A DNA stretch of 64,000 nucleotides. Origin: Nocardioides pocheonensis. Lineage in GTDB: Bacteria > Actinomycetota > Actinomycetes > Propionibacteriales > Nocardioidaceae. Position 1 is the stretch's first letter; every line of letters starts with the position of its first letter. The position numbers were made by a program, and so were the translations under genes. Of this stretch, positions 1 to 64,000 are shown piece by piece. Under the pieces are notes generated by a model. The model was not told where the DNA came from and made no database searches. It worked only from the letters and a program-made list of their open reading frames with translations. The DNA lies in the NCBI RefSeq assembly GCF_003725535.1, contig NZ_RJSF01000019.1:42537-106536 (forward strand). The letters run 5' to 3'.

Positions 1-165
1 AAGCGCTTCATCGACGACCAGGACGCCGGCGCCCCGGAGTTCAAGGCCCTGCGGGCCAAGGGCGAGCAGCACCCGATCGAGCAGACCGGTCGCGAGCTGC
101 GCAAGCTGATGGCCTGGGTGAAGAGCCACGACTCCGACTACGTCGAGGGCACCGCGACCCGCTGA
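1..165 (+). CDS. ilvC: Ketol-acid reductoisomerase, C-terminal end
   Basis: The window opens inside this gene; 54 codons and a TGA are present. The tail reads KRFIDDQDAG...EQHPIEQTGRELRKLMAW, which matches the C-terminal knotted helical domain of bacterial IlvC, where an 'EHPIE..G..LR.LM.W' stretch is typical. The enzyme makes 2,3-dihydroxy-3-methylbutyrate in valine, leucine and isoleucine synthesis using NADPH. Its place upstream of serA, leuB, ilvE and cimA fits the usual actinobacterial branched-chain locus. The catalytic N-terminal part lies outside the window, so the name rests on the tail and the context. Confidence 0.8.
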   Translation, partial: KRFIDDQDAGAPEFKALRAKGEQHPIEQTGRELRKLMAWVKSHDSDYVEGTATR

Positions 166-172
166 CGACACA

Positions 173-241
173 GGTTTCGGCAGGCTCGACCACCGGTGGT
201 CGAGCCTGCCGAAACCATCGGTGGTCGAGCCTGCCGAAACC
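173..241. repeat. Dispersed hairpin repeat, family A (three arms)
   Basis: A 22-base arm at 173-194 is followed without a loop by its exact reverse complement at 195-216, and a third copy in the second orientation lies at 220-241. The core is GTCGAGCCTGCCGAAACC. The same core recurs at 14215-14278. The element sits between the convergent ilvC and ABC permease genes and could act as a bidirectional terminator, but its recurrence suggests a REP-like dispersed element. Confidence 0.85.
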
Positions 242-252
242 GCGTCCTGGTG

Positions 253-1065
253 CTACTTCACCTCGGAGCGCAGCACCAGCCGGAGGCCGATCGCCAGCGG
301 GAGCACCAGCCAGACGAAGCCGGAGACCGCGATCTGCGCCCACTCCGTGCCGCTGAGGCCGCCGTCGTACAGCGCCGCGGAGGCGAAGTTGAAGTCGAGC
401 CAGCCGCGGTGGTCGCGGAACCAGTGCTGGTACGCGGCCAGCGGCTCGAGCGCGACCGGCAGGACCAGGGCGTAGACGAAGTAGCCGACGATCGCACCCG
501 GACTGTTGCGGATCAGCACGCCGAGGGTGAAGCCCATCAGCATGCCGAGGGCGTCGCCGAGGAAGATCGTCGCGGCGTTGCCGAGCGAGATGTCCCACGT
601 CGTCGAGACGCCCGCGATCGCGCTGCCGGCCACGTTGCCCACCGCTCCGACGGCGAAAGCGATCGCGATCGAGACCACGCCGACGAGCAGGGTGGCGGCG
701 ACCTTCGCCGCGATCACCCGGCCGCGGTGCGGCACGAGCGTGAACGTGGTGAGTCCGGCGCGCTGGCTCCACTCGCTGGTCACCGCGAGCACGGCGATCA
801 TCGGCAGGATGATCGTCATCGGTACGCCGATCGCGCCGGCGAACGAGCCGTAGCTGAGCTCGTCGCGCGGTGCGAACACCAGGGTGGCCGCGGTCGCGAG
901 CACCGCGATGATCCCGACGCTCATCATCAGCCAGAAGCCCGACCGGGTGTCGAACATCTTGCGCAGCTCGACGCCGACGATCCGGGACGTCGGGATCGGT
1001 GCCGGGGCGGGCCGGGTGCGGGCCCTCGGGACCTCCCGCTCCAGGGTGGCGGTCGTGGCGCTCAT
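253..1065 (-). CDS. ABC-2 type transporter permease
   Basis: This 270-residue membrane subunit starts MSATTATLEREVPRARTR and has about six hydrophobic segments (for example MMSVGIIAVLATAATLVF, MTIILPMIAVLAVTSEW, AATIFLGDALGMLMG, IVGYFVYALVLPVALEPL). The family forms the pore of small exporters, often for drugs, lipids or peptides. The ATG overlaps the stop of the upstream ATPase gene as ATGA, so the two are translationally coupled and form one transporter. A cytoplasmic 'VGVELRKMFDTRSGF' segment precedes the first membrane helix, as in bacterial ABC-2 permeases. The substrate cannot be read from the sequence. Family A hairpins lie just past the stop. Confidence 0.88.
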   Translation of the reverse strand: MSATTATLEREVPRARTRPAPAPIPTSRIVGVELRKMFDTRSGFWLMMSVGIIAVLATAATLVFAPRDELSYGSFAGAIGVPMTIILPMIAVLAVTSEWSQRAGLTTFTLVPHRGRVIAAKVAATLLVGVVSIAIAFAVGAVGNVAGSAIAGVSTTWDISLGNAATIFLGDALGMLMGFTLGVLIRNSPGAIVGYFVYALVLPVALEPLAAYQHWFRDHRGWLDFNFASAALYDGGLSGTEWAQIAVSGFVWLVLPLAIGLRLVLRSEVK

Positions 1066-1961
1066 GCTGCTGCTCCTTCTCGTTGTGACTCTGCGGTGAG
1101 CTCGAGGAACATCTCCTCCAGGCCGGCGCTGTCGGCCGACCTGAGCTCGGTGAGGGCGATGCCTGCGGACAGGGCGACCTGGCCGACGTGCGCCGGGTCG
1201 GCGTCGGTGCGCACGGTCCCGTCGGGGGAGAGCGACACGGTCACGCCGGTCCGCTCGAGCTCGGTGACCAGCACGAGCGGGTTCGCTGCCCGGACGACGG
1301 TCCCGGCAGCCGCGAGCAGGTCGGCCTTCGTGCCCTGCGCGACGATCCGGCCGTTCCCGATCACGACCAGGTCGTCGGCGATCACCTCGATCTCGTGCAG
1401 CAGGTGGGAGGACAGCAGGACGGTGCCGCCCTGGTCGGCGTACTCCCGGAGCAGGTCGCGCATCCACCGGATGCCGGCCGGGTCGAGCCCGTTGGCCGGC
1501 TCGTCCAGGATCAGCACCTCGGGGTCGCCGATCAACGCGGTGGCGATGCCGAGCCGTTGGCGCATCCCGAGGGAGTAGTTGCGCACCCGACGGTCCGCCT
1601 CGCTGCCGGTCAGGCTGACCCGCTGCAGCATCTGGTCGACGCGGGCGCTGGGCAGGCCCATCGTGCGCTGGGCGAGGGTGAGGATCTCGCGCCCGGTGCG
1701 GCCGGCGTGCTGCGCCGACGCGTCGAGCAGCACCCCCACCTCCAGCCCGGGGTTGGGCAGCTCGGCGTACGGCCGGCCCGAGATCGAGGCGCTGCCGTGG
1801 GTGGGCCGGGTGAGGCCCACCATGACGCGCATGGTGGTGGACTTGCCGGCGCCGTTGGGCCCCAGGAAGCCGGTCACACGCCCGGGTCGGGCGGTGAACG
1901 AGACGTCGTCGACGGCGGTGAACCGGCCGTACGTCACGGAGAGGGAATCGACAGTGATCAT
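1062..1961 (-). CDS. ABC transporter ATP-binding protein
   Basis: This 299-residue ATPase energises the permease encoded downstream. It has Walker A GPNGAGKST (about residues 34-42), the signature YSLGMRQR, Walker B VLILDEPANGLDP and the switch histidine in SSHLLHEI. The start at MITVDSLSVTYG is chosen because the nucleotide-binding domain begins at once; upstream in-frame codons are low-complexity. The C-terminal 70 residues after the ATPase core resemble the extra domain of drug or lantibiotic exporters of the DrrA/CcmA type. The 4-base overlap with the permease gene supports a two-gene operon. Substrate unknown. Confidence 0.92.
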   Translation of the reverse strand: MITVDSLSVTYGRFTAVDDVSFTARPGRVTGFLGPNGAGKSTTMRVMVGLTRPTHGSASISGRPYAELPNPGLEVGVLLDASAQHAGRTGREILTLAQRTMGLPSARVDQMLQRVSLTGSEADRRVRNYSLGMRQRLGIATALIGDPEVLILDEPANGLDPAGIRWMRDLLREYADQGGTVLLSSHLLHEIEVIADDLVVIGNGRIVAQGTKADLLAAAGTVVRAANPLVLVTELERTGVTVSLSPDGTVRTDADPAHVGQVALSAGIALTELRSADSAGLEEMFLELTAESQREGAAA

Positions 1962-2133
1962 GGGCCGAAGCCTCGCGGCAGCACGGGTCTCCGCACATCG
2001 GGGACAGCGCTGGACCCGCCCCTGACCCGACCCTGAGAGGTGCCGGGGTCGCGCGGGGCTCGGCCCCCGAGACCGTCCGGGGCGGGCAGCCCCGGCCGCG
2101 GAACAATTGGGACTGGTTGCGGGTTCAACCACC

Positions 2134-2838
2134 ATGCGCATCGAGATCTGGAGTGACGTCGTCTGCCCGTGGTGCTACATCGGGAAGCGCCGGCTGGAGA
2201 AGGCCCTGGCGGTCTTCGACCACGCGGACGACGTGGAGATCGTCTGGCGGTCCTTCGAGCTCGACCCGTCCGCGCCCCAGGTCCCCGTGGAGACCGTCGC
2301 CGAGGCGCTCGGGCGCAAGTACGGCGGCGGCCCGGAGGCCGGGCGCCAGATGATCGACCGGGTCGAGGCCGTCGCGGCCGAGGAGGGCCTGCTCTTCCGG
2401 CACCACGAGTCGCTGCGCGTCTCGACCGTGGACGCCCACCGGGTGCTGCACCTGGCGCTGGAGACCGGCGGACCCGCGCTGCAGGGGCGCCTCAAGGAGG
2501 CGCTGCTGTCGGCGTACTTCGTGGAGACGGAGAACGTCGCCGACCACGACACGCTCCTCCGGGTCGCCGCCGGCGTCGGCCTGGACGAGGTGCGGGTCAA
2601 GGAGGTGCTGACCACCTCCGAGTACGCCGACGCGGTGGAGGCCGACATCCGCGAGGCGGCGGCGCTCGGCGCGACCGGCGTGCCGTTCTACGTGGTCGAC
2701 CGGAAGTACGGAGTCTCCGGCGCCCAGCCCAGTGAGGTGTTCGCGCAGGTGCTCGAGCGGGCGTGGAGCGAGGCCCACCCGACGCTGGACCTGGTCGGAG
2801 GCGCGGACGCCTGCGGCCCCGACGGCTGCGCGATCTGA
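2134..2838 (+). CDS. DsbA-family oxidoreductase (FrnE-like)
   Basis: This 234-residue thioredoxin-fold protein begins MRIEIWSDVVCPWCYIGKRRLEKAL, with the redox motif CPWC at about residues 11-14. A cis-proline segment is present at GATGVPFYVVD. There is no signal peptide, so it is a cytoplasmic member of the DsbA/FrnE group, which act as disulfide oxidoreductases or isomerases. A C-terminal CGPDGC pair (last ten residues) is a feature of many FrnE-like proteins and may be a second redox centre. The ATG is chosen because the beta strand of the fold starts right there. It stands alone between the divergent ABC operon and argG. Confidence 0.85.
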   Translation: MRIEIWSDVVCPWCYIGKRRLEKALAVFDHADDVEIVWRSFELDPSAPQVPVETVAEALGRKYGGGPEAGRQMIDRVEAVAAEEGLLFRHHESLRVSTVDAHRVLHLALETGGPALQGRLKEALLSAYFVETENVADHDTLLRVAAGVGLDEVRVKEVLTTSEYADAVEADIREAAALGATGVPFYVVDRKYGVSGAQPSEVFAQVLERAWSEAHPTLDLVGGADACGPDGCAI

Positions 2839-2872
2839 CCCCTGCGTCCGTCGAAGAGGGGCGGACCGGCTT

Positions 2873-4337
<1,465 letters not shown>

Positions 4338-4348
4338 TCAAGCACGCG

Positions 4349-5353
4349 TCAGCGGGCGTGCCGGACCTCGCCCCGGTCGCCGGGCAGCGAGTCGGCCTTC
4401 ACCGCGCCACGCTCCCCGAGCGGCCGCTCCGGCCCGCGGGTCGTGTCCTTGACCGTCTGCTGCTCGGCCTCGGCGTTGACCTCCGCGCCCAGCAGCACGA
4501 TGAGGTTCGTGATCCACAGCCACAGCAGCAGCACCACGACCCCGGCCAGCGCGCCGTAGGTCTTGGAGTAGCTGGAGAAGTGGGCGACGTACAACGAGAA
4601 GCCCAGGCTGGCGACCAGCCAGATCACGCTGGCCACGGCGGCGCCCACGGACACCCAGCGGAACTGCGGCTGGTCACGGTCCGGTGCGTAGCGGTAGAGC
4701 ACGGCGAGCGCGAGGCTGATGCCGGCGAGCAGCGCGACCCAGCGGATCACCTCGAATCCCCAGCGTGCCGGGCCGCCGCCGACCAGCGAGTGGAGCAACG
4801 CGGGGGCCACGCCGACGAGGGCGATCGCGACGACCACGAACACGATCGCGCCGAGGGTCAGGCCGAGGGAGAGCAGCTTGCGGCGGAGGAACCCGCGCTT
4901 CTCCTCCTCGTCGTAGGCGATGTTGATCGCGGTCACGATGTTGCCGACGCCCCCGGCGGCGCTCCAGAGCGCGAGCGCGAGAGCGATGAGGAGCCCCAGG
5001 CCGAGCGACTGATGAGGACTCTCGGCGAGGGCCTTCATCTGCCGCGTGACCAGGCTGGCGGCGTCGGAGGGCATGGCGGAGGTGAGCTTGTCGGCCTGGC
5101 GGGCCACGGTGGCGGGATCGGCGACCAGGCCGTAGAGCGTGATCGCGGCGATCATGGCCGGGAACAGCGCCAGGAACGAGTAGAACGCGACCCCGGCCGC
5201 CAGCAGCGGCACCTGGTCCTTCTTCGACTCGGCCCAGGCCCGGCGCAGGATCTGCCACCATCCGCGCGCCGGTACCTCCGTCGGCTTGTCCGCCTGTGCG
5301 CCCGGCACTCCCCGCAGGTGCCGGGAGTCTGTCCGTCGTCCGTGGTCCCTCAT
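4349..5353 (-). CDS. YihY/BrkB-family inner membrane protein
   Basis: This 334-residue protein has about six membrane helices and the family signature VPLLAAGVAFYSFLALFPAMIA in the first. Later hallmarks are LWSAAGGVGNIVTAINIAYDEEE and YGALAGVVVLLLWLWITNLIVLLGAEVNAE, ending in a charged cytoplasmic tail. The family was once called ribonuclease BN by mistake; its role is unsettled, with proposals in virulence and lipid or envelope transport. It is convergent with argG (11 bases between stops). The ATG at 5353 is the first in frame after the preceding intergenic region; a shorter start is possible since the first 35 residues are polar. Confidence 0.88.
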   Translation of the reverse strand: MRDHGRRTDSRHLRGVPGAQADKPTEVPARGWWQILRRAWAESKKDQVPLLAAGVAFYSFLALFPAMIAAITLYGLVADPATVARQADKLTSAMPSDAASLVTRQMKALAESPHQSLGLGLLIALALALWSAAGGVGNIVTAINIAYDEEEKRGFLRRKLLSLGLTLGAIVFVVVAIALVGVAPALLHSLVGGGPARWGFEVIRWVALLAGISLALAVLYRYAPDRDQPQFRWVSVGAAVASVIWLVASLGFSLYVAHFSSYSKTYGALAGVVVLLLWLWITNLIVLLGAEVNAEAEQQTVKDTTRGPERPLGERGAVKADSLPGDRGEVRHAR

Positions 5354-5387
5354 GGATGGGCGGTACCCACCCCGGAGGTGGCCTAAC

Positions 5388-6971
5388 TCAGAGCACGACC
5401 CGCCGCGTGATCCCGAGGTCGGCCAGGAACGCCTCGTCGTGGCTGGCCACCAGGAGGGCGCCGGCGTACCCCTCGAGCGCGCTGACCAGCTGCCGGACGC
5501 TGGCCAGGTCCAGGTTGTTGGTCGGCTCGTCGAGCAGCAGCAGCCGCGGCGCCGGGTCGGCGAGCAGCAGGCAGGCCAGCGTCGCCCGGAACAGCTCACC
5601 GCCGGACAACGTCCCCACCAGCCGGTCGGCGGCGCGGCCGCGGAAGAGGAACCGTGCCAGGGACGCGCGGACGGCGTTCGGCTCGGCGCCAGGGGCGAGG
5701 GCGCGGGCGTTGTCGACGACGCTCGAGGCGCGGTCCAGCAGGTCCAGGCGCTGGGGGAGCAGGCGCGACGGCACGAGGGCACGCACCTCGCCGGACACCG
5801 GCGCGAGGTCGCCCGCGACGGTGTGCAGGAGCGTGCTCTTGCCGGCGCCGTTCGGCCCGGTGACGGCGATCCGCTCGGGCCCGCTGACCTCGAGGTCCAG
5901 CACCTGTCCGGTGCGGAGCTCGATGTGGTCCAGCTCCAGCACCCGCTGGCCTCGATGCACCGTGGTGGCGGGGAGGTCGACGACGATCTCGCGGTCGGAC
6001 CGGACCTGCTCCTCGGCCCGCTCCAGGCGCTCGCGGGCGTCGTCGAGCCGCTGCCGGTGGGTACCCGTCAACTTCCCGGCGGACTCCTGGGCGGCCCGCT
6101 TCCGCGCGCCGACCAGGATCCGCGGCAGGCTGCCCGAGGCGCCGAGCCGCTCGCCCTGGCGGCGTCGCCGCGCGATCACGGTCTGGCTCTCGGCCAGGTC
6201 GCGCTGCTCGCGCCGCACCTCGTTACGAGCAGCGGTCGCGGCCTGCTCGGCGGCCTGCTGCTCGGCGGTGACGGCGTCCCGGTACGCCGACCAGCCCCCG
6301 CCGTACCAGGTGAGCGTCCGGCCACCGGAACGGTCCGGCAGCGCGCGGACCTCGCCGATGCGGTCGACGTGCTCGAGCAGCTCCCGGTCGTGGCTGACGA
6401 CCACCAGCGTGCCGCGGTAGTCGGCGACGAACGCGTGCAGCTGGTCCCGTGCCGCCCGGTCCAGGTTGTTCGTCGGCTCGTCGAGCAGCAGCGCCTCGGG
6501 GGCGTGCAGCAGCAGGCCGGCCAGCGCCAGCCGCATCACCTCCCCGCCGCTGAGCTCTCCCAGCCTGCGGTCGAGGACGCCGGCCGGCAGGCCGAGCCGG
6601 TCGAGCTCGGCCGTCGCGCGCTCCTCGACGTCCCAGTCGTCGCCGACGACGTCGAAGTGGAGAGGGTCGACGTCGCCCTGCTCGATCGCCCGCAGCGACC
6701 GCCGTACGGGTGCGATGCCGAGGTGGACGTCGACCGGCTCCTCGTCGCGCAGCACGAGGTCCTGGCGAAGCCATCCCACCCGTCCGGGCGCGACGACGGT
6801 GCCGCTCGAGGGCAGGAGGTCGCCGGCGAGCAGCCGGAGCAGCGTGGACTTGCCGCTGCCGTTGAGGCCGACGAGGCCGGAGCGGCCGTCGGGGATGGTG
6901 GCGCTGAAGCCGTCGAGGACGACGTCACCGTCGGGCCAGCGCACGCTGACGTCGCGGAAGGCGAGAGACAT
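5388..6971 (-). CDS. ABC-F family ATPase (ribosome-associated)
   Basis: This 527-residue protein has two nucleotide-binding domains and no membrane segment. The first has GLNGSGKST, LSGGEVMRLALAG and LLLDEPTNNLDR; the second has GPNGAGKST, LSGGELFRATLACLL and LLLLDEPTNNLD. A charged linker rich in Arg and Glu (about residues 225-320) joins them, as in ABC-F proteins that enter the ribosomal E site and relieve antibiotic or peptide stalling. RBS GGAG lies 5 bases before the ATG. The leader carries a possible antibiotic-responsive translational attenuator (separate entry), which argues for a resistance-type member, but the drug cannot be named. Confidence 0.92.
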   Translation of the reverse strand: MSLAFRDVSVRWPDGDVVLDGFSATIPDGRSGLVGLNGSGKSTLLRLLAGDLLPSSGTVVAPGRVGWLRQDLVLRDEEPVDVHLGIAPVRRSLRAIEQGDVDPLHFDVVGDDWDVEERATAELDRLGLPAGVLDRRLGELSGGEVMRLALAGLLLHAPEALLLDEPTNNLDRAARDQLHAFVADYRGTLVVVSHDRELLEHVDRIGEVRALPDRSGGRTLTWYGGGWSAYRDAVTAEQQAAEQAATAARNEVRREQRDLAESQTVIARRRRQGERLGASGSLPRILVGARKRAAQESAGKLTGTHRQRLDDARERLERAEEQVRSDREIVVDLPATTVHRGQRVLELDHIELRTGQVLDLEVSGPERIAVTGPNGAGKSTLLHTVAGDLAPVSGEVRALVPSRLLPQRLDLLDRASSVVDNARALAPGAEPNAVRASLARFLFRGRAADRLVGTLSGGELFRATLACLLLADPAPRLLLLDEPTNNLDLASVRQLVSALEGYAGALLVASHDEAFLADLGITRRVVL

Positions 6972-6972
6972 G

Positions 6973-7026
6973 GATGCTCCAGGAGAGGTGGGAAACGGGC
7001 GACCGGTTCGACCTCAACGGAGCATC
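6973..7026 (-). promoter_or_regulatory. RBS-sequestering hairpin of the ABC-F leader
   Basis: On the minus strand GATGCTCC (7026-7019) and GAGGT (7015-7011) can pair with ACCTC (6989-6985) and GGAGCATC (6980-6973). The last segment contains the GGAG ribosome binding site of the ABC-F gene. The first arm contains the start codon of a three-codon leader ORF. Opening of the stem by a ribosome paused on the leader would free the RBS, the layout of a translational attenuator. Pairing is seen in the sequence; the function is inferred. Confidence 0.55.
7014..7025 (-). CDS. Three-codon leader peptide MLR
   Basis: ATG CTC CGT TGA on the minus strand, with a GAGAAGG ribosome binding site ending six bases upstream (7038-7032). 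It overlaps the arm that can mask the ABC-F ribosome binding site. A ribosome held here by a bound antibiotic would disrupt the stem. Such a short ORF could arise by chance; the good RBS and the exact overlap with the hairpin arm are what make it credible. Confidence 0.45.
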   Translation of the reverse strand: MLR

Positions 7027-7062
7027 GGGGACCTTCTCGGCTCGGGGACAGCGACGGCGGAG

Positions 7063-7101
7063 ACGGTACGTCGGGCCCTCCGTGCAGCACAAACGGGTTT
7101 T
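7063..7101 (-). promoter_or_regulatory. Candidate WhiB7-type promoter of the ABC-F gene
   Basis: On the minus strand an AAAA run (7101-7098) lies five bases before TTGTGC (7092-7087), followed after 18 bases by TACCGT (7068-7063), a TANNNT -10. An A/T-rich block a few bases before the -35 is the feature known from WhiB7-dependent resistance promoters in actinobacteria. The same bases also form a weak stem (7085-7108) that might instead end the upstream gene, though it lacks a U-tract. Confidence 0.35.
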
Positions 7102-7124
7102 CGTGCTGTGCGCGCTCGTCGCGC

Positions 7125-7691
7125 TCAGATCTCCGGGTGCCCGTTCCAGCTCATCCGCCAGTCGCGGCGGGCGTGGACCAGGGTGACCACCTGGTCGAGG
7201 GTGTGGGTGCCGGTGCGGTCGTCGACCGAGACTCGCACCCGTGCCGTGCCGGTCTCGGTCTGCAGCGAGAGCCGGTCCACCCGGATCGACGCGACCCGGG
7301 CACCCGGGTCGTGGTCGAGGATGGCGTGGCACTCCGCGAGCACGTCGGAGGCAGGCCCGGCGAGCACCCCGACCGAGCGGTGGCAGGCGGCGGTCCTCCC
7401 GGCCTCGGCGTCCACCAGCAGCGTGGTGCCCTGCTTCACGTCGTCGACCACCTGCGCCGTCGAGCGGGCGCGCTCGTGGTGGATGAGGGCGAGGCCGCCC
7501 CAGGCCAGCGCGCCGAGACCGAGCACGGTCGCGGCCACCGCCGCCACGCCGACCACCGGACGGCCGACGGACACCTTCACCGGTTCGCCGACCGAGAGCC
7601 GGCTGGTCTCCTCGACGACGGGACGGTCGCAGGCGAGGCAGAACGTCGCGGCCGGCTTCAGCGGTGCGTCGCAGTTCGGGCAGCTCTTCAC
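7125..7691 (-). CDS. Zinc-ribbon membrane-anchored protein
   Basis: This 188-residue protein begins with a zinc ribbon, CPNC at residues 4-7 and CLAC near 18-21, then a single membrane helix (VGVAAVAATVLGLGALAWGGLALI, about residues 47-70). A C-terminal domain of about 115 residues follows that would be outside the cell. It has two lone cysteines and alternating hydrophobic strands (ARVRVSVDDRTGTHTLDQVVTLVH). The start is GTG at 7691. The domain order resembles other actinobacterial zinc-ribbon sensors or anchors, but no named family is recognised. It may share a transcript with the ABC-F gene 150 bases downstream. Confidence 0.75.
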   Translation of the reverse strand: MKSCPNCDAPLKPAATFCLACDRPVVEETSRLSVGEPVKVSVGRPVVGVAAVAATVLGLGALAWGGLALIHHERARSTAQVVDDVKQGTTLLVDAEAGRTAACHRSVGVLAGPASDVLAECHAILDHDPGARVASIRVDRLSLQTETGTARVRVSVDDRTGTHTLDQVVTLVHARRDWRMSWNGHPEI

Positions 7692-7831
7692 GGACGAAGG
7701 ATGGCAGTGCGACGTCCGTCGACAGCCGTCCTTCAGCGCAATCTCAGCGTGGTCCTACGAACTTCTTCGACGGCCGCCTCGCACCGGGTGGAGCGCGCCG
7801 AGATCGACCCTGTCGGCGAGGTCCGGTCCGG

Positions 7832-7837
7832 TAGAGT
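7832..7837 (+). promoter_or_regulatory. Candidate -10 box for serA
   Basis: TAGAGT is the only good TANNNT box in the 263 bases before serA. It would give a 5' leader of about 110 bases, unlike the leaderless neighbours. A GC-rich stem around GGCGGCGCCGGGCCCGCC lies in that leader. No leader peptide with repeated serine codons is evident. Confidence 0.35.
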
Positions 7838-7954
7838 CGACGAGGGCACAACGTCGTGCACACGGCGGCCGTTCGCACGGGTCCCCAGCACGACCGGGCG
7901 GCGCCGGGCCCGCCGGTCCTCGTGCCGACCTCTCGACCTTCGAAGGAATCTGAC

Positions 7955-9544
7955 GTGAGCAAGCCCGTCGTACTCATCGCTGAGGAGCTCAGCCCCGCCA
8001 CCGTGGCGGCCCTCGGGCCGGACTTCGAGATCCGGCACTGCAACGGCGCCGACCGCGACGAGCTGCTGCCGGCGATCGCCGACGTCGACGCCATCCTGGT
8101 GCGCTCCGCGACCAAGGTCGACGCCGAGGCGCTCGCCGCCGCCTCGCACCTCAAGGTGGTCGCCCGGGCCGGCGTCGGGCTGGACAACGTGGACGTGAAG
8201 GCTGCGACGCAGAACGGCGTGATGGTGGTCAACGCGCCGACCTCGAACATCGTGTCCGCCGCCGAGCTCGCCGTCGCGCTGATGCTCGCCGCGGCCCGGC
8301 ACATCAGCCCGGCCCATGCCGCGCTGCGCAACGGCGAGTGGAAGCGCTCGAAGTACACCGGCATCGAGCTGTACGAGAAGACCGTCGGCATCGTCGGCCT
8401 CGGCCGGATCGGAGTGCTGGTCGCCCAGCGGCTCTCGGCGTTCGGGATGAACGTCATCGCCTACGACCCCTACGTGCAGGCCGGCCGCGCGGCCCAGATG
8501 GGCGTGCGCATGGTGACCCTCGATGAGCTGCTCGCCGAGGCCGACTTCCTCAGCGTGCACCTGCCCAAGACGCCCGAGACGGTCGGCCTGATCGGCGCGG
8601 AGGAGCTGGCCAAGGCCAAGCCCAGCCTGGTGCTCGTCAACGCCGCCCGCGGCGGCATCGTCGACGAGGCGGCCCTGTACGACGCGCTGAAGACCGGCCA
8701 GATCGCCGCGGCCGGGCTCGACGTGTTCGCCAAGGAGCCCTGCACGGACTCGCCGCTCTTCGAGCTCGAGAACGTCGTCGCGACGCCGCACCTGGGCGCC
8801 TCGACCGACGAGGCCCAGGAGAAGGCCGGCATCGCCGTGGCCCGCTCGGTGCGGCTGGCGCTCAACGGCGAGCTGGTTCCCGACGCCGTCAACGTGCAGG
8901 GCGGCGTCATCGCCGAGGACGTGCGTCCGGGGATCCCGCTCACCGAGAAGCTCGGCCGGATCTTCACGCTGCTGGCCGGCGAGGTGGCCCAGTCGATCGA
9001 CGTCGAGGTGCGTGGCGAGATCACGGAGTTCGACGTCAAGGTGCTCGAGCTGGCCGCGCTGAAGGGCGTGTTCGCCGACATCGTCGAGGAGCAGGTGTCC
9101 TACGTGAACGCCCCGCTGCTCGCGGCCGAGCGCGGCACCGCCGTACGCCTCGTCACCGACCCGGAGAGCCCCGACCACCGCAACCTGATCACGATCCGCG
9201 GCACCCTGGCCGACGGCTCGCAGTTCTCCGTCTCCGGCACCCTGATCGGCATCAACCAGCGCGAGCGGCTGGTCGAGGTGAACGGCTTCCTGGTCGACCT
9301 CGAGCCGACCGACCACCTCGCCTTCTTCCGCTACGAGGACCGCCCGGGCATGGTCGGCACGGTCGGGCAGATCCTCGGCGAGGCGGGCGTGAACATCGCC
9401 GGCATGCAGGTCTCGCGTGACGCGAAGGGCGGCAAGGCGCTGGTCGCGCTCTCGGTCGACTCCGCGGTCCCGGCCGAGGTGCTCGAGGCGATCCGCACCT
9501 CGATCAACGCCGAGTCCGTGCGCGGCGTCGACCTGACCGCCTGA
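7955..9544 (+). CDS. serA: D-3-phosphoglycerate dehydrogenase
   Basis: This 529-residue enzyme oxidises 3-phosphoglycerate with NAD+ in the first step of serine synthesis. The nucleotide-binding VGLGRIG is near residue 147, the substrate and catalytic segments NAARGGIVDE and ATPHLGAST follow, and the length shows the long type with an intervening (ASB) domain and a C-terminal ACT domain (AFFRYEDRPGMVGTVGQILGEAGVNIAGM) for serine feedback. The GTG at 7955 is chosen for the RBS GAAGGAA seven bases upstream and the expected MSKPVVLIAEE start. An in-frame upstream extension to 7856 is low-complexity and unlikely. It lies between ilvC and leuB, as in many actinobacteria. Confidence 0.95.
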   Translation: MSKPVVLIAEELSPATVAALGPDFEIRHCNGADRDELLPAIADVDAILVRSATKVDAEALAAASHLKVVARAGVGLDNVDVKAATQNGVMVVNAPTSNIVSAAELAVALMLAAARHISPAHAALRNGEWKRSKYTGIELYEKTVGIVGLGRIGVLVAQRLSAFGMNVIAYDPYVQAGRAAQMGVRMVTLDELLAEADFLSVHLPKTPETVGLIGAEELAKAKPSLVLVNAARGGIVDEAALYDALKTGQIAAAGLDVFAKEPCTDSPLFELENVVATPHLGASTDEAQEKAGIAVARSVRLALNGELVPDAVNVQGGVIAEDVRPGIPLTEKLGRIFTLLAGEVAQSIDVEVRGEITEFDVKVLELAALKGVFADIVEEQVSYVNAPLLAAERGTAVRLVTDPESPDHRNLITIRGTLADGSQFSVSGTLIGINQRERLVEVNGFLVDLEPTDHLAFFRYEDRPGMVGTVGQILGEAGVNIAGMQVSRDAKGGKALVALSVDSAVPAEVLEAIRTSINAESVRGVDLTA

Positions 9545-9547
9545 GCC

Positions 9548-10990
9548 TCAGGCCACCAGCGTCGGCGTCGGGCGCGGCCGGCGACCGAGGCCCCCGGCGG
9601 GGGTGTCGCGCCAGGCCACGCCCACCCGTGCGATCGCGTCGACCAGCACCTGCGGCGCCGCCGTGTAGGGGATCCGCAGGAAGCGGTCGAGCCCGCCCTC
9701 CGGGGCGAAGCTCGGGCCCGGGACGACCAGCACGTCGCGGCCCGCGGCGTACGGGACGAGGTCGGTGGAGTGTGCGCGGTCCTCGGGCAGCTCGCACCAG
9801 AGGCTGAGCCCACCCGTCGGCGGGCGGACCTTCCACTCCGGCAGGTGCTCCGCGAGGGCCGCGAGCGCGGCGTCGCGGGAGCTGCGGAGGGTCGCGCGCC
9901 GGTGCTCGAGGAGCGTCTGCCCGGTGCGGATGAGGTCGGTCGCGACCAGCTGCTCGAGCAGCGGCGTGCCGAGATCGAGGCTGAGCCGAGCCCGGAACAG
10001 CGCGTCCATCAGCTCCTGCGGAGCGCGGACCCAGCCGATCCGCAGCCCGCCCCAGAAGGGCTTGCTCAACGAGCCCACCGTGACCGCGTCGGGCGCGTAC
10101 GCCGCGAACGGGCTCGGCATCGCCTGGCCCTCCAGCGGCAGCTCGACCATCGACTCGTCGACGATCGGGCGCGTCCCGGCCCGGCGCAGCGCGTCGGCGA
10201 CCCGCTCGCGGTCGGCCTCGCCCATGAGGTGTCCGGTCGGGTTGTGGAAGTCCGGGATCAGCATCGCCAGGGCGGGTGCCACCTGGCCGACGGCGTCGAC
10301 CAGGCCGTCGACCTGGGGGTCCTCGCGGCCGACGTCGGCGCTGACCAGCCGGGCGCCGCTGTGGCGCAGGGTCTCGATCGCGTTGGGATAGGTCGGGCTC
10401 TCCACCAGCGTGCGCCCGCCTCGCTTGACCAGCGCCCGCGCGGTCACCGCGAGCCCGGCCAGCGCGCCCGGCACGATCATCACCTGGTCGGGGGTGGTGG
10501 GCAGGCCGCGCGCCGCGAACCGTTCCGCGACCGCCTCGCGCAGCATCGGCAGGCCGGAGGGGTAGTAGCCGCTGCCGGCGAGGTACTGCGGCAGCTCGCC
10601 GACGGCCCGCTGGTAGGCGGCCAGCAGCCCGGGCCCGGGGGCCGGCGCCGCGCAGGTGAGGTCGAGCTTGTCCTCCGGGAGGTCGCTCGGCGGGAGCAGG
10701 TGGTCGCCGCGGCCGCGCGACGCCGGCAGGCTGGCGACGCTGCCCGAGCCCTGGCGGGACACCAGGAAGCCGCGGTCGCGCAGCTCGGCGTATGCGCGGG
10801 TCACGGTGGTGCGGCTCACGCCGAGGGCCTCGGTCAGCTCGCGCTCGCTCGGCAGGCGGACGCCGACCGGCACCCGCCCGTCGGTGATCAGCACCCGCAG
10901 GCCCTCGGCCAGGCCCTGGTAGGCGGGGGACCGGTCGAAGTCGCCGACCAGCGCCGCGATCCGCCGGGCCGCCATCACGCGCTCACTCAT
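9548..10990 (-). CDS. MocR/YczR-type GntR regulator with aminotransferase domain
   Basis: This 480-residue regulator has an N-terminal GntR winged helix (about residues 15-80, with LPSERELTEALGVSRTTVTRAYAELRDRGFLVSRQGSG) fused to a fold-type I aminotransferase domain that binds pyridoxal phosphate. The PLP lysine lies in VGSLSKPFWGGLRIGW. Proteins of this kind use PLP as effector rather than catalyse. It is divergent from a YczE-like membrane protein, a pairing common in actinobacteria, so it probably controls that gene and itself. Its stop is four bases from the stop of serA (convergent). Confidence 0.9.
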   Translation of the reverse strand: MSERVMAARRIAALVGDFDRSPAYQGLAEGLRVLITDGRVPVGVRLPSERELTEALGVSRTTVTRAYAELRDRGFLVSRQGSGSVASLPASRGRGDHLLPPSDLPEDKLDLTCAAPAPGPGLLAAYQRAVGELPQYLAGSGYYPSGLPMLREAVAERFAARGLPTTPDQVMIVPGALAGLAVTARALVKRGGRTLVESPTYPNAIETLRHSGARLVSADVGREDPQVDGLVDAVGQVAPALAMLIPDFHNPTGHLMGEADRERVADALRRAGTRPIVDESMVELPLEGQAMPSPFAAYAPDAVTVGSLSKPFWGGLRIGWVRAPQELMDALFRARLSLDLGTPLLEQLVATDLIRTGQTLLEHRRATLRSSRDAALAALAEHLPEWKVRPPTGGLSLWCELPEDRAHSTDLVPYAAGRDVLVVPGPSFAPEGGLDRFLRIPYTAAPQVLVDAIARVGVAWRDTPAGGLGRRPRPTPTLVA

Positions 10991-11052
10991 GCAGGCCAGT
11001 GAATCACGATTGGCTATTTGAGACCAGACCACTTTGCGCTGGACTGGTGCAC
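10991..11052. promoter_or_regulatory. Shared MocR/YczE divergent promoter region
   Basis: This 62-base gap is relatively A/T-rich and has an overlapping direct repeat GACCAGACCA (11021-11030 area; TGGTCTGGTC on the other strand) and an inverted CCAGT...ACTGG. MocR proteins bind direct repeats in the gap to their divergent target, so this is the probable operator. No exact -35/-10 pair is convincing in either direction. Confidence 0.4.
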
Positions 11053-11820
11053 ATGTCCGGAGCCTTCGACCCGACCGCCCGCCTCGGTACCCCGTCGCTC
11101 GGGCGTCCGCCACGACGGCCGCGCATCCAGCGCGAGCTCGCCCTCCTCGGTCCGCTCGCCCAGCTGCGCGCCGGGCGGCTCCCGCGCCGGCTCGGCCAGC
11201 TCGCCGTGGGCCTCGTGCTCTACGGGCTGACTCTGGCGATGATGATCCGCTCCGCACTCGGCAACGCGCCCTGGGACGTGCTCCACCAGGGCATGGCGCG
11301 CCACCTGCCGATCAGCATCGGCACGGCGGTGATCGCGATGAGCGTGGTCGTGCTGCTCGCCTGGATCCCGCTCCGGGAGATGCCGGGGCTCGGCACGCTC
11401 CTCAACTCGGTGCTGGTGGGCCTGTCCGCAGACCTCTTCCTGCACCTGATCGCGACCCCGTCGGCGCCGGGTCTGCGCTGGACGCTCCTGGTCGGCGGCG
11501 TGGTGCTCAACGGCGTCGCCACGGCGCTCTACATCGGCTCCCAGTTCGGCCCCGGCCCGCGCGACGGCCTGATGACCGGCCTGCACCGGCGCACGGGCGT
11601 GTCGATCCAGCGGGTCCGCACGAGCCTGGAGGTCGCGGTGGTGGTCGCCGGTGCCCTCCTCGGCGGACGGCTCGGCGTCGGCACGGTCCTGTACGCCGTG
11701 GCCATCGGCCCGCTCGTCCAGCGCCTGCTCCCGCTCGCGATCGTCGAGCTGCCCGAGAGCGCGCCGGTCACCGCCGACGGTGAGCCGGACCTCGACGACG
11801 CCGAGCCCGTCGCCGCCTGA
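11053..11820 (+). CDS. YczE/YitT-like integral membrane protein
   Basis: This 255-residue protein has five or six membrane helices, with the first hydrophobic stretch at LGQLAVGLVLYGLTLAMMIRSALGNAPWDVLHQG. The 'LG..PWDVL..G' and 'GPGPRDGLMTGL..RTG' motifs are typical of the YczE family of uncharacterised transport-like proteins. It is divergently paired with a MocR regulator, which suggests a link to PLP, vitamin B6 or amino acid transport. The ATG at 11053 is used; 40 residues of basic, proline-rich sequence precede the first helix, so a later start cannot be excluded. The stop runs directly into the 32-base tandem array. Confidence 0.82.
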   Translation: MSGAFDPTARLGTPSLGRPPRRPRIQRELALLGPLAQLRAGRLPRRLGQLAVGLVLYGLTLAMMIRSALGNAPWDVLHQGMARHLPISIGTAVIAMSVVVLLAWIPLREMPGLGTLLNSVLVGLSADLFLHLIATPSAPGLRWTLLVGGVVLNGVATALYIGSQFGPGPRDGLMTGLHRRTGVSIQRVRTSLEVAVVVAGALLGGRLGVGTVLYAVAIGPLVQRLLPLAIVELPESAPVTADGEPDLDDAEPVAA

Positions 11821-12074
11821 GTACGTCGAGCGGGTGGTGCGGCTGCGCGGGAGTACGTCGAGCGGGCGGTGCGGCTGCGCGCGAGTACGCCGAGCGGGTG
11901 GTGCGGCTGCGCGGGAGTACGTCGAGCGGGCGGTGCGGCTGGCTGAAGGAATGCCGAGCGGGCGGCGCCTTCCGGCCGCCATGGAAGCACGAGTGCCCCT
12001 TCGGAGGTGCAGCGGCAAGAACGAGTGCCCGCTCGGCGCGCCTTGACGCAGCACGAGTGCCCGCTCAGCGTCCC
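11819..12074. repeat. Phased 32-base tandem array (eight units)
   Basis: Units start at 11819, 11851, 11883, 11915, 11947, 11979, 12011 and 12043. The first four are near-identical, with the core GAGTACGTCGAGCGGGCGG. Unit 5 is diverged but keeps GAGCGGGCGG at the same offset. Units 6-8 share ACGAGTGCCC, again exactly 32 bases apart; the last two go on to CCCGCTC, the reverse complement of GAGCGGG. There are no spacers, so this is not CRISPR. It fills the gap between the convergent YczE-like and methyltransferase genes. Confidence 0.85.
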
Positions 12075-12086
12075 GCCGGGGCCGGC

Positions 12087-12653
12087 TCAGTTGCGGGTGG
12101 CGATGAGGGCAGAAGCGTCGGGGGCGACCATCACCTCGACGGCCGTGAAGCGCTCGTCGGTCAGCCAGCTCTCGCGCAGCGCGTCGACGCGACCGGCGGT
12201 GATCGGCGGCCACACCTCGCACGGCGTGAAGTCGTCCATCACCACGATGCCGCCGGGCTCGACCAGGTCGGCGACCGAGTCGACCGAGGCGTCCTCCGGC
12301 GAGGAGGGGTCGAGGAAGAGCAGCGAGTAGGGCCCCTTGTTGCGCAGCGTGGACCAGTCGGCGGCGAGCACCGAGACCTGCGGGTCGTCCTCGAAGATCT
12401 CCTGGGCGGCCACCGCGAGCTTCTCGTCCAGCTCGGCGGTCAGGATCGAGGCGCCGGCGCGGACGCCCGACCGCAGCCACGCCGTACCGACACCGCAGCC
12501 GGTGCCGAACTCCGCCATCGTGCCCTGGCGCGTGGCCGCGAGAGCCGCCAGCAGCCGGCCGGTCTCGTTGCGGCAGAACGACACGTACCCGGCCCGTCGG
12601 GAGACGTCGAAGGCACGGGCGACGATCGGCGGGACGTCCGGCGGTGCACTCAT
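12087..12653 (-). CDS. Class I SAM-dependent O-methyltransferase-like protein
   Basis: This 188-residue Rossmann-fold protein has the SAM-binding loop MAEFGTGCGVGTAWL (about residues 46-60), an acidic strand end ILTAELDEKL, and LLFLDPSSPEDAS and GGIVVMDDFTP. These are the motif I, II and metal-adjacent segments of the caffeoyl-CoA O-methyltransferase-like group. It transfers a methyl group from S-adenosylmethionine; the acceptor is unknown. The gene stands alone, convergent with the YczE-like gene across the 32-base array, and divergent from the leuB leader region. Confidence 0.82.
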   Translation of the reverse strand: MSAPPDVPPIVARAFDVSRRAGYVSFCRNETGRLLAALAATRQGTMAEFGTGCGVGTAWLRSGVRAGASILTAELDEKLAVAAQEIFEDDPQVSVLAADWSTLRNKGPYSLLFLDPSSPEDASVDSVADLVEPGGIVVMDDFTPCEVWPPITAGRVDALRESWLTDERFTAVEVMVAPDASALIATRN

Positions 12654-12757
12654 TCCATGAGTCTCGCAAATGCCGCCACCCAGACGTGAGATGGGACAGA
12701 AGTCTCGGATCGTGGGACATCTTCGGCAAACCGCGGGCGGGCCCGAACGATCCGTTC

Positions 12758-12763
12758 TACCCT
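12758..12763 (+). promoter_or_regulatory. Candidate -10 box for the leuB leader transcript
   Basis: TACCCT lies nine bases before the ATG of the Val-Leu-Ile leader peptide, so the RNA would start within a few bases of that codon. No good -35 is seen. No Shine-Dalgarno precedes the leader ORF, consistent with leaderless translation. Confidence 0.4.
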
Positions 12764-12772
12764 CGATGCACC

Positions 12773-12820
12773 ATGCGGAGGAACTTCGTACTTATTTGCC
12801 GCCGTGGCGAGGCCTTTTAA
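12773..12820 (+). CDS. Branched-chain leader peptide MRRNFVLICRRGEAF
   Basis: This 15-codon ORF ends in TAA. Codons 6-8 are GTA CTT ATT, consecutive Val-Leu-Ile written in codons that are rare in the GC-rich genes around it. The three residues are the products of the downstream leuB/ilvE/cimA pathway. Stalling there when charged tRNA is short would change the folding of the RNA that follows. The peptide itself is not expected to have a function. Chance occurrence is possible, but codon choice, position and adjoining RNA segments together argue for a regulatory leader. Confidence 0.6.
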   Translation: MRRNFVLICRRGEAF

Positions 12821-12954
12821 GTAGGGCCACCTCGCCGCGGAGTTCGGCGTTCCCGCCACCGGCCTTACCACCCTCCGCGAGCGAGTCAGCGAAGTTCCAC
12901 CCCATACTTCTGAGCATTCGAGCTCCTCGATCACGAGTCGAGTCCCGCGGAGGG
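12802..12954 (+). promoter_or_regulatory. Four-segment attenuator-like RNA before leuB
   Basis: Segment 1 (12802-12812, CCGTGGCGAGG) pairs with segment 2 (12830-12840, CCTCGCCGCGG). Segment 2 (12831-12842) also pairs with segment 3 (CTCCGC 12873-12878 and GCGAG 12881-12885). Segment 3 (CCCTCCGCG, 12871-12879) pairs perfectly with segment 4 (CGCGGAGGG, 12946-12954). The 1:2, 2:3 and 3:4 pairings exclude one another as in classic amino acid attenuators, and segment 1 begins inside the leader peptide ORF. There is no U-tract after segment 4, so Rho or another mechanism would be needed. Confidence 0.5.
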
Positions 12955-13006
12955 TCGTCGTTCCACCCATCCGCAGACAGACCTGATCGCATCGAAGGAA
13001 CTCACC

Positions 13007-13132
13007 ATGTACGACATGTACCCGGACTGGGGACCCGCCCGGAACAACCCCGACAGCCCGTACTCGCACGACGCGGTCCAGGCCGCGCTTGACCTGCGAG
13101 ACAACGGCGGCGAGCGCCCGGACGACAACTAG
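13007..13132 (+). CDS. Small hypothetical protein before leuB (41 aa)
   Basis: ATG at 13007, TAG at 13130-13132, with a strong ribosome binding site GAAGGAA ending six bases before the start. The product MYDMYPDWGPAR... is acidic at its C-terminus (GGERPDDN) and has an amphipathic stretch HDAVQAALDLRDN. There is no membrane segment or signal. It lies between the attenuator-like leader and leuB and would be the first gene under that control. Its TAG stop doubles as the start of the leuB -10 box. The function is unknown; good RBS and codon use support real translation. Confidence 0.7.
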   Translation: MYDMYPDWGPARNNPDSPYSHDAVQAALDLRDNGGERPDDN

Positions 13133-13135
13133 CCT
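13130..13135 (+). promoter_or_regulatory. Leaderless -10 box of leuB
   Basis: TAGCCT, six bases before the leuB ATG at 13142, overlaps the TAG stop of the small upstream ORF. With no Shine-Dalgarno in front of leuB, a leaderless transcript from this box is likely, in addition to read-through from the leader region. Confidence 0.5.
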
Positions 13136-13141
13136 TGCCGC

Positions 13142-14209
13142 ATGCCCACTGAGCCACAGTCGCTGAAGCTTGCCGTGATCCCGGGTGACGGGATCGGGCC
13201 CGAGGTCACCGCCGAGGGTCTCAAGGTGCTGGAGCAGGCGACCCCGGCGGACGTGAAGTTCGAGCCGACGCGCTACGACCTCGGGGCCGAGCGCTACCTC
13301 GCCACCGGTGAGGTGCTGCCCGACTCGGTGCTGGAGGAGATCCGCCAGCACGACGCGATCCTGCTCGGTGCGGTCGGCGGGAAGCCCAACGACCCGAACC
13401 TGCCTCCGGGCATCCTCGAGCGCGGCCTGCTGCTCCGGCTGCGCTTCGAGCTCGACCACTACGTCAACCTGCGGCCGTCGCGCATCTTCCCGGGCTCGAT
13501 CTCGCCGCTCGCCGACCCTGGCGAGGTGGACTTCGTGGTGGTCCGCGAGGGCACCGAGGGCCCCTACACCGGCAACGGCGGCGCGCTGCGCGTCGGTACG
13601 CCGCACGAGGTCGCCACCGAGGTCTCGGTGAACACCGCCTTCGGCGTCGAGCGGGTCGTGCGCGACGCGTTCGCCCGGGCGCAGAAGCGGCCGCGCAAGA
13701 AGCTCACGCTGGTGCACAAGACCAACGTGCTCGTGCACGCGGGCTCGGTGTGGTGGCGGATCTTCGAGGAGGTCGCCCGGGAGTTCCCCGAGGTGACCAC
13801 CGACTACATGCACGTCGACGCGACCATGATCCACCTGACCACGAACCCCTCGCGGTTCGACGTGATCGTCACCGACAACCTCTTCGGCGACATCGTCACG
13901 GACCTGGCCGCCGCGGTCACCGGAGGCATCGGCCTGGCCGCCAGTGGCAACGTCAACCCCGACCGCACGGCTCCGTCGATGTTCGAGCCGGTGCACGGGT
14001 CGGCGCCGGACATCGCCGGCCAGCAGGTTGCCGACCCGACCGCGGCCATCCTCTCCGTGGCGCTCATGCTCGACCACCTCGGGCTCGACGACGCCGCCCG
14101 CCGGATCGAGGACGCCGTCGTCGCCGACCTGGCCGAGCGTGACCCCGCGACCAAGCGCTCCACCGCCGAGGTGGGCGACGCGATCGCAGCACGAGTAGCG
14201 GGGTCCTAG
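13142..14209 (+). CDS. leuB: 3-isopropylmalate dehydrogenase
   Basis: This 355-residue enzyme oxidatively decarboxylates 3-isopropylmalate with NAD+ in leucine synthesis. It has the beta-decarboxylating dehydrogenase N-terminus [13 protein letters not shown], the substrate-loop arginines ([14 protein letters not shown]), the catalytic lysine region VHKTNVL, the metal-binding [21 protein letters not shown], and the NAD-binding [13 protein letters not shown]. Length matches the actinobacterial form. The ATG lies six bases after a TAGCCT box (leaderless). It is followed by a family A hairpin and then ilvE. Confidence 0.96.
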
Positions 14210-14214
14210 ACCCC

Positions 14215-14278
14215 GGTGGTCGAGCTTGCCGAAAACCACCTTCGTCAGCAACGGGTGGTTTCGGCAGGCTCAACCACC
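14215..14278. repeat. Dispersed hairpin repeat, family A (second copy)
   Basis: Arms 14215-14240 and 14254-14278 (each flanked by GGTGGT/ACCACC) carry imperfect copies of the GTCGAGCCTGCCGAAACC core seen at 173-241. Each arm also has internal GGTGGT...ACCACC symmetry. It lies between leuB and ilvE, leaving ilvE with its own promoter just beyond. It may terminate leuB transcription. Confidence 0.8.
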
Positions 14279-14291
14279 CCCTCGTGAGAGA

Positions 14292-14297
14292 TAACGT
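14292..14297 (+). promoter_or_regulatory. Leaderless -10 box of ilvE
   Basis: TAACGT lies six bases before the ATG at 14304 and no Shine-Dalgarno intervenes, matching the leaderless pattern found at other genes in this window. Confidence 0.5.
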
Positions 14298-14303
14298 GCA
14301 CCC

Positions 14304-15386
14304 ATGACCCTGGACATTTCCTTCGTGCCCGCGGCGCATCCTCGCTCGGATGCCGAGCTCGCCGAGATCCTGGCCAACCCCGGCTTCGGCACCCACTTCA
14401 CCGACCACATGCTCACCGTCGAGTGGACGCCCGAGCAGGGCTGGCACGACGCGCGCGTCACGGCGTACGGGCCGCTGAGCCTGGACCCCGCGACCGCGGT
14501 CCTGCACTACGCGCAGGAGATCTTCGAGGGCCTGAAGGCCTACCGGCACGACGACGGCTCGATCTGGACCTTCCGTCCTGAGGAGAACGCCAAGCGGATG
14601 GTGGGCTCGTCGCACCGCCTCGCGCTTCCCGTGCTCGAGCCGGACGACTTCGTCCAGGCCGTCGACGAGCTGGTGAAGGTCGACCAGCGGTGGGTCCCGG
14701 AGGCCGGCTCGGAGAAGAGCCTGTACCTGCGACCGTTCATGATCGCGACCGAGGCGTTCCTCGGGGTGCGGCCCTCCGAGCATGTCACCTTCATGGTGAT
14801 CGCGTCGCCGGCCGGGGCCTACTTCAAGGGCGGCATCAAGCCGCTGACGCTGTGGCTGACGGAGGAGTACACCCGCGCCGGCCGCGGCGGCATGGGCGCG
14901 GCGAAGACCGGCGGCAACTACGCGAGCTCGCTGGTGGCCCAGCAGGAGGCGATCGCGCAGGGTTGCGACCAGGTCGTGTTCCTCGACGCGGCCGAGGGCA
15001 AGTACGTCGAGGAGCTCGGCGGCATGAACATGTACTTCGTGTACGCCGACGGCCACATCGTCACGCCGGCGACCGGCACGATCCTGGAGGGCATCACCCG
15101 CTCGGCGATCATCGAGCTCGCGGGCAAGGCCGGCCACCAGGTCGAGGAGCGGAGGTTCTCGATCGACGAGTGGCGCGAGGGCGTCGCGTCCGGGGAGATC
15201 TCCGAGGTGTTCGCCTGCGGCACCGCCGCCGTCATCACCCCGGTCGGCACGCTGAAGTGGGAGGGCGGGGAGGTCCAGGGCTCGACCGAGGCCGGCCCGC
15301 TGACCATGGAGATCCGCCAGGCCCTCGTCGACATCCAGTACGGCCGTGCCGACGACACGTTCGGCTGGATGCACCAGGTGGTCTGA
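14304..15386 (+). CDS. ilvE: Branched-chain amino acid aminotransferase
   Basis: This 360-residue fold-type IV PLP enzyme carries out the last step of leucine, isoleucine and valine synthesis and the first step of their breakdown, using glutamate/2-oxoglutarate. The PLP lysine is residue 201 in GAAKTGGNYASS; EIFEGLKAYRHDDG and LEGITRSAI are further family signatures. The length and the extended N-terminus (MTLDISFVPAAHPRSDAELAEIL) match the long actinobacterial/eukaryotic BCAT type. It sits between leuB and cimA, with probable leaderless transcription. Confidence 0.96.
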   Translation: MTLDISFVPAAHPRSDAELAEILANPGFGTHFTDHMLTVEWTPEQGWHDARVTAYGPLSLDPATAVLHYAQEIFEGLKAYRHDDGSIWTFRPEENAKRMVGSSHRLALPVLEPDDFVQAVDELVKVDQRWVPEAGSEKSLYLRPFMIATEAFLGVRPSEHVTFMVIASPAGAYFKGGIKPLTLWLTEEYTRAGRGGMGAAKTGGNYASSLVAQQEAIAQGCDQVVFLDAAEGKYVEELGGMNMYFVYADGHIVTPATGTILEGITRSAIIELAGKAGHQVEERRFSIDEWREGVASGEISEVFACGTAAVITPVGTLKWEGGEVQGSTEAGPLTMEIRQALVDIQYGRADDTFGWMHQVV

Positions 15387-15398
15387 GCGTCGTACGGG

Positions 15399-15461
15399 GA
15401 TAGTCCGGCACGTTCGGACGCAATTCAGGGCTGGATGTGCGTCCGAACGTGCCGGACTATC
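15399..15461. repeat. Dispersed hairpin repeat, family B (perfect 24-bp stem)
   Basis: The 24-base arm at 15399-15422, beginning GATAGTCCGGCACGTTCGG, is the exact reverse complement of 15438-15461, with a 15-base loop. The core ATAGTCC-N2-CACGTTC recurs at 29473-29539, where the two variable bases differ on both arms in a compensated way. It follows the ilvE stop and could serve as a terminator without U-tract. Confidence 0.85.
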
Positions 15462-15509
15462 CGTCCGTCACGATTCTGGACGGCCCGTCCACGGCCCCGA
15501 GCTCTGTGG

Positions 15510-15515
15510 CACACT
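15510..15515 (+). promoter_or_regulatory. Candidate -10 box of the cimA leader
   Basis: CACACT ends seven bases before the leader peptide ATG at 15523, so the leader would be leaderless. No clear -35 is found. Confidence 0.4.
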
Positions 15516-15522
15516 CGTCACC

Positions 15523-15552
15523 ATGCGGGCAGCACGCATCATTATCAGCTAG
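15523..15552 (+). CDS. Isoleucine leader peptide MRAARIIIS
   Basis: Ten codons including TAG: ATG CGG GCA GCA CGC ATC ATT ATC AGC TAG. Three consecutive Ile codons sit at positions 6-8 immediately before the stop. It is followed 38 bases later by a terminator hairpin with a seven-T run and then cimA, whose product feeds isoleucine synthesis. Stalling for lack of Ile-tRNA would be expected to favour read-through. This is the layout of ribosome-mediated ilv attenuation known from actinobacteria. Confidence 0.75.
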   Translation: MRAARIIIS

Positions 15553-15590
15553 CGCGACGGCCGAACCACTTCAACCAGGCCGCCGCGCCG

Positions 15591-15617
15591 ACCTCTCGTC
15601 CACCGGGAGGTTTTTTT
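15591..15617 (+). terminator. Attenuator terminator before cimA
   Basis: Stem ACCTC (15591-15595) with GAGGT (15607-15611), followed by a run of seven T (15611-15617). An upstream stem CGGCC/GGCCG (15558-15562 with 15578-15582) lies between the leader ORF and the terminator and may take part in the switch. Such U-tract terminators are uncommon in GC-rich actinobacteria, which adds to the case that it is regulatory. Confidence 0.75.
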
Positions 15618-15658
15618 GTTGCCCCAGCACGGTTTCGACGAGCCACCGAGGACACGAG

Positions 15659-17233
15659 ATGAACAGCCGGGACGCGTTCCACGTCTACGACACCACCCTG
15701 CGCGACGGCGCGCAGCAGGAGGGGCTCAACCTCTCCGTCGCCGACAAGCTGGCGATCGCCCGCCAGCTCGACGGGCTCGGGGTCGGCTTCATCGAGGGCG
15801 GCTGGCCGGGGGCGAACCCGAAGGACACCGAGTTCTTCGCCCGGGCGCGCGAGGAGCTGAAGCTGCAGAACGCCCAGCTGGCGGCGTTCGGCGCGACCCG
15901 GCGAGCCCACGTGAAGGCGGCCGACGACCCGCTGGTCGCGGCGCTGCGCGACAGCGGGGCCGGGGTGGTCACGCTGGTGGCGAAGTCGCACGACCGGCAC
16001 GTCGAGCTCGCCCTGCGCACCACGCTGGAGGAGAACCTCGCGATGGTCCGCGACACCGTCGCGCACCTGTCCGCCGAGGGGCAGCGGGTCTTCCTGGACG
16101 CCGAGCACTTCTTCGACGGCTACCGCGACAACCGTGACTACGCCCTCGAGGTGCTGCGCACCGCGTTCGAGGCCGGCGCCGAGGTGGCCGCGCTGTGTGA
16201 CACGAACGGCGGCATGCTGCCGGGCTGGGTGTCCGACGTCGTCGATGACGTGGTCTCCTCGACCGGCGGACGCGTGGGCATCCATTGCCACAACGACACC
16301 GGGTGCGCGGTCGCGAACACCCTGGCCGCGGTCGACGCCGGAGCCACGCACGTGCAGGGCACCCTCAACGGGTACGGCGAGCGCACCGGCAACGCCGACC
16401 TGGTCAGCGTGGTGGCCAACCTGGAGCTCAAGCTCGACCGGCGGGTGCTGCCGCCCGGACTGCTGCGCGAGGCCACCCGGATCGCGCACGCGGTGGCCGA
16501 GGTCACCAACGTGCCGCCCGCCTCGCGCCAGCCGTACGTCGGCGTCTCGGCCTTCGCCCACAAGGCCGGCCTGCACGCGAGCGCGATCAAGGTCGACCCC
16601 AACCTCTACCAGCACATGGACCCGTCGCTGGTCGGCAACGACATGAGGCTCCTGGTCTCCGACATGGCCGGCCGCGCGTCGATCGAGCTCAAGGGCCGCG
16701 AGCTCGGGTTCGAGCTCGACCAGGACCTGGTCAAGCGGGTGACCGACCGGGTCAAGGACATGGAGCTGCGCGGCTACACCTTCGAGGCCGCCGACGCCTC
16801 CTTCGAGCTCATGCTCGCCGAGGAGGTCGGCGGCGCCCGGCCGTCGTACTTCGAGGTGGAGTCGTGGCGGGTGATCACCGACTCCAGCCCGCAGGCCGAG
16901 GCGGCCTCCGAGGCCACCGTGAAGCTGCTCGCCGGCGGCGCGCGGATCGTGGTCACCGGCGAGGGCAACGGCCCGGTCAACGCCCTGGACCACGCGCTGC
17001 GGCAGGCGATCCAGCAGCTCTACCCCGAGATCGTGAAGTTCGAGCTGATCGACTACAAGGTCCGGATCGTCGACCAGGGCCACGGCACCGACGCGATCAC
17101 CCGGGTACTGATCGAGACCTCCGACGGCCAGTCGTCGTGGGTGACCGTGGGCGTCGGGCACAACGTGATCGAGGCGTCGTGGGAGGCGCTGATCGACGGG
17201 CTCACGTTCGGCCTGCGCCGTCACGGCGCCTGA
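15659..17233 (+). CDS. cimA: Citramalate synthase
   Basis: This 524-residue enzyme of the HMGL/LeuA family condenses pyruvate and acetyl-CoA to (R)-citramalate, the threonine-independent entry to isoleucine. The TIM barrel begins [13 protein letters not shown], with the metal-binding histidines in [14 protein letters not shown]. The C-terminal third (about residues 370-515) is the LeuA-type allosteric domain, presumably for isoleucine feedback. The family includes 2-isopropylmalate synthase, but the length, the [18 protein letters not shown] start and the leader with Ile codons favour CimA. A weak RBS precedes the ATG at 15659. Confidence 0.92.
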
Positions 17234-17237
17234 GGGG

Positions 17238-17945
17238 TCAGGACAGCTTCAGGAACGGTGCCGGGTCGACGGCGGTGGAGAGCCCGCCGCCTGCCCGGCG
17301 CACCTCGAAGTGCAGGTGGCAGCCGTCGGGGGCGCCGCTGTCGCCGGCCAGCGCGATCCGCTGGCCCGGGTGCACCCGCTCGCCCGGGCTGACGAGGACG
17401 TGGACGGTGTGCCCGATCAGGATGTCGTGGTCGCCGGACCGGATGCGGAACGGGTGCACGCCGTACGCCGCACCGGGTGCGCCGGGCGACGACGGGTCGA
17501 GGACGACCCCGTCGACCGCGGAGAGCAGCGGGGTGCCGCACGGCATCGCGACGTCGATGCCGTGGTGGAAGCCCTCCCGACCCGGGCACCGGGAGTCGTG
17601 GGCGTACCACGGGGACGCGTTGCAGCCGTAGCCGATCATCACCCGGTGGGCGCCCTCGAACCACGGTGACGTGTGCCAGGCCTTGTCGTCGGTGTAGAAC
17701 CGCCACCGCGGGTCCGGGCGGTCGGTGGGGCTCGGGGGAGCGGCCGAGGGGGAGCCCGACGGAGTGACTGGGGGACTGGCCGGGGCGGCCGAGGTCGCCG
17801 GGGGCGAGGCCGGGGTGATCGACGGCGCAGTCGGGGTCGCGCCGGGCGGCGAGGCCGACGGGGAGCCCCCGCCGCAGCCGGCCAGCGACAGGACGCCCAG
17901 CAGCGCGGCCGTCAGCGCCAGCGCCCGCCCGTGGCGGCTGCGCAC
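17238..17945 (-). CDS. M23-family peptidase lipoprotein
   Basis: This 235-residue lipoprotein has signal LALTAALLGVLSLAGC with the lipobox LAGC, a Ser/Pro/Ala linker (about residues 25-78), and a C-terminal lysostaphin-like M23 domain. Zinc ligands are visible in HHGIDVAMPCGTP (H..xD) and HLHFEVRRAGG (HxH). These enzymes, or inactive relatives, cut or bind peptidoglycan cross-bridges outside the membrane. The start is GTG. It lies one base after the carbamate kinase stop on the same strand, so the two are probably co-transcribed, though no functional link is evident. Confidence 0.88.
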   Translation of the reverse strand: MRSRHGRALALTAALLGVLSLAGCGGGSPSASPPGATPTAPSITPASPPATSAAPASPPVTPSGSPSAAPPSPTDRPDPRWRFYTDDKAWHTSPWFEGAHRVMIGYGCNASPWYAHDSRCPGREGFHHGIDVAMPCGTPLLSAVDGVVLDPSSPGAPGAAYGVHPFRIRSGDHDILIGHTVHVLVSPGERVHPGQRIALAGDSGAPDGCHLHFEVRRAGGGLSTAVDPAPFLKLS

Positions 17946-17946
17946 C

Positions 17947-18855
17947 TCAGCTGCGCTCCACGACCGTGCCGGCGCGGCCGACGACCATCGCCGCGAGGTC
18001 GTCGAGCGAGCCGATCACGGCGCGGTGGCCGGTCTCGCGAGCGAACCTCGCGGCGGCCTGCACCTTCGGTCCCATCGAGCCCTCGGCCAGGCCGAGGGCG
18101 TCCAGCTCGTCCGGCGTGGCCCGCTCGAGGCGTCGCGACTGCGGCGTGCCCCAGTCCAGGTAGACCCCGTCGACGTCGGTCGCGATCACCAGCAGGTCGG
18201 CGTCGAGCTGCTGGGCGAGCATCGCCGACGTCGCGTCCTTGTCCACTACCGCCTCGACCCCGTGGAGGTGGCCGTGCTCGTCGAACATCGTCGGGATCCC
18301 GCCTCCGCCGGCGCAGACCACGATGGTGCCCTGCTCGAGCAGCTGCCGGATCGGCTTGATCTCGAAGATCTGCTTCGGCCGCGGGCTCGGCACCACGCGA
18401 CGAAAGCCGTCGCCGTCGGGTGCGATGCTCCAGCCGGCGTCCGCCGCGAGCACGACCGCCTGCTCACGCGGGTAGACCGGGCCGATCGGCTTCGTCGGGT
18501 GCGTGAAGGCGGGGTCGTCCCGGTCGACCTCGACCATCGTGAGCAGGGTCGCGAGCGGCTGCTCCTCGGGCAGCAGGTTGCCGAGCTCCTGCTCGATCAC
18601 GTAGCCGATCATCGCCTCGGTCTGGGCGCCCAGCACGTCGAGCGGGTACGCCGGCACGTCGACGTACGCCGCGGCCTGCAGCGCCAGCAGGCCGACCTGC
18701 GGCCCGTTGCCGTGCGCGACCACGATCTCGTTGCCCTCGACGATCTCGGCGATCCGCTCGCTGGCGGCCCGGATGTTCGAGCGCTGGTTGTCGGCCGTCA
18801 TGGGCTGGCCCCGGCGCAGCAGGGCGTTGCCGCCGAGGGCGATCACGATGCGCAC
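17947..18855 (-). CDS. arcC: Carbamate kinase
   Basis: This 302-residue amino acid kinase-fold enzyme interconverts carbamoyl phosphate + ADP and carbamate + ATP. The N-terminal [51 protein letters not shown] and [13 protein letters not shown] are all carbamate kinase signatures. No arginine deiminase or ornithine carbamoyltransferase gene is beside it, so it is not part of a classic ADI operon; purine or allantoin breakdown is another source of carbamoyl phosphate. The start is GTG. It is separated by one base from both the upstream TetR gene and the downstream M23 gene. Confidence 0.93.
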
Positions 18856-18856
18856 G

Positions 18857-19465
18857 TCAGGTCCTCCTCCGGGCGATGATCCGCAGGGCGAGGTCCTCCC
18901 AGCCCGCAGCGATCCGTTCCACGCTCATGCCCTCGATCTCGATCTGCTGCTGCAGGATCACCACCTCCAGCGGTGCCATCAGGTCGGTGGCGAGCAGCGC
19001 GATGTCGCCGGCGACCTCGAGCTCGTCGAGCAGGTACCTCAGGTGGGTCGCGGCGAAGGAGTACACCGCGTAGTTGCGGGTCATGGCGCCGTCGAGCGCC
19101 GCCCGGATCAGGGCGGCGCCGCGCAGGTTCTGCTCGAGCCGCGACCGGCCGAACGCCAGCAGGCGCTCCAGGGGCGGGGCCCCGGGGCCGAGCGGGGGCG
19201 GTCCACTGATCACCTGGGCCTGCCAGTCGGCCTCGAACTGGTCCAGGAGCGCGGCCATGAGCCCGGCCCGGCTGCGGAAGCGCCGGAACACCGTGCCCTT
19301 CCCGACTCCGGCGCTCGCGGCGACCGCGTCCATCGTCACGGCCTCGACGCCGCACCGGTCCACCAGCTCCTGCGCCGCGGACAGGAGCGCCTCGCGGTTG
19401 CGGGCGGCGTCGCTGCGCTCGCGCACGTCCTGCCCGAGGATCGGCAGGTCGTGGCGCGGGGGCAT
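18857..19465 (-). CDS. TetR-family transcriptional regulator
   Basis: This 202-residue protein has an N-terminal TetR helix-turn-helix (about residues 25-70, with [33 protein letters not shown]) and an all-helical ligand domain. It is divergent from an FMN reductase gene, and a perfect 20-base palindrome lies in the gap, so autoregulation and control of the reductase are likely. It is also the first gene of a tight co-directional run with carbamate kinase and the M23 lipoprotein, which may therefore fall under the same operator. The inducer is not predictable. Confidence 0.9.
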
Positions 19466-19524
19466 GCCCGCCACCCTAGGGCGGCCCGAGCGGGCCGAAA
19501 GGGATTTTCGGCTGCCCGGAATGA

Positions 19525-19544
19525 AAACGGACCACGGTCCGTTT
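19525..19544. promoter_or_regulatory. TetR operator palindrome
   Basis: AAACGGACC-AC-GGTCCGTTT is a perfect palindrome with 9-base arms in the gap between the divergent TetR (start 19465) and FMN reductase (start 19583) genes. Position and form are those of a TetR-family operator. Confidence 0.75.
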
Positions 19545-19582
19545 AGCCGGTGACCGTTGTCCCCTCTCCTCAGGAGCAGAAC

Positions 19583-20125
19583 ATGACCCACGTAGCCGTC
19601 CTGGTCGGCAGCCTCCGCGCCGACAGCGTCAACCGACAGATCGCCGAGTCGCTCCGGGAGCTCGCCCCCGAGGGCGTCGTGATCGACATCGTCGACGGCC
19701 TGGGCGACCTGCCCTTCTACAACGAGGACCTCGACCGCGACGGCGTCACCGAGGTCGTCACACAGGTGCGCGCGCGGGTGGCCCAGGCCGACCGTGTGCT
19801 CGCGGTGACCCCGGAGTACAACGCCACGATGCCGGCCGTGCTCAACAACGCCATCGACTGGCTGTCCCGCCCGTACGGCGCGGGCGCGCTCGTCGGCAAG
19901 CCGTTCGGCGTGATCGGCGTGACCCCGACGCCGTACGGCGGCAAGTGGGCCCACGAGGACGCGCGCCGCTCGGTGAAGATCGCCGGCGCGATCGTGGTCG
20001 AGGACGTCGACGTCTCCCAGTCCTCGATCGACGTCGACGTGCTCCACGACGCCGAGGTCCGCGAGCGGCTGCGCCGGGCCCTGCTGACCCTGGTCGAGTT
20101 CGACGCCGAGGCCGTCGCCGCCTGA
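19583..20125 (+). CDS. NAD(P)H-dependent FMN reductase
   Basis: This 180-residue flavodoxin-like protein has phosphate-binding GSLRADSVNRQIAES at residues 9-23 and the flavin/substrate loop TPEYNATMPAVLNNAIDWLSRP, both hallmarks of the NADPH-dependent FMN reductase/quinone reductase group. It reduces flavins, quinones or azo compounds in the cytoplasm. RBS AGGAG lies seven bases upstream of the ATG. Divergence from a TetR regulator with an operator between suggests induction by a toxic quinone-like or aromatic compound, which is inference only. Confidence 0.9.
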   Translation: MTHVAVLVGSLRADSVNRQIAESLRELAPEGVVIDIVDGLGDLPFYNEDLDRDGVTEVVTQVRARVAQADRVLAVTPEYNATMPAVLNNAIDWLSRPYGAGALVGKPFGVIGVTPTPYGGKWAHEDARRSVKIAGAIVVEDVDVSQSSIDVDVLHDAEVRERLRRALLTLVEFDAEAVAA

Positions 20126-20190
20126 TCTCCTCGTGGCCGGGGCGTCGCGGACGAGGCCGTCCGGGGCGCCCCGGTCCGTGGCTCGCGGAC

Positions 20191-20196
20191 TAGCCT
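20191..20196 (+). promoter_or_regulatory. Leaderless -10 box of the amidase gene
   Basis: TAGCCT lies seven bases before the GTG at 20204, with no Shine-Dalgarno between. A perfect GC palindrome CCGGGGCGCCCCGG (20161-20174) just upstream may end transcription from the FMN reductase gene. Confidence 0.5.
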
Positions 20197-20203
20197 CGCT
20201 CCC

Positions 20204-21601
20204 GTGAGCGAGCTCCACGACCTGACCGCCCTCGAGCAGGGCGCCGCGATCAAGGCCGGCGAGGTGAGCGCGGCGGAGCTGGTCGAGCACTACCTCGACC
20301 GGATCGGCCGGCTGGACGCCTCCCTGGGTGCGTTCGTCACCGTCACCGCCGAGAGCGCTCGGGAGCGGGCGCGGTCGGCGGCGGCGGACGGTCCGCTGGC
20401 CGGCGTACCGACGGCGATCAAGGACCTGAACTCCACGGCCGGGGTGCGCACGACGTACGGCTCGGAGCTGTTCGCCGACTTCGTCCCCGACTTCTCCGAC
20501 GAGCTGGTGCTCCGGATCGAGGCGGCCGGGCTGGTCAGCCTGGGCAAGACGAACACGCCGGAGTTCGGCTCGCCCTGCTACACCGAGCCGGCCGTCGCCC
20601 CGCCCGCGGTGACGCCGTGGGACACGTCCCGCATGGCCGGGGGCTCGAGCGGGGGAGCGGCGGCCGCCGTGGCGGGAGGGCTCGTCGCGGTCGCCCAGGG
20701 CTCCGACGGTGGCGGCTCGATCCGGATCCCGGCCAGCTGCTGCGGTCTCGTCGGCCTCAAGCCGACCCGCGGACGGATCTCCGGGTCGCCGATGTACGGC
20801 GAGGTCACCGGCCTGGCCACGGCCGGCCCGCTGGCGCGCACGGTGCGCGACGCGGCCGCGCTGCTCGACGTGATGGCCGGCCGCGCGGTGGGCGACCCGT
20901 TCTGGGCGCCGGCCGAGGCCCGACCGTTCCTGGACGCCTGCGAGCGCGAGCCGGGCCGGCTGCGCGTCGCGCGGTTCGCCGAGCCCGTGATCGCCGAGAC
21001 CGAGGTCGACCCGGAGTGCCTGCGTGCCTGGGAGGACGCCAGTCGGCTCCTGGAGTCGCTCGGCCACGAGGTGGTCGACATCGAGCCGCCGCTGCCCCGC
21101 GACGCGGTGCCGGTCTTCGAGACGTGCTGGGCCGTGCTCACGGCGCTCTCCACGGTCAACCTGCCCGGCGAGGCGCGGGACCGGCTGCGCCCGCTCACGC
21201 GCTGGCTCGGGGAGTGGGGCGAGCGGATCAGCGGTCCGGAGTTCGGCCTCGCGCTCGGCGAGCTGCGCCGGGTCGCGGCCCGCACGCTCGCGGCCCTCGC
21301 GGCGTACGACGTGGTGCTGACGCCGACGCTCGCGGTCCCGCCGTTGCCGGTCGGCGCCCTCCGTGACGACGAGGACCCGGCTGCCGACTTCGAGGCGCAG
21401 AAGCGGTTCACGCCGTGGACGTCGATCTGGAACGTCACCGGCAGCCCGGCCGTCTCGTTGCCGCTGCACTGGACGGCCGACGGCCTGCCGGTGGGCGTGA
21501 TGCTGGCGGCCGCGCCCGGGGCGGAGGCCGCCCTGCTGTCGCTCGCGGCGCAGATCGAGGCCGCGGCCCCCTGGCGCGAGCGGCACCCGGCGTGCTGGTG
21601 A
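20204..21601 (+). CDS. Amidase signature family hydrolase
   Basis: This 465-residue enzyme has the Ser-cisSer-Lys triad: Lys in GVPTAIKDLN, and Ser residues in GGSSGGAAAAVAGGLV and QGSDGGGSIRIPASCCGLVGLKPTRGR. It hydrolyses amide bonds of an unknown substrate in the cytoplasm. It resembles GatA in the core but lacks gatB/gatC neighbours and diverges after residue 230, so a general amidase is the better call. The GTG start at 20204 has a leaderless arrangement. It ends two bases before the stop of the convergent small membrane protein gene. Confidence 0.92.
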   Translation: MSELHDLTALEQGAAIKAGEVSAAELVEHYLDRIGRLDASLGAFVTVTAESARERARSAAADGPLAGVPTAIKDLNSTAGVRTTYGSELFADFVPDFSDELVLRIEAAGLVSLGKTNTPEFGSPCYTEPAVAPPAVTPWDTSRMAGGSSGGAAAAVAGGLVAVAQGSDGGGSIRIPASCCGLVGLKPTRGRISGSPMYGEVTGLATAGPLARTVRDAAALLDVMAGRAVGDPFWAPAEARPFLDACEREPGRLRVARFAEPVIAETEVDPECLRAWEDASRLLESLGHEVVDIEPPLPRDAVPVFETCWAVLTALSTVNLPGEARDRLRPLTRWLGEWGERISGPEFGLALGELRRVAARTLAALAAYDVVLTPTLAVPPLPVGALRDDEDPAADFEAQKRFTPWTSIWNVTGSPAVSLPLHWTADGLPVGVMLAAAPGAEAALLSLAAQIEAAAPWRERHPACW

Positions 21602-21602
21602 G

Positions 21603-21968
21603 TCAGAACTGGATGCAGAAGCCGCCGACCCAGGCTCCCGGGTCCGCGCCGTACATCAGGTAGGCGGCGGCCGGCGCGAGGCCGAGCAGGCCCGCGACGA
21701 CGACGGCCGTGTGGTGCTGACGCAGCACGGTCCACAGCAGCGCCCAGAGCCCGACCACCAGGACGAGCACGACAGCCAGCCACAACCGGCCGGTCGCCAC
21801 CTGGTCGGGGTCGGCGGGACCGGGCTCGCATCCGGTCGAGTGCTCCCACAGGATGCCGAGGTCGACGACGAAGGACGCGGCGGCGCAGAGCGCGCCGGCG
21901 ATCAGGAGGCCGATCCAGACGATGACGCGGGCGTTCCGCTCGCGCTTGCTGTCCTGCTGCGTGGTCAT
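21603..21968 (-). CDS. Hypothetical membrane protein, 121 aa
   Basis: The protein MTTQQDSKRERNARVIVW... has three predicted membrane helices (IGLLIAGALCAAASFVVDLGI, LWLAVVLVLVVGLWALLWTVL, VVVAGLLGLAPAAAYLMYG) and a Cys between the first two. No family is recognised. The ATG at 21968 is preferred to the upstream in-frame codon at 22001 because it directly precedes a basic stretch. It lies downstream of the redox operon on the same strand (52 bases after the ferredoxin stop) and could be its last gene. Confidence 0.65.
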   Translation of the reverse strand: MTTQQDSKRERNARVIVWIGLLIAGALCAAASFVVDLGILWEHSTGCEPGPADPDQVATGRLWLAVVLVLVVGLWALLWTVLRQHHTAVVVAGLLGLAPAAAYLMYGADPGAWVGGFCIQF

Positions 21969-22020
21969 GCCTCCAGCGTGGAGACCGGCCGCCACGAGCA
22001 CATGGGCACCGGTACTCAGA

Positions 22021-22236
22021 TCAGGCTGAGTCCTTGCGCTCGATGAGTCGCAGGGCCAGCTTCGGGCAGTCGCGCACGGCCTCGCGCGCCGCCGGGCGCA
22101 GGCGGGCCGGCACCGGCCCGTTGACGATCGGGTAGCCCCACGGGTCGAGGTCGATCAGCTCGGGCAGCAGCTCGTGGCACAGCGCGCGGCCCTCGCAGCG
22201 CGGCCAGTCGACGCGCAGGTCGGCCTCGCGGCTCAT
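22021..22236 (-). CDS. Small ferredoxin, [3Fe-4S]-type
   Basis: The 71-residue protein MSREADLRVDWPRCEGRALC... has Cys 14 and Cys 20, and a late DCPKLALRL, the C-x5-C...CP spacing of single-cluster actinobacterial ferredoxins. Only three cysteines are present, hence a 3Fe-4S cluster. Its ATG overlaps the stop of the NuoF-like gene (ATGA), so it is probably made in step with that flavoprotein and accepts or donates electrons to it. There is no P450 gene nearby, the usual partner of this ferredoxin type, which makes the membrane redox context notable. Confidence 0.85.
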   Translation of the reverse strand: MSREADLRVDWPRCEGRALCHELLPELIDLDPWGYPIVNGPVPARLRPAAREAVRDCPKLALRLIERKDSA

Positions 22237-23453
22237 CGGACGCCCACCGTGGTGAGGGCCGGCCGCAGTGCCCGGCACTGTCCGTCGCTGTGCGCGGCCA
22301 CCTCGTCGGGGAACGCGGCGAGCGCCGACCCGACCAGTCGGGCGGTGCCGTCGGGGTGAGCGCAGGCGCCGCGTCCGACCACCAGGGAGCGGAGCCGCTC
22401 CACCCGCTCCAGCGAGCCGCCGGCGAGGAAGGCGTCGAGCGCGGTCGCCAGCGCCGGGAGACCCTGGTGGCAGGGCCCGCACCGGCCGGCGGACTGGCGG
22501 GCCAGGTAGCGCGTGACGCCTGCGGTCGCCCGCAGCGGGCACGTGCCCGGGGCGAGCGGCAGCACGACCCCGGCGCCGAGGCCGAGTCCGGCAGCGGTCA
22601 GGTCCGCGTGCGAGACGCTCAGCTGCTCGAGGGCACCGGCCGGCGCCCAGGTGCCGTGGTAGCCGCCGAGCAGGACCGGTGCGGCGAGCTCCGTGGTGCT
22701 GAGCACGGTGCGCCAAGGAGTTCCGTGCGCGACCTCGACGACCCGGGTCGTCCCGGTCGGCCCGGCGATGCTGAGCAGCCGGGTGCCGGGCTCGGCCGGA
22801 GTGCCGGGCACGGGTGCGCCGCCGAGCACGAGGGCGGCGAGCTGGGCGTAGGTCTCGCCGTTGGAGAGCACCGTGGGCTTGCCGTCGACCCCCGCGAGCG
22901 CGGTGGGTCGCCAGCTGGTGACCGGGAGGTTCGGGCGGCCGTCGATCAGCTCCGTGACGGCGCTGGCCTCGCCGCCGACGAACCGCGGCGATGCCTCGTG
23001 GAGCCGCCACCGCCGCCGGCCGTCACGCCGCTCCTTGCGGCGCTCGGCGAGCGCGGCCAGCAGGGCTTCCTGCGCCTCCGGGTGCTCGGCAGCGGTGACC
23101 ACGTGGACCTCGCGGGTGCCCAGGGCGTGGGCGACCAGGCTGGCACCGTCGAGCACGAGGTGCGGCTGGTGCAGGGTCAGCGCGAGGTCCTTGGCGCTGG
23201 CCGGCTCGCCCTCGCTGAGGTTGACCACGACGTGCCGGCGCCGCCCCGGGGCCGAGACCGTCGCGCGCAGCTTGGTCGCGAACGGGAAGCCCGCGCCGCC
23301 TCGACCGCGCAGTCCGCTCGCCTCGACCAGCGCGAGCAGCGAGGCGGCGTCGAGCTGGGGCAGCGAGCCGCGCAGCTCCGCGTGCGCTTCCAGCCCGGGC
23401 GAGGTGCTGCGCAGCAGCCAGGGACCCGGAAGCACGTCCAGCGCGCGGCTCAC
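22233..23453 (-). CDS. NuoF-like NADH:acceptor flavoprotein
   Basis: This 406-residue protein is homologous to the 51-kDa subunit of complex I. It has the Gly-rich FMN/NADH-binding region ASGLRGRGGAGFPFATKL, VVVNLSEGEPASAKD, the SLBB-like domain, and a C-terminal [4Fe-4S] region RCGPCHQGLPALATALD...GACAHPDG. No other Nuo subunit is adjacent. The GTG start at 23453 overlaps the stop of the cytochrome gene (GTGA), and its own stop overlaps the ferredoxin ATG. The set would pass electrons between NAD(P)H, a ferredoxin and a membrane cytochrome; the direction is unknown. Confidence 0.85.
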   Translation of the reverse strand: MSRALDVLPGPWLLRSTSPGLEAHAELRGSLPQLDAASLLALVEASGLRGRGGAGFPFATKLRATVSAPGRRRHVVVNLSEGEPASAKDLALTLHQPHLVLDGASLVAHALGTREVHVVTAAEHPEAQEALLAALAERRKERRDGRRRWRLHEASPRFVGGEASAVTELIDGRPNLPVTSWRPTALAGVDGKPTVLSNGETYAQLAALVLGGAPVPGTPAEPGTRLLSIAGPTGTTRVVEVAHGTPWRTVLSTTELAAPVLLGGYHGTWAPAGALEQLSVSHADLTAAGLGLGAGVVLPLAPGTCPLRATAGVTRYLARQSAGRCGPCHQGLPALATALDAFLAGGSLERVERLRSLVVGRGACAHPDGTARLVGSALAAFPDEVAAHSDGQCRALRPALTTVGVR

Positions 23454-24046
23454 AGCGACGCTCCGGTCAGGTCGGCGGGGCGCCGACGCCCGGCCAGCAG
23501 GTCGGAGGCCACCCGGATCAGCGAGACCGCCGCGACGGCGGCGACGCAGCCGAGGCCCACCTGCCGGCCCCAGACGGAGGACGCATCGGTCCCGATGCCG
23601 ACCGAGTGCACGACCGCGAGCGGCCAGGAGAGGTAGCCCAGCAGGTGCACGGCGTGCCACGAGCGCTGGCCCATCCGGTGCCGCAGGAGGCTGGTGAGGA
23701 CCACCAGCAGCATGACGTCGAACGAAAGGCTGCCCAGGCCCAGCCAGAGCGGCTTGTACGTCGCTCCGACCGGGGACACGGCCTGCCACCAGCGGATGTC
23801 GACGTAGGTGTCGGCGACGGCGGTGGCCACGTGCCCGACGACCAGGACCAGCGCGAGCACGCCGAGGTTGCGATGGAGCTGCTGCCCGACGAACCGGGGC
23901 ACGAGCCGGGACCGGCCCGCGCGGGCGCTGAGGATCCCCAGGCAGAGGGTCGCGGTCAGCACCAGGAGGAGCGCGACGCCGCTGCCGCGGTTGAGGTACC
24001 ACAGCATCGGGCCGTGGGAGATCTGCTGGACGAATGAGCTGAGCAC
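23450..24046 (-). CDS. Ferric reductase-like transmembrane cytochrome
   Basis: This 198-residue membrane protein has six predicted helices. Histidines in RFVGQQLHRNLGVLALVLVVGHVAT and RSWHAVHLLGYLSWPLAVVHSVGIG are placed as in ferric-reductase/cytochrome b-type haem proteins. It would carry electrons across the membrane with two b haems. The GTG start at 24046 is one base past the ApbE stop, and its stop overlaps the NuoF-like start. It has no fused NADPH/FAD domain, so the NuoF-like protein and ferredoxin are its probable partners. Confidence 0.85.
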   Translation of the reverse strand: MLSSFVQQISHGPMLWYLNRGSGVALLLVLTATLCLGILSARAGRSRLVPRFVGQQLHRNLGVLALVLVVGHVATAVADTYVDIRWWQAVSPVGATYKPLWLGLGSLSFDVMLLVVLTSLLRHRMGQRSWHAVHLLGYLSWPLAVVHSVGIGTDASSVWGRQVGLGCVAAVAAVSLIRVASDLLAGRRRPADLTGASL

Positions 24047-24047
24047 G

Positions 24048-25004
24048 TCAGGCCTCCTTCGCTCGGGGTGCGGGGTCGGCCGGCCAGTCGCCGGTGCGGC
24101 GTACGGTGCCGTCGACGCCGACGAGGCGGGCGTCGATGCCGCGCGCCGCCAGCCACGCCTCGGCCTCGGCGCCGAGCACGATCGCCGCGGTGCTGGCCAC
24201 GTTGGCGGCGACGCAGGTGGGTCCGGTGGCGGTCACCGTGCGCCAGTACGGCGCAGCCGGTCGGCCGGTCCGCGGGTCGAGCAGGTGGTGCTGCACGACA
24301 CCGCCGGCGCGCCAGCGGCGTACCGCCGTGGAGGAGGTGGCCAGGCCGCCTCCGTCGAGGGTGATCAGGGCGGGGTCGAGCTCGTCGCCGACACCGTCGA
24401 GGTGCTCGGTCACGACGATCGGCCAGGCGCGCTGGTCGGTGCCTGCGATGCGCACGTCGCCGCCCAGGCTCACCAGGGCGTCGCCGCCGAGCGTCTCGAC
24501 GAGGCTGAGCGCCAGCAGGTCGGAGGCCCATGCCTTGGCGGTCGCGCCGAGGTCCAGCTCGACGCCCTCGGGCACGAAGACCGCGCCGTGCGCGTCGACC
24601 TGCACGTCGCGCCACGCGTCCGGCCGGGCCGAGGCCGGCGGCACCGGGTGGCCGTCGCCGCGGGCCAGCACGTGTGCGAGGTCCTGGTCGTAGCCGATCT
24701 CGACGAGCGCGCGACCGAGGCAGGGGTCGACCAGTCCGTCGCTCTCGCGGGCCGCGTCGGCCGCGACGCTCACCGCCGCTGCCAGCAACGGGTCGACGTC
24801 GGTCCACCGGCCGGCGCGGCTGTTGGCGCGCACCAGGTCGGAGTCGGGGCGGAACCGGCTGCAGGTCCGGTCGACCTCGGCGAGGACCGCCTCGGCGAGC
24901 TCCACCGCCCGCCCGAGGTCGGCGGTCGTGCTGAGGTGGACGTAGGTGCCCAGCGCGGTGAAGCGGTGATGCCGGGCGAGCTGGGGGAGCAGGTCGGTGG
25001 ACAC
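24048..25004 (-). CDS. apbE: FAD:protein FMN transferase
   Basis: This 318-residue ApbE-family enzyme covalently attaches FMN to threonine in exported proteins. It begins with FTALGTYVHLST, has the FAD-binding LDLGATAKAWASDL and SLGGDVRIAG, the metal-binding GGLATSSTAVRRW, and HHLLDPRTGRPA. No lipobox or signal peptide is seen, unlike exported proteobacterial ApbE, though some actinobacterial members lack one too. The start is GTG. It is next to a ferric-reductase-like cytochrome and a Pro/Ala-rich membrane protein that might carry its target site. No canonical FMN-binding domain protein is in the window. Confidence 0.9.
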   Translation of the reverse strand: MSTDLLPQLARHHRFTALGTYVHLSTTADLGRAVELAEAVLAEVDRTCSRFRPDSDLVRANSRAGRWTDVDPLLAAAVSVAADAARESDGLVDPCLGRALVEIGYDQDLAHVLARGDGHPVPPASARPDAWRDVQVDAHGAVFVPEGVELDLGATAKAWASDLLALSLVETLGGDALVSLGGDVRIAGTDQRAWPIVVTEHLDGVGDELDPALITLDGGGLATSSTAVRRWRAGGVVQHHLLDPRTGRPAAPYWRTVTATGPTCVAANVASTAAIVLGAEAEAWLAARGIDARLVGVDGTVRRTGDWPADPAPRAKEA

Positions 25005-25008
25005 GGGC

Positions 25009-25473
25009 TCAGGAACCGGAGGACGGTGCCGGTGCCGGCTTGGGCTTCGGGGCGGGCGCCGGGGCGGGCTTCGGGGCCGGTGCGGGCGCGGAGTGGGTGA
25101 CGGTGCTCGTGTGGCTGGTCGCGCTCGTCGTGCTGTGCGAGGTCACCGTGCCGCCGGTGGCCGGCCGCGCGATTCCCGCGCTGCTCGCCGCGTGCACGAC
25201 CCGCGTGCGCACGACCGTGCGGTGGGGCCGCCGCTTCGCGGCGGGCTGCGGGGCGGTGACCGGCGCGGGCGACGGAGCGGCCTTCGCGGCGTCCTGCAGG
25301 GCCTTGTCGTGGGCGGCGGTGCCGGCCACGACCCCGGTCACGGCCAAGGCACCGAACGCGGTGGCGCCCGTGACACCGGCGGTCGCGGCCTTGTAGACGT
25401 CGCGCTTCACCGGGCTCCCCGCCCGGACGACCAGCGCGTCCGGATCGGCCTTGCGAAACCAGGGCTTCGGCAC
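25009..25473 (-). CDS. Pro/Ala-rich membrane-anchored protein, 154 aa
   Basis: The protein has a basic N-terminus (MPKPWFRKADPD), one membrane helix (about residues 30-52, AATAGVTGATAFGALAVTGVVAGTAA), and a C-terminal low-complexity tail of Pro, Ala, Lys, Ser and Thr (APAPKPAPAPAPKPKP). No enzyme domain is seen. The helix holds a TGAT string, which resembles the (S/T)GAT flavinylation site of ApbE substrates, but without the preceding Asp and within a hydrophobic segment. It is the first gene of the redox operon, four bases before apbE. A structural or cell-wall-spanning role is equally likely. Start GTG. Confidence 0.7.
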   Translation of the reverse strand: MPKPWFRKADPDALVVRAGSPVKRDVYKAATAGVTGATAFGALAVTGVVAGTAAHDKALQDAAKAAPSPAPVTAPQPAAKRRPHRTVVRTRVVHAASSAGIARPATGGTVTSHSTTSATSHTSTVTHSAPAPAPKPAPAPAPKPKPAPAPSSGS

Positions 25474-25711
25474 GTCGTACCTCCAGAGTGGCTCGGATGT
25501 GACCCACAGCGTGCAAGGAATCCGGACAAGTCGTCCTCATCGCACTGTTAAGTCCGCCTGAAGTCGGGGGCCCGTGCAACCGCGACCCGCGGGCGGGACC
25601 CTGAGGATTTGATGTGAACTTGACGTTCCGGCGAGGCGCACCTAGGAGAGCCGGGCCGATGCTGAGCGGGCTCGGGCAGGACCGCTGCCCGTAGAACGAA
25701 GGAGATCAACC

Positions 25712-26158
25712 GTGCGATTCTCAGCACCGCTGTTGACCCTCGCGGGCACGGTGGCCGGCACGGCTGCCGCCGTCGTGGCCTACCAGGCAACCGCCGCGAC
25801 GGGGCCGGCGACCAGGCCGGCGTCGGTGACGACCCAGGAGCCCGCTCCCGTCAGCAGCACCACCTGGAAGCCCTGCGAGCAGGGGTGGAAGGTCCAGGGC
25901 AACGCGTGCGTCCGCGTCAAGGAGAAGGTGGTCGTCGTCCACGACCTGCCGGCGCCCGCTGCTGCTCCGGCCACCACGGCCGGTGTCCGCTCGACGTCGC
26001 ACACCTCGCACGACTCGTCCGACGACCAGAACGAGACCGAGCACGTTGACGACAGCCAGGCGGAGCCGGGCGACGACTCCAACGAGGAGGTCGAGCACTC
26101 GTCCGACGACGGCGGCCAGGACGCGCCCGACCCCGAGGACGTGGGCAGCGACGACTGA
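25712..26158 (+). CDS. Secreted acidic protein, 148 aa
   Basis: A signal peptide or anchor (FSAPLLTLAGTVAGTAAAVVAYQATAA) is followed by a short segment with two cysteines (WKPCEQGWKVQGNACVRVKEKVVVV, about residues 52-75) and a long acidic tail rich in Asp, Glu and Ser (SSDDQNETEHVDDSQ...). A strong RBS GAAGGAGAT precedes the GTG start. It is divergent from the redox operon and convergent with a two-component system. The acidic tail could bind cations, but no family is recognised. Confidence 0.7.
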   Translation: MRFSAPLLTLAGTVAGTAAAVVAYQATAATGPATRPASVTTQEPAPVSSTTWKPCEQGWKVQGNACVRVKEKVVVVHDLPAPAAAPATTAGVRSTSHTSHDSSDDQNETEHVDDSQAEPGDDSNEEVEHSSDDGGQDAPDPEDVGSDD

Positions 26159-26203
26159 GGTCGACGCACACATGACCCGCTGGGTTCGAGGCAGCCACCT
26201 CCA

Positions 26204-26225
26204 CCGAGAGAACCCCCGCTCTCGG
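26204..26225. terminator. Hairpin between convergent genes
   Basis: CCGAGAG (26204-26210) and CTCTCGG (26219-26225) form a perfect 7-bp stem with an 8-base loop, extendable with CCACC/GGTGG outside. It lies between the ends of the acidic protein and histidine kinase genes and probably terminates both. No U-tract. Confidence 0.6.
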
Positions 26226-26240
26226 GTCGGGTGGTGCGCC

Positions 26241-27512
26241 TCAGTCCCCAGGACTCAGCGGCAGTCGTACGCCCACGACGGTGCCGCCCTTCGGGGCGGC
26301 ACCGATCTCGACACTGCCCCCGGCCGGCTCGACCGTGCGCCGCACGATCTCGAGCCCGAGGCCGGTGTGCCCGGGGCCGGTCCGCGGACGAGGCGCCGGT
26401 CCCGGGCCGCGGTCGGTGACGACCAGGTGCACCGCGCGGCCGTCGCGACGCAGCGAGACCGCGAACTCGGTGCCCTCCGGTGTGTGCGCGAAGACATTGT
26501 CGACGAGCACGTCGACCACGTCGCGCAGGTCCACCTCGTCGAGCGGCACGGGAGCCGGCTCCGGGGGGATCTCGACGTCCAGACGGCGGTCCTGGTCCTC
26601 GGCCAGGGGAGCCCAGTACGCCGCGCGCTCACGGACGACCGCCGTGGCGTCGCAGACCGAGGCCATGTCGTGACGCACCGGGCGGCGGGCGTCGTTCACG
26701 ATCGCGTCGATGCTGCGCTGCAGGTTGCCGACGTGCTGACGCAGTCGTTCGGCCAGGCTCGGCTCGGTGACGCCCTCGACATCGATCCGCAGGGCCGTGA
26801 CCGGTGTGCGCAGCCGGTGGGACAGGTCGCCGACGGCGGCCCGCTCGGCGGCCAGCAGCTCGGTGATCCGCTCGGCCAGGCGGTTGAGCGCCTCGGCGAG
26901 GGCCTTGGTCTCGGGCGGGCCCTCCAGCGGTGCCCGCGCGCCGAGCTCGCCCTCGCGCAGGCGGTCGGCGACCTCGGCCACCCGGGTCACCGGGGTGCTG
27001 ATCCGGCGGCCGAGCTGCACGGCCACGACCCACGCCATCGAGAGCAGGAGGATGCCGAGGGCCAGGATCGCCGCCCAGGCGGCGAGCACGCCCTGGTGCA
27101 GCTGCGCGTTGGTCACGTCCGTGACCACGACGTCCGTGCCGTCGGCCGTGACCACCGGTACGACGGTCCGGGCTCCCTGCGCGGTCGCATGGGTGAACGC
27201 GCTGCCGGTGCGGCCCTTCTCGACGTCGGCGTCGTCCGCGGTGACGGACCCGCTGCCCAGCGTCGTACGGCTGGCCAGGACGACGGTGGTGGTGACGGGT
27301 GAACGCTGGTCCACGGCGGCCACCACGTCCGGGAGCGTCGGGTCGTCGTGCAGGCTGGACACCAGGATGGCGATGTTGCGGGCTTCCTCGTCGGCAGCCG
27401 CCATCGCCCGGTCCTCGGCCATGTTGCGCACCAGCAGGCACAGCGGGATCACGAAGGCGAGCACGACGGCCGACGTGGTGGCCGCGACCAGCAGGCCGAT
27501 CCGTCGACGCAT
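26241..27512 (-). CDS. Two-component sensor histidine kinase
   Basis: This 423-residue kinase has a first membrane helix (GLLVAATTSAVVLAFVIPLCLLV), an extracytoplasmic sensor of about 105 residues, a second helix (VLAAWAAILALGILLLSMAWVVAV), a HAMP domain, a HisKA box with the phospho-acceptor His in GDLSHRLRTPVTAL, and an HATPase domain with DNVFAHTPEG, DRGPGP and HTGLGLEIVRR. The ATG shares one base with the regulator stop (TGATG), so the pair is translationally coupled. The stimulus is unknown; proximity to the membrane redox operon hints at redox or envelope sensing. Confidence 0.92.
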   Translation of the reverse strand: MRRRIGLLVAATTSAVVLAFVIPLCLLVRNMAEDRAMAAADEEARNIAILVSSLHDDPTLPDVVAAVDQRSPVTTTVVLASRTTLGSGSVTADDADVEKGRTGSAFTHATAQGARTVVPVVTADGTDVVVTDVTNAQLHQGVLAAWAAILALGILLLSMAWVVAVQLGRRISTPVTRVAEVADRLREGELGARAPLEGPPETKALAEALNRLAERITELLAAERAAVGDLSHRLRTPVTALRIDVEGVTEPSLAERLRQHVGNLQRSIDAIVNDARRPVRHDMASVCDATAVVRERAAYWAPLAEDQDRRLDVEIPPEPAPVPLDEVDLRDVVDVLVDNVFAHTPEGTEFAVSLRRDGRAVHLVVTDRGPGPAPRPRTGPGHTGLGLEIVRRTVEPAGGSVEIGAAPKGGTVVGVRLPLSPGD

Positions 27513-28198
27513 CAGTCGTCGTCCGGCTCGGCGCAGCGGATCCCGACTCCGCGCACCGTGTGCAGGTAGCGCGGCTCCGCCGCGGTCTCCCCGAGCTTGC
27601 GGCGCAGCCACGAGAGGTGCACGTCGACGGTGCGGTCGCCGCCGCCGTACGCCTGCTGCCAGACCTCGGCGAGCAGCGTGCGCTTCGAGACCACCTCGCC
27701 CCTCCGGCTGGCGAGGGCGAAGAGCAGGTCGAACTCCTTGCGCGTGAGGTCGACCTCGGCACCCGCCAGGGTCACGCGACGCGCGCGGGGGTCGATGCTG
27801 AGCTCGCCCACGCGGATCACCGGGTCCTCGCCCGCGCTCGTGCCACGGCGGAGCACCGCACGGATGCGGGCGGCCACGTGGTCCACGCCGAAGGGCTTCA
27901 CCACGTAGTCGTCGGCGCCGGCATCGAGCGCGGCCACGATCGTCGGGTCGTCGTCGCGGGCCGTGATCACGATGACCGGCACGGTGCTGACGCCGCGCAG
28001 CATGGCGAGCACCTTGAGCCCGTCGATGTCCGGGAGCCCGAGGTCGAGGAGGACCGCATCGGGCTCGGTGCGTACGACGAGGTCGAGGGCGCCGAGGCCG
28101 TTGGCCGACGTGGCCACCGCGTGACCCTGCTCCTCGAGCGCGTGCTGGAGCGCGGTGCGGATGGACGGGTCGTCCTCCACGATCACGACGCTGGCCAT
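27512..28198 (-). CDS. OmpR-family response regulator
   Basis: This 228-residue protein has a receiver domain with the acidic pair EDD near residue 8, phospho-acceptor Asp in AVLLDLGLPDIDG and Lys in VVKPFG, then a winged-helix DNA-binding domain (VDLTRKEFDLLFALASRRGEVVSKRTLLAEVW, DVHLSWLRRKLGE). A TAGCGT box (28205-28210) six bases before the ATG points to a leaderless transcript. It is the partner of the downstream kinase and divergent from a membrane-anchored protein gene at 28249, a likely target. Confidence 0.93.
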   Translation of the reverse strand: MASVVIVEDDPSIRTALQHALEEQGHAVATSANGLGALDLVVRTEPDAVLLDLGLPDIDGLKVLAMLRGVSTVPVIVITARDDDPTIVAALDAGADDYVVKPFGVDHVAARIRAVLRRGTSAGEDPVIRVGELSIDPRARRVTLAGAEVDLTRKEFDLLFALASRRGEVVSKRTLLAEVWQQAYGGGDRTVDVHLSWLRRKLGETAAEPRYLHTVRGVGIRCAEPDDD

Positions 28199-28204
28199 GC
28201 TCCG

Positions 28205-28210
28205 ACGCTA
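28205..28210 (-). promoter_or_regulatory. Leaderless -10 box of the response regulator
   Basis: TAGCGT on the minus strand, six bases before the ATG at 28198, with no Shine-Dalgarno between them. Confidence 0.45.
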
Positions 28211-28248
28211 GCGGGCGGACGCCGACTGCGGGCTGAAAGGATGGGTCC

Positions 28249-28839
28249 GTGAGCAGGAGGATGTGGACGCTGGCGGTGAGCCTCTGGGTCGCGATCGTGA
28301 TCGTCGGCTCGGCCGTGACCTGGCTGGCGATCGACCGCGCCGGCCAGCAGGTGACCGGCAGGCCGTCGGCCTCCGAGACCAAGCCGCCGGTCGTGGGCAC
28401 GCTCGGACCGGCGCCGGTCGCGTCCGCGCTGCCGTCGACACCCTCGCCGTCCTCCCCGGCCCACACCCGCACCCCGACGGCACGGCCGTCGAGGACGCCC
28501 TCGTCGACGGCCCCTCCGTCCGCGCGGCCGACGGGTTCCGGCCCGACGAAGCAGGCCAGTCCCTCCACGAAGACGGCCGCGCCCGCCCAGCGCATCGAGA
28601 CGCGTACCTGGACCGGCTCGGCCGGGTTCGTGACCGTCTCCTGCACGGGCTCGCTCGCCACGCTCAAGGGAGCATCACCTGCCGACGGGTGGTCCTACGA
28701 GCGCGGCGACGACTCGGGGGACTCGGTCGAGGTGAAGTTCACCAACGGCGGCACGGAGGTGCAGGTCCACGCCACCTGCGTCGGCGGCACGCCGCAGTTC
28801 CACGTCGAGTCGGGCAGCAGCGCGGACGAGGTGGGTTGA
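28249..28839 (+). CDS. Membrane-anchored Ser/Thr/Pro-rich protein, 196 aa
   Basis: A single N-terminal helix (MWTLAVSLWVAIVIVGSAVTWLAID) is followed by a long Ser/Thr/Pro/Ala linker (about residues 40-110) and a compact C-terminal domain of about 80 residues with two cysteines (VSCTGSL and ATCVGG), probably a disulfide. The outside domain has alternating strands (SAGFVTVSCTGSLATLKG). No named family is recognised. RBS AAAGGA precedes the GTG. It is divergent from the two-component regulator. The linker suggests a domain displayed beyond the peptidoglycan. Confidence 0.72.
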   Translation: MSRRMWTLAVSLWVAIVIVGSAVTWLAIDRAGQQVTGRPSASETKPPVVGTLGPAPVASALPSTPSPSSPAHTRTPTARPSRTPSSTAPPSARPTGSGPTKQASPSTKTAAPAQRIETRTWTGSAGFVTVSCTGSLATLKGASPADGWSYERGDDSGDSVEVKFTNGGTEVQVHATCVGGTPQFHVESGSSADEVG

Positions 28840-28876
28840 GCGTCGTCGGGACGGATTGCGCCCGTGCCGGGCGGCC

Positions 28877-29779
28877 TCACGTCGCGGCCAGCAGGCGCGC
28901 GCAGGTCTCGATCAGGCGCTGCCGCAACGGGGCCGCTCGTTCGGCGAAGGCGCGCTGCTGGGCGACGTACGTCGCCTTGCCCTCGGGCGTCTCGATCGGC
29001 ACCGGCTCGTAGCCGAGGCCGGCCAGGTCGTACGGCGACGCCCGCATGTCCAGCTCCCGGATGTCCCACGCCAGCGCGAAGCAGTCGGCGACCAGCTCGG
29101 AGGGCACCAGCGGGCCGAGCCGGAAGGCGTGCTTGTAGAGGTCCATCCCCGCGTGCAGGCAGCCCGGCTGCTCGAACGCGGCCCGGTCGTCGCGCGCGGG
29201 CTGGAGCACGTTGAGCGGGCGGGCGGCGTCGGTGAAGAACCGGAACGCGTCGAAGTGGGAGCACGCGATCCGGTGCGACTCCACGACGGTGTCCGTGCCG
29301 CTCGCCCCGAGCCGCAGCGGCCAGGCGTGCCGCACCTCCGCGGCCCGGTACACCATCGCCCACTCGTGCAGTCCGAAGCAGCCCAGCGCCGCCGGCCGCT
29401 CCGCCGTCGCCACCAGCAGCCGCCGGATCGACTCGATGAGGGGGCGCTGTGCCGCCAGGTGGTCGTCGGAGACGGATAGTCCCTCACGTTCGGCATCTGT
29501 TTCGGCGCCGGAAGGGTGCGGAACGTGAGGGACTATCCGGCAGTAGCCCTTGAGGTCGGAGTACTCGGGGGCATCGAGCAGCGTGACGCCGTACCCGGGG
29601 TGCCAGCGGCGGAGGGCGGACGGTCGGTGGGAGTAGTAGGTGAACAGGAAGTCGTGCACCGGGTGGGCGGCGCCCCGGCGGCGGCGCTCGAGGTGCGGCT
29701 GGATCCATGCGTCCACCCGCTCGGCGTGGGCGACGGCTCGGGGCGTCCACGCGTCGCGGGCCAGGACGGTCGGTTGCAC
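28877..29779 (-). CDS. Actinobacterial 3-methyladenine DNA glycosylase-like protein with in-frame repeat
   Basis: This 300-residue protein has conserved blocks PVHDFLFTYYSHRPSALRRWHPGYG, LGCFGLHEWAMVYR, VESHRIACSHFDAFRFF, EQPGCLHAGMDLYKHA and LVADCFALAWDIRELDMRASPYDL. These match a family annotated in actinobacteria as 3-methyladenine DNA glycosylase, though I see no helix-hairpin-helix and the activity is uncertain. A family B hairpin (29473-29539) lies inside the gene and adds about 22 in-frame residues (around VPHVPHPSGAETDAEREGLS, roughly residues 80-103). The reading frame is intact. The GTG start at 29779 is tentative. Confidence 0.8.
   Translation of the reverse strand: MQPTVLARDAWTPRAVAHAERVDAWIQPHLERRRRGAAHPVHDFLFTYYSHRPSALRRWHPGYGVTLLDAPEYSDLKGYCRIVPHVPHPSGAETDAEREGLSVSDDHLAAQRPLIESIRRLLVATAERPAALGCFGLHEWAMVYRAAEVRHAWPLRLGASGTDTVVESHRIACSHFDAFRFFTDAARPLNVLQPARDDRAAFEQPGCLHAGMDLYKHAFRLGPLVPSELVADCFALAWDIRELDMRASPYDLAGLGYEPVPIETPEGKATYVAQQRAFAERAAPLRQRLIETCARLLAAT
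29473..29539. repeat. Dispersed hairpin repeat, family B, within a CDS
   Basis: The arm CGGATAGTCCCTCACGTTC (29473-29491) is the exact reverse complement of 29521-29539, with an inner palindrome-like centre TTCGGCGCCGGAA. It shares AGTCC-N2-CACGTTC with the element at 15399-15461. It lies in frame within the glycosylase-like gene. Confidence 0.85.
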
Positions 29780-29818
29780 GGCGGAAGGGTACGTCGACCG
29801 GGGTGCCCAGCACGCCGA

Positions 29819-29824
29819 TAGGCT
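29819..29824 (+). promoter_or_regulatory. Leaderless -10 box of the FAA hydrolase gene
   Basis: TAGGCT lies six bases before the GTG at 29831, with no Shine-Dalgarno. This promoter would drive the FAA hydrolase and probably gltX. Confidence 0.5.
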
Positions 29825-29830
29825 CCCCGG

Positions 29831-30631
29831 GTGCGCATCGCGAGGTTCACGACCGGAGAAGATCCCCAGTACGGGGTGGTGACCGGAGAGGTCGACGAGC
29901 ACGGCATCCCCGACGAGGACTGCGTGATCGTGGCGCTCAACGGCGACCCCCTGTACGTCGGCCTGCACCTGTCGAGCAAGGAGTACCCGCTCGCGGACGT
30001 GCGCCTGCTCTCGCCGGTGCTGCCCCGCAGCAAGGTGATCGGGATCGGCAAGAACTACGCCGCACACGCCGCCGAGATGGGCGGCGAGGCCCCCGCCGAG
30101 CCGCTGCTCTTCATGAAGCCCAACACCAGCGTGATCGGCCCGGGCGACCCGATCTTCTACCCCCGCCAGACCCGCGAGCTGCACTACGAGGGCGAGCTCG
30201 CCGTGGTGATCGGCCGGATCTGCCGCGACGTGCCGGCCGCGAAGGCGGCCGACGTGATCCAGGGCTACACCGTCGGCAACGACGTCACCGCGCGCGACCT
30301 GCAGCGCTCCGACGTGCAGTTCACCCGCGCGAAGGGCTTCGACTCCTTCTGCCCGCTCGGCCCCTGGATCGAGACCGAGCTCGACGTGAGCGACCTGCGG
30401 GTGCAGACCTTCCTCAACGGCGACCTGAAGCAGGACGGCTCGACCGCGGACATGGTCCACGACGTCCCGAGCCTGGTCGCCTACGTCAGCTCGGTGATGA
30501 CCCTGCTGCCCGGCGACGTGATCCTCACCGGCACCCCCGAGGGCGTCGGCCCGATGCAGGTCGGTGACGAGGTCGAGGTGTCGATCGCCGGCATCGGCAA
30601 CCTGACCAACCCCGTGAAACAGCGTGATTGA
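29831..30631 (+). CDS. Fumarylacetoacetate hydrolase-family protein
   Basis: This 266-residue protein has the FAH fold: IGIGKNYAAHAAEMG, LFMKPNTSVIGPGDPI, the metal ligands in YEGELAVVIGR (Glu) and GYTVGNDVTARDLQ (Asp), then FDSFCPLGPWI and ILTGTPEGVGPM. Members hydrolyse or decarboxylate acylpyruvates and related 2-oxo acids with Mg2+. The exact substrate is not predictable. The gene ends three bases before the gltX start, a common actinobacterial arrangement, so the two are in one operon. Confidence 0.9.
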   Translation: MRIARFTTGEDPQYGVVTGEVDEHGIPDEDCVIVALNGDPLYVGLHLSSKEYPLADVRLLSPVLPRSKVIGIGKNYAAHAAEMGGEAPAEPLLFMKPNTSVIGPGDPIFYPRQTRELHYEGELAVVIGRICRDVPAAKAADVIQGYTVGNDVTARDLQRSDVQFTRAKGFDSFCPLGPWIETELDVSDLRVQTFLNGDLKQDGSTADMVHDVPSLVAYVSSVMTLLPGDVILTGTPEGVGPMQVGDEVEVSIAGIGNLTNPVKQRD

Positions 30632-30634
30632 GAG

Positions 30635-32161
30635 ATGCGTGTGACTGAGCCCACCACCAACAACGCCGCGGCAAGCTCAACCAACCCGGCGGGCTCAGCC
30701 GCACCCGGCGGCGTCCGGGTGCGCATGGCGCCCAGCCCGACCGGATCGCCGCACGTCGGCCTGGTCCGCACGGCGCTGTTCAACTGGGCGTTCGCGCGCC
30801 ACCACGGAGGCACCTTCGTGTTCCGCGTCGAGGACACCGACAAGGAGCGCAGCACCGACGAGTCCTACGAGGCGATCCTCGACCTCTTCCGGTGGCTCGG
30901 CCTGGACTGGGACGAGGGCCCGGAGGTCGGCGGTCCCTACGCGCCGTACCGGCAGAGCGAGCGCAGCGACATCTACGCCGACGTCCTGTCCCGGCTCTTC
31001 GAGGAGGGCTACACCTACGCCTGCTACTGCACCAACGAGGAGGTCGCCGACCGGCGCAAGGCGTCCGGCTCGAAGGTCCTCGGGTACGACGGCTTCTGCC
31101 GCGAGCTGACCGCAGAGCAGCGCGAGGCGTTCCTGACGCTGGGCCGCGATCCGGTGATCCGGTTCCGGATGCCCGACGGCGAGATCGGCTGGGACGACCT
31201 CGTCCGCGGCGAGGTGTCCTTCCACAGCGACCACGTGCCGGACTTCGCGCTCGCACGCGCCAACGGCGACCCGCTCTACACCCTGGTCGCTCCGGTCGAC
31301 GACGCGCTGATGAAGATCACCCACGTGCTCCGCGGCGAGGACCTGCTGTCCTCCACCCCGCGCCAGCTCGCCCTGTACGACGCCCTGGCCGCGATCGGCG
31401 TCGCCGAGACCACGCCGCGCTTCGGGCACCTGCCCTACGTGATGGGGGAGGGCAACAAGAAGCTCTCCAAGCGCGACCCGGAGGCGCACGCGCTGGCCTA
31501 CCGCGACGACGGGTTCCTGCCCGAGGGGCTGCTGAACTACCTGGCACTGCTCGGCTGGGCGATCGGGCCCGACCGCGACGTCTTCTCCGTCGACGAGATG
31601 GTCGCCGCGTTCGACATCGCCGACGTCAACCCCAACCCCGCGCGCTTCGACCTCAAGAAGGCCGAGGCGATCAACGGGTCGCACATGCGGCTGCTGAGCG
31701 TCGAGGAGATGGGCCGGCGGGTCACGCCGTACCTGCAGCGCGCCGGCCTCCTCTCCGACCCGGTCTCCGCCGCGCAGCAGCAGCTCCTCGACGCCGCGAT
31801 GCCGCTGGTGCACGAACGGATCAACAAGCTGACCGAGGCCGTGGACATGCTCGGCTTCCTGTTCGCCGACCAGGTGGAGTACGACGCCGACGATGTCGCG
31901 AAGGTGCTCGACGAGGACGGCCGCGCCGTCGCCGCGGCGGCGCGCAGCGCGCTCGCAGCGGCGGAGTCCTGGACGACCGCGTCGATCGAGGAGGCGCTGC
32001 GGGCCAAGCTCGTCGACGAGCTCGGGCTCAAGCCCCGCAACGCGTTCGGACCGGTGCGCGTCGCGATCACCGGACGCCGGATCTCTCCTCCGCTCTTCGA
32101 GTCGCTGGAGCTGCTGGGCCGGGACGTCTCGCTGGCCCGCCTCGACGCGGTGCTCGGCTGA
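30635..32161 (+). CDS. gltX: Glutamyl-tRNA synthetase
   Basis: This 508-residue class I synthetase has the HIGH-equivalent [18 protein letters not shown] and the KMSKS-equivalent [11 protein letters not shown]. It charges tRNA-Glu and, in organisms lacking GlnRS such as most actinobacteria, probably also tRNA-Gln for later amidation by GatCAB. Consistent with this, genes for tRNA-Gln and tRNA-Glu lie about 1 kb downstream. The first 25 residues are a Ser/Thr/Asn/Ala-rich extension before the Rossmann core. The start could be ATG 30635 or GTG 30641; GAGAG just upstream is a weak RBS. Confidence 0.96.
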
Positions 32162-32180
32162 GCGGGTCGAGGGCGCCCCG

Positions 32181-33173
32181 ATGTCCCTCCCGACTCCCGT
32201 CGCGCTGAGCCATCCGCACCCGGAGCCGCGCACGTACCCGCTGATGCTGCGCACCTGGACCTATGCCTGGTGGAAGCCCGTCGTCGGCCTGTTCGCACTC
32301 GTCGTCGGGATGTTCGCGGCGTCGGTGGTGCTGCTGCCGTTGCTCGTCGTGACCGTGGCCGTCGACCACAAGGGCTCGTTCCAGGACGCCTTCAGCGCCG
32401 CCGCGAACCTCGACCACGTGACCTGGCAGGGGATGCTCTGGCTGAACCTCTCGCTGGCCGCGCTGGTCCCGGTGACTTGGGGGATCGTCCGGGTGGTCCA
32501 CCGGCTGCGTCCGCGCTGGCTGATGTCGGTCCGGCCCGGCATCCGCTGGGGGTTCTTCTGGGCCTGCCTCGGCCTGGCGCCGGTCGCGATGTTCGCGCAG
32601 GTCCTCGTCGGCGCCTTCCTGCCGACCGACCCCAACGACCTCGGCGGCTCGGTCAACGACCTGACGCCGCGGATCGTGTCGCTCGGCATCGTCGTGCTGC
32701 TCACCACGCCGCTGCAGGCGATGGGGGAGGAGTACGCCTTCCGTGGCTACGCGATGCAGGCGTTCGGGGCCCTGAGCCGCCGGCCGTGGATCGCGGTGGT
32801 GCTGAGTGCCACGGCGTTCGCACTCGCCCACGGGCTGCAGAACCCGCCGCTGTTCCTCGACCGGTTCGCGTTCGGTCTGATGGCCGGGTACGTCGTCCTG
32901 CGCACCGGCGGCCTGGAGGCCGGCATCGCCCTCCACATCTGGAACAACCTGGTCGCCTTCGGCTTCGCGCTGCTGCTCGGGAACATCGACGACATCCTCA
33001 ACGTCACCGAGGTGTCCTGGTGGAACATCCCGCTGACGATCACGCAGAACGGCGTGTACCTCGTCCTGGTCCTGCTCGTGGCGCGCAGGATGGGCCTCGC
33101 CGACCGGTCCGCGCCGCCCGTGGAGACACCACCCGGCGCACCCGTTTTGCTGCCCTCAACGCCGCCCGTGTAA
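32181..33173 (+). CDS. CPBP-family intramembrane metalloprotease
   Basis: This 330-residue protein has about eight membrane helices. The CPBP (Abi/CaaX protease-like) motifs are GEEYAFRGYAMQAFG (motif 1, paired glutamates), FALAHGLQN (motif 2, His) and LHIWNNLVAF (motif 3, His/Asn). Family members cleave within the membrane or act in prenyl-protein processing and bacteriocin immunity. The substrate is unknown. The ATG at 32181 follows gltX by 19 bases. The proline-rich C-terminus ends just before the tRNA genes. Confidence 0.9.
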   Translation: MSLPTPVALSHPHPEPRTYPLMLRTWTYAWWKPVVGLFALVVGMFAASVVLLPLLVVTVAVDHKGSFQDAFSAAANLDHVTWQGMLWLNLSLAALVPVTWGIVRVVHRLRPRWLMSVRPGIRWGFFWACLGLAPVAMFAQVLVGAFLPTDPNDLGGSVNDLTPRIVSLGIVVLLTTPLQAMGEEYAFRGYAMQAFGALSRRPWIAVVLSATAFALAHGLQNPPLFLDRFAFGLMAGYVVLRTGGLEAGIALHIWNNLVAFGFALLLGNIDDILNVTEVSWWNIPLTITQNGVYLVLVLLVARRMGLADRSAPPVETPPGAPVLLPSTPPV

Positions 33174-33228
33174 GGTTTCCCCTCGGTCCAGCCGCTGCGA
33201 TCCGTCGTCGGCGGCCGGTCCGATTCAG

Positions 33229-33300
33229 TGGGATATGGTGTAATTGGCAGCACGACTGATTCTGGTTCAGTTAGTCAAGGTTCGAGTCCTTGTATCCCAG
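33229..33300 (+). tRNA. tRNA-Gln (anticodon CTG)
   Basis: A 72-base cloverleaf. The acceptor stem TGGGATA/TATCCCA is perfect, the anticodon stem is ACTGA/TCAGT with loop TTCTGGT (anticodon CTG at 33262-33264), and the T-arm contains GGTTCGAGTCC. No CCA is encoded. It lies downstream of gltX, whose product probably mischarges it with Glu before amidation. Confidence 0.95.
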
Positions 33301-33371
33301 CGAGTGACGACGCTCACGGCCGTCGATTTGGTCGGCCTCGGCACCTGTCGATAGAGTCTCGTCCGCTCGAT

Positions 33372-33444
33372 GCCCCCGTTGTGTAGTGGCCTAGCACGCC
33401 GCCCTCTCAAGGCGGTAGCGCGGGTTCGAATCCCGTCGGGGGTA
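33372..33444 (+). tRNA. tRNA-Glu (anticodon CTC)
   Basis: A 73-base cloverleaf with acceptor stem GCCCCCG/CGGGGGT, anticodon stem CCGCC/GGCGG and loop CTCTCAA (anticodon CTC at 33406-33408), and T-arm CGGGTTCGAATCCCG. No CCA is encoded. A perfect 14-bp terminator follows. Its 3' half is repeated 117 bases downstream. Confidence 0.96.
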
Positions 33445-33451
33445 CAAGTCA

Positions 33452-33482
33452 CAGCAGCCCGGTCCCTCGGACCGGGCTGCTG
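33452..33482 (+). terminator. Strong hairpin after tRNA-Glu
   Basis: CAGCAGCCCGGTCC (33452-33465) pairs perfectly with 33469-33482 across a 3-base loop CTC, followed by TCTTTCC. This is a typical actinobacterial tRNA terminator with a poor U-tract. Confidence 0.85.
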
Positions 33483-33507
33483 TCTTTCCGCGTCCTGGGC
33501 GTGCGGC

Positions 33508-33562
33508 ACGCCGCCGCTGTGCTGCATCGCGGTAGCGCGGGTTCGAATCCCGTCGGGGGTAC
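33508..33562 (+). pseudogene. Degraded tRNA-Glu copy (3' portion)
   Basis: Bases 33529-33562 are identical over 34 bases to 33412-33445, the 3' anticodon stem edge, variable loop, T-arm and acceptor strand of tRNA-Glu plus one following base. Upstream, GCACGCCGCC also matches the real gene, but the anticodon loop is replaced by unrelated bases and no 5' acceptor strand is present. It cannot fold as a tRNA. It is followed by a second terminator sharing CAGCCCGGTCC with the first, so a tRNA-plus-terminator unit was probably duplicated and decayed. A remnant attachment site is the alternative. Confidence 0.65.
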
Positions 33563-33572
33563 GTTTGCGCGA

Positions 33573-33602
33573 CAGCCCGGTCCTCTCGCCAGGACCGGGC
33601 TG
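33573..33602 (+). terminator. Second tRNA-type terminator
   Basis: CAGCCCGGTCCT (33573-33584) and AGGACCGGGCTG (33591-33602) form a perfect 12-bp stem with a 6-base loop, followed by CTGTGTTTCC. It shares its stem sequence with the terminator at 33452-33482. Confidence 0.8.
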
Positions 33603-33640
33603 CTGTGTTTCCGGAGTCGTCGGCGCGATCCCTGATCGGC

Positions 33641-34270
33641 CTACTCAGCCACCAGCAACGTCGTCCCGAGCCCGATCATCATCACGCCACCCGCGGCGCC
33701 GAGGGTGTCGAGGCGCTGTGGCCGGCGAGCCAGCCACGTCCGGGCCTTGCCGGCGAGCGTCGCCCACACGCTGTCGGAGACGAGCGCCATCGAGGCGAAC
33801 ACGAGGCCGAGCAGCACGACCTGAGGTGCGGCCGGCGCCGACGCTGACGTGAACTGCGGCAGGAACGCGATGAAGAACAGCACGGTCTTGGGGTTCGTGA
33901 CGCCCACGACGAAGCCGGTCGTCAACGCGGCACGAGCGCGCTCCGGCGGACGCATGTCCGAGGACAGAGCGAGCCGCGCGTCGCGCCGGTGACGGAACGC
34001 CTGGACGCCCAGCCACACGACGTACGCCGCGCCGATCAGCTTGACCGCCAGGTATGCCGTCGCGCTGGCCGCGACCACGGCGCCGAGGCCGATCGCCACG
34101 AGGACGGCCTGCGTGAGCAGTCCGGATGCGTTGCCCGCGACCGAGAGCAGCGCCTCGCGGAGGGACACCGTGAGCGCACGACCGAGCATGAACAGGAGGC
34201 TCGGGCCGGGGACCTGGATGAACAGGAAGGAAGCGACGAGGAAGGCCACCCACTGGCCGGACGCAGGCAC
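33641..34270 (-). CDS. LysE-family amino acid exporter
   Basis: This 209-residue protein has about six helices and the LysE/RhtB signature FLVASFLFIQVPGPSLLFMLGRAL near the N-terminus, followed by LIGAAYVVWLGVQAFR and TGFVVGVTNPKTVLFFIAFLPQF. The family exports amino acids or their derivatives by proton exchange. The GTG start at 34270 is two codons into the conserved region. It lies downstream of a DHFR-like gene (four bases between) on the same strand and near a divergent LysR regulator, the usual controller of such exporters. Confidence 0.9.
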   Translation of the reverse strand: MPASGQWVAFLVASFLFIQVPGPSLLFMLGRALTVSLREALLSVAGNASGLLTQAVLVAIGLGAVVAASATAYLAVKLIGAAYVVWLGVQAFRHRRDARLALSSDMRPPERARAALTTGFVVGVTNPKTVLFFIAFLPQFTSASAPAAPQVVLLGLVFASMALVSDSVWATLAGKARTWLARRPQRLDTLGAAGGVMMIGLGTTLLVAE

Positions 34271-34274
34271 GACG

Positions 34275-34937
34275 TCACCTCTCCGCGGCGCCGGGCAGGA
34301 CCCGGTACTTGAGGTGGGTGACGCCGGGCGCCTCGACGGCCCGGACCTGCTCGAGCCGGACATCCGCGTCCCCGAGGTTGTCGAGAGGGCGAGAGCCGCC
34401 TCCGAGCAGCACCGGGACGACGTGCAGCTCGATCTCGTCCAGCAGGCCCGTTGCCAGGTACTCCCGGATGATCTGGCCGCCGCCCCACAGCATGACGTCC
34501 CGATCTCCGGCGGCCTGCTTCGCCTGCTCGAGCGCGGACTCGATCCCGTCCGTGACGAAGTGGAAGGTGGTCCCGCCCTCCATCTCCAGAGGCTCACGTT
34601 CGTGATGGGTGACCACGAACACGGGGTAGTGGTACGGCGGGTTCTCGCCCCACCAACCGCGCCACGGGTCCTCACCCCACGTGCCGCCGCCGATCGGGCC
34701 GAACATGTTCCGGCCCATCACCGCGGCGCCGACGTTCTGCCGCGCCTCCTCCACGACCCGGGCGCTCTCGTTGTCGTCGCCGCCCTCCTTGTCGTGGGCC
34801 TCGCGCCACGGGGCGAGCGGGACCACCCAGTCGTGCAGCCGCTCGCCACCCTCCCCGAGCGGGTTCTCGACGCTCTGGCGGGGACCGGCGACGAAGCCGT
34901 CCAGCGAGATCGAGATGTCACACCTGAACGTGCTCAT
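34275..34937 (-). CDS. Dihydrofolate reductase-fold (RibD C-like) protein
   Basis: This 220-residue protein has CDISISLDGFVAGP at the start, AAVMGRNMFGPIGG, and DVMLWGGGQIIREYLATGLLDEIELHVVPVLLGGG. These are the nucleotide-binding and C-terminal motifs of the RibD C-terminal/dihydrofolate reductase-like family. It probably reduces an unknown small substrate with NADPH; it is unlikely to be the housekeeping DHFR, which is shorter with different motifs. It is in a two-gene operon with the LysE exporter and divergent from LysR. Confidence 0.88.
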   Translation of the reverse strand: MSTFRCDISISLDGFVAGPRQSVENPLGEGGERLHDWVVPLAPWREAHDKEGGDDNESARVVEEARQNVGAAVMGRNMFGPIGGGTWGEDPWRGWWGENPPYHYPVFVVTHHEREPLEMEGGTTFHFVTDGIESALEQAKQAAGDRDVMLWGGGQIIREYLATGLLDEIELHVVPVLLGGGSRPLDNLGDADVRLEQVRAVEAPGVTHLKYRVLPGAAER

Positions 34938-35054
34938 CCGGGCCTCCTCGGTCGATCGGCGCCGCGGTCCGGCGCCCTCCCCAGAAGCATGTCCCGGCTC
35001 GATTGATGGCGTCCAATGCCAATTCTCGGAGATTTCCATTGATATTGTTGATGG
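34938..35054. promoter_or_regulatory. Divergent region with LysR-type dyads
   Basis: This 117-base gap separates the DHFR-like gene from the LysR gene. Its right half is unusually A/T-rich for the window and contains TGGC-N7-GCCA (ATGGCGTCCAATGCCAA, near 35005-35021), a dyad of the T-N11-A kind bound by LysR proteins, plus TCAAT/ATTGA half-sites. It is a probable operator for both directions. Confidence 0.45.
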
Positions 35055-35918
35055 GTGCTGAACCTGGTGCATCTGCGCGTGCTGGCGGCGGTGGCGCGTC
35101 ACGAGTCGGTCACCGAGGCGGCGAAGGAGCTGCACTACTCGCAGCCGTCGGTGAGCCATCACCTGTCCCGGCTGGAGGCAGCCACCGGGGCCAGGCTGAT
35201 CCAGAGAGTGGGCCGCGGGATCCGGCTGACCCCCGAGGGCAAGCTGCTCGCCAGTCGGGCCGCGGAGATCCTCGGGCGTGTCGACGCCGCGACCAGCGAG
35301 CTCGCCGCGCAGGTCGGCCTGCAGGCCGGGCGAGTCCGTCTGGCCGCGAACGCGTCCGCACTGAGCATGCTCGTGCCGAAGGCAGCTGCCCTGCTCGCCG
35401 CTGCGCACCCCGGCCTCGAGCTGCACGTGATCGACCGCCATCCGGTCGAAGCGCTCCAGATGCTGCGCCAGGGTGAGATCGACCTGGCGCTCGTGTTCCG
35501 CCACGCCCACGCCCCGATGGAGGGCGAGGGCTTCCGCATGGTCCACGTCGCCGACGACCCGATCTACCTGGTGAGCCGGCGCCCCGACGACCGAGTCGCG
35601 AACCATCGCGACTCGCCCTGGATCGGCGGGTGCGAACGGTGCCAGGGCGAGCTGGCCGCCGTCGGCCGGCACCACGGCTTCACCCCGCGCATCGAGTCGG
35701 TCTCCGACGACATGGTCGTCGTGCAGGCGCTCGTCGCGGCCGGCGTCGGCGTCGCCACCCTGCCGGGTCTCGCGCTGCAGGCCCATCGGCTGCCCGGGGT
35801 CCACGTCACGGAGATCCCTGACTTCCCGCGCGAGATCTATGCCGTCACGTACGGCGATCCGCCCGATCCGCCGGCCACCCAGGCCTTGATCCAGGTCATC
35901 CAGGAGTCCGCCCGCTGA
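35055..35918 (+). CDS. LysR-family transcriptional regulator
   Basis: This 287-residue protein has an N-terminal winged helix (HLRVLAAVARHESVTEAAKELHYSQPSVSHHLSRLEAATGARLIQRVGRGIRLT, about residues 6-60) and a periplasmic-binding-like effector domain. The effector half contains CERC near residue 195, an unusual feature that might bind a metal or form a disulfide. The GTG start directly precedes the DNA-binding domain. It is divergent from the DHFR-like/LysE pair, which it probably controls. Confidence 0.92.
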   Translation: MLNLVHLRVLAAVARHESVTEAAKELHYSQPSVSHHLSRLEAATGARLIQRVGRGIRLTPEGKLLASRAAEILGRVDAATSELAAQVGLQAGRVRLAANASALSMLVPKAAALLAAAHPGLELHVIDRHPVEALQMLRQGEIDLALVFRHAHAPMEGEGFRMVHVADDPIYLVSRRPDDRVANHRDSPWIGGCERCQGELAAVGRHHGFTPRIESVSDDMVVVQALVAAGVGVATLPGLALQAHRLPGVHVTEIPDFPREIYAVTYGDPPDPPATQALIQVIQESAR

Positions 35919-36056
35919 CCGGAGTCCCGGGAGTCGAGGGAGGCGTGGTCGCGCGACACTCCGCTGAACGGCCGTTTTCGGGATGGCCCGTCTGGCGAAC
36001 GAGCATTAACCGGATGGCCGATGTCTCAAATGGGATAAAGCGGACACGATGAGGGT

Positions 36057-36299
36057 ATGGCCGAATCCTCACCCACCCCGTTCGTGATGGAGATCGCCCG
36101 CCGACTCAAGGCGGAGGGTCGTTTCGTCATGCGCGTCGAGCCCCATGGCTGGAGGCGTGGACAGCTGCAGGCCGTGGTCGACGTCGGCTGGGCAGCTCGT
36201 CAGGCCGGTCGGATGCTCGACCGGACCGTGCGCCTGAGCACCAGCCGGGACGGAGACGGCGCCGGCACGTACACGGTCGTCGCCGAAGTCGTTCGCTGA
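36057..36299 (+). CDS. Hypothetical protein, 80 aa
   Basis: The protein MAESSPTPFVMEIARRLKAEGRFVMRVEPHGWRRGQ... is basic at the N-terminal half, with no membrane segment, and predicted strands near VVDVGWAARQAG and TYTVVAEVVR. No family is recognised. The ATG lacks a clear RBS. The 138 bases upstream are A/T-richer than average (CGAACGAGCATTAACCGG) and show no strong promoter. It is convergent with the histidine kinase gene. Codon use is GC3-rich like its neighbours, so it is likely coding. Confidence 0.6.
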   Translation: MAESSPTPFVMEIARRLKAEGRFVMRVEPHGWRRGQLQAVVDVGWAARQAGRMLDRTVRLSTSRDGDGAGTYTVVAEVVR

Positions 36300-36335
36300 C
36301 GCTCCGCGGCAGGAACCCCGCCCGGCGACGTCGAC

Positions 36336-37571
36336 CTACGCCGACGTGACCGACTTCCGGGCGCGACGCCGCGCACCTCGCACGGTGGAGGTGCGGCCCG
36401 AGCCGATCGGTGCTCCGTGGCCGGGCGGCGGTCCCGGTTCGGCGTACGGCGGCCCGGGACGGATCGCGGTGTCGACCCCTCCGTGCTGCGGGGCGGGTCC
36501 GCGGACGCCGAGCGGGAGCACCATCATCACCACCGCGCCGCCCTCGGCCGAGACCCCCGCCACCACGCGGCCCCCGCGCGCCCGGGCCGTCTCACGGACG
36601 AGCGCGAGCCCGAGGCCGGTCTGCGCCTTGGGGTCCTCGGCCACGTAGTCCTGGTCCTGGGTCTGGGCCAGGTCCGGGTCCTGGGCGGAGGCGGCCAGCC
36701 GTCCGCGGTTCACCGCCTGGACCTGTTGCGGGTCCATGCCCGGCCCGGAGTCGGCCACACCGATCGTGACCGCCCCGCCGGCGCGCCGGCCGAAGATGCG
36801 CACGGTGTCCCCGTCCTCGGTGTAACGGAGCGCGTTCTCGACGAGGGTGTCCAGGCACGCGCGGAGCCGCTCGGCCGAGCAGTCCAGCTCGATCGGCTCG
36901 CAGGTCACGACCCAGTTGCGCTCCGCGACGACGCTCCACCGTTCACCGGTCTCGCGCACCAGGGCTGCCAGGTCCTGACGCTGGAACGCCACGTGGTCGT
37001 GGACGCGGATCATGCGCATCACCCGGTCCGCGACGAGCACGAGCCGGCTCAGCTCGTCGCCGATGACCCTGAGGTCGCTGCGCACGCGCTCGTCGGTCTC
37101 GTTCTTCAGCAGCATGTCGACGTACCCGAGGGCGATCGTCGCGGGCGTGCGCATCTCGTGGGAGGTCATCCGGTTCAGCTGCTCCCGCTGGACGGCTCGC
37201 GCCCGCTCCTGCTCGGCCAGGCGCGACAGCTCGCCGTACGCCACCTGCCGCTTCCGGACGTTCCACAGCACGAGGAGCACGAGGATCGACATCAGCGGGA
37301 TCTCCGCCGTCTCGCCCCAACCGATCACCTGGGTGGAGGCCCGGACGACGATGACCGCTCCGGTGCAGATCGTGAACACGATCACCGCGTAGACCGTCCG
37401 GGCCCAGGGCCATGCCTCGATGCCGTACGCCAGCGCGAGGCCGATCCAGGCGAGGTGGTACGGGACGGTCTCCTCGCCGGGGAGGAGGCACATCAGAAGG
37501 GTGCACACGGCGGCGAAGCCGATCCACGGGACGTAGAGCCGACTCTGGCCGGCCGCCCACGAGGCCCTCAT
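36336..37571 (-). CDS. Membrane sensor histidine kinase of the copper-oxidase locus
   Basis: This 411-residue kinase has four or five N-terminal helices with almost no external loop (PWIGFAAVCTLLMCLLPG, LAWIGLALAYGIEAW, VYAVIVFTICTGAVIVV, LMSILVLLVLWNV). A HisKA box follows with His in RMTSHEMRTPATIALG, then an HATPase domain with ENALRYTEDGD, DSGPGMD and QTGLGLALVRE. A proline/arginine-rich tail of about 45 residues follows. The signal is probably sensed within the membrane. It is downstream of its response regulator (two bases apart), and the pair is divergent from the giant secreted protein and oxidase genes. Confidence 0.9.
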   Translation of the reverse strand: MRASWAAGQSRLYVPWIGFAAVCTLLMCLLPGEETVPYHLAWIGLALAYGIEAWPWARTVYAVIVFTICTGAVIVVRASTQVIGWGETAEIPLMSILVLLVLWNVRKRQVAYGELSRLAEQERARAVQREQLNRMTSHEMRTPATIALGYVDMLLKNETDERVRSDLRVIGDELSRLVLVADRVMRMIRVHDHVAFQRQDLAALVRETGERWSVVAERNWVVTCEPIELDCSAERLRACLDTLVENALRYTEDGDTVRIFGRRAGGAVTIGVADSGPGMDPQQVQAVNRGRLAASAQDPDLAQTQDQDYVAEDPKAQTGLGLALVRETARARGGRVVAGVSAEGGAVVMMVLPLGVRGPAPQHGGVDTAIRPGPPYAEPGPPPGHGAPIGSGRTSTVRGARRRARKSVTSA

Positions 37572-37573
37572 CG

Positions 37574-38251
37574 TCAGGACCCGTAGAAGCAGTAGCCGAC
37601 GCCGCGGATGGTCTCGATCGGCGGCTCGTCCAGCTTGCTGCGCAGCCGTCTCATGCAGACCTCGACGACGTTGCTCCCGGGGTCGAACTCGAGACCCCAG
37701 ATGTCGTGGAGCAGCTCGTCCTTGCGACACACCTCGCCCCGGCGGCGCATCAGGTGCGCGAGCAGACCGAACTCCCGCTCGGTGAGGACGACGTCGAATC
37801 CGGAGCCGCTGGCCCGGCGCCGGTCGAGGTCCAGCCGGATGCCGCCCGCGGTGAGGAACCGGTCGTCGCCGTGCTCGCGGGGGGTGGGAAGAGCCCTGAG
37901 GTGTCGGCGCACGCGCGCCATCAGCTCGGAGGTGTGGAACGGCTTCTGCACGAAGTCGACCGCCCCGCGGTCCAGCGCCTGCACGCGTGCGGCCACCTCG
38001 TTCACGCACGACAGCACGATGACCGGCGGCTGCTCCTGCAGGGTCTCCACCATCCTCCCGAGGAGCTGGAGCCCGTTGCAGCGTGGCATCACGAGGTCGA
38101 GGAGGATGAGGTCGACCTGTTTGTCCCGCAGCAGCTCGAGGGCAGCGAGTCCGTCGGGCGCGGTGATGACCGAATGGCCCTCCGCGACCAGGAACCTGGT
38201 CAGAAGGGTGACGACTCTTGGTTCGTCGTCGACCACGAGAAGTGTGCTCAT
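37574..38251 (-). CDS. OmpR-family response regulator of the copper-oxidase locus
   Basis: This 225-residue protein has a receiver (DDE near residue 9, phospho-acceptor Asp in LILLDLVMPRCNG, Lys in VQKPFH) and a C-terminal winged helix (VVLTEREFGLLAHLMRRRGEVCRKDELLHDIWG, EVCMRRLRSKLDE). Three cysteines in the effector half (EVCRK, EVCMR, GYCFYG) are unusual and may matter if redox or copper affects it. The 395-base divergent gap to the giant gene holds inverted repeats that are candidate binding sites. Regulation of the oxidase genes is inferred from position. Confidence 0.9.
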   Translation of the reverse strand: MSTLLVVDDEPRVVTLLTRFLVAEGHSVITAPDGLAALELLRDKQVDLILLDLVMPRCNGLQLLGRMVETLQEQPPVIVLSCVNEVAARVQALDRGAVDFVQKPFHTSELMARVRRHLRALPTPREHGDDRFLTAGGIRLDLDRRRASGSGFDVVLTEREFGLLAHLMRRRGEVCRKDELLHDIWGLEFDPGSNVVEVCMRRLRSKLDEPPIETIRGVGYCFYGS

Positions 38252-38646
38252 GCCCCCGCCCCCGGAAACGTGCGTCGCTCTGCGGCGCGCTCTACGCGGT
38301 GCCCCCCGCTCACGGGTGCCGCACCGCCCGTCCCACCTGCCGGGGTCCAGGGCAAGTGTGGTCAACCTAACCCCGCCCGAACAGGACACAACCGGCTTCG
38401 CGAAACCGGCTCCCGCGGGCTAGTCCACCGTGCCTCCTCCCCGCGGGAGCGCCGGCGAACATGACCGGGAACTGACGGTCCGATGACGCGCGCGTGATCG
38501 TTTCCGGGCCGGAATCCGACTGCGGGCATGACGGCGCGCTGACGTGCTGCTGATTTCTCCGCCACTCGCGCATGTTCTGCCCAGCACGCCCTTCACTCTC
38601 GGCGTGGGGTCGTCCGCCCCGTGTGTCGCCGCAGAGGAGCAGAGCC
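38252..38646. promoter_or_regulatory. Divergent regulatory gap with inverted repeats
   Basis: This 395-base gap has no gene. It holds CCGGCTTCGCGAAACCGG (38392-38409), an 18-base near-palindrome centred on TTCGCGAA. Directly after it is a perfect 10-base inverted repeat CTCCCGCGGG (38410-38419) and CCCGCGGGAG (38440-38449). These could bind the response regulator or form RNA hairpins. No clear -10 is seen for the giant gene; the element GCAGAGGAGC (38631-38640) is its RBS. Confidence 0.5.
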
Positions 38647-41600
38647 GTGGCCGTGCATCGAGTGATCCAGCGTTCGCACCCCGTGTGGGTGGTCCTCGCC
38701 ATGGTGGCGAGCCTGCTGCCCGTCGCGGTCTTCACGGCCGTGGTCCAGCCGGCGGCCACCGCCGCGAGCACCGGCTCGATCACCATGACGGTGAAGAGCG
38801 CCCGCAGCGTCGGTGCCGCGGCAGGTCTCGTGCACGAGGGCGACCCCGTGACGACGTACAAGTGGATCGTCAACGAGGACGACACCGGGGACCCCGGCAC
38901 TGCAGCGCACCCGGGCACCGAGAACTGCTGGCCGGCGCGCGCCGGAGCCGGCAGCAGCTCGAACCCCGACTTCGCCGACACCTGCCCGTGGCCGTCGATC
39001 CGCAGCACCTCCGGCTTCGCCCCGATCGTCGCCCAGGGCAACCAGGACGACCTCGCCGCCGGCCACGCCCTCGACGGGCTCGCTCCGGGCAAGTACCTGA
39101 TCAGCGTCACGGCGTCCGGCTTCAAGATCGGGGGCCAGCACTTCACCGTGCCCACGACGGGCGGCACCCAGGCGGTCGACGTGCGGCTCGACCCCACGCC
39201 GCTGCCGCTCAGCACCCTGCGGATCCAGGTCTTCAACGACAACATCCCGGTGGACAGCACCTACGAGGTGGGCGCCGAGCAGCCGCTGGCAGGGTTCACG
39301 GCCCACCTGACCGACGTGTTCGGTGACGTCAGCGTGGACTACTACGGCAACGCGCTGTGCACGATCTACAAGCACGCCAACGCGGACGGCACCGGCCCGA
39401 TGCTGTTCGACGCCGACAACCGGCCGATCATCGACACCTCCGTGTCGACCGGGCGCTGCACGAGCAACGCGCAGGGCGAGATCGTCATCCCCAACATGGG
39501 TCCCGACCGGTACGCCGCGACGGTGACGCCTCCGGCCAACGACCAGAACTGGGTGCAGACCACCACCCTCGAGGGTGGCCGCGACCACGACATGTGGTTC
39601 CAGGAAGGAGAGACCGGCTATGACAACGAGGTCACCAAGGGCGCAGAGCTGGTGCCGATGGTGCAGTTCGGATTCGTGCGACCGAAGGCACTGGCGGTGC
39701 CCGCGACCAACGCCCCCACCGGCGAGATCAAGGGCCTGGTGGTCGCGGGGCTGCCGTACATCGGGGGCAACCCGGGTGGGCTCGCTGTGGAGAACGGCTT
39801 CCCGAACACGCTGAACGGCGGCCCGATCAACAAGCCCTGGGTCGCGCTCAACGACCTCTCCGGCGGTGACGCCGCGATGTACGTCGGTCGGGGAGAGACC
39901 AACGGGACCTTCGACATCAAGAACGTCCCGGACGGCACCTACCAGCTCACACTGTGGGACGACGACCTGGACTACATCCTCTACAGCTTCAACGTCGAGG
40001 TGGCCGACGGTGGCATCACCGACGTCGGGACCAAGGCGATCGTCGGCTGGTTCACCCACATCCACGGGCACGTGTTCATCGACTCCAACGAGAACGGCAA
40101 GCGTGACCCGGGCGAGGCGTCCGTCCCGCAGTTCCCGCTGACGGTGCGTGAGCGCGACAACTCCCTGATGGACCAGGCCGTGAACACGACGTCGACCAAC
40201 GCCAACGGTGCCTACGACATCCGCGAGGTGTACCCGCTCGGCAAGTGGACCGTGCTGGAGGCCTTCGACACCCGCTACCGGACCACCGGCATCTCCTACA
40301 AGGGCGAGAACGAGACCAGCTGGACGACCCGCCTCGGCGGTCTCGTCGACCTGGACTTCCTGCCGATCATCGGGCTGGGCGGCGAGATCGACTGGGGCGT
40401 CCAGCCCTACCAGGGCGCCGAGAACGGCGGGATCGTCGGCACGGTCACCTACGACACCACCCGCAACGAGCTCGACCCGGCCGACGCCGCGACCGAGGGC
40501 TACCAGCCCGGGATCCCCGGCATCGACGTGCGCCTGTACGCCAGCGTCCCCTGCCAGGCCACCACGGACGCCGACAAGGCCAACGAGTGCCGGCAGGGCA
40601 AGGAGATCGTGCCCCTGCAGGTGCCCGACCCGAACAACGCCGGAGCGATGATCGACAACCCGTCGGCCGACCGGGGTTCGCTGGTCAAGGGCCCCGAGCT
40701 GTCCGACGCGTACACCTCCGAGAAGTGGGACGCTCCGCGCGGCTGCACGGCGTACGACTTCAACGGTGACCCGCTCACCGACCAGCGGGCGCTGCCCGAC
40801 TTCGGGTCGGACGCGAACCACCTCTGCCTGGAGTCGCCCATGATGGGCGTCGCCATCAACCCCAGCGACACCACGCCCGGCAACGCCGGACAGACGGTCA
40901 ACGGCAACTACGGGTTCGCCACGTCGAAGCTGAACCTGTACGCGCCCGGCAACCCCAAGAACCCGGCGCCGAACCACGACTTCCCGCTGTACGGCAACCT
41001 CGCCGACGCGGGCTACCCCGAGCAGGACCTGGGCGCCGGCGACTACATCGTGGCCGTCGACATCCCGGACAACCCGGTCGGCGGCGGCAAGATGTACAAG
41101 GCCACGAGCGAGGGCGACGTCAACGTCTTCACCGGTGACGGCTACCTCCCGCAGGAGAACATGTCGTCGATCACCCCGGCGGAGCAGGCCGACCCGCCGG
41201 GCCCGCCGGCCCCCGACCCCACGCCGCCGTCGCAGCCGCCGTCGCAGCAGGCAGGCATCATCTCGCCCTGCGCCGGACCGCTGCACAAGGTCGACGTGAC
41301 CGAGGACAGCAACCCGGACTTCCTCGCCGGCGGTGGCAGCCCGTTCCAGGGACAGGACCGCCCGTCCTGCGACGCCAAGCTCGTCACCGTGCGCGCCGGC
41401 CAGGCGACCGCACCGAACTTCAACCTGTTCACCGACGTGCCGATCCCCACGCACTTCTGGGGCCTGACCCTGAACGACCTCGGCCTGAGCTACGACAAGC
41501 GCTCGATCCAGTACGGCGAGGCGCAGCCGCTGCCGTTCGTGCCGATGGGCCTCTACGACTGGGCCGGTCGCCTGGTCGACACCGTGCACACCGACTCCAA

Positions 41601-44025
41601 CGGCTACTACGAGGCGCTCGAGCCGTCGACGTCGACGTACAACTGCCCGGTCCCGGCCGGACCGTGCCCGAACATGTACCGCTTCGTCGGCAACGACCCG
41701 GGCCAGCCGGGGCACCTCAACTCCGACTACAACCCGAGGTTCCGCACGATCGCGGCCACCTTCCAGGGCTGGCCGGGCCTGTACACGGTGACCGACACCG
41801 CGCCCACCCAGGTGGCCAACACGATCATCGACCCGGGCACCACGAACGCCAACCCGGCGCAGTGCGACCTCGGTGACGGGTTCCCGCAGCTGTTCTCGGT
41901 GAGCCGGCCCTACGTCCGCCAGAACACGACCGGTGACACCCGTCAGGTGGTCGTGAAGGGCGTCCACTTCGGCGGCTCCGCCGGCACCCTCCGGCTCGGC
42001 AGCACCGTGGTGCCGACGACCTCGTGGACCGACAGCCAGATCGGGTTCACCGTGCCCGCGTCGCTGAGTGGTCCCCAAGCGATCTCGATCACGCGGTCCG
42101 ACGGCGCGACCGGGTACAACACGGTCACGATCCAGGTGCTGGCACGAGCCTTCGGCGCGAACTCTGCGACCAACCCGGCGGTCTTCGAGGTCGGCCCCGG
42201 CAAGCAGTACGCGACGGTCCAAGCGGCGATCAACGCAGCCCGACCGACCCTGCTGCGGCGCTACTCGCTCGTGGTGGTCTGGCCGAACGCGCAGACCTCG
42301 GCGAACCCGCGGGGCGAGTACACCGAGAACCTTCTGGTCGGCCACCGGATGCGGATCCAGGGCGTCGGTCCCGGCGGCTTCACCGCCTCCGGCGACTACG
42401 TTCCGGGGTCCGTCATCGACGGGCTCGGGTTCAACCCGGACAACGCCCAAGGCGCTGCCTGGCTGACCCTGCTCACCTCCCTGCGCTACACCGGGGACCC
42501 GCAGGTGCCCGACGGCGCGGTGGTGACGTTCCTGCACGACCCGCTCGAGCTGGGTCTGTACGACCCGGCCCTGGACGGCTTCACCATCACCGGCGGCGTC
42601 CAGCAGAACTTCCCGGCCAACGTGAACACGCTGCCCGGTGCGGTGAGCACGCCGTACGGCGCCACGGGTGCTCTGGTCACCCAGGGTGGCGGTGTCTACG
42701 TCCACGACCGCGTGCAGAACCTGCAGCTCACCGACAACGTGATCGTCGGCAACGGCGGCTCGTACGGCGGTGGCATCCGGGTCGGCACGCCGTACCTGAG
42801 CAGCAGCAACACCGGTCTGACGATCGCGCGCAACCAGATCCGTGACAACGGCGGCACGAACCTCGCCGGCGGCGTCGGGATCTTCGCGGGCAGCGGCGGC
42901 TACCGGGTGACCAACAACGCCATCTGCGGAAACTTCTCCGCGGAGTACGGCGGTGGCGTGTCGGCGTACGGCTACCAGGGCAGCACCGGCGGTCGGATCG
43001 ACCACAACCGGATCTGGTTCAACGGCTCGTACGACGAGGGCGGCGGCGTGATGGTCGCCGGCGAGCTGCCGAGCAGCCCGACCGCGCTGTCGCAGGGCAG
43101 TGGGCCGGTCTCCATCGACCACAACCAGGTCTCGACCAACATCGCCAACGACGACGGCGGCGGGATCAGGCTGCTCCAGGCCAGTGGCAGCCACATCACC
43201 CAGACCCAGCGCGAGACGATCTCGATCGTCGACAACGACGTCGTGAACAACGTCTCGGCGCACGAGGGTGGCGGGATCGCCCTGGACGACGCGGTCTTCG
43301 TGGACATCGTCGGCAACACGATCGCCCGCAACGTCACGACCGCGACCGCGGTCACCACCGACGGCATGCCTGCTCCGGCCGGCCTGTCGACCGCGACGAA
43401 CAGCGACCCGCTCCAGGCCAGGCTCCGCAACGGGACCTTCTTCACCCAGAACCGCAGCCAGGTCCTCGCGAACACCACGTTCAGCAAGCCGACGCTGCTC
43501 GACAACGTGTTCTGGGACAACCGGGCAGGCACGTTCACCGACGGCACGGTCACGGGCATCGGCGTCCGACCCGACGGCACCGACGGCGGCGTGGAGAACT
43601 GGGACATGGGGATGACCGACACCCCGCTGGGCCTCCTGAGCCCGCGTGGCTCGGTGATCCAGACGACCCGGGGCACCGACGTCAGCACCGGCGCCCCGAA
43701 CACGAACCGGATCACCGACGCGGTCAGCGTCAAGGACCCGTTCGACCTGACGGTCGACGTGCTCGCCTCGCGCACCTACCCGGCGTTCCGGCAGTCGACG
43801 ATCGTCGCCCAGGTGCTGCCGCCGAACCTGCTCGGCGACTACCACCTCACGGGGACGGGATCGCCGGCGTACGGAGCGGGTCTCGCGTCCCTGCTGGTGG
43901 TCTGGGGCAGCTCGTCGAACCCGAGCCAGCGGCTCCAGTACACCGTGTCGGCCCCGACCGACGACCGCGAGGGCGATCCGCGCGGGACCCGGTACGACGC
44001 GGGCGCAGACCAGGTCAGGCCGTGA
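38647..44025 (+). CDS. Giant secreted SdrD/IPT/beta-helix protein (1,792 aa)
   Basis: A signal peptide (VWVVLAMVASLLPVAVFTAVVQPAATAAS) ends near residue 43. The N-terminal half is a chain of prealbumin-like beta domains. One, at about residues 472-548, has the SdrD B-like calcium motif FIDSNENGKRDPGE. A Pro-rich linker follows at about 846-871, and an IPT/TIG domain at about 1081-1165 (SRPYVRQNTTGDTRQVVVKGVHFGG...). The last 550 residues (from about 1181) form a right-handed parallel beta-helix with PbH1-like GGG and NxI repeats. There is no LPXTG or membrane anchor. GTG at 38647 with RBS GAGGAG is chosen. It heads the oxidase operon; an extracellular scaffold or adhesin is inferred. Confidence 0.88.
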   Translation: MAVHRVIQRSHPVWVVLAMVASLLPVAVFTAVVQPAATAASTGSITMTVKSARSVGAAAGLVHEGDPVTTYKWIVNEDDTGDPGTAAHPGTENCWPARAGAGSSSNPDFADTCPWPSIRSTSGFAPIVAQGNQDDLAAGHALDGLAPGKYLISVTASGFKIGGQHFTVPTTGGTQAVDVRLDPTPLPLSTLRIQVFNDNIPVDSTYEVGAEQPLAGFTAHLTDVFGDVSVDYYGNALCTIYKHANADGTGPMLFDADNRPIIDTSVSTGRCTSNAQGEIVIPNMGPDRYAATVTPPANDQNWVQTTTLEGGRDHDMWFQEGETGYDNEVTKGAELVPMVQFGFVRPKALAVPATNAPTGEIKGLVVAGLPYIGGNPGGLAVENGFPNTLNGGPINKPWVALNDLSGGDAAMYVGRGETNGTFDIKNVPDGTYQLTLWDDDLDYILYSFNVEVADGGITDVGTKAIVGWFTHIHGHVFIDSNENGKRDPGEASVPQFPLTVRERDNSLMDQAVNTTSTNANGAYDIREVYPLGKWTVLEAFDTRYRTTGISYKGENETSWTTRLGGLVDLDFLPIIGLGGEIDWGVQPYQGAENGGIVGTVTYDTTRNELDPADAATEGYQPGIPGIDVRLYASVPCQATTDADKANECRQGKEIVPLQVPDPNNAGAMIDNPSADRGSLVKGPELSDAYTSEKWDAPRGCTAYDFNGDPLTDQRALPDFGSDANHLCLESPMMGVAINPSDTTPGNAGQTVNGNYGFATSKLNLYAPGNPKNPAPNHDFPLYGNLADAGYPEQDLGAGDYIVAVDIPDNPVGGGKMYKATSEGDVNVFTGDGYLPQENMSSITPAEQADPPGPPAPDPTPPSQPPSQQAGIISPCAGPLHKVDVTEDSNPDFLAGGGSPFQGQDRPSCDAKLVTVRAGQATAPNFNLFTDVPIPTHFWGLTLNDLGLSYDKRSIQYGEAQPLPFVPMGLYDWAGRLVDTVHTDSNGYYEALEPSTSTYNCPVPAGPCPNMYRFVGNDPGQPGHLNSDYNPRFRTIAATFQGWPGLYTVTDTAPTQVANTIIDPGTTNANPAQCDLGDGFPQLFSVSRPYVRQNTTGDTRQVVVKGVHFGGSAGTLRLGSTVVPTTSWTDSQIGFTVPASLSGPQAISITRSDGATGYNTVTIQVLARAFGANSATNPAVFEVGPGKQYATVQAAINAARPTLLRRYSLVVVWPNAQTSANPRGEYTENLLVGHRMRIQGVGPGGFTASGDYVPGSVIDGLGFNPDNAQGAAWLTLLTSLRYTGDPQVPDGAVVTFLHDPLELGLYDPALDGFTITGGVQQNFPANVNTLPGAVSTPYGATGALVTQGGGVYVHDRVQNLQLTDNVIVGNGGSYGGGIRVGTPYLSSSNTGLTIARNQIRDNGGTNLAGGVGIFAGSGGYRVTNNAICGNFSAEYGGGVSAYGYQGSTGGRIDHNRIWFNGSYDEGGGVMVAGELPSSPTALSQGSGPVSIDHNQVSTNIANDDGGGIRLLQASGSHITQTQRETISIVDNDVVNNVSAHEGGGIALDDAVFVDIVGNTIARNVTTATAVTTDGMPAPAGLSTATNSDPLQARLRNGTFFTQNRSQVLANTTFSKPTLLDNVFWDNRAGTFTDGTVTGIGVRPDGTDGGVENWDMGMTDTPLGLLSPRGSVIQTTRGTDVSTGAPNTNRITDAVSVKDPFDLTVDVLASRTYPAFRQSTIVAQVLPPNLLGDYHLTGTGSPAYGAGLASLLVVWGSSSNPSQRLQYTVSAPTDDREGDPRGTRYDAGADQVRP

Positions 44026-44098
44026 CGGCCGCCCCTCCGGCAGCAGCGTCGCCGGCACCCAGCAGACGAATCCGTCCACCTCGAGCAGAGGAGCAGCA

Positions 44099-45379
44099 AT
44101 GACCGACCAGAACTCGCGGGCCGCTGGTGAGCGACCCCTCAGCCGGAGGGCACTCCTGACCGGGTCTCTCGGGGTCGGCATCGTCGTGGCCGGGGCGCGC
44201 TCCTCCATGGGTGCTTCGTCCGGGCCGAGCACGCTCGCGCGGCTGGCCGGGACGGCGCACCCGCAGAAGACCGTGCACCTCGCGGGCACGGACGGCTGGG
44301 TCTCGATGCCGGCCGGGTCGCCGGCGGACGCGCCGTTCTTCCCCGACAGCCTCGCACCCGACCCGTTCAACACCTACGTGTTCGGGTTCCGCGACGTGAC
44401 CGGGATGACCGCGCAGCAGGTCGCCGCGCAACGGGGCAAGGCGCAGATCAGCGCGCCGATGCTGTCCTTCGACGAGGAGGACGACATCACCATCACGCTG
44501 TCCAACCTCGGGCTCCTCGTCCGGCCGGACCTGTTCGACGGTCACACGTTGCACTGGCACGGGTTCGTCAACGCGATCCCGCTGTTCGACGGCGTTCCGG
44601 AGCTGTCGCTCGCCGTGCCGGTGGGCCGCGACTTCTCCTACTTCTACCGCCCTCACGACGCCGGCACGTACATGTACCACTGCCACTTCGAGGACGTCGA
44701 GCACGTGCAGATGGGCATGACCGGGATGGTGTTCATCCGGCCGGCCCAGAACAAGGCGCCCGTGGGATCGGACCCGCTGGGCACGAAGTACGCCTACAAC
44801 GACCACGACGGCTCGACCCGCTACGACCGCGAGTTCGCGTTCATGCTCACCGAGCTCTGGTCGGCGGCCCACTACCGCGACGCGCACATCCAGGTCAGCG
44901 ACTGGACCGACTACGACCCGAGCTTCTGGTTGCTCAACGGTCGCGGCTACCCCGACACGCTCCAGCCCGGCGGCGACCCGCTGTCGACCGCCGCGGGACG
45001 GCTGCAGTACCAGCCGATCACCTCGCTGGTGCGCTGCAACGCAGGGGACCGGGTGCTGCTGAGGATGTCCAACCTGGGCTACCAGAACCACGCGATGACC
45101 GTCGACAACATCGACCTCACGATCGTGGCGAAGGACGCCAGCCTGCTCAAGGGCCGCGACGGCACGCAGAACTACATCGTGACGAACACGGTCGACGTGG
45201 GACCCGGCGAGAGCAGGGACGTGATCTTCGTGGCTCCCGGGCCCGGCGAGTACCTCCTCTACGACCGCAACTACTCCTACCTGGCCAACGGCGGTGGGCC
45301 CGGCTACGGCGGGATGATGACGAAGATCCTCGTCGGCGCGCCGGGCACCTATCCCGCCCAGTCGGCCGCGAACGCCTGA
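44099..45379 (+). CDS. Multicopper oxidase 1 (type 1 Cu plus half trinuclear site)
   Basis: This 426-residue two-cupredoxin protein has a Tat signal (LSRRALLTGSLGVGIVVAG). Domain 1 has H149-T-L-H152-W-H154-G and H194-C195-H196-x5-H202-x4-M207. That is a full type 1 copper set (H149, C195, H202, M207) and four trinuclear-type histidines (H152, H154, H194, H196). Domain 2 has lost the matching ligands: only YQNHAMTVDN and LLYDRNYSY stand where HxH and HxH are expected. Alone it lacks a complete trinuclear centre. RBS GAGGAG lies upstream. It is followed 20 bases later by oxidase 2, which carries the complementary histidines. Ligand roles are inferred from motif spacing. Confidence 0.9.
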   Translation: MTDQNSRAAGERPLSRRALLTGSLGVGIVVAGARSSMGASSGPSTLARLAGTAHPQKTVHLAGTDGWVSMPAGSPADAPFFPDSLAPDPFNTYVFGFRDVTGMTAQQVAAQRGKAQISAPMLSFDEEDDITITLSNLGLLVRPDLFDGHTLHWHGFVNAIPLFDGVPELSLAVPVGRDFSYFYRPHDAGTYMYHCHFEDVEHVQMGMTGMVFIRPAQNKAPVGSDPLGTKYAYNDHDGSTRYDREFAFMLTELWSAAHYRDAHIQVSDWTDYDPSFWLLNGRGYPDTLQPGGDPLSTAAGRLQYQPITSLVRCNAGDRVLLRMSNLGYQNHAMTVDNIDLTIVAKDASLLKGRDGTQNYIVTNTVDVGPGESRDVIFVAPGPGEYLLYDRNYSYLANGGGPGYGGMMTKILVGAPGTYPAQSAANA

Positions 45380-45399
45380 AGCCCACGAGGAGACCTGCC

Positions 45400-46707
45400 A
45401 TGACCACAACCGGAAAGCTCCGGACCAGGTTCGCCGAGCGCCGCGTCACGATCGGCCTCGCCCTCACCGCACTGCTCCTGGCCGGTGTGCCGGCGATGTC
45501 CACGGCCGGTGCGGCCACCTCCGAGGGCCTCGAGTGCGCGTCGGCGACCCAGCAGACCTTCAACCTGACCGCCGGCGACGGCTACGTCAGCACGCCCGAC
45601 GGCAACTCGCTCTACATGTGGAGCTACGGGATGTCCTCGGGCGGCTTCCAGCTGCCGGGTCCGACGCTGTGCGTCGTCTCCGGGCAGAAGGTCACGGTGG
45701 TGCTGCACAACACGCTGCCCGAGGAGACCTCGATCGTCTTCCCCGGCCAGCGCGGCGTGACGGCCGACGGTGACCCGGCCCAGCCGCAGCTCAACGCCAC
45801 CGGCGGGATGACCTCGATGGTGCAGGCGGCGGACGCGAACAGCGGCTCGGTGACCTACGAGTTCACGGCCGGCAGCCCGGGCACCTACCTCTACGAGTCG
45901 GGCACGGACATGAACAAGCAGGTCCAGATGGGCCTGTACGGCGCGCTCGTCGTCCGGCCGGCCGGGCATCCCGACCAGGTCAACAACCGCGCCGACTCGA
46001 AGTTCGACCCCCAGCACGAGTACGTCTTCCTGCTCTCCGAGGTCGACCCCGACCTGCACCTCGCGGTGGAGCGGCACGACCCGGTGGACTGGTCGTCGTA
46101 CCGGGCCCGCTACTTCATGATCAACGGCCGGAGCATGCCGGACACGCTGGCCCCGAACCACGCGTCCTGGCTGCCCCACCAGCCGTACGGGGCCCTGGTC
46201 CACATCAAGCCGTACGACGCCTCGACCAACCCTGATCCGGCGGTGATCCGCTACCTCAACGCCGGCACCGTGAACTACCCCTTCCACCCGCACGGCAGCG
46301 ACGAGCGGGTCGTGAACACCGACGGGCAGGCGCTGGCCGGCAGCAACGCCGAGGACCTGTCCTACCTGAAGTACGACATCGACGTGCAGCCGGGGCAGTC
46401 GGTCGACGCTCTCATGGACTGGCGCGACGCGGAGCACTGGAACGCCTCGACGAACCCCATCCCGACGACGATCCCGGCGATCACCGACCAGCTGCTCGTC
46501 GGACCGGACACGTGGTTCAGCGAGTCGCCGTACCTCGGCTCGAAGGGCGCGGTTCCCACGAACATCACCGACAACAACCAGTGCGGTGAGTACTACCACG
46601 TGGCGCACAGCCACGCGCTGGAGCAAGCCACCAACTACGGCGCGACCTTCGGGGGGATGATGACGGTCTTCCGCATCGACCCGCCCGCCGGTTGCCCGGC
46701 GAACTGA
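45400..46707 (+). CDS. Multicopper oxidase 2 (trinuclear half only)
   Basis: This 435-residue secreted paralogue has a signal near residues 15-38 (RRVTIGLALTALLLAGVPA). Domain 1 is stripped: the HWHG position reads VFPG and the HCH position reads YESGTDMNKQVQMG. Domain 2 keeps Y293-P-F-H296-P-H298-G and H400-V-A-H403-S404-H405. These are the two HxH pairs of a trinuclear site, with the type 1 His replaced by Tyr293 and the type 1 Cys by Ser404. It therefore cannot bind type 1 copper there, but it can supply the four histidines missing from oxidase 1. RBS GAGGAG. A subunit role is inferred. Confidence 0.88.
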   Translation: MTTTGKLRTRFAERRVTIGLALTALLLAGVPAMSTAGAATSEGLECASATQQTFNLTAGDGYVSTPDGNSLYMWSYGMSSGGFQLPGPTLCVVSGQKVTVVLHNTLPEETSIVFPGQRGVTADGDPAQPQLNATGGMTSMVQAADANSGSVTYEFTAGSPGTYLYESGTDMNKQVQMGLYGALVVRPAGHPDQVNNRADSKFDPQHEYVFLLSEVDPDLHLAVERHDPVDWSSYRARYFMINGRSMPDTLAPNHASWLPHQPYGALVHIKPYDASTNPDPAVIRYLNAGTVNYPFHPHGSDERVVNTDGQALAGSNAEDLSYLKYDIDVQPGQSVDALMDWRDAEHWNASTNPIPTTIPAITDQLLVGPDTWFSESPYLGSKGAVPTNITDNNQCGEYYHVAHSHALEQATNYGATFGGMMTVFRIDPPAGCPAN

Positions 46708-46717
46708 GGACCGTGCG

Positions 46718-49700
46718 ATGAACACCACCCGACCGAGTTCCTCCTTCGGTGCTCACCTTCTTCTCACCGTCCTGACCACCCTGGCGCTGGTCGCGGCCGT
46801 CACCTCCCTGGTGGCCGCGCCGGCCCGCGCAGCCCGATCGGCGTCGACCGGGGTGCGCGTGGCCGCCCCCCAGGCCGTCGCCCCCGGTTCCGCCGCCGAA
46901 CCGCGTGCGGTCGCCCCCCAGGCCGCAGCCGCGGTCGGCAAGCTGACGCCGTCGGGCTGCGTGCGGGCCGCTGGCAACGCCCAGTGCGACCTGTACGCGA
47001 TGGGCGGGAGCACGCAATTGCTCGGCCAGACCCTGCCGATCTGGGGGTTCTCCACGACCGGAGCGGCCGGTAGCGCGACTGCACCCGGCCCGGTGCTGGT
47101 CGTGCAGCAAGGGGACACGGTGTCGATCACCCTGCACAACCAGCTGTCGGACAACGTCTCCCTGTCCCTGCCCGGGCAGCCGGCTTCAGCGTTCACGCAG
47201 GGCCTCTCGGCAGCCGACCAGACCACCGGCGCGACACCGGGCGGCACCGCGACGTACACGTTCCACGCGGACCGTCCCGGCACGTTCCTCTACGAGGCCG
47301 GTCACACCCCGCAGGGTGCCCGTCAGGTGGCGATGGGACTGGCGGGTGCGCTGGTGGTCCTGCGCACCGACGCCACCGCCTCCGGCCACGCCTTCGACGA
47401 CGAGTCGGTCGTCGTGCTCAGCGACATGGACCCGCGGCTGAACGCCGCTCCGGCGACCTTCGACATGCGCAGCTACCGGGCCCAGTGGCGGCTGATCAAC
47501 GGCAAGCCGTTCCCGTCCACCAACCCGATCGCCACGGACCAGGGCCACACCGTCCTGCTGCGCTACGTGAACGCCGGCAGTGTCGCGCACCCGATGAGCC
47601 TGCTCGGCGCCAACCAGCTCGAGGTGGCGCAGGACGGTCACGACTTCCCGCAGGCGCTGCGCACGGTCGTCGCCGAGGTGGACTCGGGCACGACCCTCGA
47701 CGCGCTGGTGACGATGCCCAGCGGCCCGGAGTCCCGCGTGACCCTGTACGAGACCGGGTCCCACCTGGACAACGTCGGCCAGACCGAGCTCGACCCGACC
47801 AAGGTCGCGGTCGGAGGCATGATGACCTTCCTCGACACGCAGGCGCCGCCGCCGACCAGCGACCTCGTCGGGCCCTCGCCGAGCAACGTCACGGTCACCC
47901 CGTCGCGCTCGGCCGGCACCGCGCCGGTCACGGTCACCGCAGACCTCAGCGACGTGCGCCACGGCGGCTCCAACGTGACCGCTGCCGAGTTCGTCGTGGA
48001 CGACCCGTCGGTCGCCGTCGGGAACGGCATCCCGATGGGCCCCGCAGCGGCGTTCGGCACTCCCACGGCCAGTGTGACCGGGACGATCCCGGTCTCACCG
48101 CCGGCCGGGCAGACCTGCACGCCGGCCACCGGCCCGGTCCCGGTGACCCTCGAGTGCCTCTCGGCCGGGAAGCACATCGTCTACGTCCGCGGCCAGGACT
48201 CCGCGCACAACTGGGGAGTCGTCGGCTCGGTCGTGCTGAACCTGCCCAAGACGGGTCCGACGACCCGCGACGCGACCACCACCCCGGCCGTCGCGAACGG
48301 GACGGGTCCGGTCGCAGTGTCGGCCACGGGTGACGACAGCGCGGCCGACGGCCTGATCGACGGCGCCGAGCTCTTCCTCGACGCGATCGGGAGCGACGGC
48401 TCCGGTACGCCGATGCTGCTCAACCGGTCCGCGGCGATCGTCAGCGAGGACCTGACCGTCCCGGCAGCGCTGCCGGCCGGCCAGACGTGCGCCACCCAGC
48501 CGCTGGTGGCGGCCTGCCTCTCGGAGGGGACGCACCACCTGTACCTGCACAGCCACGACGACCTCGGTCTGTGGGGCCCCGTGCTCGACGTGCCGTTCAG
48601 GGTCGACCGGACCGGGCCGGCCGTGGATGCGGCGAGCGTGACACCGAACCCGAGCAACGGCCTCCTATCGCCTCCGGGTGACAGCGGGTACCTGAGGGTC
48701 TCGGCCCTGATCACCGACCGCGACTCGCTCAGCGGCGCGCTGCAGGGCAAGGTCGTCCGTGCCGAGGGCTTCTTCGCACCGTCGTCGACGAACCCGGCCC
48801 CGGGGTCAGGCTTCGCCCTGCTCCCGGTCGACGGGACGCTCGACTCCACCAGCGAGAACGTCTACGGGCTGATCCCGCTGTCGCAGGTGCGGGTCAAGGC
48901 CAACGGCACCTACCAGGTGCTGGTCCGCGGCAAGGACGACGCGGGCAACTGGGGTGCCCTGTTCGCGGTCTCGCTCGTGATCGACAAGACCGCACCGACC
49001 CTGGGTGCCCTCACCGCCTCGCCGAACCCGACTGCAGGCGCAGCCAACCTCACGCTGACCGCCCCGGTCACCGGCGACACGTCGTTCCAGACCGCGGAGC
49101 TGTGGACCGGCACGACCGATCCGGGCGTGGGCAAGGCGACGCGCGTCAACGTCGGCTACGTCAACGGCTCGGTCGTGGTGACCGTCCCGCTGGCCGGGTA
49201 CCCCTCCGGCAGCAGGCAGTTCAACCTCCGGGTCCAGGACATGGCCGGCAACTGGAGCAACGCGGCCAGCACGACGGTCACGGTGTCTTCGGCAGGGCTC
49301 CTGTCCGACTCCTTCGAGAGCGGCACCCTGAGCCTGTGGTCCTCGATCACCGGGTCGCCGACCGTCACGACCGCAGCCGGTCTGCTGCCGACCGACGGGA
49401 CGAACAAGGGCATGCAGGTGACGCTGCCGCAGGTCGGCTACGTCGTCGACGACAGCCCGGCGGCGGAGACGGCGTACCACGCCCGGTTCGCCTTCTCGGG
49501 CGCTTCGATGGCGATCCCGAGCGCCAACACCACGGCGATCACGGTGTTCGAGGCCCGGACCGCCTCCGGTTCGGCGTACTCCGTCCAGGTCGGGCGGAGC
49601 GGAGGCGGCACGGGACCTGCCACCCGGGTCCGGATCGTGATGTCGCGGTCCGGGGCCGGGGCGGTCACCGGAGCCTGGGTGAACCTGACGGCCGGAGCCC

Positions 49701-49921
49701 ATCGGCTGCAGACCGACTGGCTGTCGGGACCGGCGACCGGTGCCGGCCAGGGAAGCCTGCGGCTCAGCGTGGACGGCGTGGTGTCGTCGACGCTGACGGG
49801 GAACACCAGCACCCTGCGCATCGAGAGCGTGCGGCTCGGCCTGATCGCGGGCCTCAACAACGCCTGGACGGGTCGAGCATTCTTCGACACGTTCACCTCC
49901 TCGCGAACGAGCCTGCCGTGA
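46718..49921 (+). CDS. Multicopper oxidase-like protein 3, ligand-less, with Ig-like and C-terminal domains
   Basis: This 1,067-residue secreted protein has a Sec signal (LLLTVLTTLALVAAVTSLVAAPARA). Residues to about 390 form two cupredoxin domains homologous to oxidase 2, but HWHG is SLPG, HCH is YEAGHT, and HPxHxHG is HPMSLLG, so nearly all copper ligands are gone. Repeated Ig-like units follow (about residues 400-850, with V-x-V-T-A-D and KTAPTLGALTASPNPT motifs), then a jelly-roll/LamG-like domain (LLSDSFESGTLSLWS to the end). It may be a structural partner of the other two oxidases and bind carbohydrate or cell wall. Its TGA overlaps the next ATG. Confidence 0.85.
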   Translation: MNTTRPSSSFGAHLLLTVLTTLALVAAVTSLVAAPARAARSASTGVRVAAPQAVAPGSAAEPRAVAPQAAAAVGKLTPSGCVRAAGNAQCDLYAMGGSTQLLGQTLPIWGFSTTGAAGSATAPGPVLVVQQGDTVSITLHNQLSDNVSLSLPGQPASAFTQGLSAADQTTGATPGGTATYTFHADRPGTFLYEAGHTPQGARQVAMGLAGALVVLRTDATASGHAFDDESVVVLSDMDPRLNAAPATFDMRSYRAQWRLINGKPFPSTNPIATDQGHTVLLRYVNAGSVAHPMSLLGANQLEVAQDGHDFPQALRTVVAEVDSGTTLDALVTMPSGPESRVTLYETGSHLDNVGQTELDPTKVAVGGMMTFLDTQAPPPTSDLVGPSPSNVTVTPSRSAGTAPVTVTADLSDVRHGGSNVTAAEFVVDDPSVAVGNGIPMGPAAAFGTPTASVTGTIPVSPPAGQTCTPATGPVPVTLECLSAGKHIVYVRGQDSAHNWGVVGSVVLNLPKTGPTTRDATTTPAVANGTGPVAVSATGDDSAADGLIDGAELFLDAIGSDGSGTPMLLNRSAAIVSEDLTVPAALPAGQTCATQPLVAACLSEGTHHLYLHSHDDLGLWGPVLDVPFRVDRTGPAVDAASVTPNPSNGLLSPPGDSGYLRVSALITDRDSLSGALQGKVVRAEGFFAPSSTNPAPGSGFALLPVDGTLDSTSENVYGLIPLSQVRVKANGTYQVLVRGKDDAGNWGALFAVSLVIDKTAPTLGALTASPNPTAGAANLTLTAPVTGDTSFQTAELWTGTTDPGVGKATRVNVGYVNGSVVVTVPLAGYPSGSRQFNLRVQDMAGNWSNAASTTVTVSSAGLLSDSFESGTLSLWSSITGSPTVTTAAGLLPTDGTNKGMQVTLPQVGYVVDDSPAAETAYHARFAFSGASMAIPSANTTAITVFEARTASGSAYSVQVGRSGGGTGPATRVRIVMSRSGAGAVTGAWVNLTAGAHRLQTDWLSGPATGAGQGSLRLSVDGVVSSTLTGNTSTLRIESVRLGLIAGLNNAWTGRAFFDTFTSSRTSLP

Positions 49922-50373
49922 TGCCGCGGCGGTTCGTCCTCAACGTGGTGCTCCTCGCGGTGGTCGCCGTCCTGGCCGCCATGTGCGCGGTGCTGGCGCT
50001 CCGGCTCGGGCCGGAGGCCCGGGGCGCCACGGGGCCGGTGCCGCGCAGCGCCGGGCTCGAGAAGGTCACCGGCGTACGCATCTCGCGCGTCGCGGTGGTC
50101 GGTGACGGGGGTCTCGTGACGGTCTTCTACGTCGTCCTCGACCCGGAGAAGGCCAGCCGGTTCCAGGCCGACCGCGAGCACAGCCCGAGGCTCAGCAGCG
50201 AGCGGCGCGACGGCGGCACCCAGCGCACCTCGATCATGCGCACCGGGCACCAGATGCGGGCCGGCCAGACCTACTACCTCGTCTACCAGAACACCGGGAA
50301 CGCCGTCCGCTCCGGGGAGACGATCACGCTGACCTACGGAGGCCGCGCGCTCCACCACGTCCCGGTGCTGTGA
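49921..50373 (+). CDS. Membrane-anchored small protein, 150 aa
   Basis: One N-terminal helix (FVLNVVLLAVVAVLAAMCAVLALRLG) is followed by an outside domain of about 115 residues with predicted strands (TGVRISRVAVVGDGGLVTVFYVVLD, YYLVYQNTGNAVRSGETITLTYGG). No family is recognised. A HH pair at the C-terminus (ALHHVPVL) and scattered Met/His could bind copper, but this is weak. It is translationally coupled on both sides by TGATG overlaps, between oxidase 3 and CopCD, so it almost certainly serves the same system. Confidence 0.75.
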   Translation: MPRRFVLNVVLLAVVAVLAAMCAVLALRLGPEARGATGPVPRSAGLEKVTGVRISRVAVVGDGGLVTVFYVVLDPEKASRFQADREHSPRLSSERRDGGTQRTSIMRTGHQMRAGQTYYLVYQNTGNAVRSGETITLTYGGRALHHVPVL

Positions 50374-52196
50374 TGCGCAAGGCACCGTCGGTCGTCCTGC
50401 TGGTGCTCGTGGCCGCGTTCGCGGTCCTCGGCGGGGCCGCGCCGGCGGCCGGGCACGCGTACCTCGTCGGAAGCAACCCCGCCGACGGGGACCGGCTCAC
50501 GGGCGCGCCGCCCGAGCTGCGGCTCGACTTCAGCGAGCACGTCGTGCTGGCGGCGACCCGGATCGAGGTGCGCACCGCCGACGGTCGTGAGGTCGCCGTG
50601 GGCGACGTCCGCCTCGAGACCAAGGACGCCGGGGACACCGAGGAGCCGGCCACGATCGTGGCCGCCTTGCCCGACCTCCGGGCCGACGCCTACCGGGTGT
50701 CGTGGGAGACGCTCTCGAGCGACGACCTGCACCGCACCTCCGGACTGATCGTCTTCGGCGTCGGGCGCAACGTCGCGCCGGCGGCGTCCGTGACCTCCAC
50801 GACCCGGCCTGAGGAAGCCCTGCTGCGCGGGGCGCTCCTGGCGTGCATCGCGGTCGCGCTGGGCGGCCTGGTCGCGCGGCGCGTCCTGCTCCGAGCCCTG
50901 ACCGGCCCCTCTGCCGATGCGGCTCAGCGCGTGGTCACGCGCCTCGCCGTCGTCGGTGCCTCGGCGGCTCCGTTGCTGGCGATCGCGCTGTTCGCGGTCC
51001 AGTGGGCCGCGTCCGGCACCGGTCCCGCAGACCTGCTCGTCGGCGGCTACGGTCCCCGGGCGGCGGTCCGGCTGGCCGGGCTGCTCGTCCTGTGTGCGGT
51101 GTGGTGGTCGTGGCGCCGGCGGTCGGTGCTCCCGGGCCGCGCGGCCGCGGTGGCCTGCGTGCTGGTCTCGGTGGGAACAGGCCTGATGGGCCACGCGCCC
51201 TCGGGTGGCAGGAACCTCGTGCACGTGGTCGTGGCGTCGGCCCACGTCGCTGCCGCCCTCAGCTGGGCCGGCGCGCTGGTGTGCCTGGCGGCCGCGATGC
51301 TGTGGGGCTCGGCACGACGGGCGCCGGACGTGCTCGCGACCCTGCACGCGTTCGGACCGGCTGCCGGGGCCTGCCTCGGCGTCACGGTCGTCACGGGGAT
51401 CTACCTCAGCAGCGACACGGTGGTCTCGGTCGACGCCGCCGTCCTGACGACGTACGGGCGCACGCTGATCCTCAAGGTCCTGCTCGTGGCCGTCGCCGGT
51501 GCACTCGGCCTGTGGCACCACCGGCGGGTGCGCGGCCCGCACGACCTGGACCCGCCGCGCCGCACCGTCCTGGCGGAGGCCGGGGTACTGCTGGCCGTGG
51601 TCGGCCTCGCCGGCCTCCTCGCCAGTACGGCGACCGCGACGGACCCTGCGTTCGCGCGGCAGGCCCCGGTCTCCGTCGGCCAGGTCAGCCGACAGGTGAC
51701 CGACCTCCAGCTCGCTGCGGGCCTCAGCCCGAACCGCCGGGGCGACGCGCTCGCGGTCGTCGACGTGTTCGACACGCGGCGGCCCGCTCCGGGGCCGGTG
51801 GTCGGCGTCGACGTCCGGCTGGGCGGCGGTCCCCACGCCGCGGCGGAGCGGCTCGGTGACGGCCGCTGGTCGGCGCCGGTCCGCATCGACGCCGCCGGGC
51901 CGACCACGATCACGGTCACCGTGCTGCGTGCCGGCATGCCGCCCACGGTGACGGACTTCCGGTGGACGGTGCCGGGTGCGCACCCCGCGCGGGGCGTCCT
52001 GATCTCGCACACCCCCGTGCGTCCGCTGCTCCGGTGGTCGGCGGCGGCCCTCGCCGGAGTCCTCCTCGCCGGGTGGACGATCGTGGGGCGGCGCGGGCGA
52101 GCGCGTCGCCCTGCTCACGCGCAGGACCTGCGGCCGCCGCGCGCCGACGAGCTCGACGACCGGCTCGACGACGGGATGACCGCGCGAGAGCGGTGA
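50373..52196 (+). CDS. CopC-CopD fusion copper protein
   Basis: This 607-residue protein has a signal peptide ending before His28 (AAGHAYLVGSNPADGDRL), so the mature protein would begin with the CopC copper-binding His; the second CopC site is D-L-H in SSDDLHRTSGLIVFGV. An eight-helix CopD membrane domain follows (about residues 145-430), then an outside C-terminal domain (about 440-550), one last helix and a charged tail. CopCD proteins bring copper into, or hold it near, the membrane. In this operon the likely job is to supply or sense copper for the oxidases. Start ATG 50373 overlaps the previous stop. Confidence 0.93.
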   Translation: MRKAPSVVLLVLVAAFAVLGGAAPAAGHAYLVGSNPADGDRLTGAPPELRLDFSEHVVLAATRIEVRTADGREVAVGDVRLETKDAGDTEEPATIVAALPDLRADAYRVSWETLSSDDLHRTSGLIVFGVGRNVAPAASVTSTTRPEEALLRGALLACIAVALGGLVARRVLLRALTGPSADAAQRVVTRLAVVGASAAPLLAIALFAVQWAASGTGPADLLVGGYGPRAAVRLAGLLVLCAVWWSWRRRSVLPGRAAAVACVLVSVGTGLMGHAPSGGRNLVHVVVASAHVAAALSWAGALVCLAAAMLWGSARRAPDVLATLHAFGPAAGACLGVTVVTGIYLSSDTVVSVDAAVLTTYGRTLILKVLLVAVAGALGLWHHRRVRGPHDLDPPRRTVLAEAGVLLAVVGLAGLLASTATATDPAFARQAPVSVGQVSRQVTDLQLAAGLSPNRRGDALAVVDVFDTRRPAPGPVVGVDVRLGGGPHAAAERLGDGRWSAPVRIDAAGPTTITVTVLRAGMPPTVTDFRWTVPGAHPARGVLISHTPVRPLLRWSAAALAGVLLAGWTIVGRRGRARRPAHAQDLRPPRADELDDRLDDGMTARER

Positions 52197-52235
52197 CGCG
52201 TTCCGGCGGCTCGCCCGGCGCTCGCCCGAGGGTGC

Positions 52236-53477
52236 TCAGGGCGCGGTCGACGGCGAGGGCGCCGGCGTGAGGCCGGGGTCCGGCGTGGGCTCCGGCGTGG
52301 GCTCCGGCGTGGGCTCCGGGTCGGGCGCGGGAGTGCACGGGTCGGGGCTGGGTTCCGGGGTCGGATCGATGATCGGGCTTGCCGGATCGGGAGTGGCGGG
52401 GTCCGTCGGCGACGGGTCGGCAGGAGCCGGGTCGGTCGGCGTCGGGTCGGTCGGGGTCGGGTCGGTTGGCGTCGGGCAGGTGCCGACCGGCACCGGGTCG
52501 CCGGGGTCCGCCGGCGGTGTCGTCGCGGAGGGCGGTGCCGGCTGCGGACCGGCCGGCTGCGCAGCCGGCACCGCGGTCGGTCGTGCGGTGGCGGACGCCG
52601 TCACCGTGACCCACGAGGTGAGCGCGGCCTGTCCGACGGCCGGCGCGGGCCGGCCGGGCTTCGGTGCGCCCAGGGGCGCCGGTGCCGGACCCACGGGCCA
52701 GGCCTGGAGGGTCGGCATACCCGCTGCGAGCACTGCGGCTCCGCCGCTGCCGAGGTCGGCGCTGTCGAAGGCCGCCTTCCAGGCCAGGACCAGACGCAGG
52801 TAGCTCCGCGAGTGGTTGTAGGAGACGATCGCCGCCCGCAGGCCCGTCTCGGTCGCGAGGTCCCGGCCGCCTGCGCACAGGTAGACCATGGCCGCGCCCG
52901 CGGCGTCGTCGAGGTCCTGCGGGTCGCGGACCCCGTCGCCGTCGAGGTCGACGGCGACGACGCGCCAGGTCGCGGGGATGAGCTGCATCGGCCCGAGCGC
53001 ACGGTCCCACGTCGCGTTGCCGTCCCACGTGCCGGCGTCGGTGTCGGGCACGGCACGGAACCGACGGCCGTCGAGGACGGGGCCGAGGATCGCCGGCGCG
53101 ACCCGGTTGCCGGAGTCGAGCCGGTGGCCGGCGGCGTTGCCGGACTCGACCTGCCCGATCGCGGCGAGCAGGGACACGGTCAGGTGGCACTCGGGAGGAG
53201 ACGCGGCCACCGCCCGCTGGTAGGCCGCCAGGACCGCGGCAGTGAGGGTCACCGCCGGATCCGGCTGGCCCCGGAAGATCCTGGCCGCAGGCGTGGCGAC
53301 GAGGTCGCCGCCGACGACCGCCGGGACCTCCGGCGGGATCGGGGCCGGGACCGGTGCGGCACGGTCCAGGGGTGCGCGGGGCACGACCGACGCATCGAGC
53401 GTCGGCCGGTCGGCAGGGGCGCCGAGGGCCACGACGAGCAGGCCGGCGGACAGGGCGGCGGTCGTTTCACGCCTCAT
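52236..53477 (-). CDS. Secreted lytic transglycosylase with Pro/Thr tail
   Basis: This 413-residue protein has an N-terminal signal (TTAALSAGLLVVALGAPA), a Pro/Ala stretch, and an SLT/lysozyme-fold domain (about residues 85-225) with catalytic Glu in AAIGQVESGNAAG and the LGPMQLIPATW motif plus IVSYNHSRSYLRLVL. The C-terminal 150 residues are low-complexity, with TDPTPTDP and PEPTPEP repeats that probably span the cell wall. It cleaves peptidoglycan glycan strands. It is convergent with CopCD. A cell-wall opening role for the large exported proteins is possible but not shown. Confidence 0.9.
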   Translation of the reverse strand: MRRETTAALSAGLLVVALGAPADRPTLDASVVPRAPLDRAAPVPAPIPPEVPAVVGGDLVATPAARIFRGQPDPAVTLTAAVLAAYQRAVAASPPECHLTVSLLAAIGQVESGNAAGHRLDSGNRVAPAILGPVLDGRRFRAVPDTDAGTWDGNATWDRALGPMQLIPATWRVVAVDLDGDGVRDPQDLDDAAGAAMVYLCAGGRDLATETGLRAAIVSYNHSRSYLRLVLAWKAAFDSADLGSGGAAVLAAGMPTLQAWPVGPAPAPLGAPKPGRPAPAVGQAALTSWVTVTASATARPTAVPAAQPAGPQPAPPSATTPPADPGDPVPVGTCPTPTDPTPTDPTPTDPAPADPSPTDPATPDPASPIIDPTPEPSPDPCTPAPDPEPTPEPTPEPTPDPGLTPAPSPSTAP

Positions 53478-53664
53478 CAGCCCAGCGTGGAGGTACCGCC
53501 CGGCCGACGCCGGAATGTGACCGGTCCGTCAGCAAAGCGTCAGGGCCGGTCATCCGAGTCGCCCGAGAGCGGGCCGCGCTTTGTCGGGTGTTCGCCCGAC
53601 GACACGGCCGGCCGGGCCTCCTAGCGTCGAGACGTCCGGTCCGCCGCGAGCAGAGGAGCCCGTC

Positions 53665-54027
53665 ATGAGCAAAGCAGTGATCAGCCTGACCACCGGTCTG
53701 GAAGACCCCGAGAAGGTGCTCGTCGCCTTCCTGGTCGCCGTCGGAGCCGCCGAGAACGGCCGGGAGACCCTGATGTTCCTGACCAAGGAGGCGGTCCGGC
53801 TGGCCGTCCCCGGTGTCGCCGTGGGGATCGCGTGCGACGGGTGCCCCCCGATCGAGGACCTGGTCAAGCGGTACGACGCCGCCGGCGGCCGCTACTACGT
53901 GTGCCCGATCTGCGTGAACGCCCGCAAGCTCGACGCGGAGACCCTCATCCCGGGAGCGGAGATCAACGGCACCGTCCCGATGTGGGCCTGGATCGGCGAC
54001 GAGCCGGCGACGACGTTCAGCTACTGA
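53665..54027 (+). CDS. DsrE-family protein with two CxxC pairs
   Basis: This 120-residue protein begins MSKAVISLTTGLEDPEKVLVAFLVA, with the DsrE/DsrF-like fold. Two CxxC pairs are present, C57-D-G-C60 and C80-P-I-C83, more than the single Cys of sulfur carriers of this family, so a zinc or iron-sulfur site or redox chemistry is possible. RBS GCAGAGGAGC (53650-53659) is the same ten-base string used before the giant protein and oxidase 1. The next gene starts one base after its stop. The role is unknown; sulfur relay or redox sensing is inference. Confidence 0.85.
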   Translation: MSKAVISLTTGLEDPEKVLVAFLVAVGAAENGRETLMFLTKEAVRLAVPGVAVGIACDGCPPIEDLVKRYDAAGGRYYVCPICVNARKLDAETLIPGAEINGTVPMWAWIGDEPATTFSY

Positions 54028-54028
54028 C

Positions 54029-54826
54029 GTGACCAGCATCGCTGCGCGCACCTCGGCGATCGCCGAGGGCAGGGGGGAGGCGCCCTGGCCGGGCCACGAG
54101 TACGTACGGGGCTGGGGAGTGTTCGGCCTCCCGTTCGACTCCGGCCACGTGCTGGCGCTGCGGGTGTTCCCGCAGAACTCCTTCGCGCCGTACTGCACGG
54201 TCTGGCACCGTGACCCCGAGGGCCGCTGGTCGATCTTCGCCGACGCGCCCCGCCTGGACATCGCCTGCCCGCGCTACTACGGACCGGCCTGCGATCGCGT
54301 GGGCAGGTCGCGCATCGACGTGGCGTGGACCGGCCCGCGCGACCTGCGCGTGACGATGGACGACCCGCACCTGGAGTGGACCCTCACGGTCGCACGCTCA
54401 CCCCGGCTGGCCGTGGTCAACCCGGCCGCGGCCGCGATGCCGCTGTCGAGCTGGCGACCACGTGCCCTGGTGCGGGCCCGCGAGCTCCTGGCCGGCGCGC
54501 TCGGCATGGGCCGGCTCGAGCTGTCCGGCGAGATGCCGAGCGGCCATGACGGCCTGCTCATGCCGAAGCGGATGTACCTCATCGGCGGATCGCGGGCGAG
54601 GCTCGACGGCACGGACCTCGGCCGACCGACCCGGCTGGCGGAGAACCCGATGATCGGCGGGGTCGCGCTGCCCAGGCGCGGGGTGCTCGCCGTCGGTCAG
54701 GCGGTCTGGGCGATCCGCGACCCCGACGAGTTCGAGAGACTCCGCCGCGAGACGTCGTGGGAGCCCGCTGCGAGTGGGTCCTCCCGGCGAGCGGCCGAGG
54801 GGTCGCGCCGGTTCCGGTCGGCCTGA
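54029..54826 (+). CDS. Conserved-type hypothetical protein, 265 aa
   Basis: The protein has no signal or clear membrane helix. Predicted strands alternate through the first 140 residues (YVRGWGVFGLPFDSGHVLALRVFP, SRIDVAWTGPRDLRVTMDD, LEWTLTVARS), followed by a helical part (RARELLAGALGMGRLELSGEMPSGHDGLLMPKRMYLIGGS) and a disordered basic tail. No family is recognised with certainty. It is spaced one base from the DsrE gene, so co-translation is likely. The GTG start at 54029 is the only one that fits the spacing. Confidence 0.72.
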   Translation: MTSIAARTSAIAEGRGEAPWPGHEYVRGWGVFGLPFDSGHVLALRVFPQNSFAPYCTVWHRDPEGRWSIFADAPRLDIACPRYYGPACDRVGRSRIDVAWTGPRDLRVTMDDPHLEWTLTVARSPRLAVVNPAAAAMPLSSWRPRALVRARELLAGALGMGRLELSGEMPSGHDGLLMPKRMYLIGGSRARLDGTDLGRPTRLAENPMIGGVALPRRGVLAVGQAVWAIRDPDEFERLRRETSWEPAASGSSRRAAEGSRRFRSA

Positions 54827-54930
54827 CCGCCGAATCCTCGCCGGGCGGCCACCGCGCTGTACACGCCCTCGTCATCCGACATTGACCTCGACGAAGCCGT
54901 TGCGCAACGACGCGTTGCTGCGCTGGGCAC

Positions 54931-56364
54931 ATGACCCTACGGATCAGCGTCATCGGCACCGGCTACCTGGGCGCGACGCACGCCGCCTGCCTGGCCGAGC
55001 TCGGCTTCGACGTGCTCGGTGTGGACCGGTCGGCGGCCAAGGTGGACGCGCTCTCCCGTGGCCTGGTGCCCTTCCACGAGCCCGGCCTCGACGAGCTCGT
55101 CGCCGGCCACACCGCCTCCGGCAGGTTGCGGTTCACCACCGACCTGGCCGAGGCCGCGGCGTTCGCCGACGTGCACTTCATCTGCGTCGGCACGCCGCAG
55201 CAGTCCCAGGGGACGGCGGCCGACCTGACCGCGGTCTTCGACGTCGCCGCCGGGCTCGCCCCGCACCTGCGACACAGCACGGTCGTCATCGGGAAGTCGA
55301 CCGTGCCGGTCGGTACGGCGGCCGAGCTGGCCGCCACCCTGCGTGCTCGGCTGCCCCTGGGCGTCGAGGCGGAGGTCGCGTGGAACCCGGAGTTCCTGCG
55401 CGAGGGGCACGCCGTGCAGGACACGCTCCGCCCCGACCGCCTCGTGTTCGGCGTCACCTCGCCCGGTGCGGAGCTCGTGCTGCGCGAGATCTACGCCGCC
55501 GCGATCGAGCGCGGCACGCCCGTCCACGTGACCGACCTGGCCACCGCCGAGCTCGCCAAGGTGGCGGCGAACGCGTTCCTCGCCACGAAGATCTCCTTCA
55601 TCAACGCGATGGCCGAGATCAGCGACCGCGCGGGGGCCGACGTGGTGGCGCTCGCCGACGTGCTGGGTGACGATGCCCGCATCGGTCGCCGGTTCCTCGA
55701 CGCGGGCATCGGGTTCGGGGGCGGCTGCCTGCCCAAGGACATCCGGGCGCTCGCGGCCCGTGCCGCCGAGCTCGGAGCCCCCTCGATCCGCGCGCTCCTC
55801 GAGGACGTCGACGACATCAACCTCCGGGCGCGTGACCGCGCCGCCGACCTGGCGGCGGCGATGTGCGGCGGCGATCTGGACGGCAGGCGGGTCGCGCTGC
55901 TCGGCGCCGCGTTCAAGCCGCTCTCGGACGACGTGCGCGACTCGCCGGCCCTGCACGTGGCCGCTGCGCTCCGGCGTCGCGGCGCCGACGTACGCGTCTT
56001 CGACCCGGCGGCCGCGAACAACGCACGCGCGGTCGCGCCGGAGCTCACGTACGTCGCCCACGTCGACGCGGCTCTCCACGACGCCGACCTGGTGGTCCTC
56101 GCCACCGACTGGCCCGAGCTGGTCGCCCTGGATCCCGGCCGGGCCGGCGCGCTGGTGCGGTCCCGACGGATCCTCGACGGGCGCAACAAGCTGGACGAGG
56201 AGGCCTGGACCGCGGCCGGCTGGGCGTTCCGCGCGCTCGGCCGGGCCGCCGCACCGGTCGCAACCGCACCGGTCGCCCCGGCACCTGCCCCGACACCTGC
56301 CCCGACACCTGCACCGCGCCGCCCGGGCCGGCTGAGGTCGCGCGCCGCGGCGCTCCTGAGGTGA
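54931..56364 (+). CDS. UDP-glucose/GDP-mannose dehydrogenase family protein
   Basis: This 477-residue enzyme oxidises a nucleotide sugar to the uronic acid with 2 NAD+. The Rossmann motif is ISVIGTGYLGATHAACLAELG (first 25 residues), with NPEFLREGHAV, AELAKVAANAFLATKISFINAMAEI, the catalytic Cys in GFGGGCLPKD, and the C-terminal LGAAFKPLSDDVRDSPALHVA. It most resembles UDP-glucose 6-dehydrogenase. An Ala/Pro-rich tail of about 35 residues is added. The stop overlaps the SGNH hydrolase start (GTGA). UDP-glucuronate for a surface polysaccharide is the likely product. Confidence 0.92.
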   Translation: MTLRISVIGTGYLGATHAACLAELGFDVLGVDRSAAKVDALSRGLVPFHEPGLDELVAGHTASGRLRFTTDLAEAAAFADVHFICVGTPQQSQGTAADLTAVFDVAAGLAPHLRHSTVVIGKSTVPVGTAAELAATLRARLPLGVEAEVAWNPEFLREGHAVQDTLRPDRLVFGVTSPGAELVLREIYAAAIERGTPVHVTDLATAELAKVAANAFLATKISFINAMAEISDRAGADVVALADVLGDDARIGRRFLDAGIGFGGGCLPKDIRALAARAAELGAPSIRALLEDVDDINLRARDRAADLAAAMCGGDLDGRRVALLGAAFKPLSDDVRDSPALHVAAALRRRGADVRVFDPAAANNARAVAPELTYVAHVDAALHDADLVVLATDWPELVALDPGRAGALVRSRRILDGRNKLDEEAWTAAGWAFRALGRAAAPVATAPVAPAPAPTPAPTPAPRRPGRLRSRAAALLR

Positions 56365-57290
56365 CCGCGCCCGGTCGCAGGATGACCGCCGCCGTCGGCG
56401 TCCTCCTGGTCGCCGCCGGGGCGGTTCTGGGTGCCCGGGCCGTGCTCCGGATCCAGGCGCGCGTGGCGCGGCGGCTGATCGGGAAGCCGCTCGGCGAGGA
56501 GCCGCACCGGGCCGACAAGACCTACAAGAAGAGCCAGGGGGACCCGCTCGACCTGCTCCTGCTCGGGGACTCGATCGCGGCCGGCCTGGGCGCCGACACC
56601 GCGAAGCAGACCCTCGGCGCCCAGCTGGCCAAGCGGCTGGCCAAGCACTCCGGTCGCGCTGTCCGGCTGCACACCGCCGCCACGGTCGGCGCGGAGACCT
56701 CGATGCTGGCCGCCCAGCTCGGCGGCCTGCCGGTCGGCTACCTGCCCGACGTCGCGCTGATCGTCGTCGGCGGCAACGACGTGACCCATCGGGTCCGGGT
56801 GTCGGAGTCGGTCGCGCACCTGGGCGGCGCCGTCGAGGACCTGCGCTCGCGCGGGGTACCGGTGGTGGTGGGACTCTGCCCGGACCTTGCCAGCCTGAGC
56901 GCCGTGCCCCAGCCGCTGCGCGCTCTCGCCGGACTGGCGTCGCGCCAGCTGGCCGACGCGCAGCGGGCAGTCGTCACCGAGCTGGGTGCCCACGCAGTCT
57001 CCCTGGCGGACGTGGTCGGACCGTTCTTCGTCTCGCGGCCCGACGAGATGTTCGCCCTCGACCGGTTCCACCCGTCGGGGGCGGGCTACCGGCGGACGGC
57101 CAAGGCGTTGCTCCCCAGCGTGCTCGCCGCGATCGGGTACGCCGACACGGTCCCCGTCGGCCACTTCCCTCCGCGCGCCGGGGTGACGCCGGGCTGGTTG
57201 CCCGCCGGAAGCCGGGCAGATGGCCGTGTGATCGACGCCGACACGTCCGACGGGCGTTCCCGTCCGTTCAGACGTGCTGCCGAGCGTTGA
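56361..57290 (+). CDS. SGNH/GDSL hydrolase with N-terminal anchor
   Basis: This 309-residue protein has an N-terminal hydrophobic segment (MTAAVGVLLVAAGAVLGARAVL), then the SGNH blocks: LLLLGDSIAAGLGA (Ser), LIVVGGNDVTH (Gly/Asn), and DRFHPSGAGY (Asp/His). It probably removes acyl groups from an envelope lipid or polysaccharide. The GTG at 56361 overlaps the previous stop; ATG at 56382 is an alternative. It sits between a sugar dehydrogenase and a glycosyltransferase, consistent with modification of a glycan or glycolipid. Confidence 0.88.
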   Translation: MTAPGRRMTAAVGVLLVAAGAVLGARAVLRIQARVARRLIGKPLGEEPHRADKTYKKSQGDPLDLLLLGDSIAAGLGADTAKQTLGAQLAKRLAKHSGRAVRLHTAATVGAETSMLAAQLGGLPVGYLPDVALIVVGGNDVTHRVRVSESVAHLGGAVEDLRSRGVPVVVGLCPDLASLSAVPQPLRALAGLASRQLADAQRAVVTELGAHAVSLADVVGPFFVSRPDEMFALDRFHPSGAGYRRTAKALLPSVLAAIGYADTVPVGHFPPRAGVTPGWLPAGSRADGRVIDADTSDGRSRPFRRAAER

Positions 57291-57293
57291 GGC

Positions 57294-58439
57294 ATGAGCC
57301 GACGTCTGCGAGTGGCCATCGTGACCGAGTCGTTCCTGCCCCAGGTCAACGGCGTCACCAACTCCGTCCGGCACGTCGTCGACCACCTCGTCGCCGACGG
57401 GCACACCCCGCTCGTGATCGCGCCGGCGCCGGGTCTGGCCGACTACCGCGGCGTGCCCGTGGTCCGCACCCGGTCGATCGCACCGCCGATGTACAAGTCG
57501 TTCCCGATCGGCCTGCCCGACCAGGCGGTGGAGAAGGCACTGGCGGCGTTCCGGCCCGACGTGGTGCACCTGGCGTCGCCGATCTCGCTCGGGGCCGCCG
57601 GGCTGCGCGCGGCCCGCCGTCTCGGCCTGCCGACGGTCGCGGTCTACCAGACCGACATCCCCGGCTTCCTGCGCCAGTACGGGCTGCCGGGCGAGGCGTC
57701 GGTGGCCCGCTGGGTCGCCCGGATCCACCGGCGGGCCGACCGCACGCTCGTCCCCTCGACCGCTGCCCACCGGAAGCTGGAGTCGCTGGGCGTGCCGAAC
57801 CTCCACCGCTGGGGCCGTGGCGTGGACCTCGACCTCTTCGGTCCGTCCCACCGGCTCGCCCACCTGCACGACCGCTGGGCGCGGGCCGGGCGAGGCCGGG
57901 ACCCCCACGTCGTCGTCGGCTACGTCGGCCGGCTCGCGCCGGAGAAGCAGGTGCGCCGGCTCCGTGAGATCGCCGACCTCCCCGGCGTCCGGGTCGTCGT
58001 CGTCGGGGACGGACCCGAGAAGGAGTGGCTGCGGAAGAACCTGCCCGGCGCCGTGTTCACCGGGATGCTGTCCGGCCTCGACCTCGCGCGCGCCTACGCC
58101 TCCCTCGACGCCTTCGTGCACACCGGCGAGCGCGAGACCTTCTGCCAGACCATCCAGGAGGCCCAGGCCAGCGGCGTGCCGGTCGTCGCGCCGGCGGCGG
58201 GTGGTCCGATCGACCTGGTCGACCACGGTCGCACCGGCCTGCTCTACGACCCCGACGAGCCGGCGTCGCTGCGCTCGACCGTCGCGCTGCTGGCACGCGA
58301 CCAGGAGCTGCGTGGCGAGCTTGCCGCCGCCGGGCTCCGCCGGGTCGCGAGCCTCGACTGGCGGCACGTGGTCCAGGACCTGGTGGAGCGGCACTACCGC
58401 GAGGTGCTGGGTCTCGCCGCCGAGCCCGACGCCGCGTAG
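57294..58439 (+). CDS. GT4-family glycosyltransferase (mannosyltransferase-like)
   Basis: This 381-residue GT-B enzyme has an N-terminal acceptor domain RVAIVTESFLPQVNGVTNSV and C-terminal nucleotide-sugar site GYVGRLAPEKQV, VVVGDGPEKEWLRK and the E-x7-E motif in ERETFCQTIQEAQASGVPVVAPAAGG. This resembles the actinobacterial GDP-mannose-dependent alpha-mannosyltransferases acting on phosphatidylinositol or glucuronosyl diacylglycerol. The neighbouring UDP-glucose dehydrogenase would supply glucuronate for the latter, so a glucuronolipid mannosyltransferase is plausible. Starts three bases after the SGNH gene. Confidence 0.88.
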   Translation: MSRRLRVAIVTESFLPQVNGVTNSVRHVVDHLVADGHTPLVIAPAPGLADYRGVPVVRTRSIAPPMYKSFPIGLPDQAVEKALAAFRPDVVHLASPISLGAAGLRAARRLGLPTVAVYQTDIPGFLRQYGLPGEASVARWVARIHRRADRTLVPSTAAHRKLESLGVPNLHRWGRGVDLDLFGPSHRLAHLHDRWARAGRGRDPHVVVGYVGRLAPEKQVRRLREIADLPGVRVVVVGDGPEKEWLRKNLPGAVFTGMLSGLDLARAYASLDAFVHTGERETFCQTIQEAQASGVPVVAPAAGGPIDLVDHGRTGLLYDPDEPASLRSTVALLARDQELRGELAAAGLRRVASLDWRHVVQDLVERHYREVLGLAAEPDAA

Positions 58440-58529
58440 CACCGGGCCCAGCGACCCGGCCGGCCGGGCCGTTCTCCTCTGCACCTCGCCGACACCCTCT
58501 CGGCAGGCTGGAGGGTGGAGGCCAGGACC

Positions 58530-59417
58530 ATGCTCGAGTTCGAGGGTGTGACGAAGCGCTTCGGGTCCGTCACCGCGCTCGACACGTGCACGTTCAGTGC
58601 CGGGCCGGGTCGGCTGACCGGGTTCGTCGGGCCCAACGGTGCCGGCAAGACGACCGCGATGCGCTCGGTCTTCGGGCTGGTCGAGCTCGACGCCGGCACC
58701 GTCCGCTGGCGGGGTGCACCGATCGGGCAGCGCGAGAGGCAGCGTTTCGGCTACATGCCCGAGGAGCGCGGGCTCTACCCGAGGATGCGGGTGCGTGACC
58801 AGCTCCGCTACCTCGCAGAGCTCTGCGGCCACGGGCGGCGGCAGAGCCTGCGCAGCGTCGACGAGTGGCTCGAGCGGCTCGGCCTGGCCGACCGCGCCCG
58901 CGACCGGGTCGACACCCTGTCGCACGGGAACCAGCAGCGCGTGCAGCTGATCGCCGCGTTGGTCAACGACCCGGACCTGCTCGTCCTCGACGAGCCGTTC
59001 GCGGGCCTCGACCCGATCGCGCTGGAGTCCATGTCCGGCCTGTTGCGCGAGGTCGCGTCGGCCGGCCGGACCGTCCTCTTCTCCAGCCACCAGCTCGACC
59101 TGGTGGAGGACCTCTGCGAGGACGTCGTGATCATCGACCACGGTCGCGTCGTCCGCTCGGGCGACCTGGCCCAGCTGCGGGCCGGCGTACCGCAGCGGTT
59201 CGTGGAGCTCCGCCACCGGGGCGGGCCTCCCGACCTCACGCGACTGAGCGGCATCGTGGTCGCCGAGTCCGTGCCGGGGCTGGTGCGGCTGCAGGTCGCC
59301 GGCGACGTCGACCTGGCCGAGCTCGTCGCCGAGGTCCGGCGCTCCACCGACCTGGTCTCGTTCAGCTACCGACCCCCGTCGCTGCCGGAGCTGTTCCGCG
59401 AGGCGGTGACGGCATGA
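58530..59417 (+). CDS. ABC transporter ATP-binding protein (NatA-like)
   Basis: This 295-residue protein has Walker A GPNGAGKTT (about residues 39-47), YMPEERGLYPRMRVRDQL, signature LSHGNQQRVQLIAAL (Ser-His in place of the usual Ser-Gly), Walker B LLVLDEPFAGLDP and SSHQLDLVEDLC. The C-terminal 80 residues match the extra domain of sodium-exporter NatA/YhaQ-type ATPases. ATG 58530 with GGAGG eight bases upstream is chosen; GTG 58515 is an alternative. The stop overlaps the permease ATG (ATGA). Confidence 0.92.
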   Translation: MLEFEGVTKRFGSVTALDTCTFSAGPGRLTGFVGPNGAGKTTAMRSVFGLVELDAGTVRWRGAPIGQRERQRFGYMPEERGLYPRMRVRDQLRYLAELCGHGRRQSLRSVDEWLERLGLADRARDRVDTLSHGNQQRVQLIAALVNDPDLLVLDEPFAGLDPIALESMSGLLREVASAGRTVLFSSHQLDLVEDLCEDVVIIDHGRVVRSGDLAQLRAGVPQRFVELRHRGGPPDLTRLSGIVVAESVPGLVRLQVAGDVDLAELVAEVRRSTDLVSFSYRPPSLPELFREAVTA

Positions 59418-60760
59418 ACGGCCTGCGCCAGGCCCGGTTGGTCGCTGCGCGGGAGATCCGTGAGCGGCTGCGGTCGCCGGTGTACTACGTGTCCCTCGGT
59501 CTCATGCTCGTCTCGGTGCTGGCCGCCATCCTCGCGCCGTCCCTCGTCGGCAGCGGCGGTGAGAAGAAGGTCGGCGTCGCGGGCGAGACTCCCGCGAGCC
59601 TCGTGCGCACCCTGGAAGGCCAGGCCCGGGCGACCGGCACCGAGGTCAGCGTGCGTCGCTACGCCTCGACCGACGCGGGCGAGGATGCGGTGCGCCACGG
59701 CCGGATCGACGTGCTGGTGGTCGACGGTCGGAGGCTCGAGTGGCAGCGTCGTGCCGACGAGGAGCTGAAGGCGCTGATCACGGGCTCCGCCCAGGTCGTC
59801 GCGGTCCAGGAGCGCGCGACGGCGGCCGGCATCCGGCCCGAGACGCTCGGAGCGCTGCTGGCGCCGGTCAAGGTCGGCAACCGGGTGCTCGGACCGGTGG
59901 CCGGTCGCACCAGTGACGACGAGACGGCGACGTACCTGCTCTCGATCATGCTCTTCCTGACGGTCAGCGTGTACGGCGGCATGGTGCTCACCGGCGTGGT
60001 CGAGGAGAAGTCGAGCCGGGTGGTGGAGGTCCTCCTCGCGCGGCTGCCGCCGTGGAGCCTGCTCGCCGGGAAGATCGCCGGGATCGGCGTCCTGGGGCTC
60101 GTCCAGGTGGCGGTCACCGGTGTCGCAGCCCTGGTGGCGGTCTCGGTCTCGGACCTGGCCGACCTTCCGGCCGCGCGTGCCAGCGTGCTGGCCTGGGCGG
60201 TGGTCTGGTTCGTCGTCGGCTACACGCTCATCGCCACGGCGTACGGCGTGCTCGGCTCGTTGACGTCGCGCAGCGAGGACGCCTCCAGCGTGACCGGGCC
60301 GCTCACGGTGGTGCTGATCGCCGCCTACTTCGCGGGCTTCGCGACGATCGGCAGTCCCGACGCGCTGTGGGCGCGCCTGGTGTCGTGGTTCCCCGTCACG
60401 GCGCCGTTCGCGATGCCGAACCGGATCGCGATGGGCGCGGCCCTGTGGTGGGAGCCGCTGCTCGCGCTGGTGCTGACCGCTGCCGCGACGGCCGGGCTCG
60501 TCGTGCTCGGTGGCCGGATCTACTCGCACGCGATCCTGCGCACGGGCGCCGTGGTCAAGCTCGTCGACGCCTGGCGCGGCTCGAGCGTCGCTGCCCGCGT
60601 CCGCACCCGGCCTGGTCGCGGCGCCCAGGCGGCGCTCGTGGCCGGCGCGGTGGCCCTCGGCGCCGTCGCGGGCGTGCTCTCGCGCGATGTCGTCGTCGGC
60701 GTCGGAGCCGGGGCGATCGCGCTCACGATCGCGTCGCGCTTCCGCAAGGCGCATCGCTGA
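59414..60760 (+). CDS. ABC-2 permease (NatB/YhaP-like)
   Basis: This 448-residue protein has one N-terminal helix (YVSLGLMLVSVLAAILAPSLV), an external domain of about 130 residues, and a C-terminal bundle of helices with VYGGMVLTGVVEEKSSRVVEVLLARLPPWSLLAGKIAGIGVLGL, the signature of Na+ efflux-type ABC permeases. Two extra C-terminal helices are present. It pairs with the upstream ATPase by a 4-base overlap. The substrate may be Na+ or an organic toxin. Confidence 0.9.
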   Translation: MNGLRQARLVAAREIRERLRSPVYYVSLGLMLVSVLAAILAPSLVGSGGEKKVGVAGETPASLVRTLEGQARATGTEVSVRRYASTDAGEDAVRHGRIDVLVVDGRRLEWQRRADEELKALITGSAQVVAVQERATAAGIRPETLGALLAPVKVGNRVLGPVAGRTSDDETATYLLSIMLFLTVSVYGGMVLTGVVEEKSSRVVEVLLARLPPWSLLAGKIAGIGVLGLVQVAVTGVAALVAVSVSDLADLPAARASVLAWAVVWFVVGYTLIATAYGVLGSLTSRSEDASSVTGPLTVVLIAAYFAGFATIGSPDALWARLVSWFPVTAPFAMPNRIAMGAALWWEPLLALVLTAAATAGLVVLGGRIYSHAILRTGAVVKLVDAWRGSSVAARVRTRPGRGAQAALVAGAVALGAVAGVLSRDVVVGVGAGAIALTIASRFRKAHR

Positions 60761-60835
60761 CTCCTTTCCCGCGCACCGAACGGTCGTGGCCGATTTCCGC
60801 TAGAACTGTCGGCGGGCGGTGCGCAGACTGGACCC

Positions 60836-62320
60836 ATGTTCGAGGACACGGAGGCCTGCTACCGGGCGGTGAAGAGCAAGGACCGTCGCTTCGACGGGGT
60901 CTTCTACACCGCGGTGAGCAGCACCGGCATCTACTGCCGGCCGAGCTGCCCGGCGATCACCCCCAAGCTCGCCAACGTGACCTTCTACCCGAGTGCGGCG
61001 GCCGCCCAGCAGGCCGGCTACCGCGCGTGCAAGCGCTGCCTGCCCGACGCGACCCCGGGCTCGCCCGAGTGGGACCTCGCCGCCGACGTCGCCGGGCGGG
61101 CGATGCGGCTGATTGCCGACGGCGTGGTCGAGCGCGACGGCGTGGACGGCCTCGCCCAGCGGCTCGGCTACTCCGCGCGTCAGCTCAACCGTCTCGTCAC
61201 CGGCTCGTTCGGCGCCGGCCCGCTCGCCCTCGCCCGGGCCCGGCGCGCACAGACGGCCCGCGTGCTGGTCGAGACGACGGCGCTCTCGTTCGCCGACGTC
61301 GCCTTCGCCGCGGGGTTCTCGAGCATCCGGCAGTTCAACGACACGATCCGTGAGGTGTACGCCGCGACGCCCACCGAGCTGCGGGGTCGTCGCGGTGGTC
61401 CGCACAGCGCCGGCACGGTGACCTCCGGGTCGATCGCGACCCGGATCGGCGTACGCGAGCCGTTCGCGGGAACCGAGCTGCTCGACTTCCTCGCGGTCCG
61501 GTCGGTGCGGGGCGTGGAGGCGGTGGGGGAGGGCTGGTACGAACGCTCCCTGAGCCTGCCGCACGGTCCCGGCGTCGTCCGGGTCGAGCTGGCCGACCGG
61601 CCGACCGGCTACGTGCCGTGCCGGTTCACGCTCGCGGACGCGCGTGACCTCGCACCGGCGCTGGAGCGCACCCGTCGGCTGCTCGACGCGGACTGCGACC
61701 CCGTCGCCGTCGACGAGCAGCTCGGCGGCGACCCGGCGCTCGCCCCGCTCGTCCGGCGTCGCCCCGGGCTGCGGGTTCCCGGCCACGTCGACGGCGTCGA
61801 GCTCGCCGCGCGTGCCGTGCTCGGGCAGCAGGTGAGTGTCGCGGGCGCACGCACGCTCGCCGCGCGCCTCGTCGCCGACCTCGGGGAGCCCCTCGACCTG
61901 GCCGGTGACCACCAGGTCACCCATCTCTTCCCGACCGCGTCGGCGCTGGCCGCCGTCGACCCCGAGCGGCTCGCGATGCCACGTGCGCGGGGCCGCGCCC
62001 TGGCCGCGGTCGCGTCCGCGCTGGCCGACGGGACCGTCGTGCTCGACCGGAGCGCCGATCGTGGTGACGTACGGGCCCGGCTGCTCGACCTGCCCGGCAT
62101 CGGACCCTGGACCGCCGACTACGTCGCGTTCCGGGTGCTCGGTGACCCGGACGTCTTCCTGCCCACGGACGTCGGGGTGCGCCACGCCGCCGACCGGCTC
62201 GGCATCGACGCCGTCGAGCAGAGCCGGCACTGGAGCCCGTGGCGCTCCTACGCACTCATCCACCTGTGGTCGTCGCTCGGTGACCCGGGTTCCCCGGTAT
62301 CGACCAAGAAGGAGTCATAG
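60836..62320 (+). CDS. alkA: Ada/AlkA fusion: DNA-3-methyladenine glycosylase II
   Basis: This 494-residue protein has an N-terminal Ada zinc domain with all four cysteines (C34, C38, C65, C68), where C34 corresponds to the methyl-phosphotriester acceptor. An AraC-type helix-turn-helix follows (GVDGLAQRLGYSARQLNRLV, SFADVAFAAGFSSIRQFNDTIRE), then the AlkA N-domain and a helix-hairpin-helix glycosylase with LLDLPGIGPWTADYVAFRVLGDPDVFLPTDVGV, where the last Asp is catalytic. It both senses methylation and removes methylated bases. The next gene is ogt, two bases on, forming a self-inducible alkylation-repair operon. Confidence 0.95.
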   Translation: MFEDTEACYRAVKSKDRRFDGVFYTAVSSTGIYCRPSCPAITPKLANVTFYPSAAAAQQAGYRACKRCLPDATPGSPEWDLAADVAGRAMRLIADGVVERDGVDGLAQRLGYSARQLNRLVTGSFGAGPLALARARRAQTARVLVETTALSFADVAFAAGFSSIRQFNDTIREVYAATPTELRGRRGGPHSAGTVTSGSIATRIGVREPFAGTELLDFLAVRSVRGVEAVGEGWYERSLSLPHGPGVVRVELADRPTGYVPCRFTLADARDLAPALERTRRLLDADCDPVAVDEQLGGDPALAPLVRRRPGLRVPGHVDGVELAARAVLGQQVSVAGARTLAARLVADLGEPLDLAGDHQVTHLFPTASALAAVDPERLAMPRARGRALAAVASALADGTVVLDRSADRGDVRARLLDLPGIGPWTADYVAFRVLGDPDVFLPTDVGVRHAADRLGIDAVEQSRHWSPWRSYALIHLWSSLGDPGSPVSTKKES

Positions 62321-62321
62321 G

Positions 62322-62843
62322 GTGACCACAACGACTGACGAGAAGGCGACCCAGAGCCCAGTGTGGACCGTGATGGAGTCACCGATCGGTGACCTGCGGA
62401 TCATCGCCCGGGACGACGCGATCGTCGCGATCGAGTTCAGCCCCTTCCGCGGCCTGGCCGACGGACGCCCGATCGGCGAGCGCACCGACGACGACCCGCT
62501 GCTCCGACGGGCGGTCGCGCAGCTCACGGCGTACTTCGCCCGCGAGCTGCGGGAGTTCGACCTGCCGCTCGCCCCGCAGGGCAGTGCCTTCCAGCGGCAG
62601 GTGTGGGACCAGCTCCGGCTGATCCGCTGGGGCGAGACCGCGTCGTACGGCGAGATCGCGCACCGCCTCGGCCACACCAACGCCGCGTCCCGCGCGGTCG
62701 GGCTCGCGAACGGCCGCAACCCGATCCCGATCGTGATCCCCTGCCACCGGGTGATCGGTGCCGACGGCTCGCTGACCGGGTACGCCGGTGGCCTCGACCG
62801 CAAGCAGCTGCTGCTCGGGCTGGAGCAGGACGCGCTGTTCTGA
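62322..62843 (+). CDS. ogt: Methylated-DNA-protein cysteine methyltransferase
   Basis: This 173-residue suicide repair protein takes the methyl group from O6-methylguanine. The active-site motif is IPIVIPCHRVIGADGSLTGYAGGLDRKQLLL, and the HTH with the arginine finger is TASYGEIAHRLGHTNAASRAVGLANGRNP. RBS AAGGAG lies eight bases before the GTG start. It is immediately downstream of the Ada/AlkA fusion, so it is induced with it. Confidence 0.95.
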   Translation: MTTTTDEKATQSPVWTVMESPIGDLRIIARDDAIVAIEFSPFRGLADGRPIGERTDDDPLLRRAVAQLTAYFARELREFDLPLAPQGSAFQRQVWDQLRLIRWGETASYGEIAHRLGHTNAASRAVGLANGRNPIPIVIPCHRVIGADGSLTGYAGGLDRKQLLLGLEQDALF

Positions 62844-62909
62844 GGCGGCTGCTCCGCCGCGGCCGGGCGCAGCGGCCGCGCCTGCCGTGACGCCGCGCGT
62901 CACCTCACG

Positions 62910-62992
62910 CGTACCCGGACATGCGAATGTCGCGAAAGTGGGCTGTCAGGCGGACTGACGCACCACGGACGACAATTGCATGTCCGGGTACG
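62910..62992. repeat. Long inverted repeat, family C
   Basis: CGTACCCGGACATGC (62910-62924) and its exact reverse complement (62978-62992) enclose 53 bases with further partial symmetry (GTCAG...CTGAC centre and AATGTCG/CGACAATT). It lies between ogt and the convergent MerR gene and may terminate both. Its form is like the other dispersed hairpins, but the sequence differs and it occurs once in the window. Confidence 0.75.
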
Positions 62993-63024
62993 ACGGGTGC
63001 GCCCCCTCCCAGGACCGCCGCCCC

Positions 63025-63663
63025 TCACGTCTCCGCCGACTCCTCCGCGAGCCCGCGGGACACGTTCTCCTGGGCGATCCGGCGGATGCCGAGCAGCAGC
63101 GGCTCCTGCAGCAGCGTGCCCACCACCGCCGCCTCGACGCTGGCCTCGACGTCGGTGTCCGCGATCTCGAGCACCGACAGCACCTCGTGCGCCGCGACCG
63201 GGCGCATCGCCGCGGCGTACAGGTCGAGGAGCCGGTCGCTGACCGGGTGGCCGACGCCGTCGAGCGCGTCGAGCGCGCGCGCGAGCTGCACGGCCTGCGG
63301 ATGGCCGGGCGCGAGCTCCCACCGCTGCCGGGCGAGCATCCCGTCGACACGGGCAAGAGATGCCTGGGTCGGTGGGGTGTCGTCCCCCGGGGAGGCGCCG
63401 AGCCGGGTGTGCGCGCTCCCGACGGCCTCGTGCCACGACTCGGCGTGATCGATGCCGTGCAGGACCTGCCGCACGGTCTCCAGCCGCAGCCCGGCGATCT
63501 CGGTGAGCGCGCGGATCAGCCGGAGCCGGCGCACATGGGTGTCGTCGTACGCCGCCCGGGTCGCGCCGGTCGCCTCGCCGGCCGGCAGCAGGCCCTCGCG
63601 CAGGTAGTACTTGATCGTCGGCACGCTGCACCCTGAGCGTGCGGAGAGCTCGGCCATCCACAT
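63025..63663 (-). CDS. MerR-family transcriptional regulator
   Basis: This 212-residue protein has an N-terminal MerR winged helix (MAELSARSGCSVPTIKYYLREGLLPAGEATGATRAAYDDTHVRRLRLIRAL, about residues 3-55) and a larger helical effector domain (about residues 80-212) without the metal-binding cysteines of MerR or CueR, so an organic ligand is likely. Start at ATG 63663 (MWM); the ATG at 63657 is an alternative. It is divergent from a membrane protein gene, and a classic MerR operator lies between them. Confidence 0.88.
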   Translation of the reverse strand: MWMAELSARSGCSVPTIKYYLREGLLPAGEATGATRAAYDDTHVRRLRLIRALTEIAGLRLETVRQVLHGIDHAESWHEAVGSAHTRLGASPGDDTPPTQASLARVDGMLARQRWELAPGHPQAVQLARALDALDGVGHPVSDRLLDLYAAAMRPVAAHEVLSVLEIADTDVEASVEAAVVGTLLQEPLLLGIRRIAQENVSRGLAEESAET

Positions 63664-63673
63664 GGAAGACAGA

Positions 63674-63724
63674 TTGACATTGGATAGTTGTGCTGTCCAA
63701 TATTGGCGAGCAGAACTATCCAAT
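63674..63724 (+). promoter_or_regulatory. MerR-type promoter with 19-base spacer and dyads
   Basis: TTGACA (63674-63679) and AATATT (63699-63704) are 19 bases apart, the over-long spacing of MerR-activated promoters. The spacer is flanked by the dyad TTGGATAG/CTGTCCAA. A second pair, ATTGGATAGTT (63679-63689) and AACTATCCAAT (63714-63724), is a perfect 11-base inverted repeat, and CCAATATTGG (63697-63706) is a perfect palindrome. The promoter reads towards the gene at 63734. Confidence 0.75.
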
Positions 63725-63733
63725 GGAGGCAGC

Positions 63734-64000
63734 ATGTCCGACGAGTCCCGGGTCCTCGCGGGGATCCTCTTCCTGTCCCTGGTCACGGTCGAGACCGGTG
63801 GCCTGTACCTGGTCAAGCTCTGGAAGGACGCCGCCGGGGCGACGCCGTTCCAGATCGGATTCGCCCGGGCCGGGCACGCGCACGCCGGTGTGCTGCTGGT
63901 GCTCGGCCTGCTGACCCAGCTCTACGTCGACCAGACCGACCTCGGCGGGGCGCTGGGATGGCTGGCACGCGCCGGCGTCCCGGCGGCGGCGATCCTCATG
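63734..64000 (+). CDS. Membrane protein, 5' part (cut by window end)
   Basis: Eighty-nine codons are present with no stop. The N-terminus MSDESRVLAGILFLSLVTVETGGLYLVKLW is a membrane helix, followed by HAHAGVLLVLGLLTQLYVDQ and VPAAAILM, at least three helices in all. The H-A-H-A-G in helix 2 might bind haem or metal. No family is recognised with confidence. RBS GGAGG lies four bases upstream of the ATG. It is the apparent target of the divergent MerR regulator. Confidence 0.7.
   Translation, partial: MSDESRVLAGILFLSLVTVETGGLYLVKLWKDAAGATPFQIGFARAGHAHAGVLLVLGLLTQLYVDQTDLGGALGWLARAGVPAAAILM

What the first reader, a model, noticed from the sequence alone, without database searches (positions are those of the whole stretch)
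44099..46707. A 'split' multicopper oxidase with its trinuclear site divided between two adjacent genes
Oxidase 1 keeps, in domain 1, a complete type 1 copper set (H149, C195, H202, M207) and four trinuclear-type histidines (H152, H154, H194, H196); its domain 2 has no HxH pairs. Oxidase 2 has the opposite pattern. Domain 1 is stripped, and domain 2 keeps exactly four trinuclear-type histidines (H296, H298, H403, H405), with the type 1 His and Cys replaced by Tyr293 and Ser404. Together they supply the eight histidines a trinuclear centre needs. Known two-domain oxidases build this centre at the interface of domain 1 of one subunit and domain 2 of the next, but from identical subunits. Here the two faces seem to have specialised in different genes, giving an obligate hetero-oligomer.
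Basis: partly seen in the sequence, partly recalled or inferred. Interest (0 to 1): 0.87.

Follow-up and report, generated by a model that had tools for sequence, protein, structure and literature searches.

The report
Copper oxidase split across three genes
Three neighbouring bacterial genes appear to build one copper enzyme together, two of the proteins each supplying half of the oxygen-reducing metal centre that normally forms between identical protein copies, and the same split recurs in distant bacterial groups.

Summary
Oxidase 1 (44099-45379) carries a full type 1 copper set and four trinuclear-type histidines in domain 1; oxidase 2 (45400-46707) the complementary four in domain 2; the oxidase part of oxidase 3 (46718-49921) has none. 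This is no local accident. In 88 loci (window, 11 relatives, 76 named contigs, mainly Actinomycetota and Chloroflexota) ox2 follows ox1 in 84 of 84 with room, ox3 in 78 of 79. Ligands are nearly invariant; ox2's four are its only conserved histidines. Searches seeded with ox2 showed the split in 7 of 7 and 16 of 17 regions read (several repeat earlier loci). The genes form three old groups. A giant secreted partner is fused to ox3 in one lineage, to ox1 in another. Ox1 has Tat-type leaders; ox2 and ox3 mostly not. Best reading: a 1:1:1 heterotrimer derived from two-domain oxidases, a six-domain ring with one trinuclear site completed after export.

The parts
44099..45379 (+). ox1: two-cupredoxin oxidase subunit with type 1 copper and half of the trinuclear site in domain 1; Tat-type leader by motif; domain 2 stripped of ligands
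44543..44560 (+). ox1 HxxHxH motif (H149, H152, H154)
44678..44719 (+). ox1 HCH(x5)H(x4)M motif (H194, C195, H196, H202, M207)
45400..46707 (+). ox2: two-cupredoxin subunit, domain 1 stripped of ligands, other half of the trinuclear site in domain 2, no type 1 set
46285..46293 (+). ox2 HxH (H296, H298)
46606..46614 (+). ox2 HxH (H403, H405), Ser in place of the type 1 Cys
46718..49921 (+). ox3: two cupredoxin domains (about residues 76-375) without copper ligand motifs, followed by Ig-like segments
38572..44025 (+). giant secreted protein (SdrD_B, TIG, weak beta-helix matches) of the cassette; relatives are fused to ox3 (L111) or to ox1 (L182)
49921..50373 (+). small membrane-anchored protein of the cassette, no Pfam match over cut-off
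50370..52196 (+). CopC-CopD fusion, copper handling; a relative lies downstream in 38 of 69 loci with 6 kb room

Best explanation
The cassette encodes a secreted multicopper oxidase built as a ring of six cupredoxin domains from three paralogous two-domain subunits, ox1:ox2:ox3 probably 1:1:1. Domain 1 of ox1 packs against domain 2 of ox2, and the two make one trinuclear copper centre (four histidines each), fed by the type 1 copper of ox1. The other two domain-1/domain-2 interfaces (ox2-ox3 and ox3-ox1) are vestigial and structural. Electrons enter at the ox1 type 1 copper, pass over His-Cys-His to the trinuclear site and reduce O2 to water. Ox1 leaves the cell folded by Tat and ox2/ox3 by another route (probably Sec), so the active site can be completed only outside the cytoplasm. 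The giant SdrD/beta-helix protein is a structural partner or anchor. Shown: the ligand split, its conservation, gene linkage, three old paralogue groups, fusions of the giant protein, leader types by motif. Inferred: ring, stoichiometry, electron path, place of assembly. Unknown: substrate.
For: Exact complementarity of ligands and its conservation. Ox2 beside ox1 in 84 of 84 loci with room, ox3 in 78 of 79; order 1-2-3 on one strand in 80 of 80 loci with all three. The split holds in regions found with ox2 (7 of 7; 16 of 17) and in a Burkholderiales locus (L111). Ox1, ox2, ox3 each form one group in a 68-row tree. Best solved matches of ox1 and of the ox3 profile include two-domain oxidase 3g5w; in two-domain oxidases residues of two protomers coordinate the trinuclear site (PMC13151041, passages). 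Giant protein fused to ox3 and to ox1. Tat-type leaders: 76 of 86 ox1 against 4 of 71 ox2 and 4 of 68 ox3. Weak support: 49 of the top 50 ox1-ox2 covarying pairs fall in ox2 domain 2 (40 tree simulations: mean 33, max 43).
Against: No model or measurement of the complex. Covariation scores do not exceed the phylogenetic null (max 0.549; simulations mean 0.517, max 0.621); the near-motif windows were drawn after seeing the top pairs; the pairs involve both domains of ox1, not only the predicted domain 1 (26 and 23 of the top 50); and the ox2 domain 1-ox3 domain 2 contact that the ring predicts is not enriched (14 seen, 19 expected in the top 100). L095 lacks ox3 with 4.4 kb downstream. One ox1 has Leu for H194 (L051), one Leu for M207 (L094). 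Ox1 keeps a further conserved histidine of unknown role, H258, 86 of 88.
Confidence: 0.77

Rival explanations
1. Ox1 works alone (homotrimer) as a type 1 copper electron-transfer or nitrite-reductase-like protein, and ox2 is a separate metal-binding protein.
For: Ox1 keeps a full type 1 site; copper nitrite reductases are distant matches. Ox1 has one further conserved histidine, H258, 86 of 88, near the start of the domain 2 region (Pfam Cu-oxidase match 248-390), whose role is unknown.
Against: A pure electron carrier would not need invariant H152/H154/H194/H196. At the places where domain 2 ligands sit in comparators, ox1 has no conserved histidine pair. The four missing histidines are always encoded next door where the contig allows.
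Confidence: 0.1
2. Ox1 and ox2 pair without ox3 (dimer, or a 2:1 ring); ox3 is an accessory scaffold protein.
For: Ox3 has no ligands, carries long Ig-like tails, and is missing in L095.
Against: Ox3 keeps both cupredoxin domains, is in third place in 78 of 79 loci with room, and is a third old paralogue group. A closed ring of two-domain subunits has three places.
Confidence: 0.2
3. The genes are decaying duplicates: ox2 and ox3 are pseudo-oxidases under relaxed constraint.
For: Many ligands are lost; L074 has a broken ox2.
Against: The losses are the same throughout, the retained ligands are invariant, and replacement residues are conserved too (ox2 P115 in 83 and Q117 in 77 of 87 rows with a letter). 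Four cysteines in ox2 are conserved in 85-87 of 86-87 rows.
Confidence: 0.03

Closest known systems
Two-domain multicopper oxidase with type 1 copper in the N-terminal domain (type C as defined in passages of PMC13151041); PDB 3g5w and 2zwn by their sequence
   Same: Two cupredoxin domains, type 1 copper in domain 1, trinuclear histidines divided between domain 1 of one subunit and domain 2 of the next
   Different: [quoted passage not shown] here the halves sit in different genes and a third subunit has none
Six-domain oxidases (ceruloplasmin, MnxG-like bacterial proteins)
   Same: Six cupredoxin domains and at most one trinuclear site (PMC3600357, passages)
   Different: One chain there; site between domains 1 and 6 or 2 and 3, with type 1 copper in domain 2 in the bacterial ones; here three chains, type 1 copper in the first domain of ox1
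Mnx complex MnxG-MnxE3F3
   Same: Hetero-oligomeric multicopper oxidase needing neighbouring genes (PMC5622069, passages)
   Different: [quoted passage not shown] the oxidase is MnxG
Copper nitrite reductase (TIGR02376)
   Same: Related two-domain fold; interface copper site (recalled)
   Different: Far below the curated cut-off; here all eight trinuclear histidines are kept between two proteins

Membership tests
Two-domain multicopper oxidase (type 1 copper in domain 1) | Two cupredoxin domains per chain | tested here: met
   Cu-oxidase_3 above cut-off in ox1, ox2, ox3; second-domain models above cut-off in ox1 (PF00394 26.8 of 21) and ox3 (PF07731 22 of 20.4), just below in ox2 (PF07731 19.8 of 20.4)
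Two-domain multicopper oxidase (type 1 copper in domain 1) | Type 1 copper set in the N-terminal domain | tested here: met
   In ox1 only, 87-88 of 88 per residue; absent in ox2 and ox3
Two-domain multicopper oxidase (type 1 copper in domain 1) | All eight trinuclear histidines in each chain | tested here: not met
   Four in ox1, four in ox2, none in ox3
Two-domain multicopper oxidase (type 1 copper in domain 1) | Homotrimer | not testable with these tools
   Structure prediction switched off
Six-domain multicopper oxidase | Six domains in one chain | tested here: not met
   Three ORFs; among the ORFs none scored as own best for two of the three oxidase profiles
Six-domain multicopper oxidase | One trinuclear site in six domains | tested here: inconclusive
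   Ligand count allows exactly one per ox1+ox2+ox3; ring not shown
CopA-type copper resistance oxidase (TIGR01480) | Score over curated cut-off | tested here: not met
   44.0, 47.8 and 47.4 of 478.95 bits for ox1, ox2, ox3
Copper nitrite reductase (TIGR02376) | Score over curated cut-off | tested here: not met
   29.6, 16.9 and 40.3 of 296.3 bits

The most novel reading that the evidence does not exclude
A ceruloplasmin-like six-domain oxidase made of three gene products exported by two different routes, whose single trinuclear site comes into being only when ox1 and ox2 meet outside the cytoplasm, mounted on a giant beta-helix protein: a heteromeric class of multicopper oxidase, possibly a metal or polymer oxidase, spread over several phyla.
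Probability: 0.5. Interest if true: 0.88.

Novelty: new variant of a known kind. Interest (0 to 1): 0.8.

Why it matters
Two-domain oxidases are discussed as forebears of six-domain, ceruloplasmin-type proteins by triplication and loss of sites (PMC3600357, passages). This cassette shows triplication and reciprocal site loss with the copies still in separate genes, so that step can be studied directly. It also raises the question of how a trinuclear site is loaded when its halves leave the cell by different routes. Two cassette-bearing plasmid records were read; only one (L111) has its genes annotated, and there all cassette proteins are called hypothetical, so the system may be widely overlooked.

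Tried and rejected
Structure prediction of an ox1-ox2-ox3 chain: alignments A4 and A5 were built. In A4, 68 of 123 single-gene rows fell on the wrong block (29 of 42 ox1, 39 of 39 ox3), so A5 used 22 read-through rows plus 40 single-gene rows that fell right.

Covariation was tried with 78 of 88 loci. Scores are within the phylogenetic null; only their placement is unusual, and part of that test is post hoc. Kept as weak support only.

Plasmid searches for relatives: ox2 gave 8 records, all Burkholderiales; ox1 gave 389 records, of which 40 were listed and 10 fetched as comparators, 9 used.

Acidic residues beside the type 1 site (ox1 E198 and E201, 88 of 88) suggested metal oxidation, but they lie inside a scan peptide and the Burkholderiales ox1 reads ITPPEH there, so no substrate is claimed.

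Ten paper searches for an earlier description (open-licence PMC papers only) showed none in the rows listed; held more papers than were listed. Subscription papers and preprints were not covered.

Full report
WHAT IS THERE. The window lies in a 4.9 Mb genome of 50 contigs. I place it in the family of Nocardioides because genome G163, told as 'same family', has a contig of the same length as the record of Nocardioides sp. CER19; this is an inference. On the + strand run a 1817-aa secreted protein (38572-44025), ox1 (44099-45379), ox2 (45400-46707), ox3 (46718-49921), a 150-aa anchored protein (49921-50373) and a CopC-CopD fusion (50370-52196). Gaps are 73 bases or less, or the genes overlap. 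Pfam Cu-oxidase_3 hits all three oxidases above its cut-off (50.1, 45.9 and 49.3 bits against 21).

LIGANDS. Ox1 domain 1 has HTLHWHG and YHCHFEDVEHVQMGM: type 1 set H149, C195, H202, M207 and trinuclear-type H152, H154, H194, H196. Ox1 domain 2 reads NHAMTVDN and LLYDRN at the places where comparators read HPxHxH and HCH. Ox2 domain 1 reads SIVFPGQ and YESGT in place of HxHG and HxH; its domain 2 reads YPFHPHG and HSH. The oxidase part of ox3 has no HxH. Nine of nine single-chain comparators have all four HxH pairs in one chain. The best solved chain for ox1 is 3g5w, E 1.7e-20; for ox2 it is 7rab, E 4.6e-8, matching domain 1 only; for the ox3 profile 3g5w again.

CONSERVATION. Ox1 is found at E <= 1e-20 in 10 of 292 other genomes of the order, 11 places; all 11 regions fetched have giant protein, ox1, ox2 and ox3 in a row (in L024 the giant protein and ox3 are each spread over two ORFs, and in L025-L027 the giant protein is only about 30% identical). 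A scan of genome contigs found 287 relatives among 428 candidate stretches, of which the tool kept the best 80, 79 loci, mainly Actinomycetota and Chloroflexota, with a Methylococcaceae MAG and others. After dropping three duplicates 88 loci were examined (window, 11, 76). Ox2 is present in 84 of 84 loci with 1.5 kb downstream, ox3 in 78 of 79 with 3 kb. In 80 of 80 loci with the three genes the order is 1-2-3 on one strand. Ligands: ox1 H149, H152, H154, C195, H196, H202 88 of 88; H194 and M207 87 of 88; ox2 H296, H298, H403, H405 each 86 of 88 rows with 2 gaps. Other HxH pairs are rare; the exception is ox1 202-204 (HxH in 33 of 88), which starts at the type 1 histidine. The ox3 oxidase part has an HxH in 2 of 81 rows. 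Of columns conserved at 93% or more, ox2 has four histidines, exactly the ligands; ox3 none; ox1 six ligand histidines and H258. Near-identical loci are included, so these are not independent counts (effective number 62 of 78 at 85% identity).

BIAS CHECK. The contig scan selected on GTYMYHC or HFEDVEH, which between them hold four of the ox1 ligands. I therefore searched with the ox2 profile. In the class of the window 8 of 394 genomes had it at E <= 1e-40; 7 regions were read (own excluded) and 7 had ox1 with both motifs next to ox2, one ox2 being cut by the contig end; the ox1 of 5 of the 7 was already in the set. In the phylum of the L079 genome (Chloroflexota) 9 of 400 genomes had it at E <= 1e-60, in the order of the L082 genome (a Methylococcaceae MAG) 9 of 201 at E <= 1e-25. 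Some ox1 found this way match neither scan peptide, for example L181 (TFIYHCHVEAAEH), L186 (TYIYHCHVEATEH) and L179 (TYMFHCHVEDVEH). The low frequency and patchy spread fit horizontal transfer, which I did not test.

PSEUDOMONADOTA VARIANT AND FUSIONS. Records of Cupriavidus metallidurans and Paraburkholderia hold a version with ox1 HTVHFHG/HCHITPPEHLQMGM, ox2 HPFHEHG/WHSH, and a single 2723-aa protein that is ox3 followed by the giant protein (ligands read in L111 only; L110 by profile only). In L182, from the order of the Methylococcaceae genome, a 2256-aa open frame joins the giant protein (about 29-30% identical to the window's, residues 95-1671) to ox1 (residues 1903-2255, 39% identical to window ox1). 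Fusion of one partner to ox3 in one lineage and to ox1 in another argues that they belong to one assembly. The annotated record L111 names these proteins hypothetical.

HISTORY. In a 68-row tree ox1, ox2 and ox3 are each one group (support 99, 90, 99), ox2 and ox3 lie together (99), and eight comparators form a fourth group (95) (quick method, midpoint root). So the triplication and the ligand losses came before the spread of the cassette. The L111 rows have long branches, a caution.

EXPORT. A Tat-like motif is found in 76 of 86 ox1 rows with enough upstream sequence, against 4 of 71 ox2 and 4 of 68 ox3; with a looser motif 86, 17 and 13 (start codons are uncertain). If right, the halves of the trinuclear site leave the cell by different routes and meet outside.

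MECHANISM. Two-domain oxidases are trimers in which residues of two protomers coordinate the trinuclear site (PMC13151041, passages; PMC3192119, passages). Putting ox1, ox2 and ox3 into such a ring gives one complete site, ox1 domain 1 with ox2 domain 2, and two empty ones. That is the make-up of a six-domain oxidase with one site, reached with three chains. Reported six-domain oxidases have their site between domains 1 and 6 or 2 and 3 (PMC3600357, passages), so this is not simply a cut-up MnxG. Ring, stoichiometry and electron path are inferred.

COVARIATION. With 78 loci, 49 of the top 50 ox1-ox2 pairs fall in ox2 domain 2 and 9 lie near the ligand motifs of both proteins (40 simulations on the tree: mean 33, max 43; and mean 1.5, max 5). 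Against this: the highest score is not unusual (0.549; simulations mean 0.517, max 0.621); the near-motif windows were drawn after the first look; the pairs involve ox1 domain 2 (23) about as often as domain 1 (26); and of the other two predicted contacts one is mildly enriched in the top 100 (ox1 domain 2-ox3 domain 1, 36 seen, 27 expected) and one is not (ox2 domain 1-ox3 domain 2, 14 seen, 19 expected). Weak support at most.

LITERATURE. Ten searches of open-licence PMC papers showed, in the rows listed, no description of a trinuclear site divided between paralogous genes (titles and starts of abstracts). A 2017 paper calls MnxG the only characterised multicopper oxidase that requires accessory proteins (PMC5622069, passages). 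Subscription papers were not covered.

VERDICT.

Noticed in passing
38572-44025: Giant secreted protein with SdrD_B and TIG domains and weak beta-helix matches precedes the oxidases; found upstream in 69 of 75 loci with 3 kb room, the six misses including the window itself, where it is plainly present (ORF-choice artefact).
   Followed up: partly
49921-50373: Small anchored protein without a Pfam match over cut-off; relatives downstream of ox3 in 38 of 69 loci with 6 kb room (the window's own copy was missed by the ORF choice).
   Followed up: partly
L182:8972-15742 and L111:11532-19703: Giant protein fused to ox1 in L182 and to ox3 in L111.
   Followed up: yes
45400-46707: Ox2 has four conserved cysteines (C46, C91, C395, C432), possibly two disulfides.
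   Followed up: no
ox1 H331; ox2 Y293: Possible fossils of a type 1 site in domain 2: His at ox1 331 in 51 of 88 and at ox2 293 in 12 of 86 rows with a letter, hinting at an ancestor with type 1 copper in domain 2 as well.
   Followed up: no
ox1 H258: Conserved histidine outside the ligand motifs, 86 of 88, role unknown.
   Followed up: no
L095: Chloroflexi MAG cassette with ox1 and ox2 but no detectable ox3 in 4.4 kb downstream.
   Followed up: partly
   Followed up: no
L074:2710-3725: Ox2 is broken into two frames in this MAG contig.
   Followed up: no
L071, L092: Ox3 core lies deep inside very long open frames (2579 and 1914 aa).
   Followed up: no
G000 contig C43:353437-353724 (L109): One more Cu-oxidase_3 match elsewhere in the own genome, not examined; the same genome search listed ox2 and ox3 but not ox1, although ox1 scores 50.1 bits by hmmscan.
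   Followed up: no
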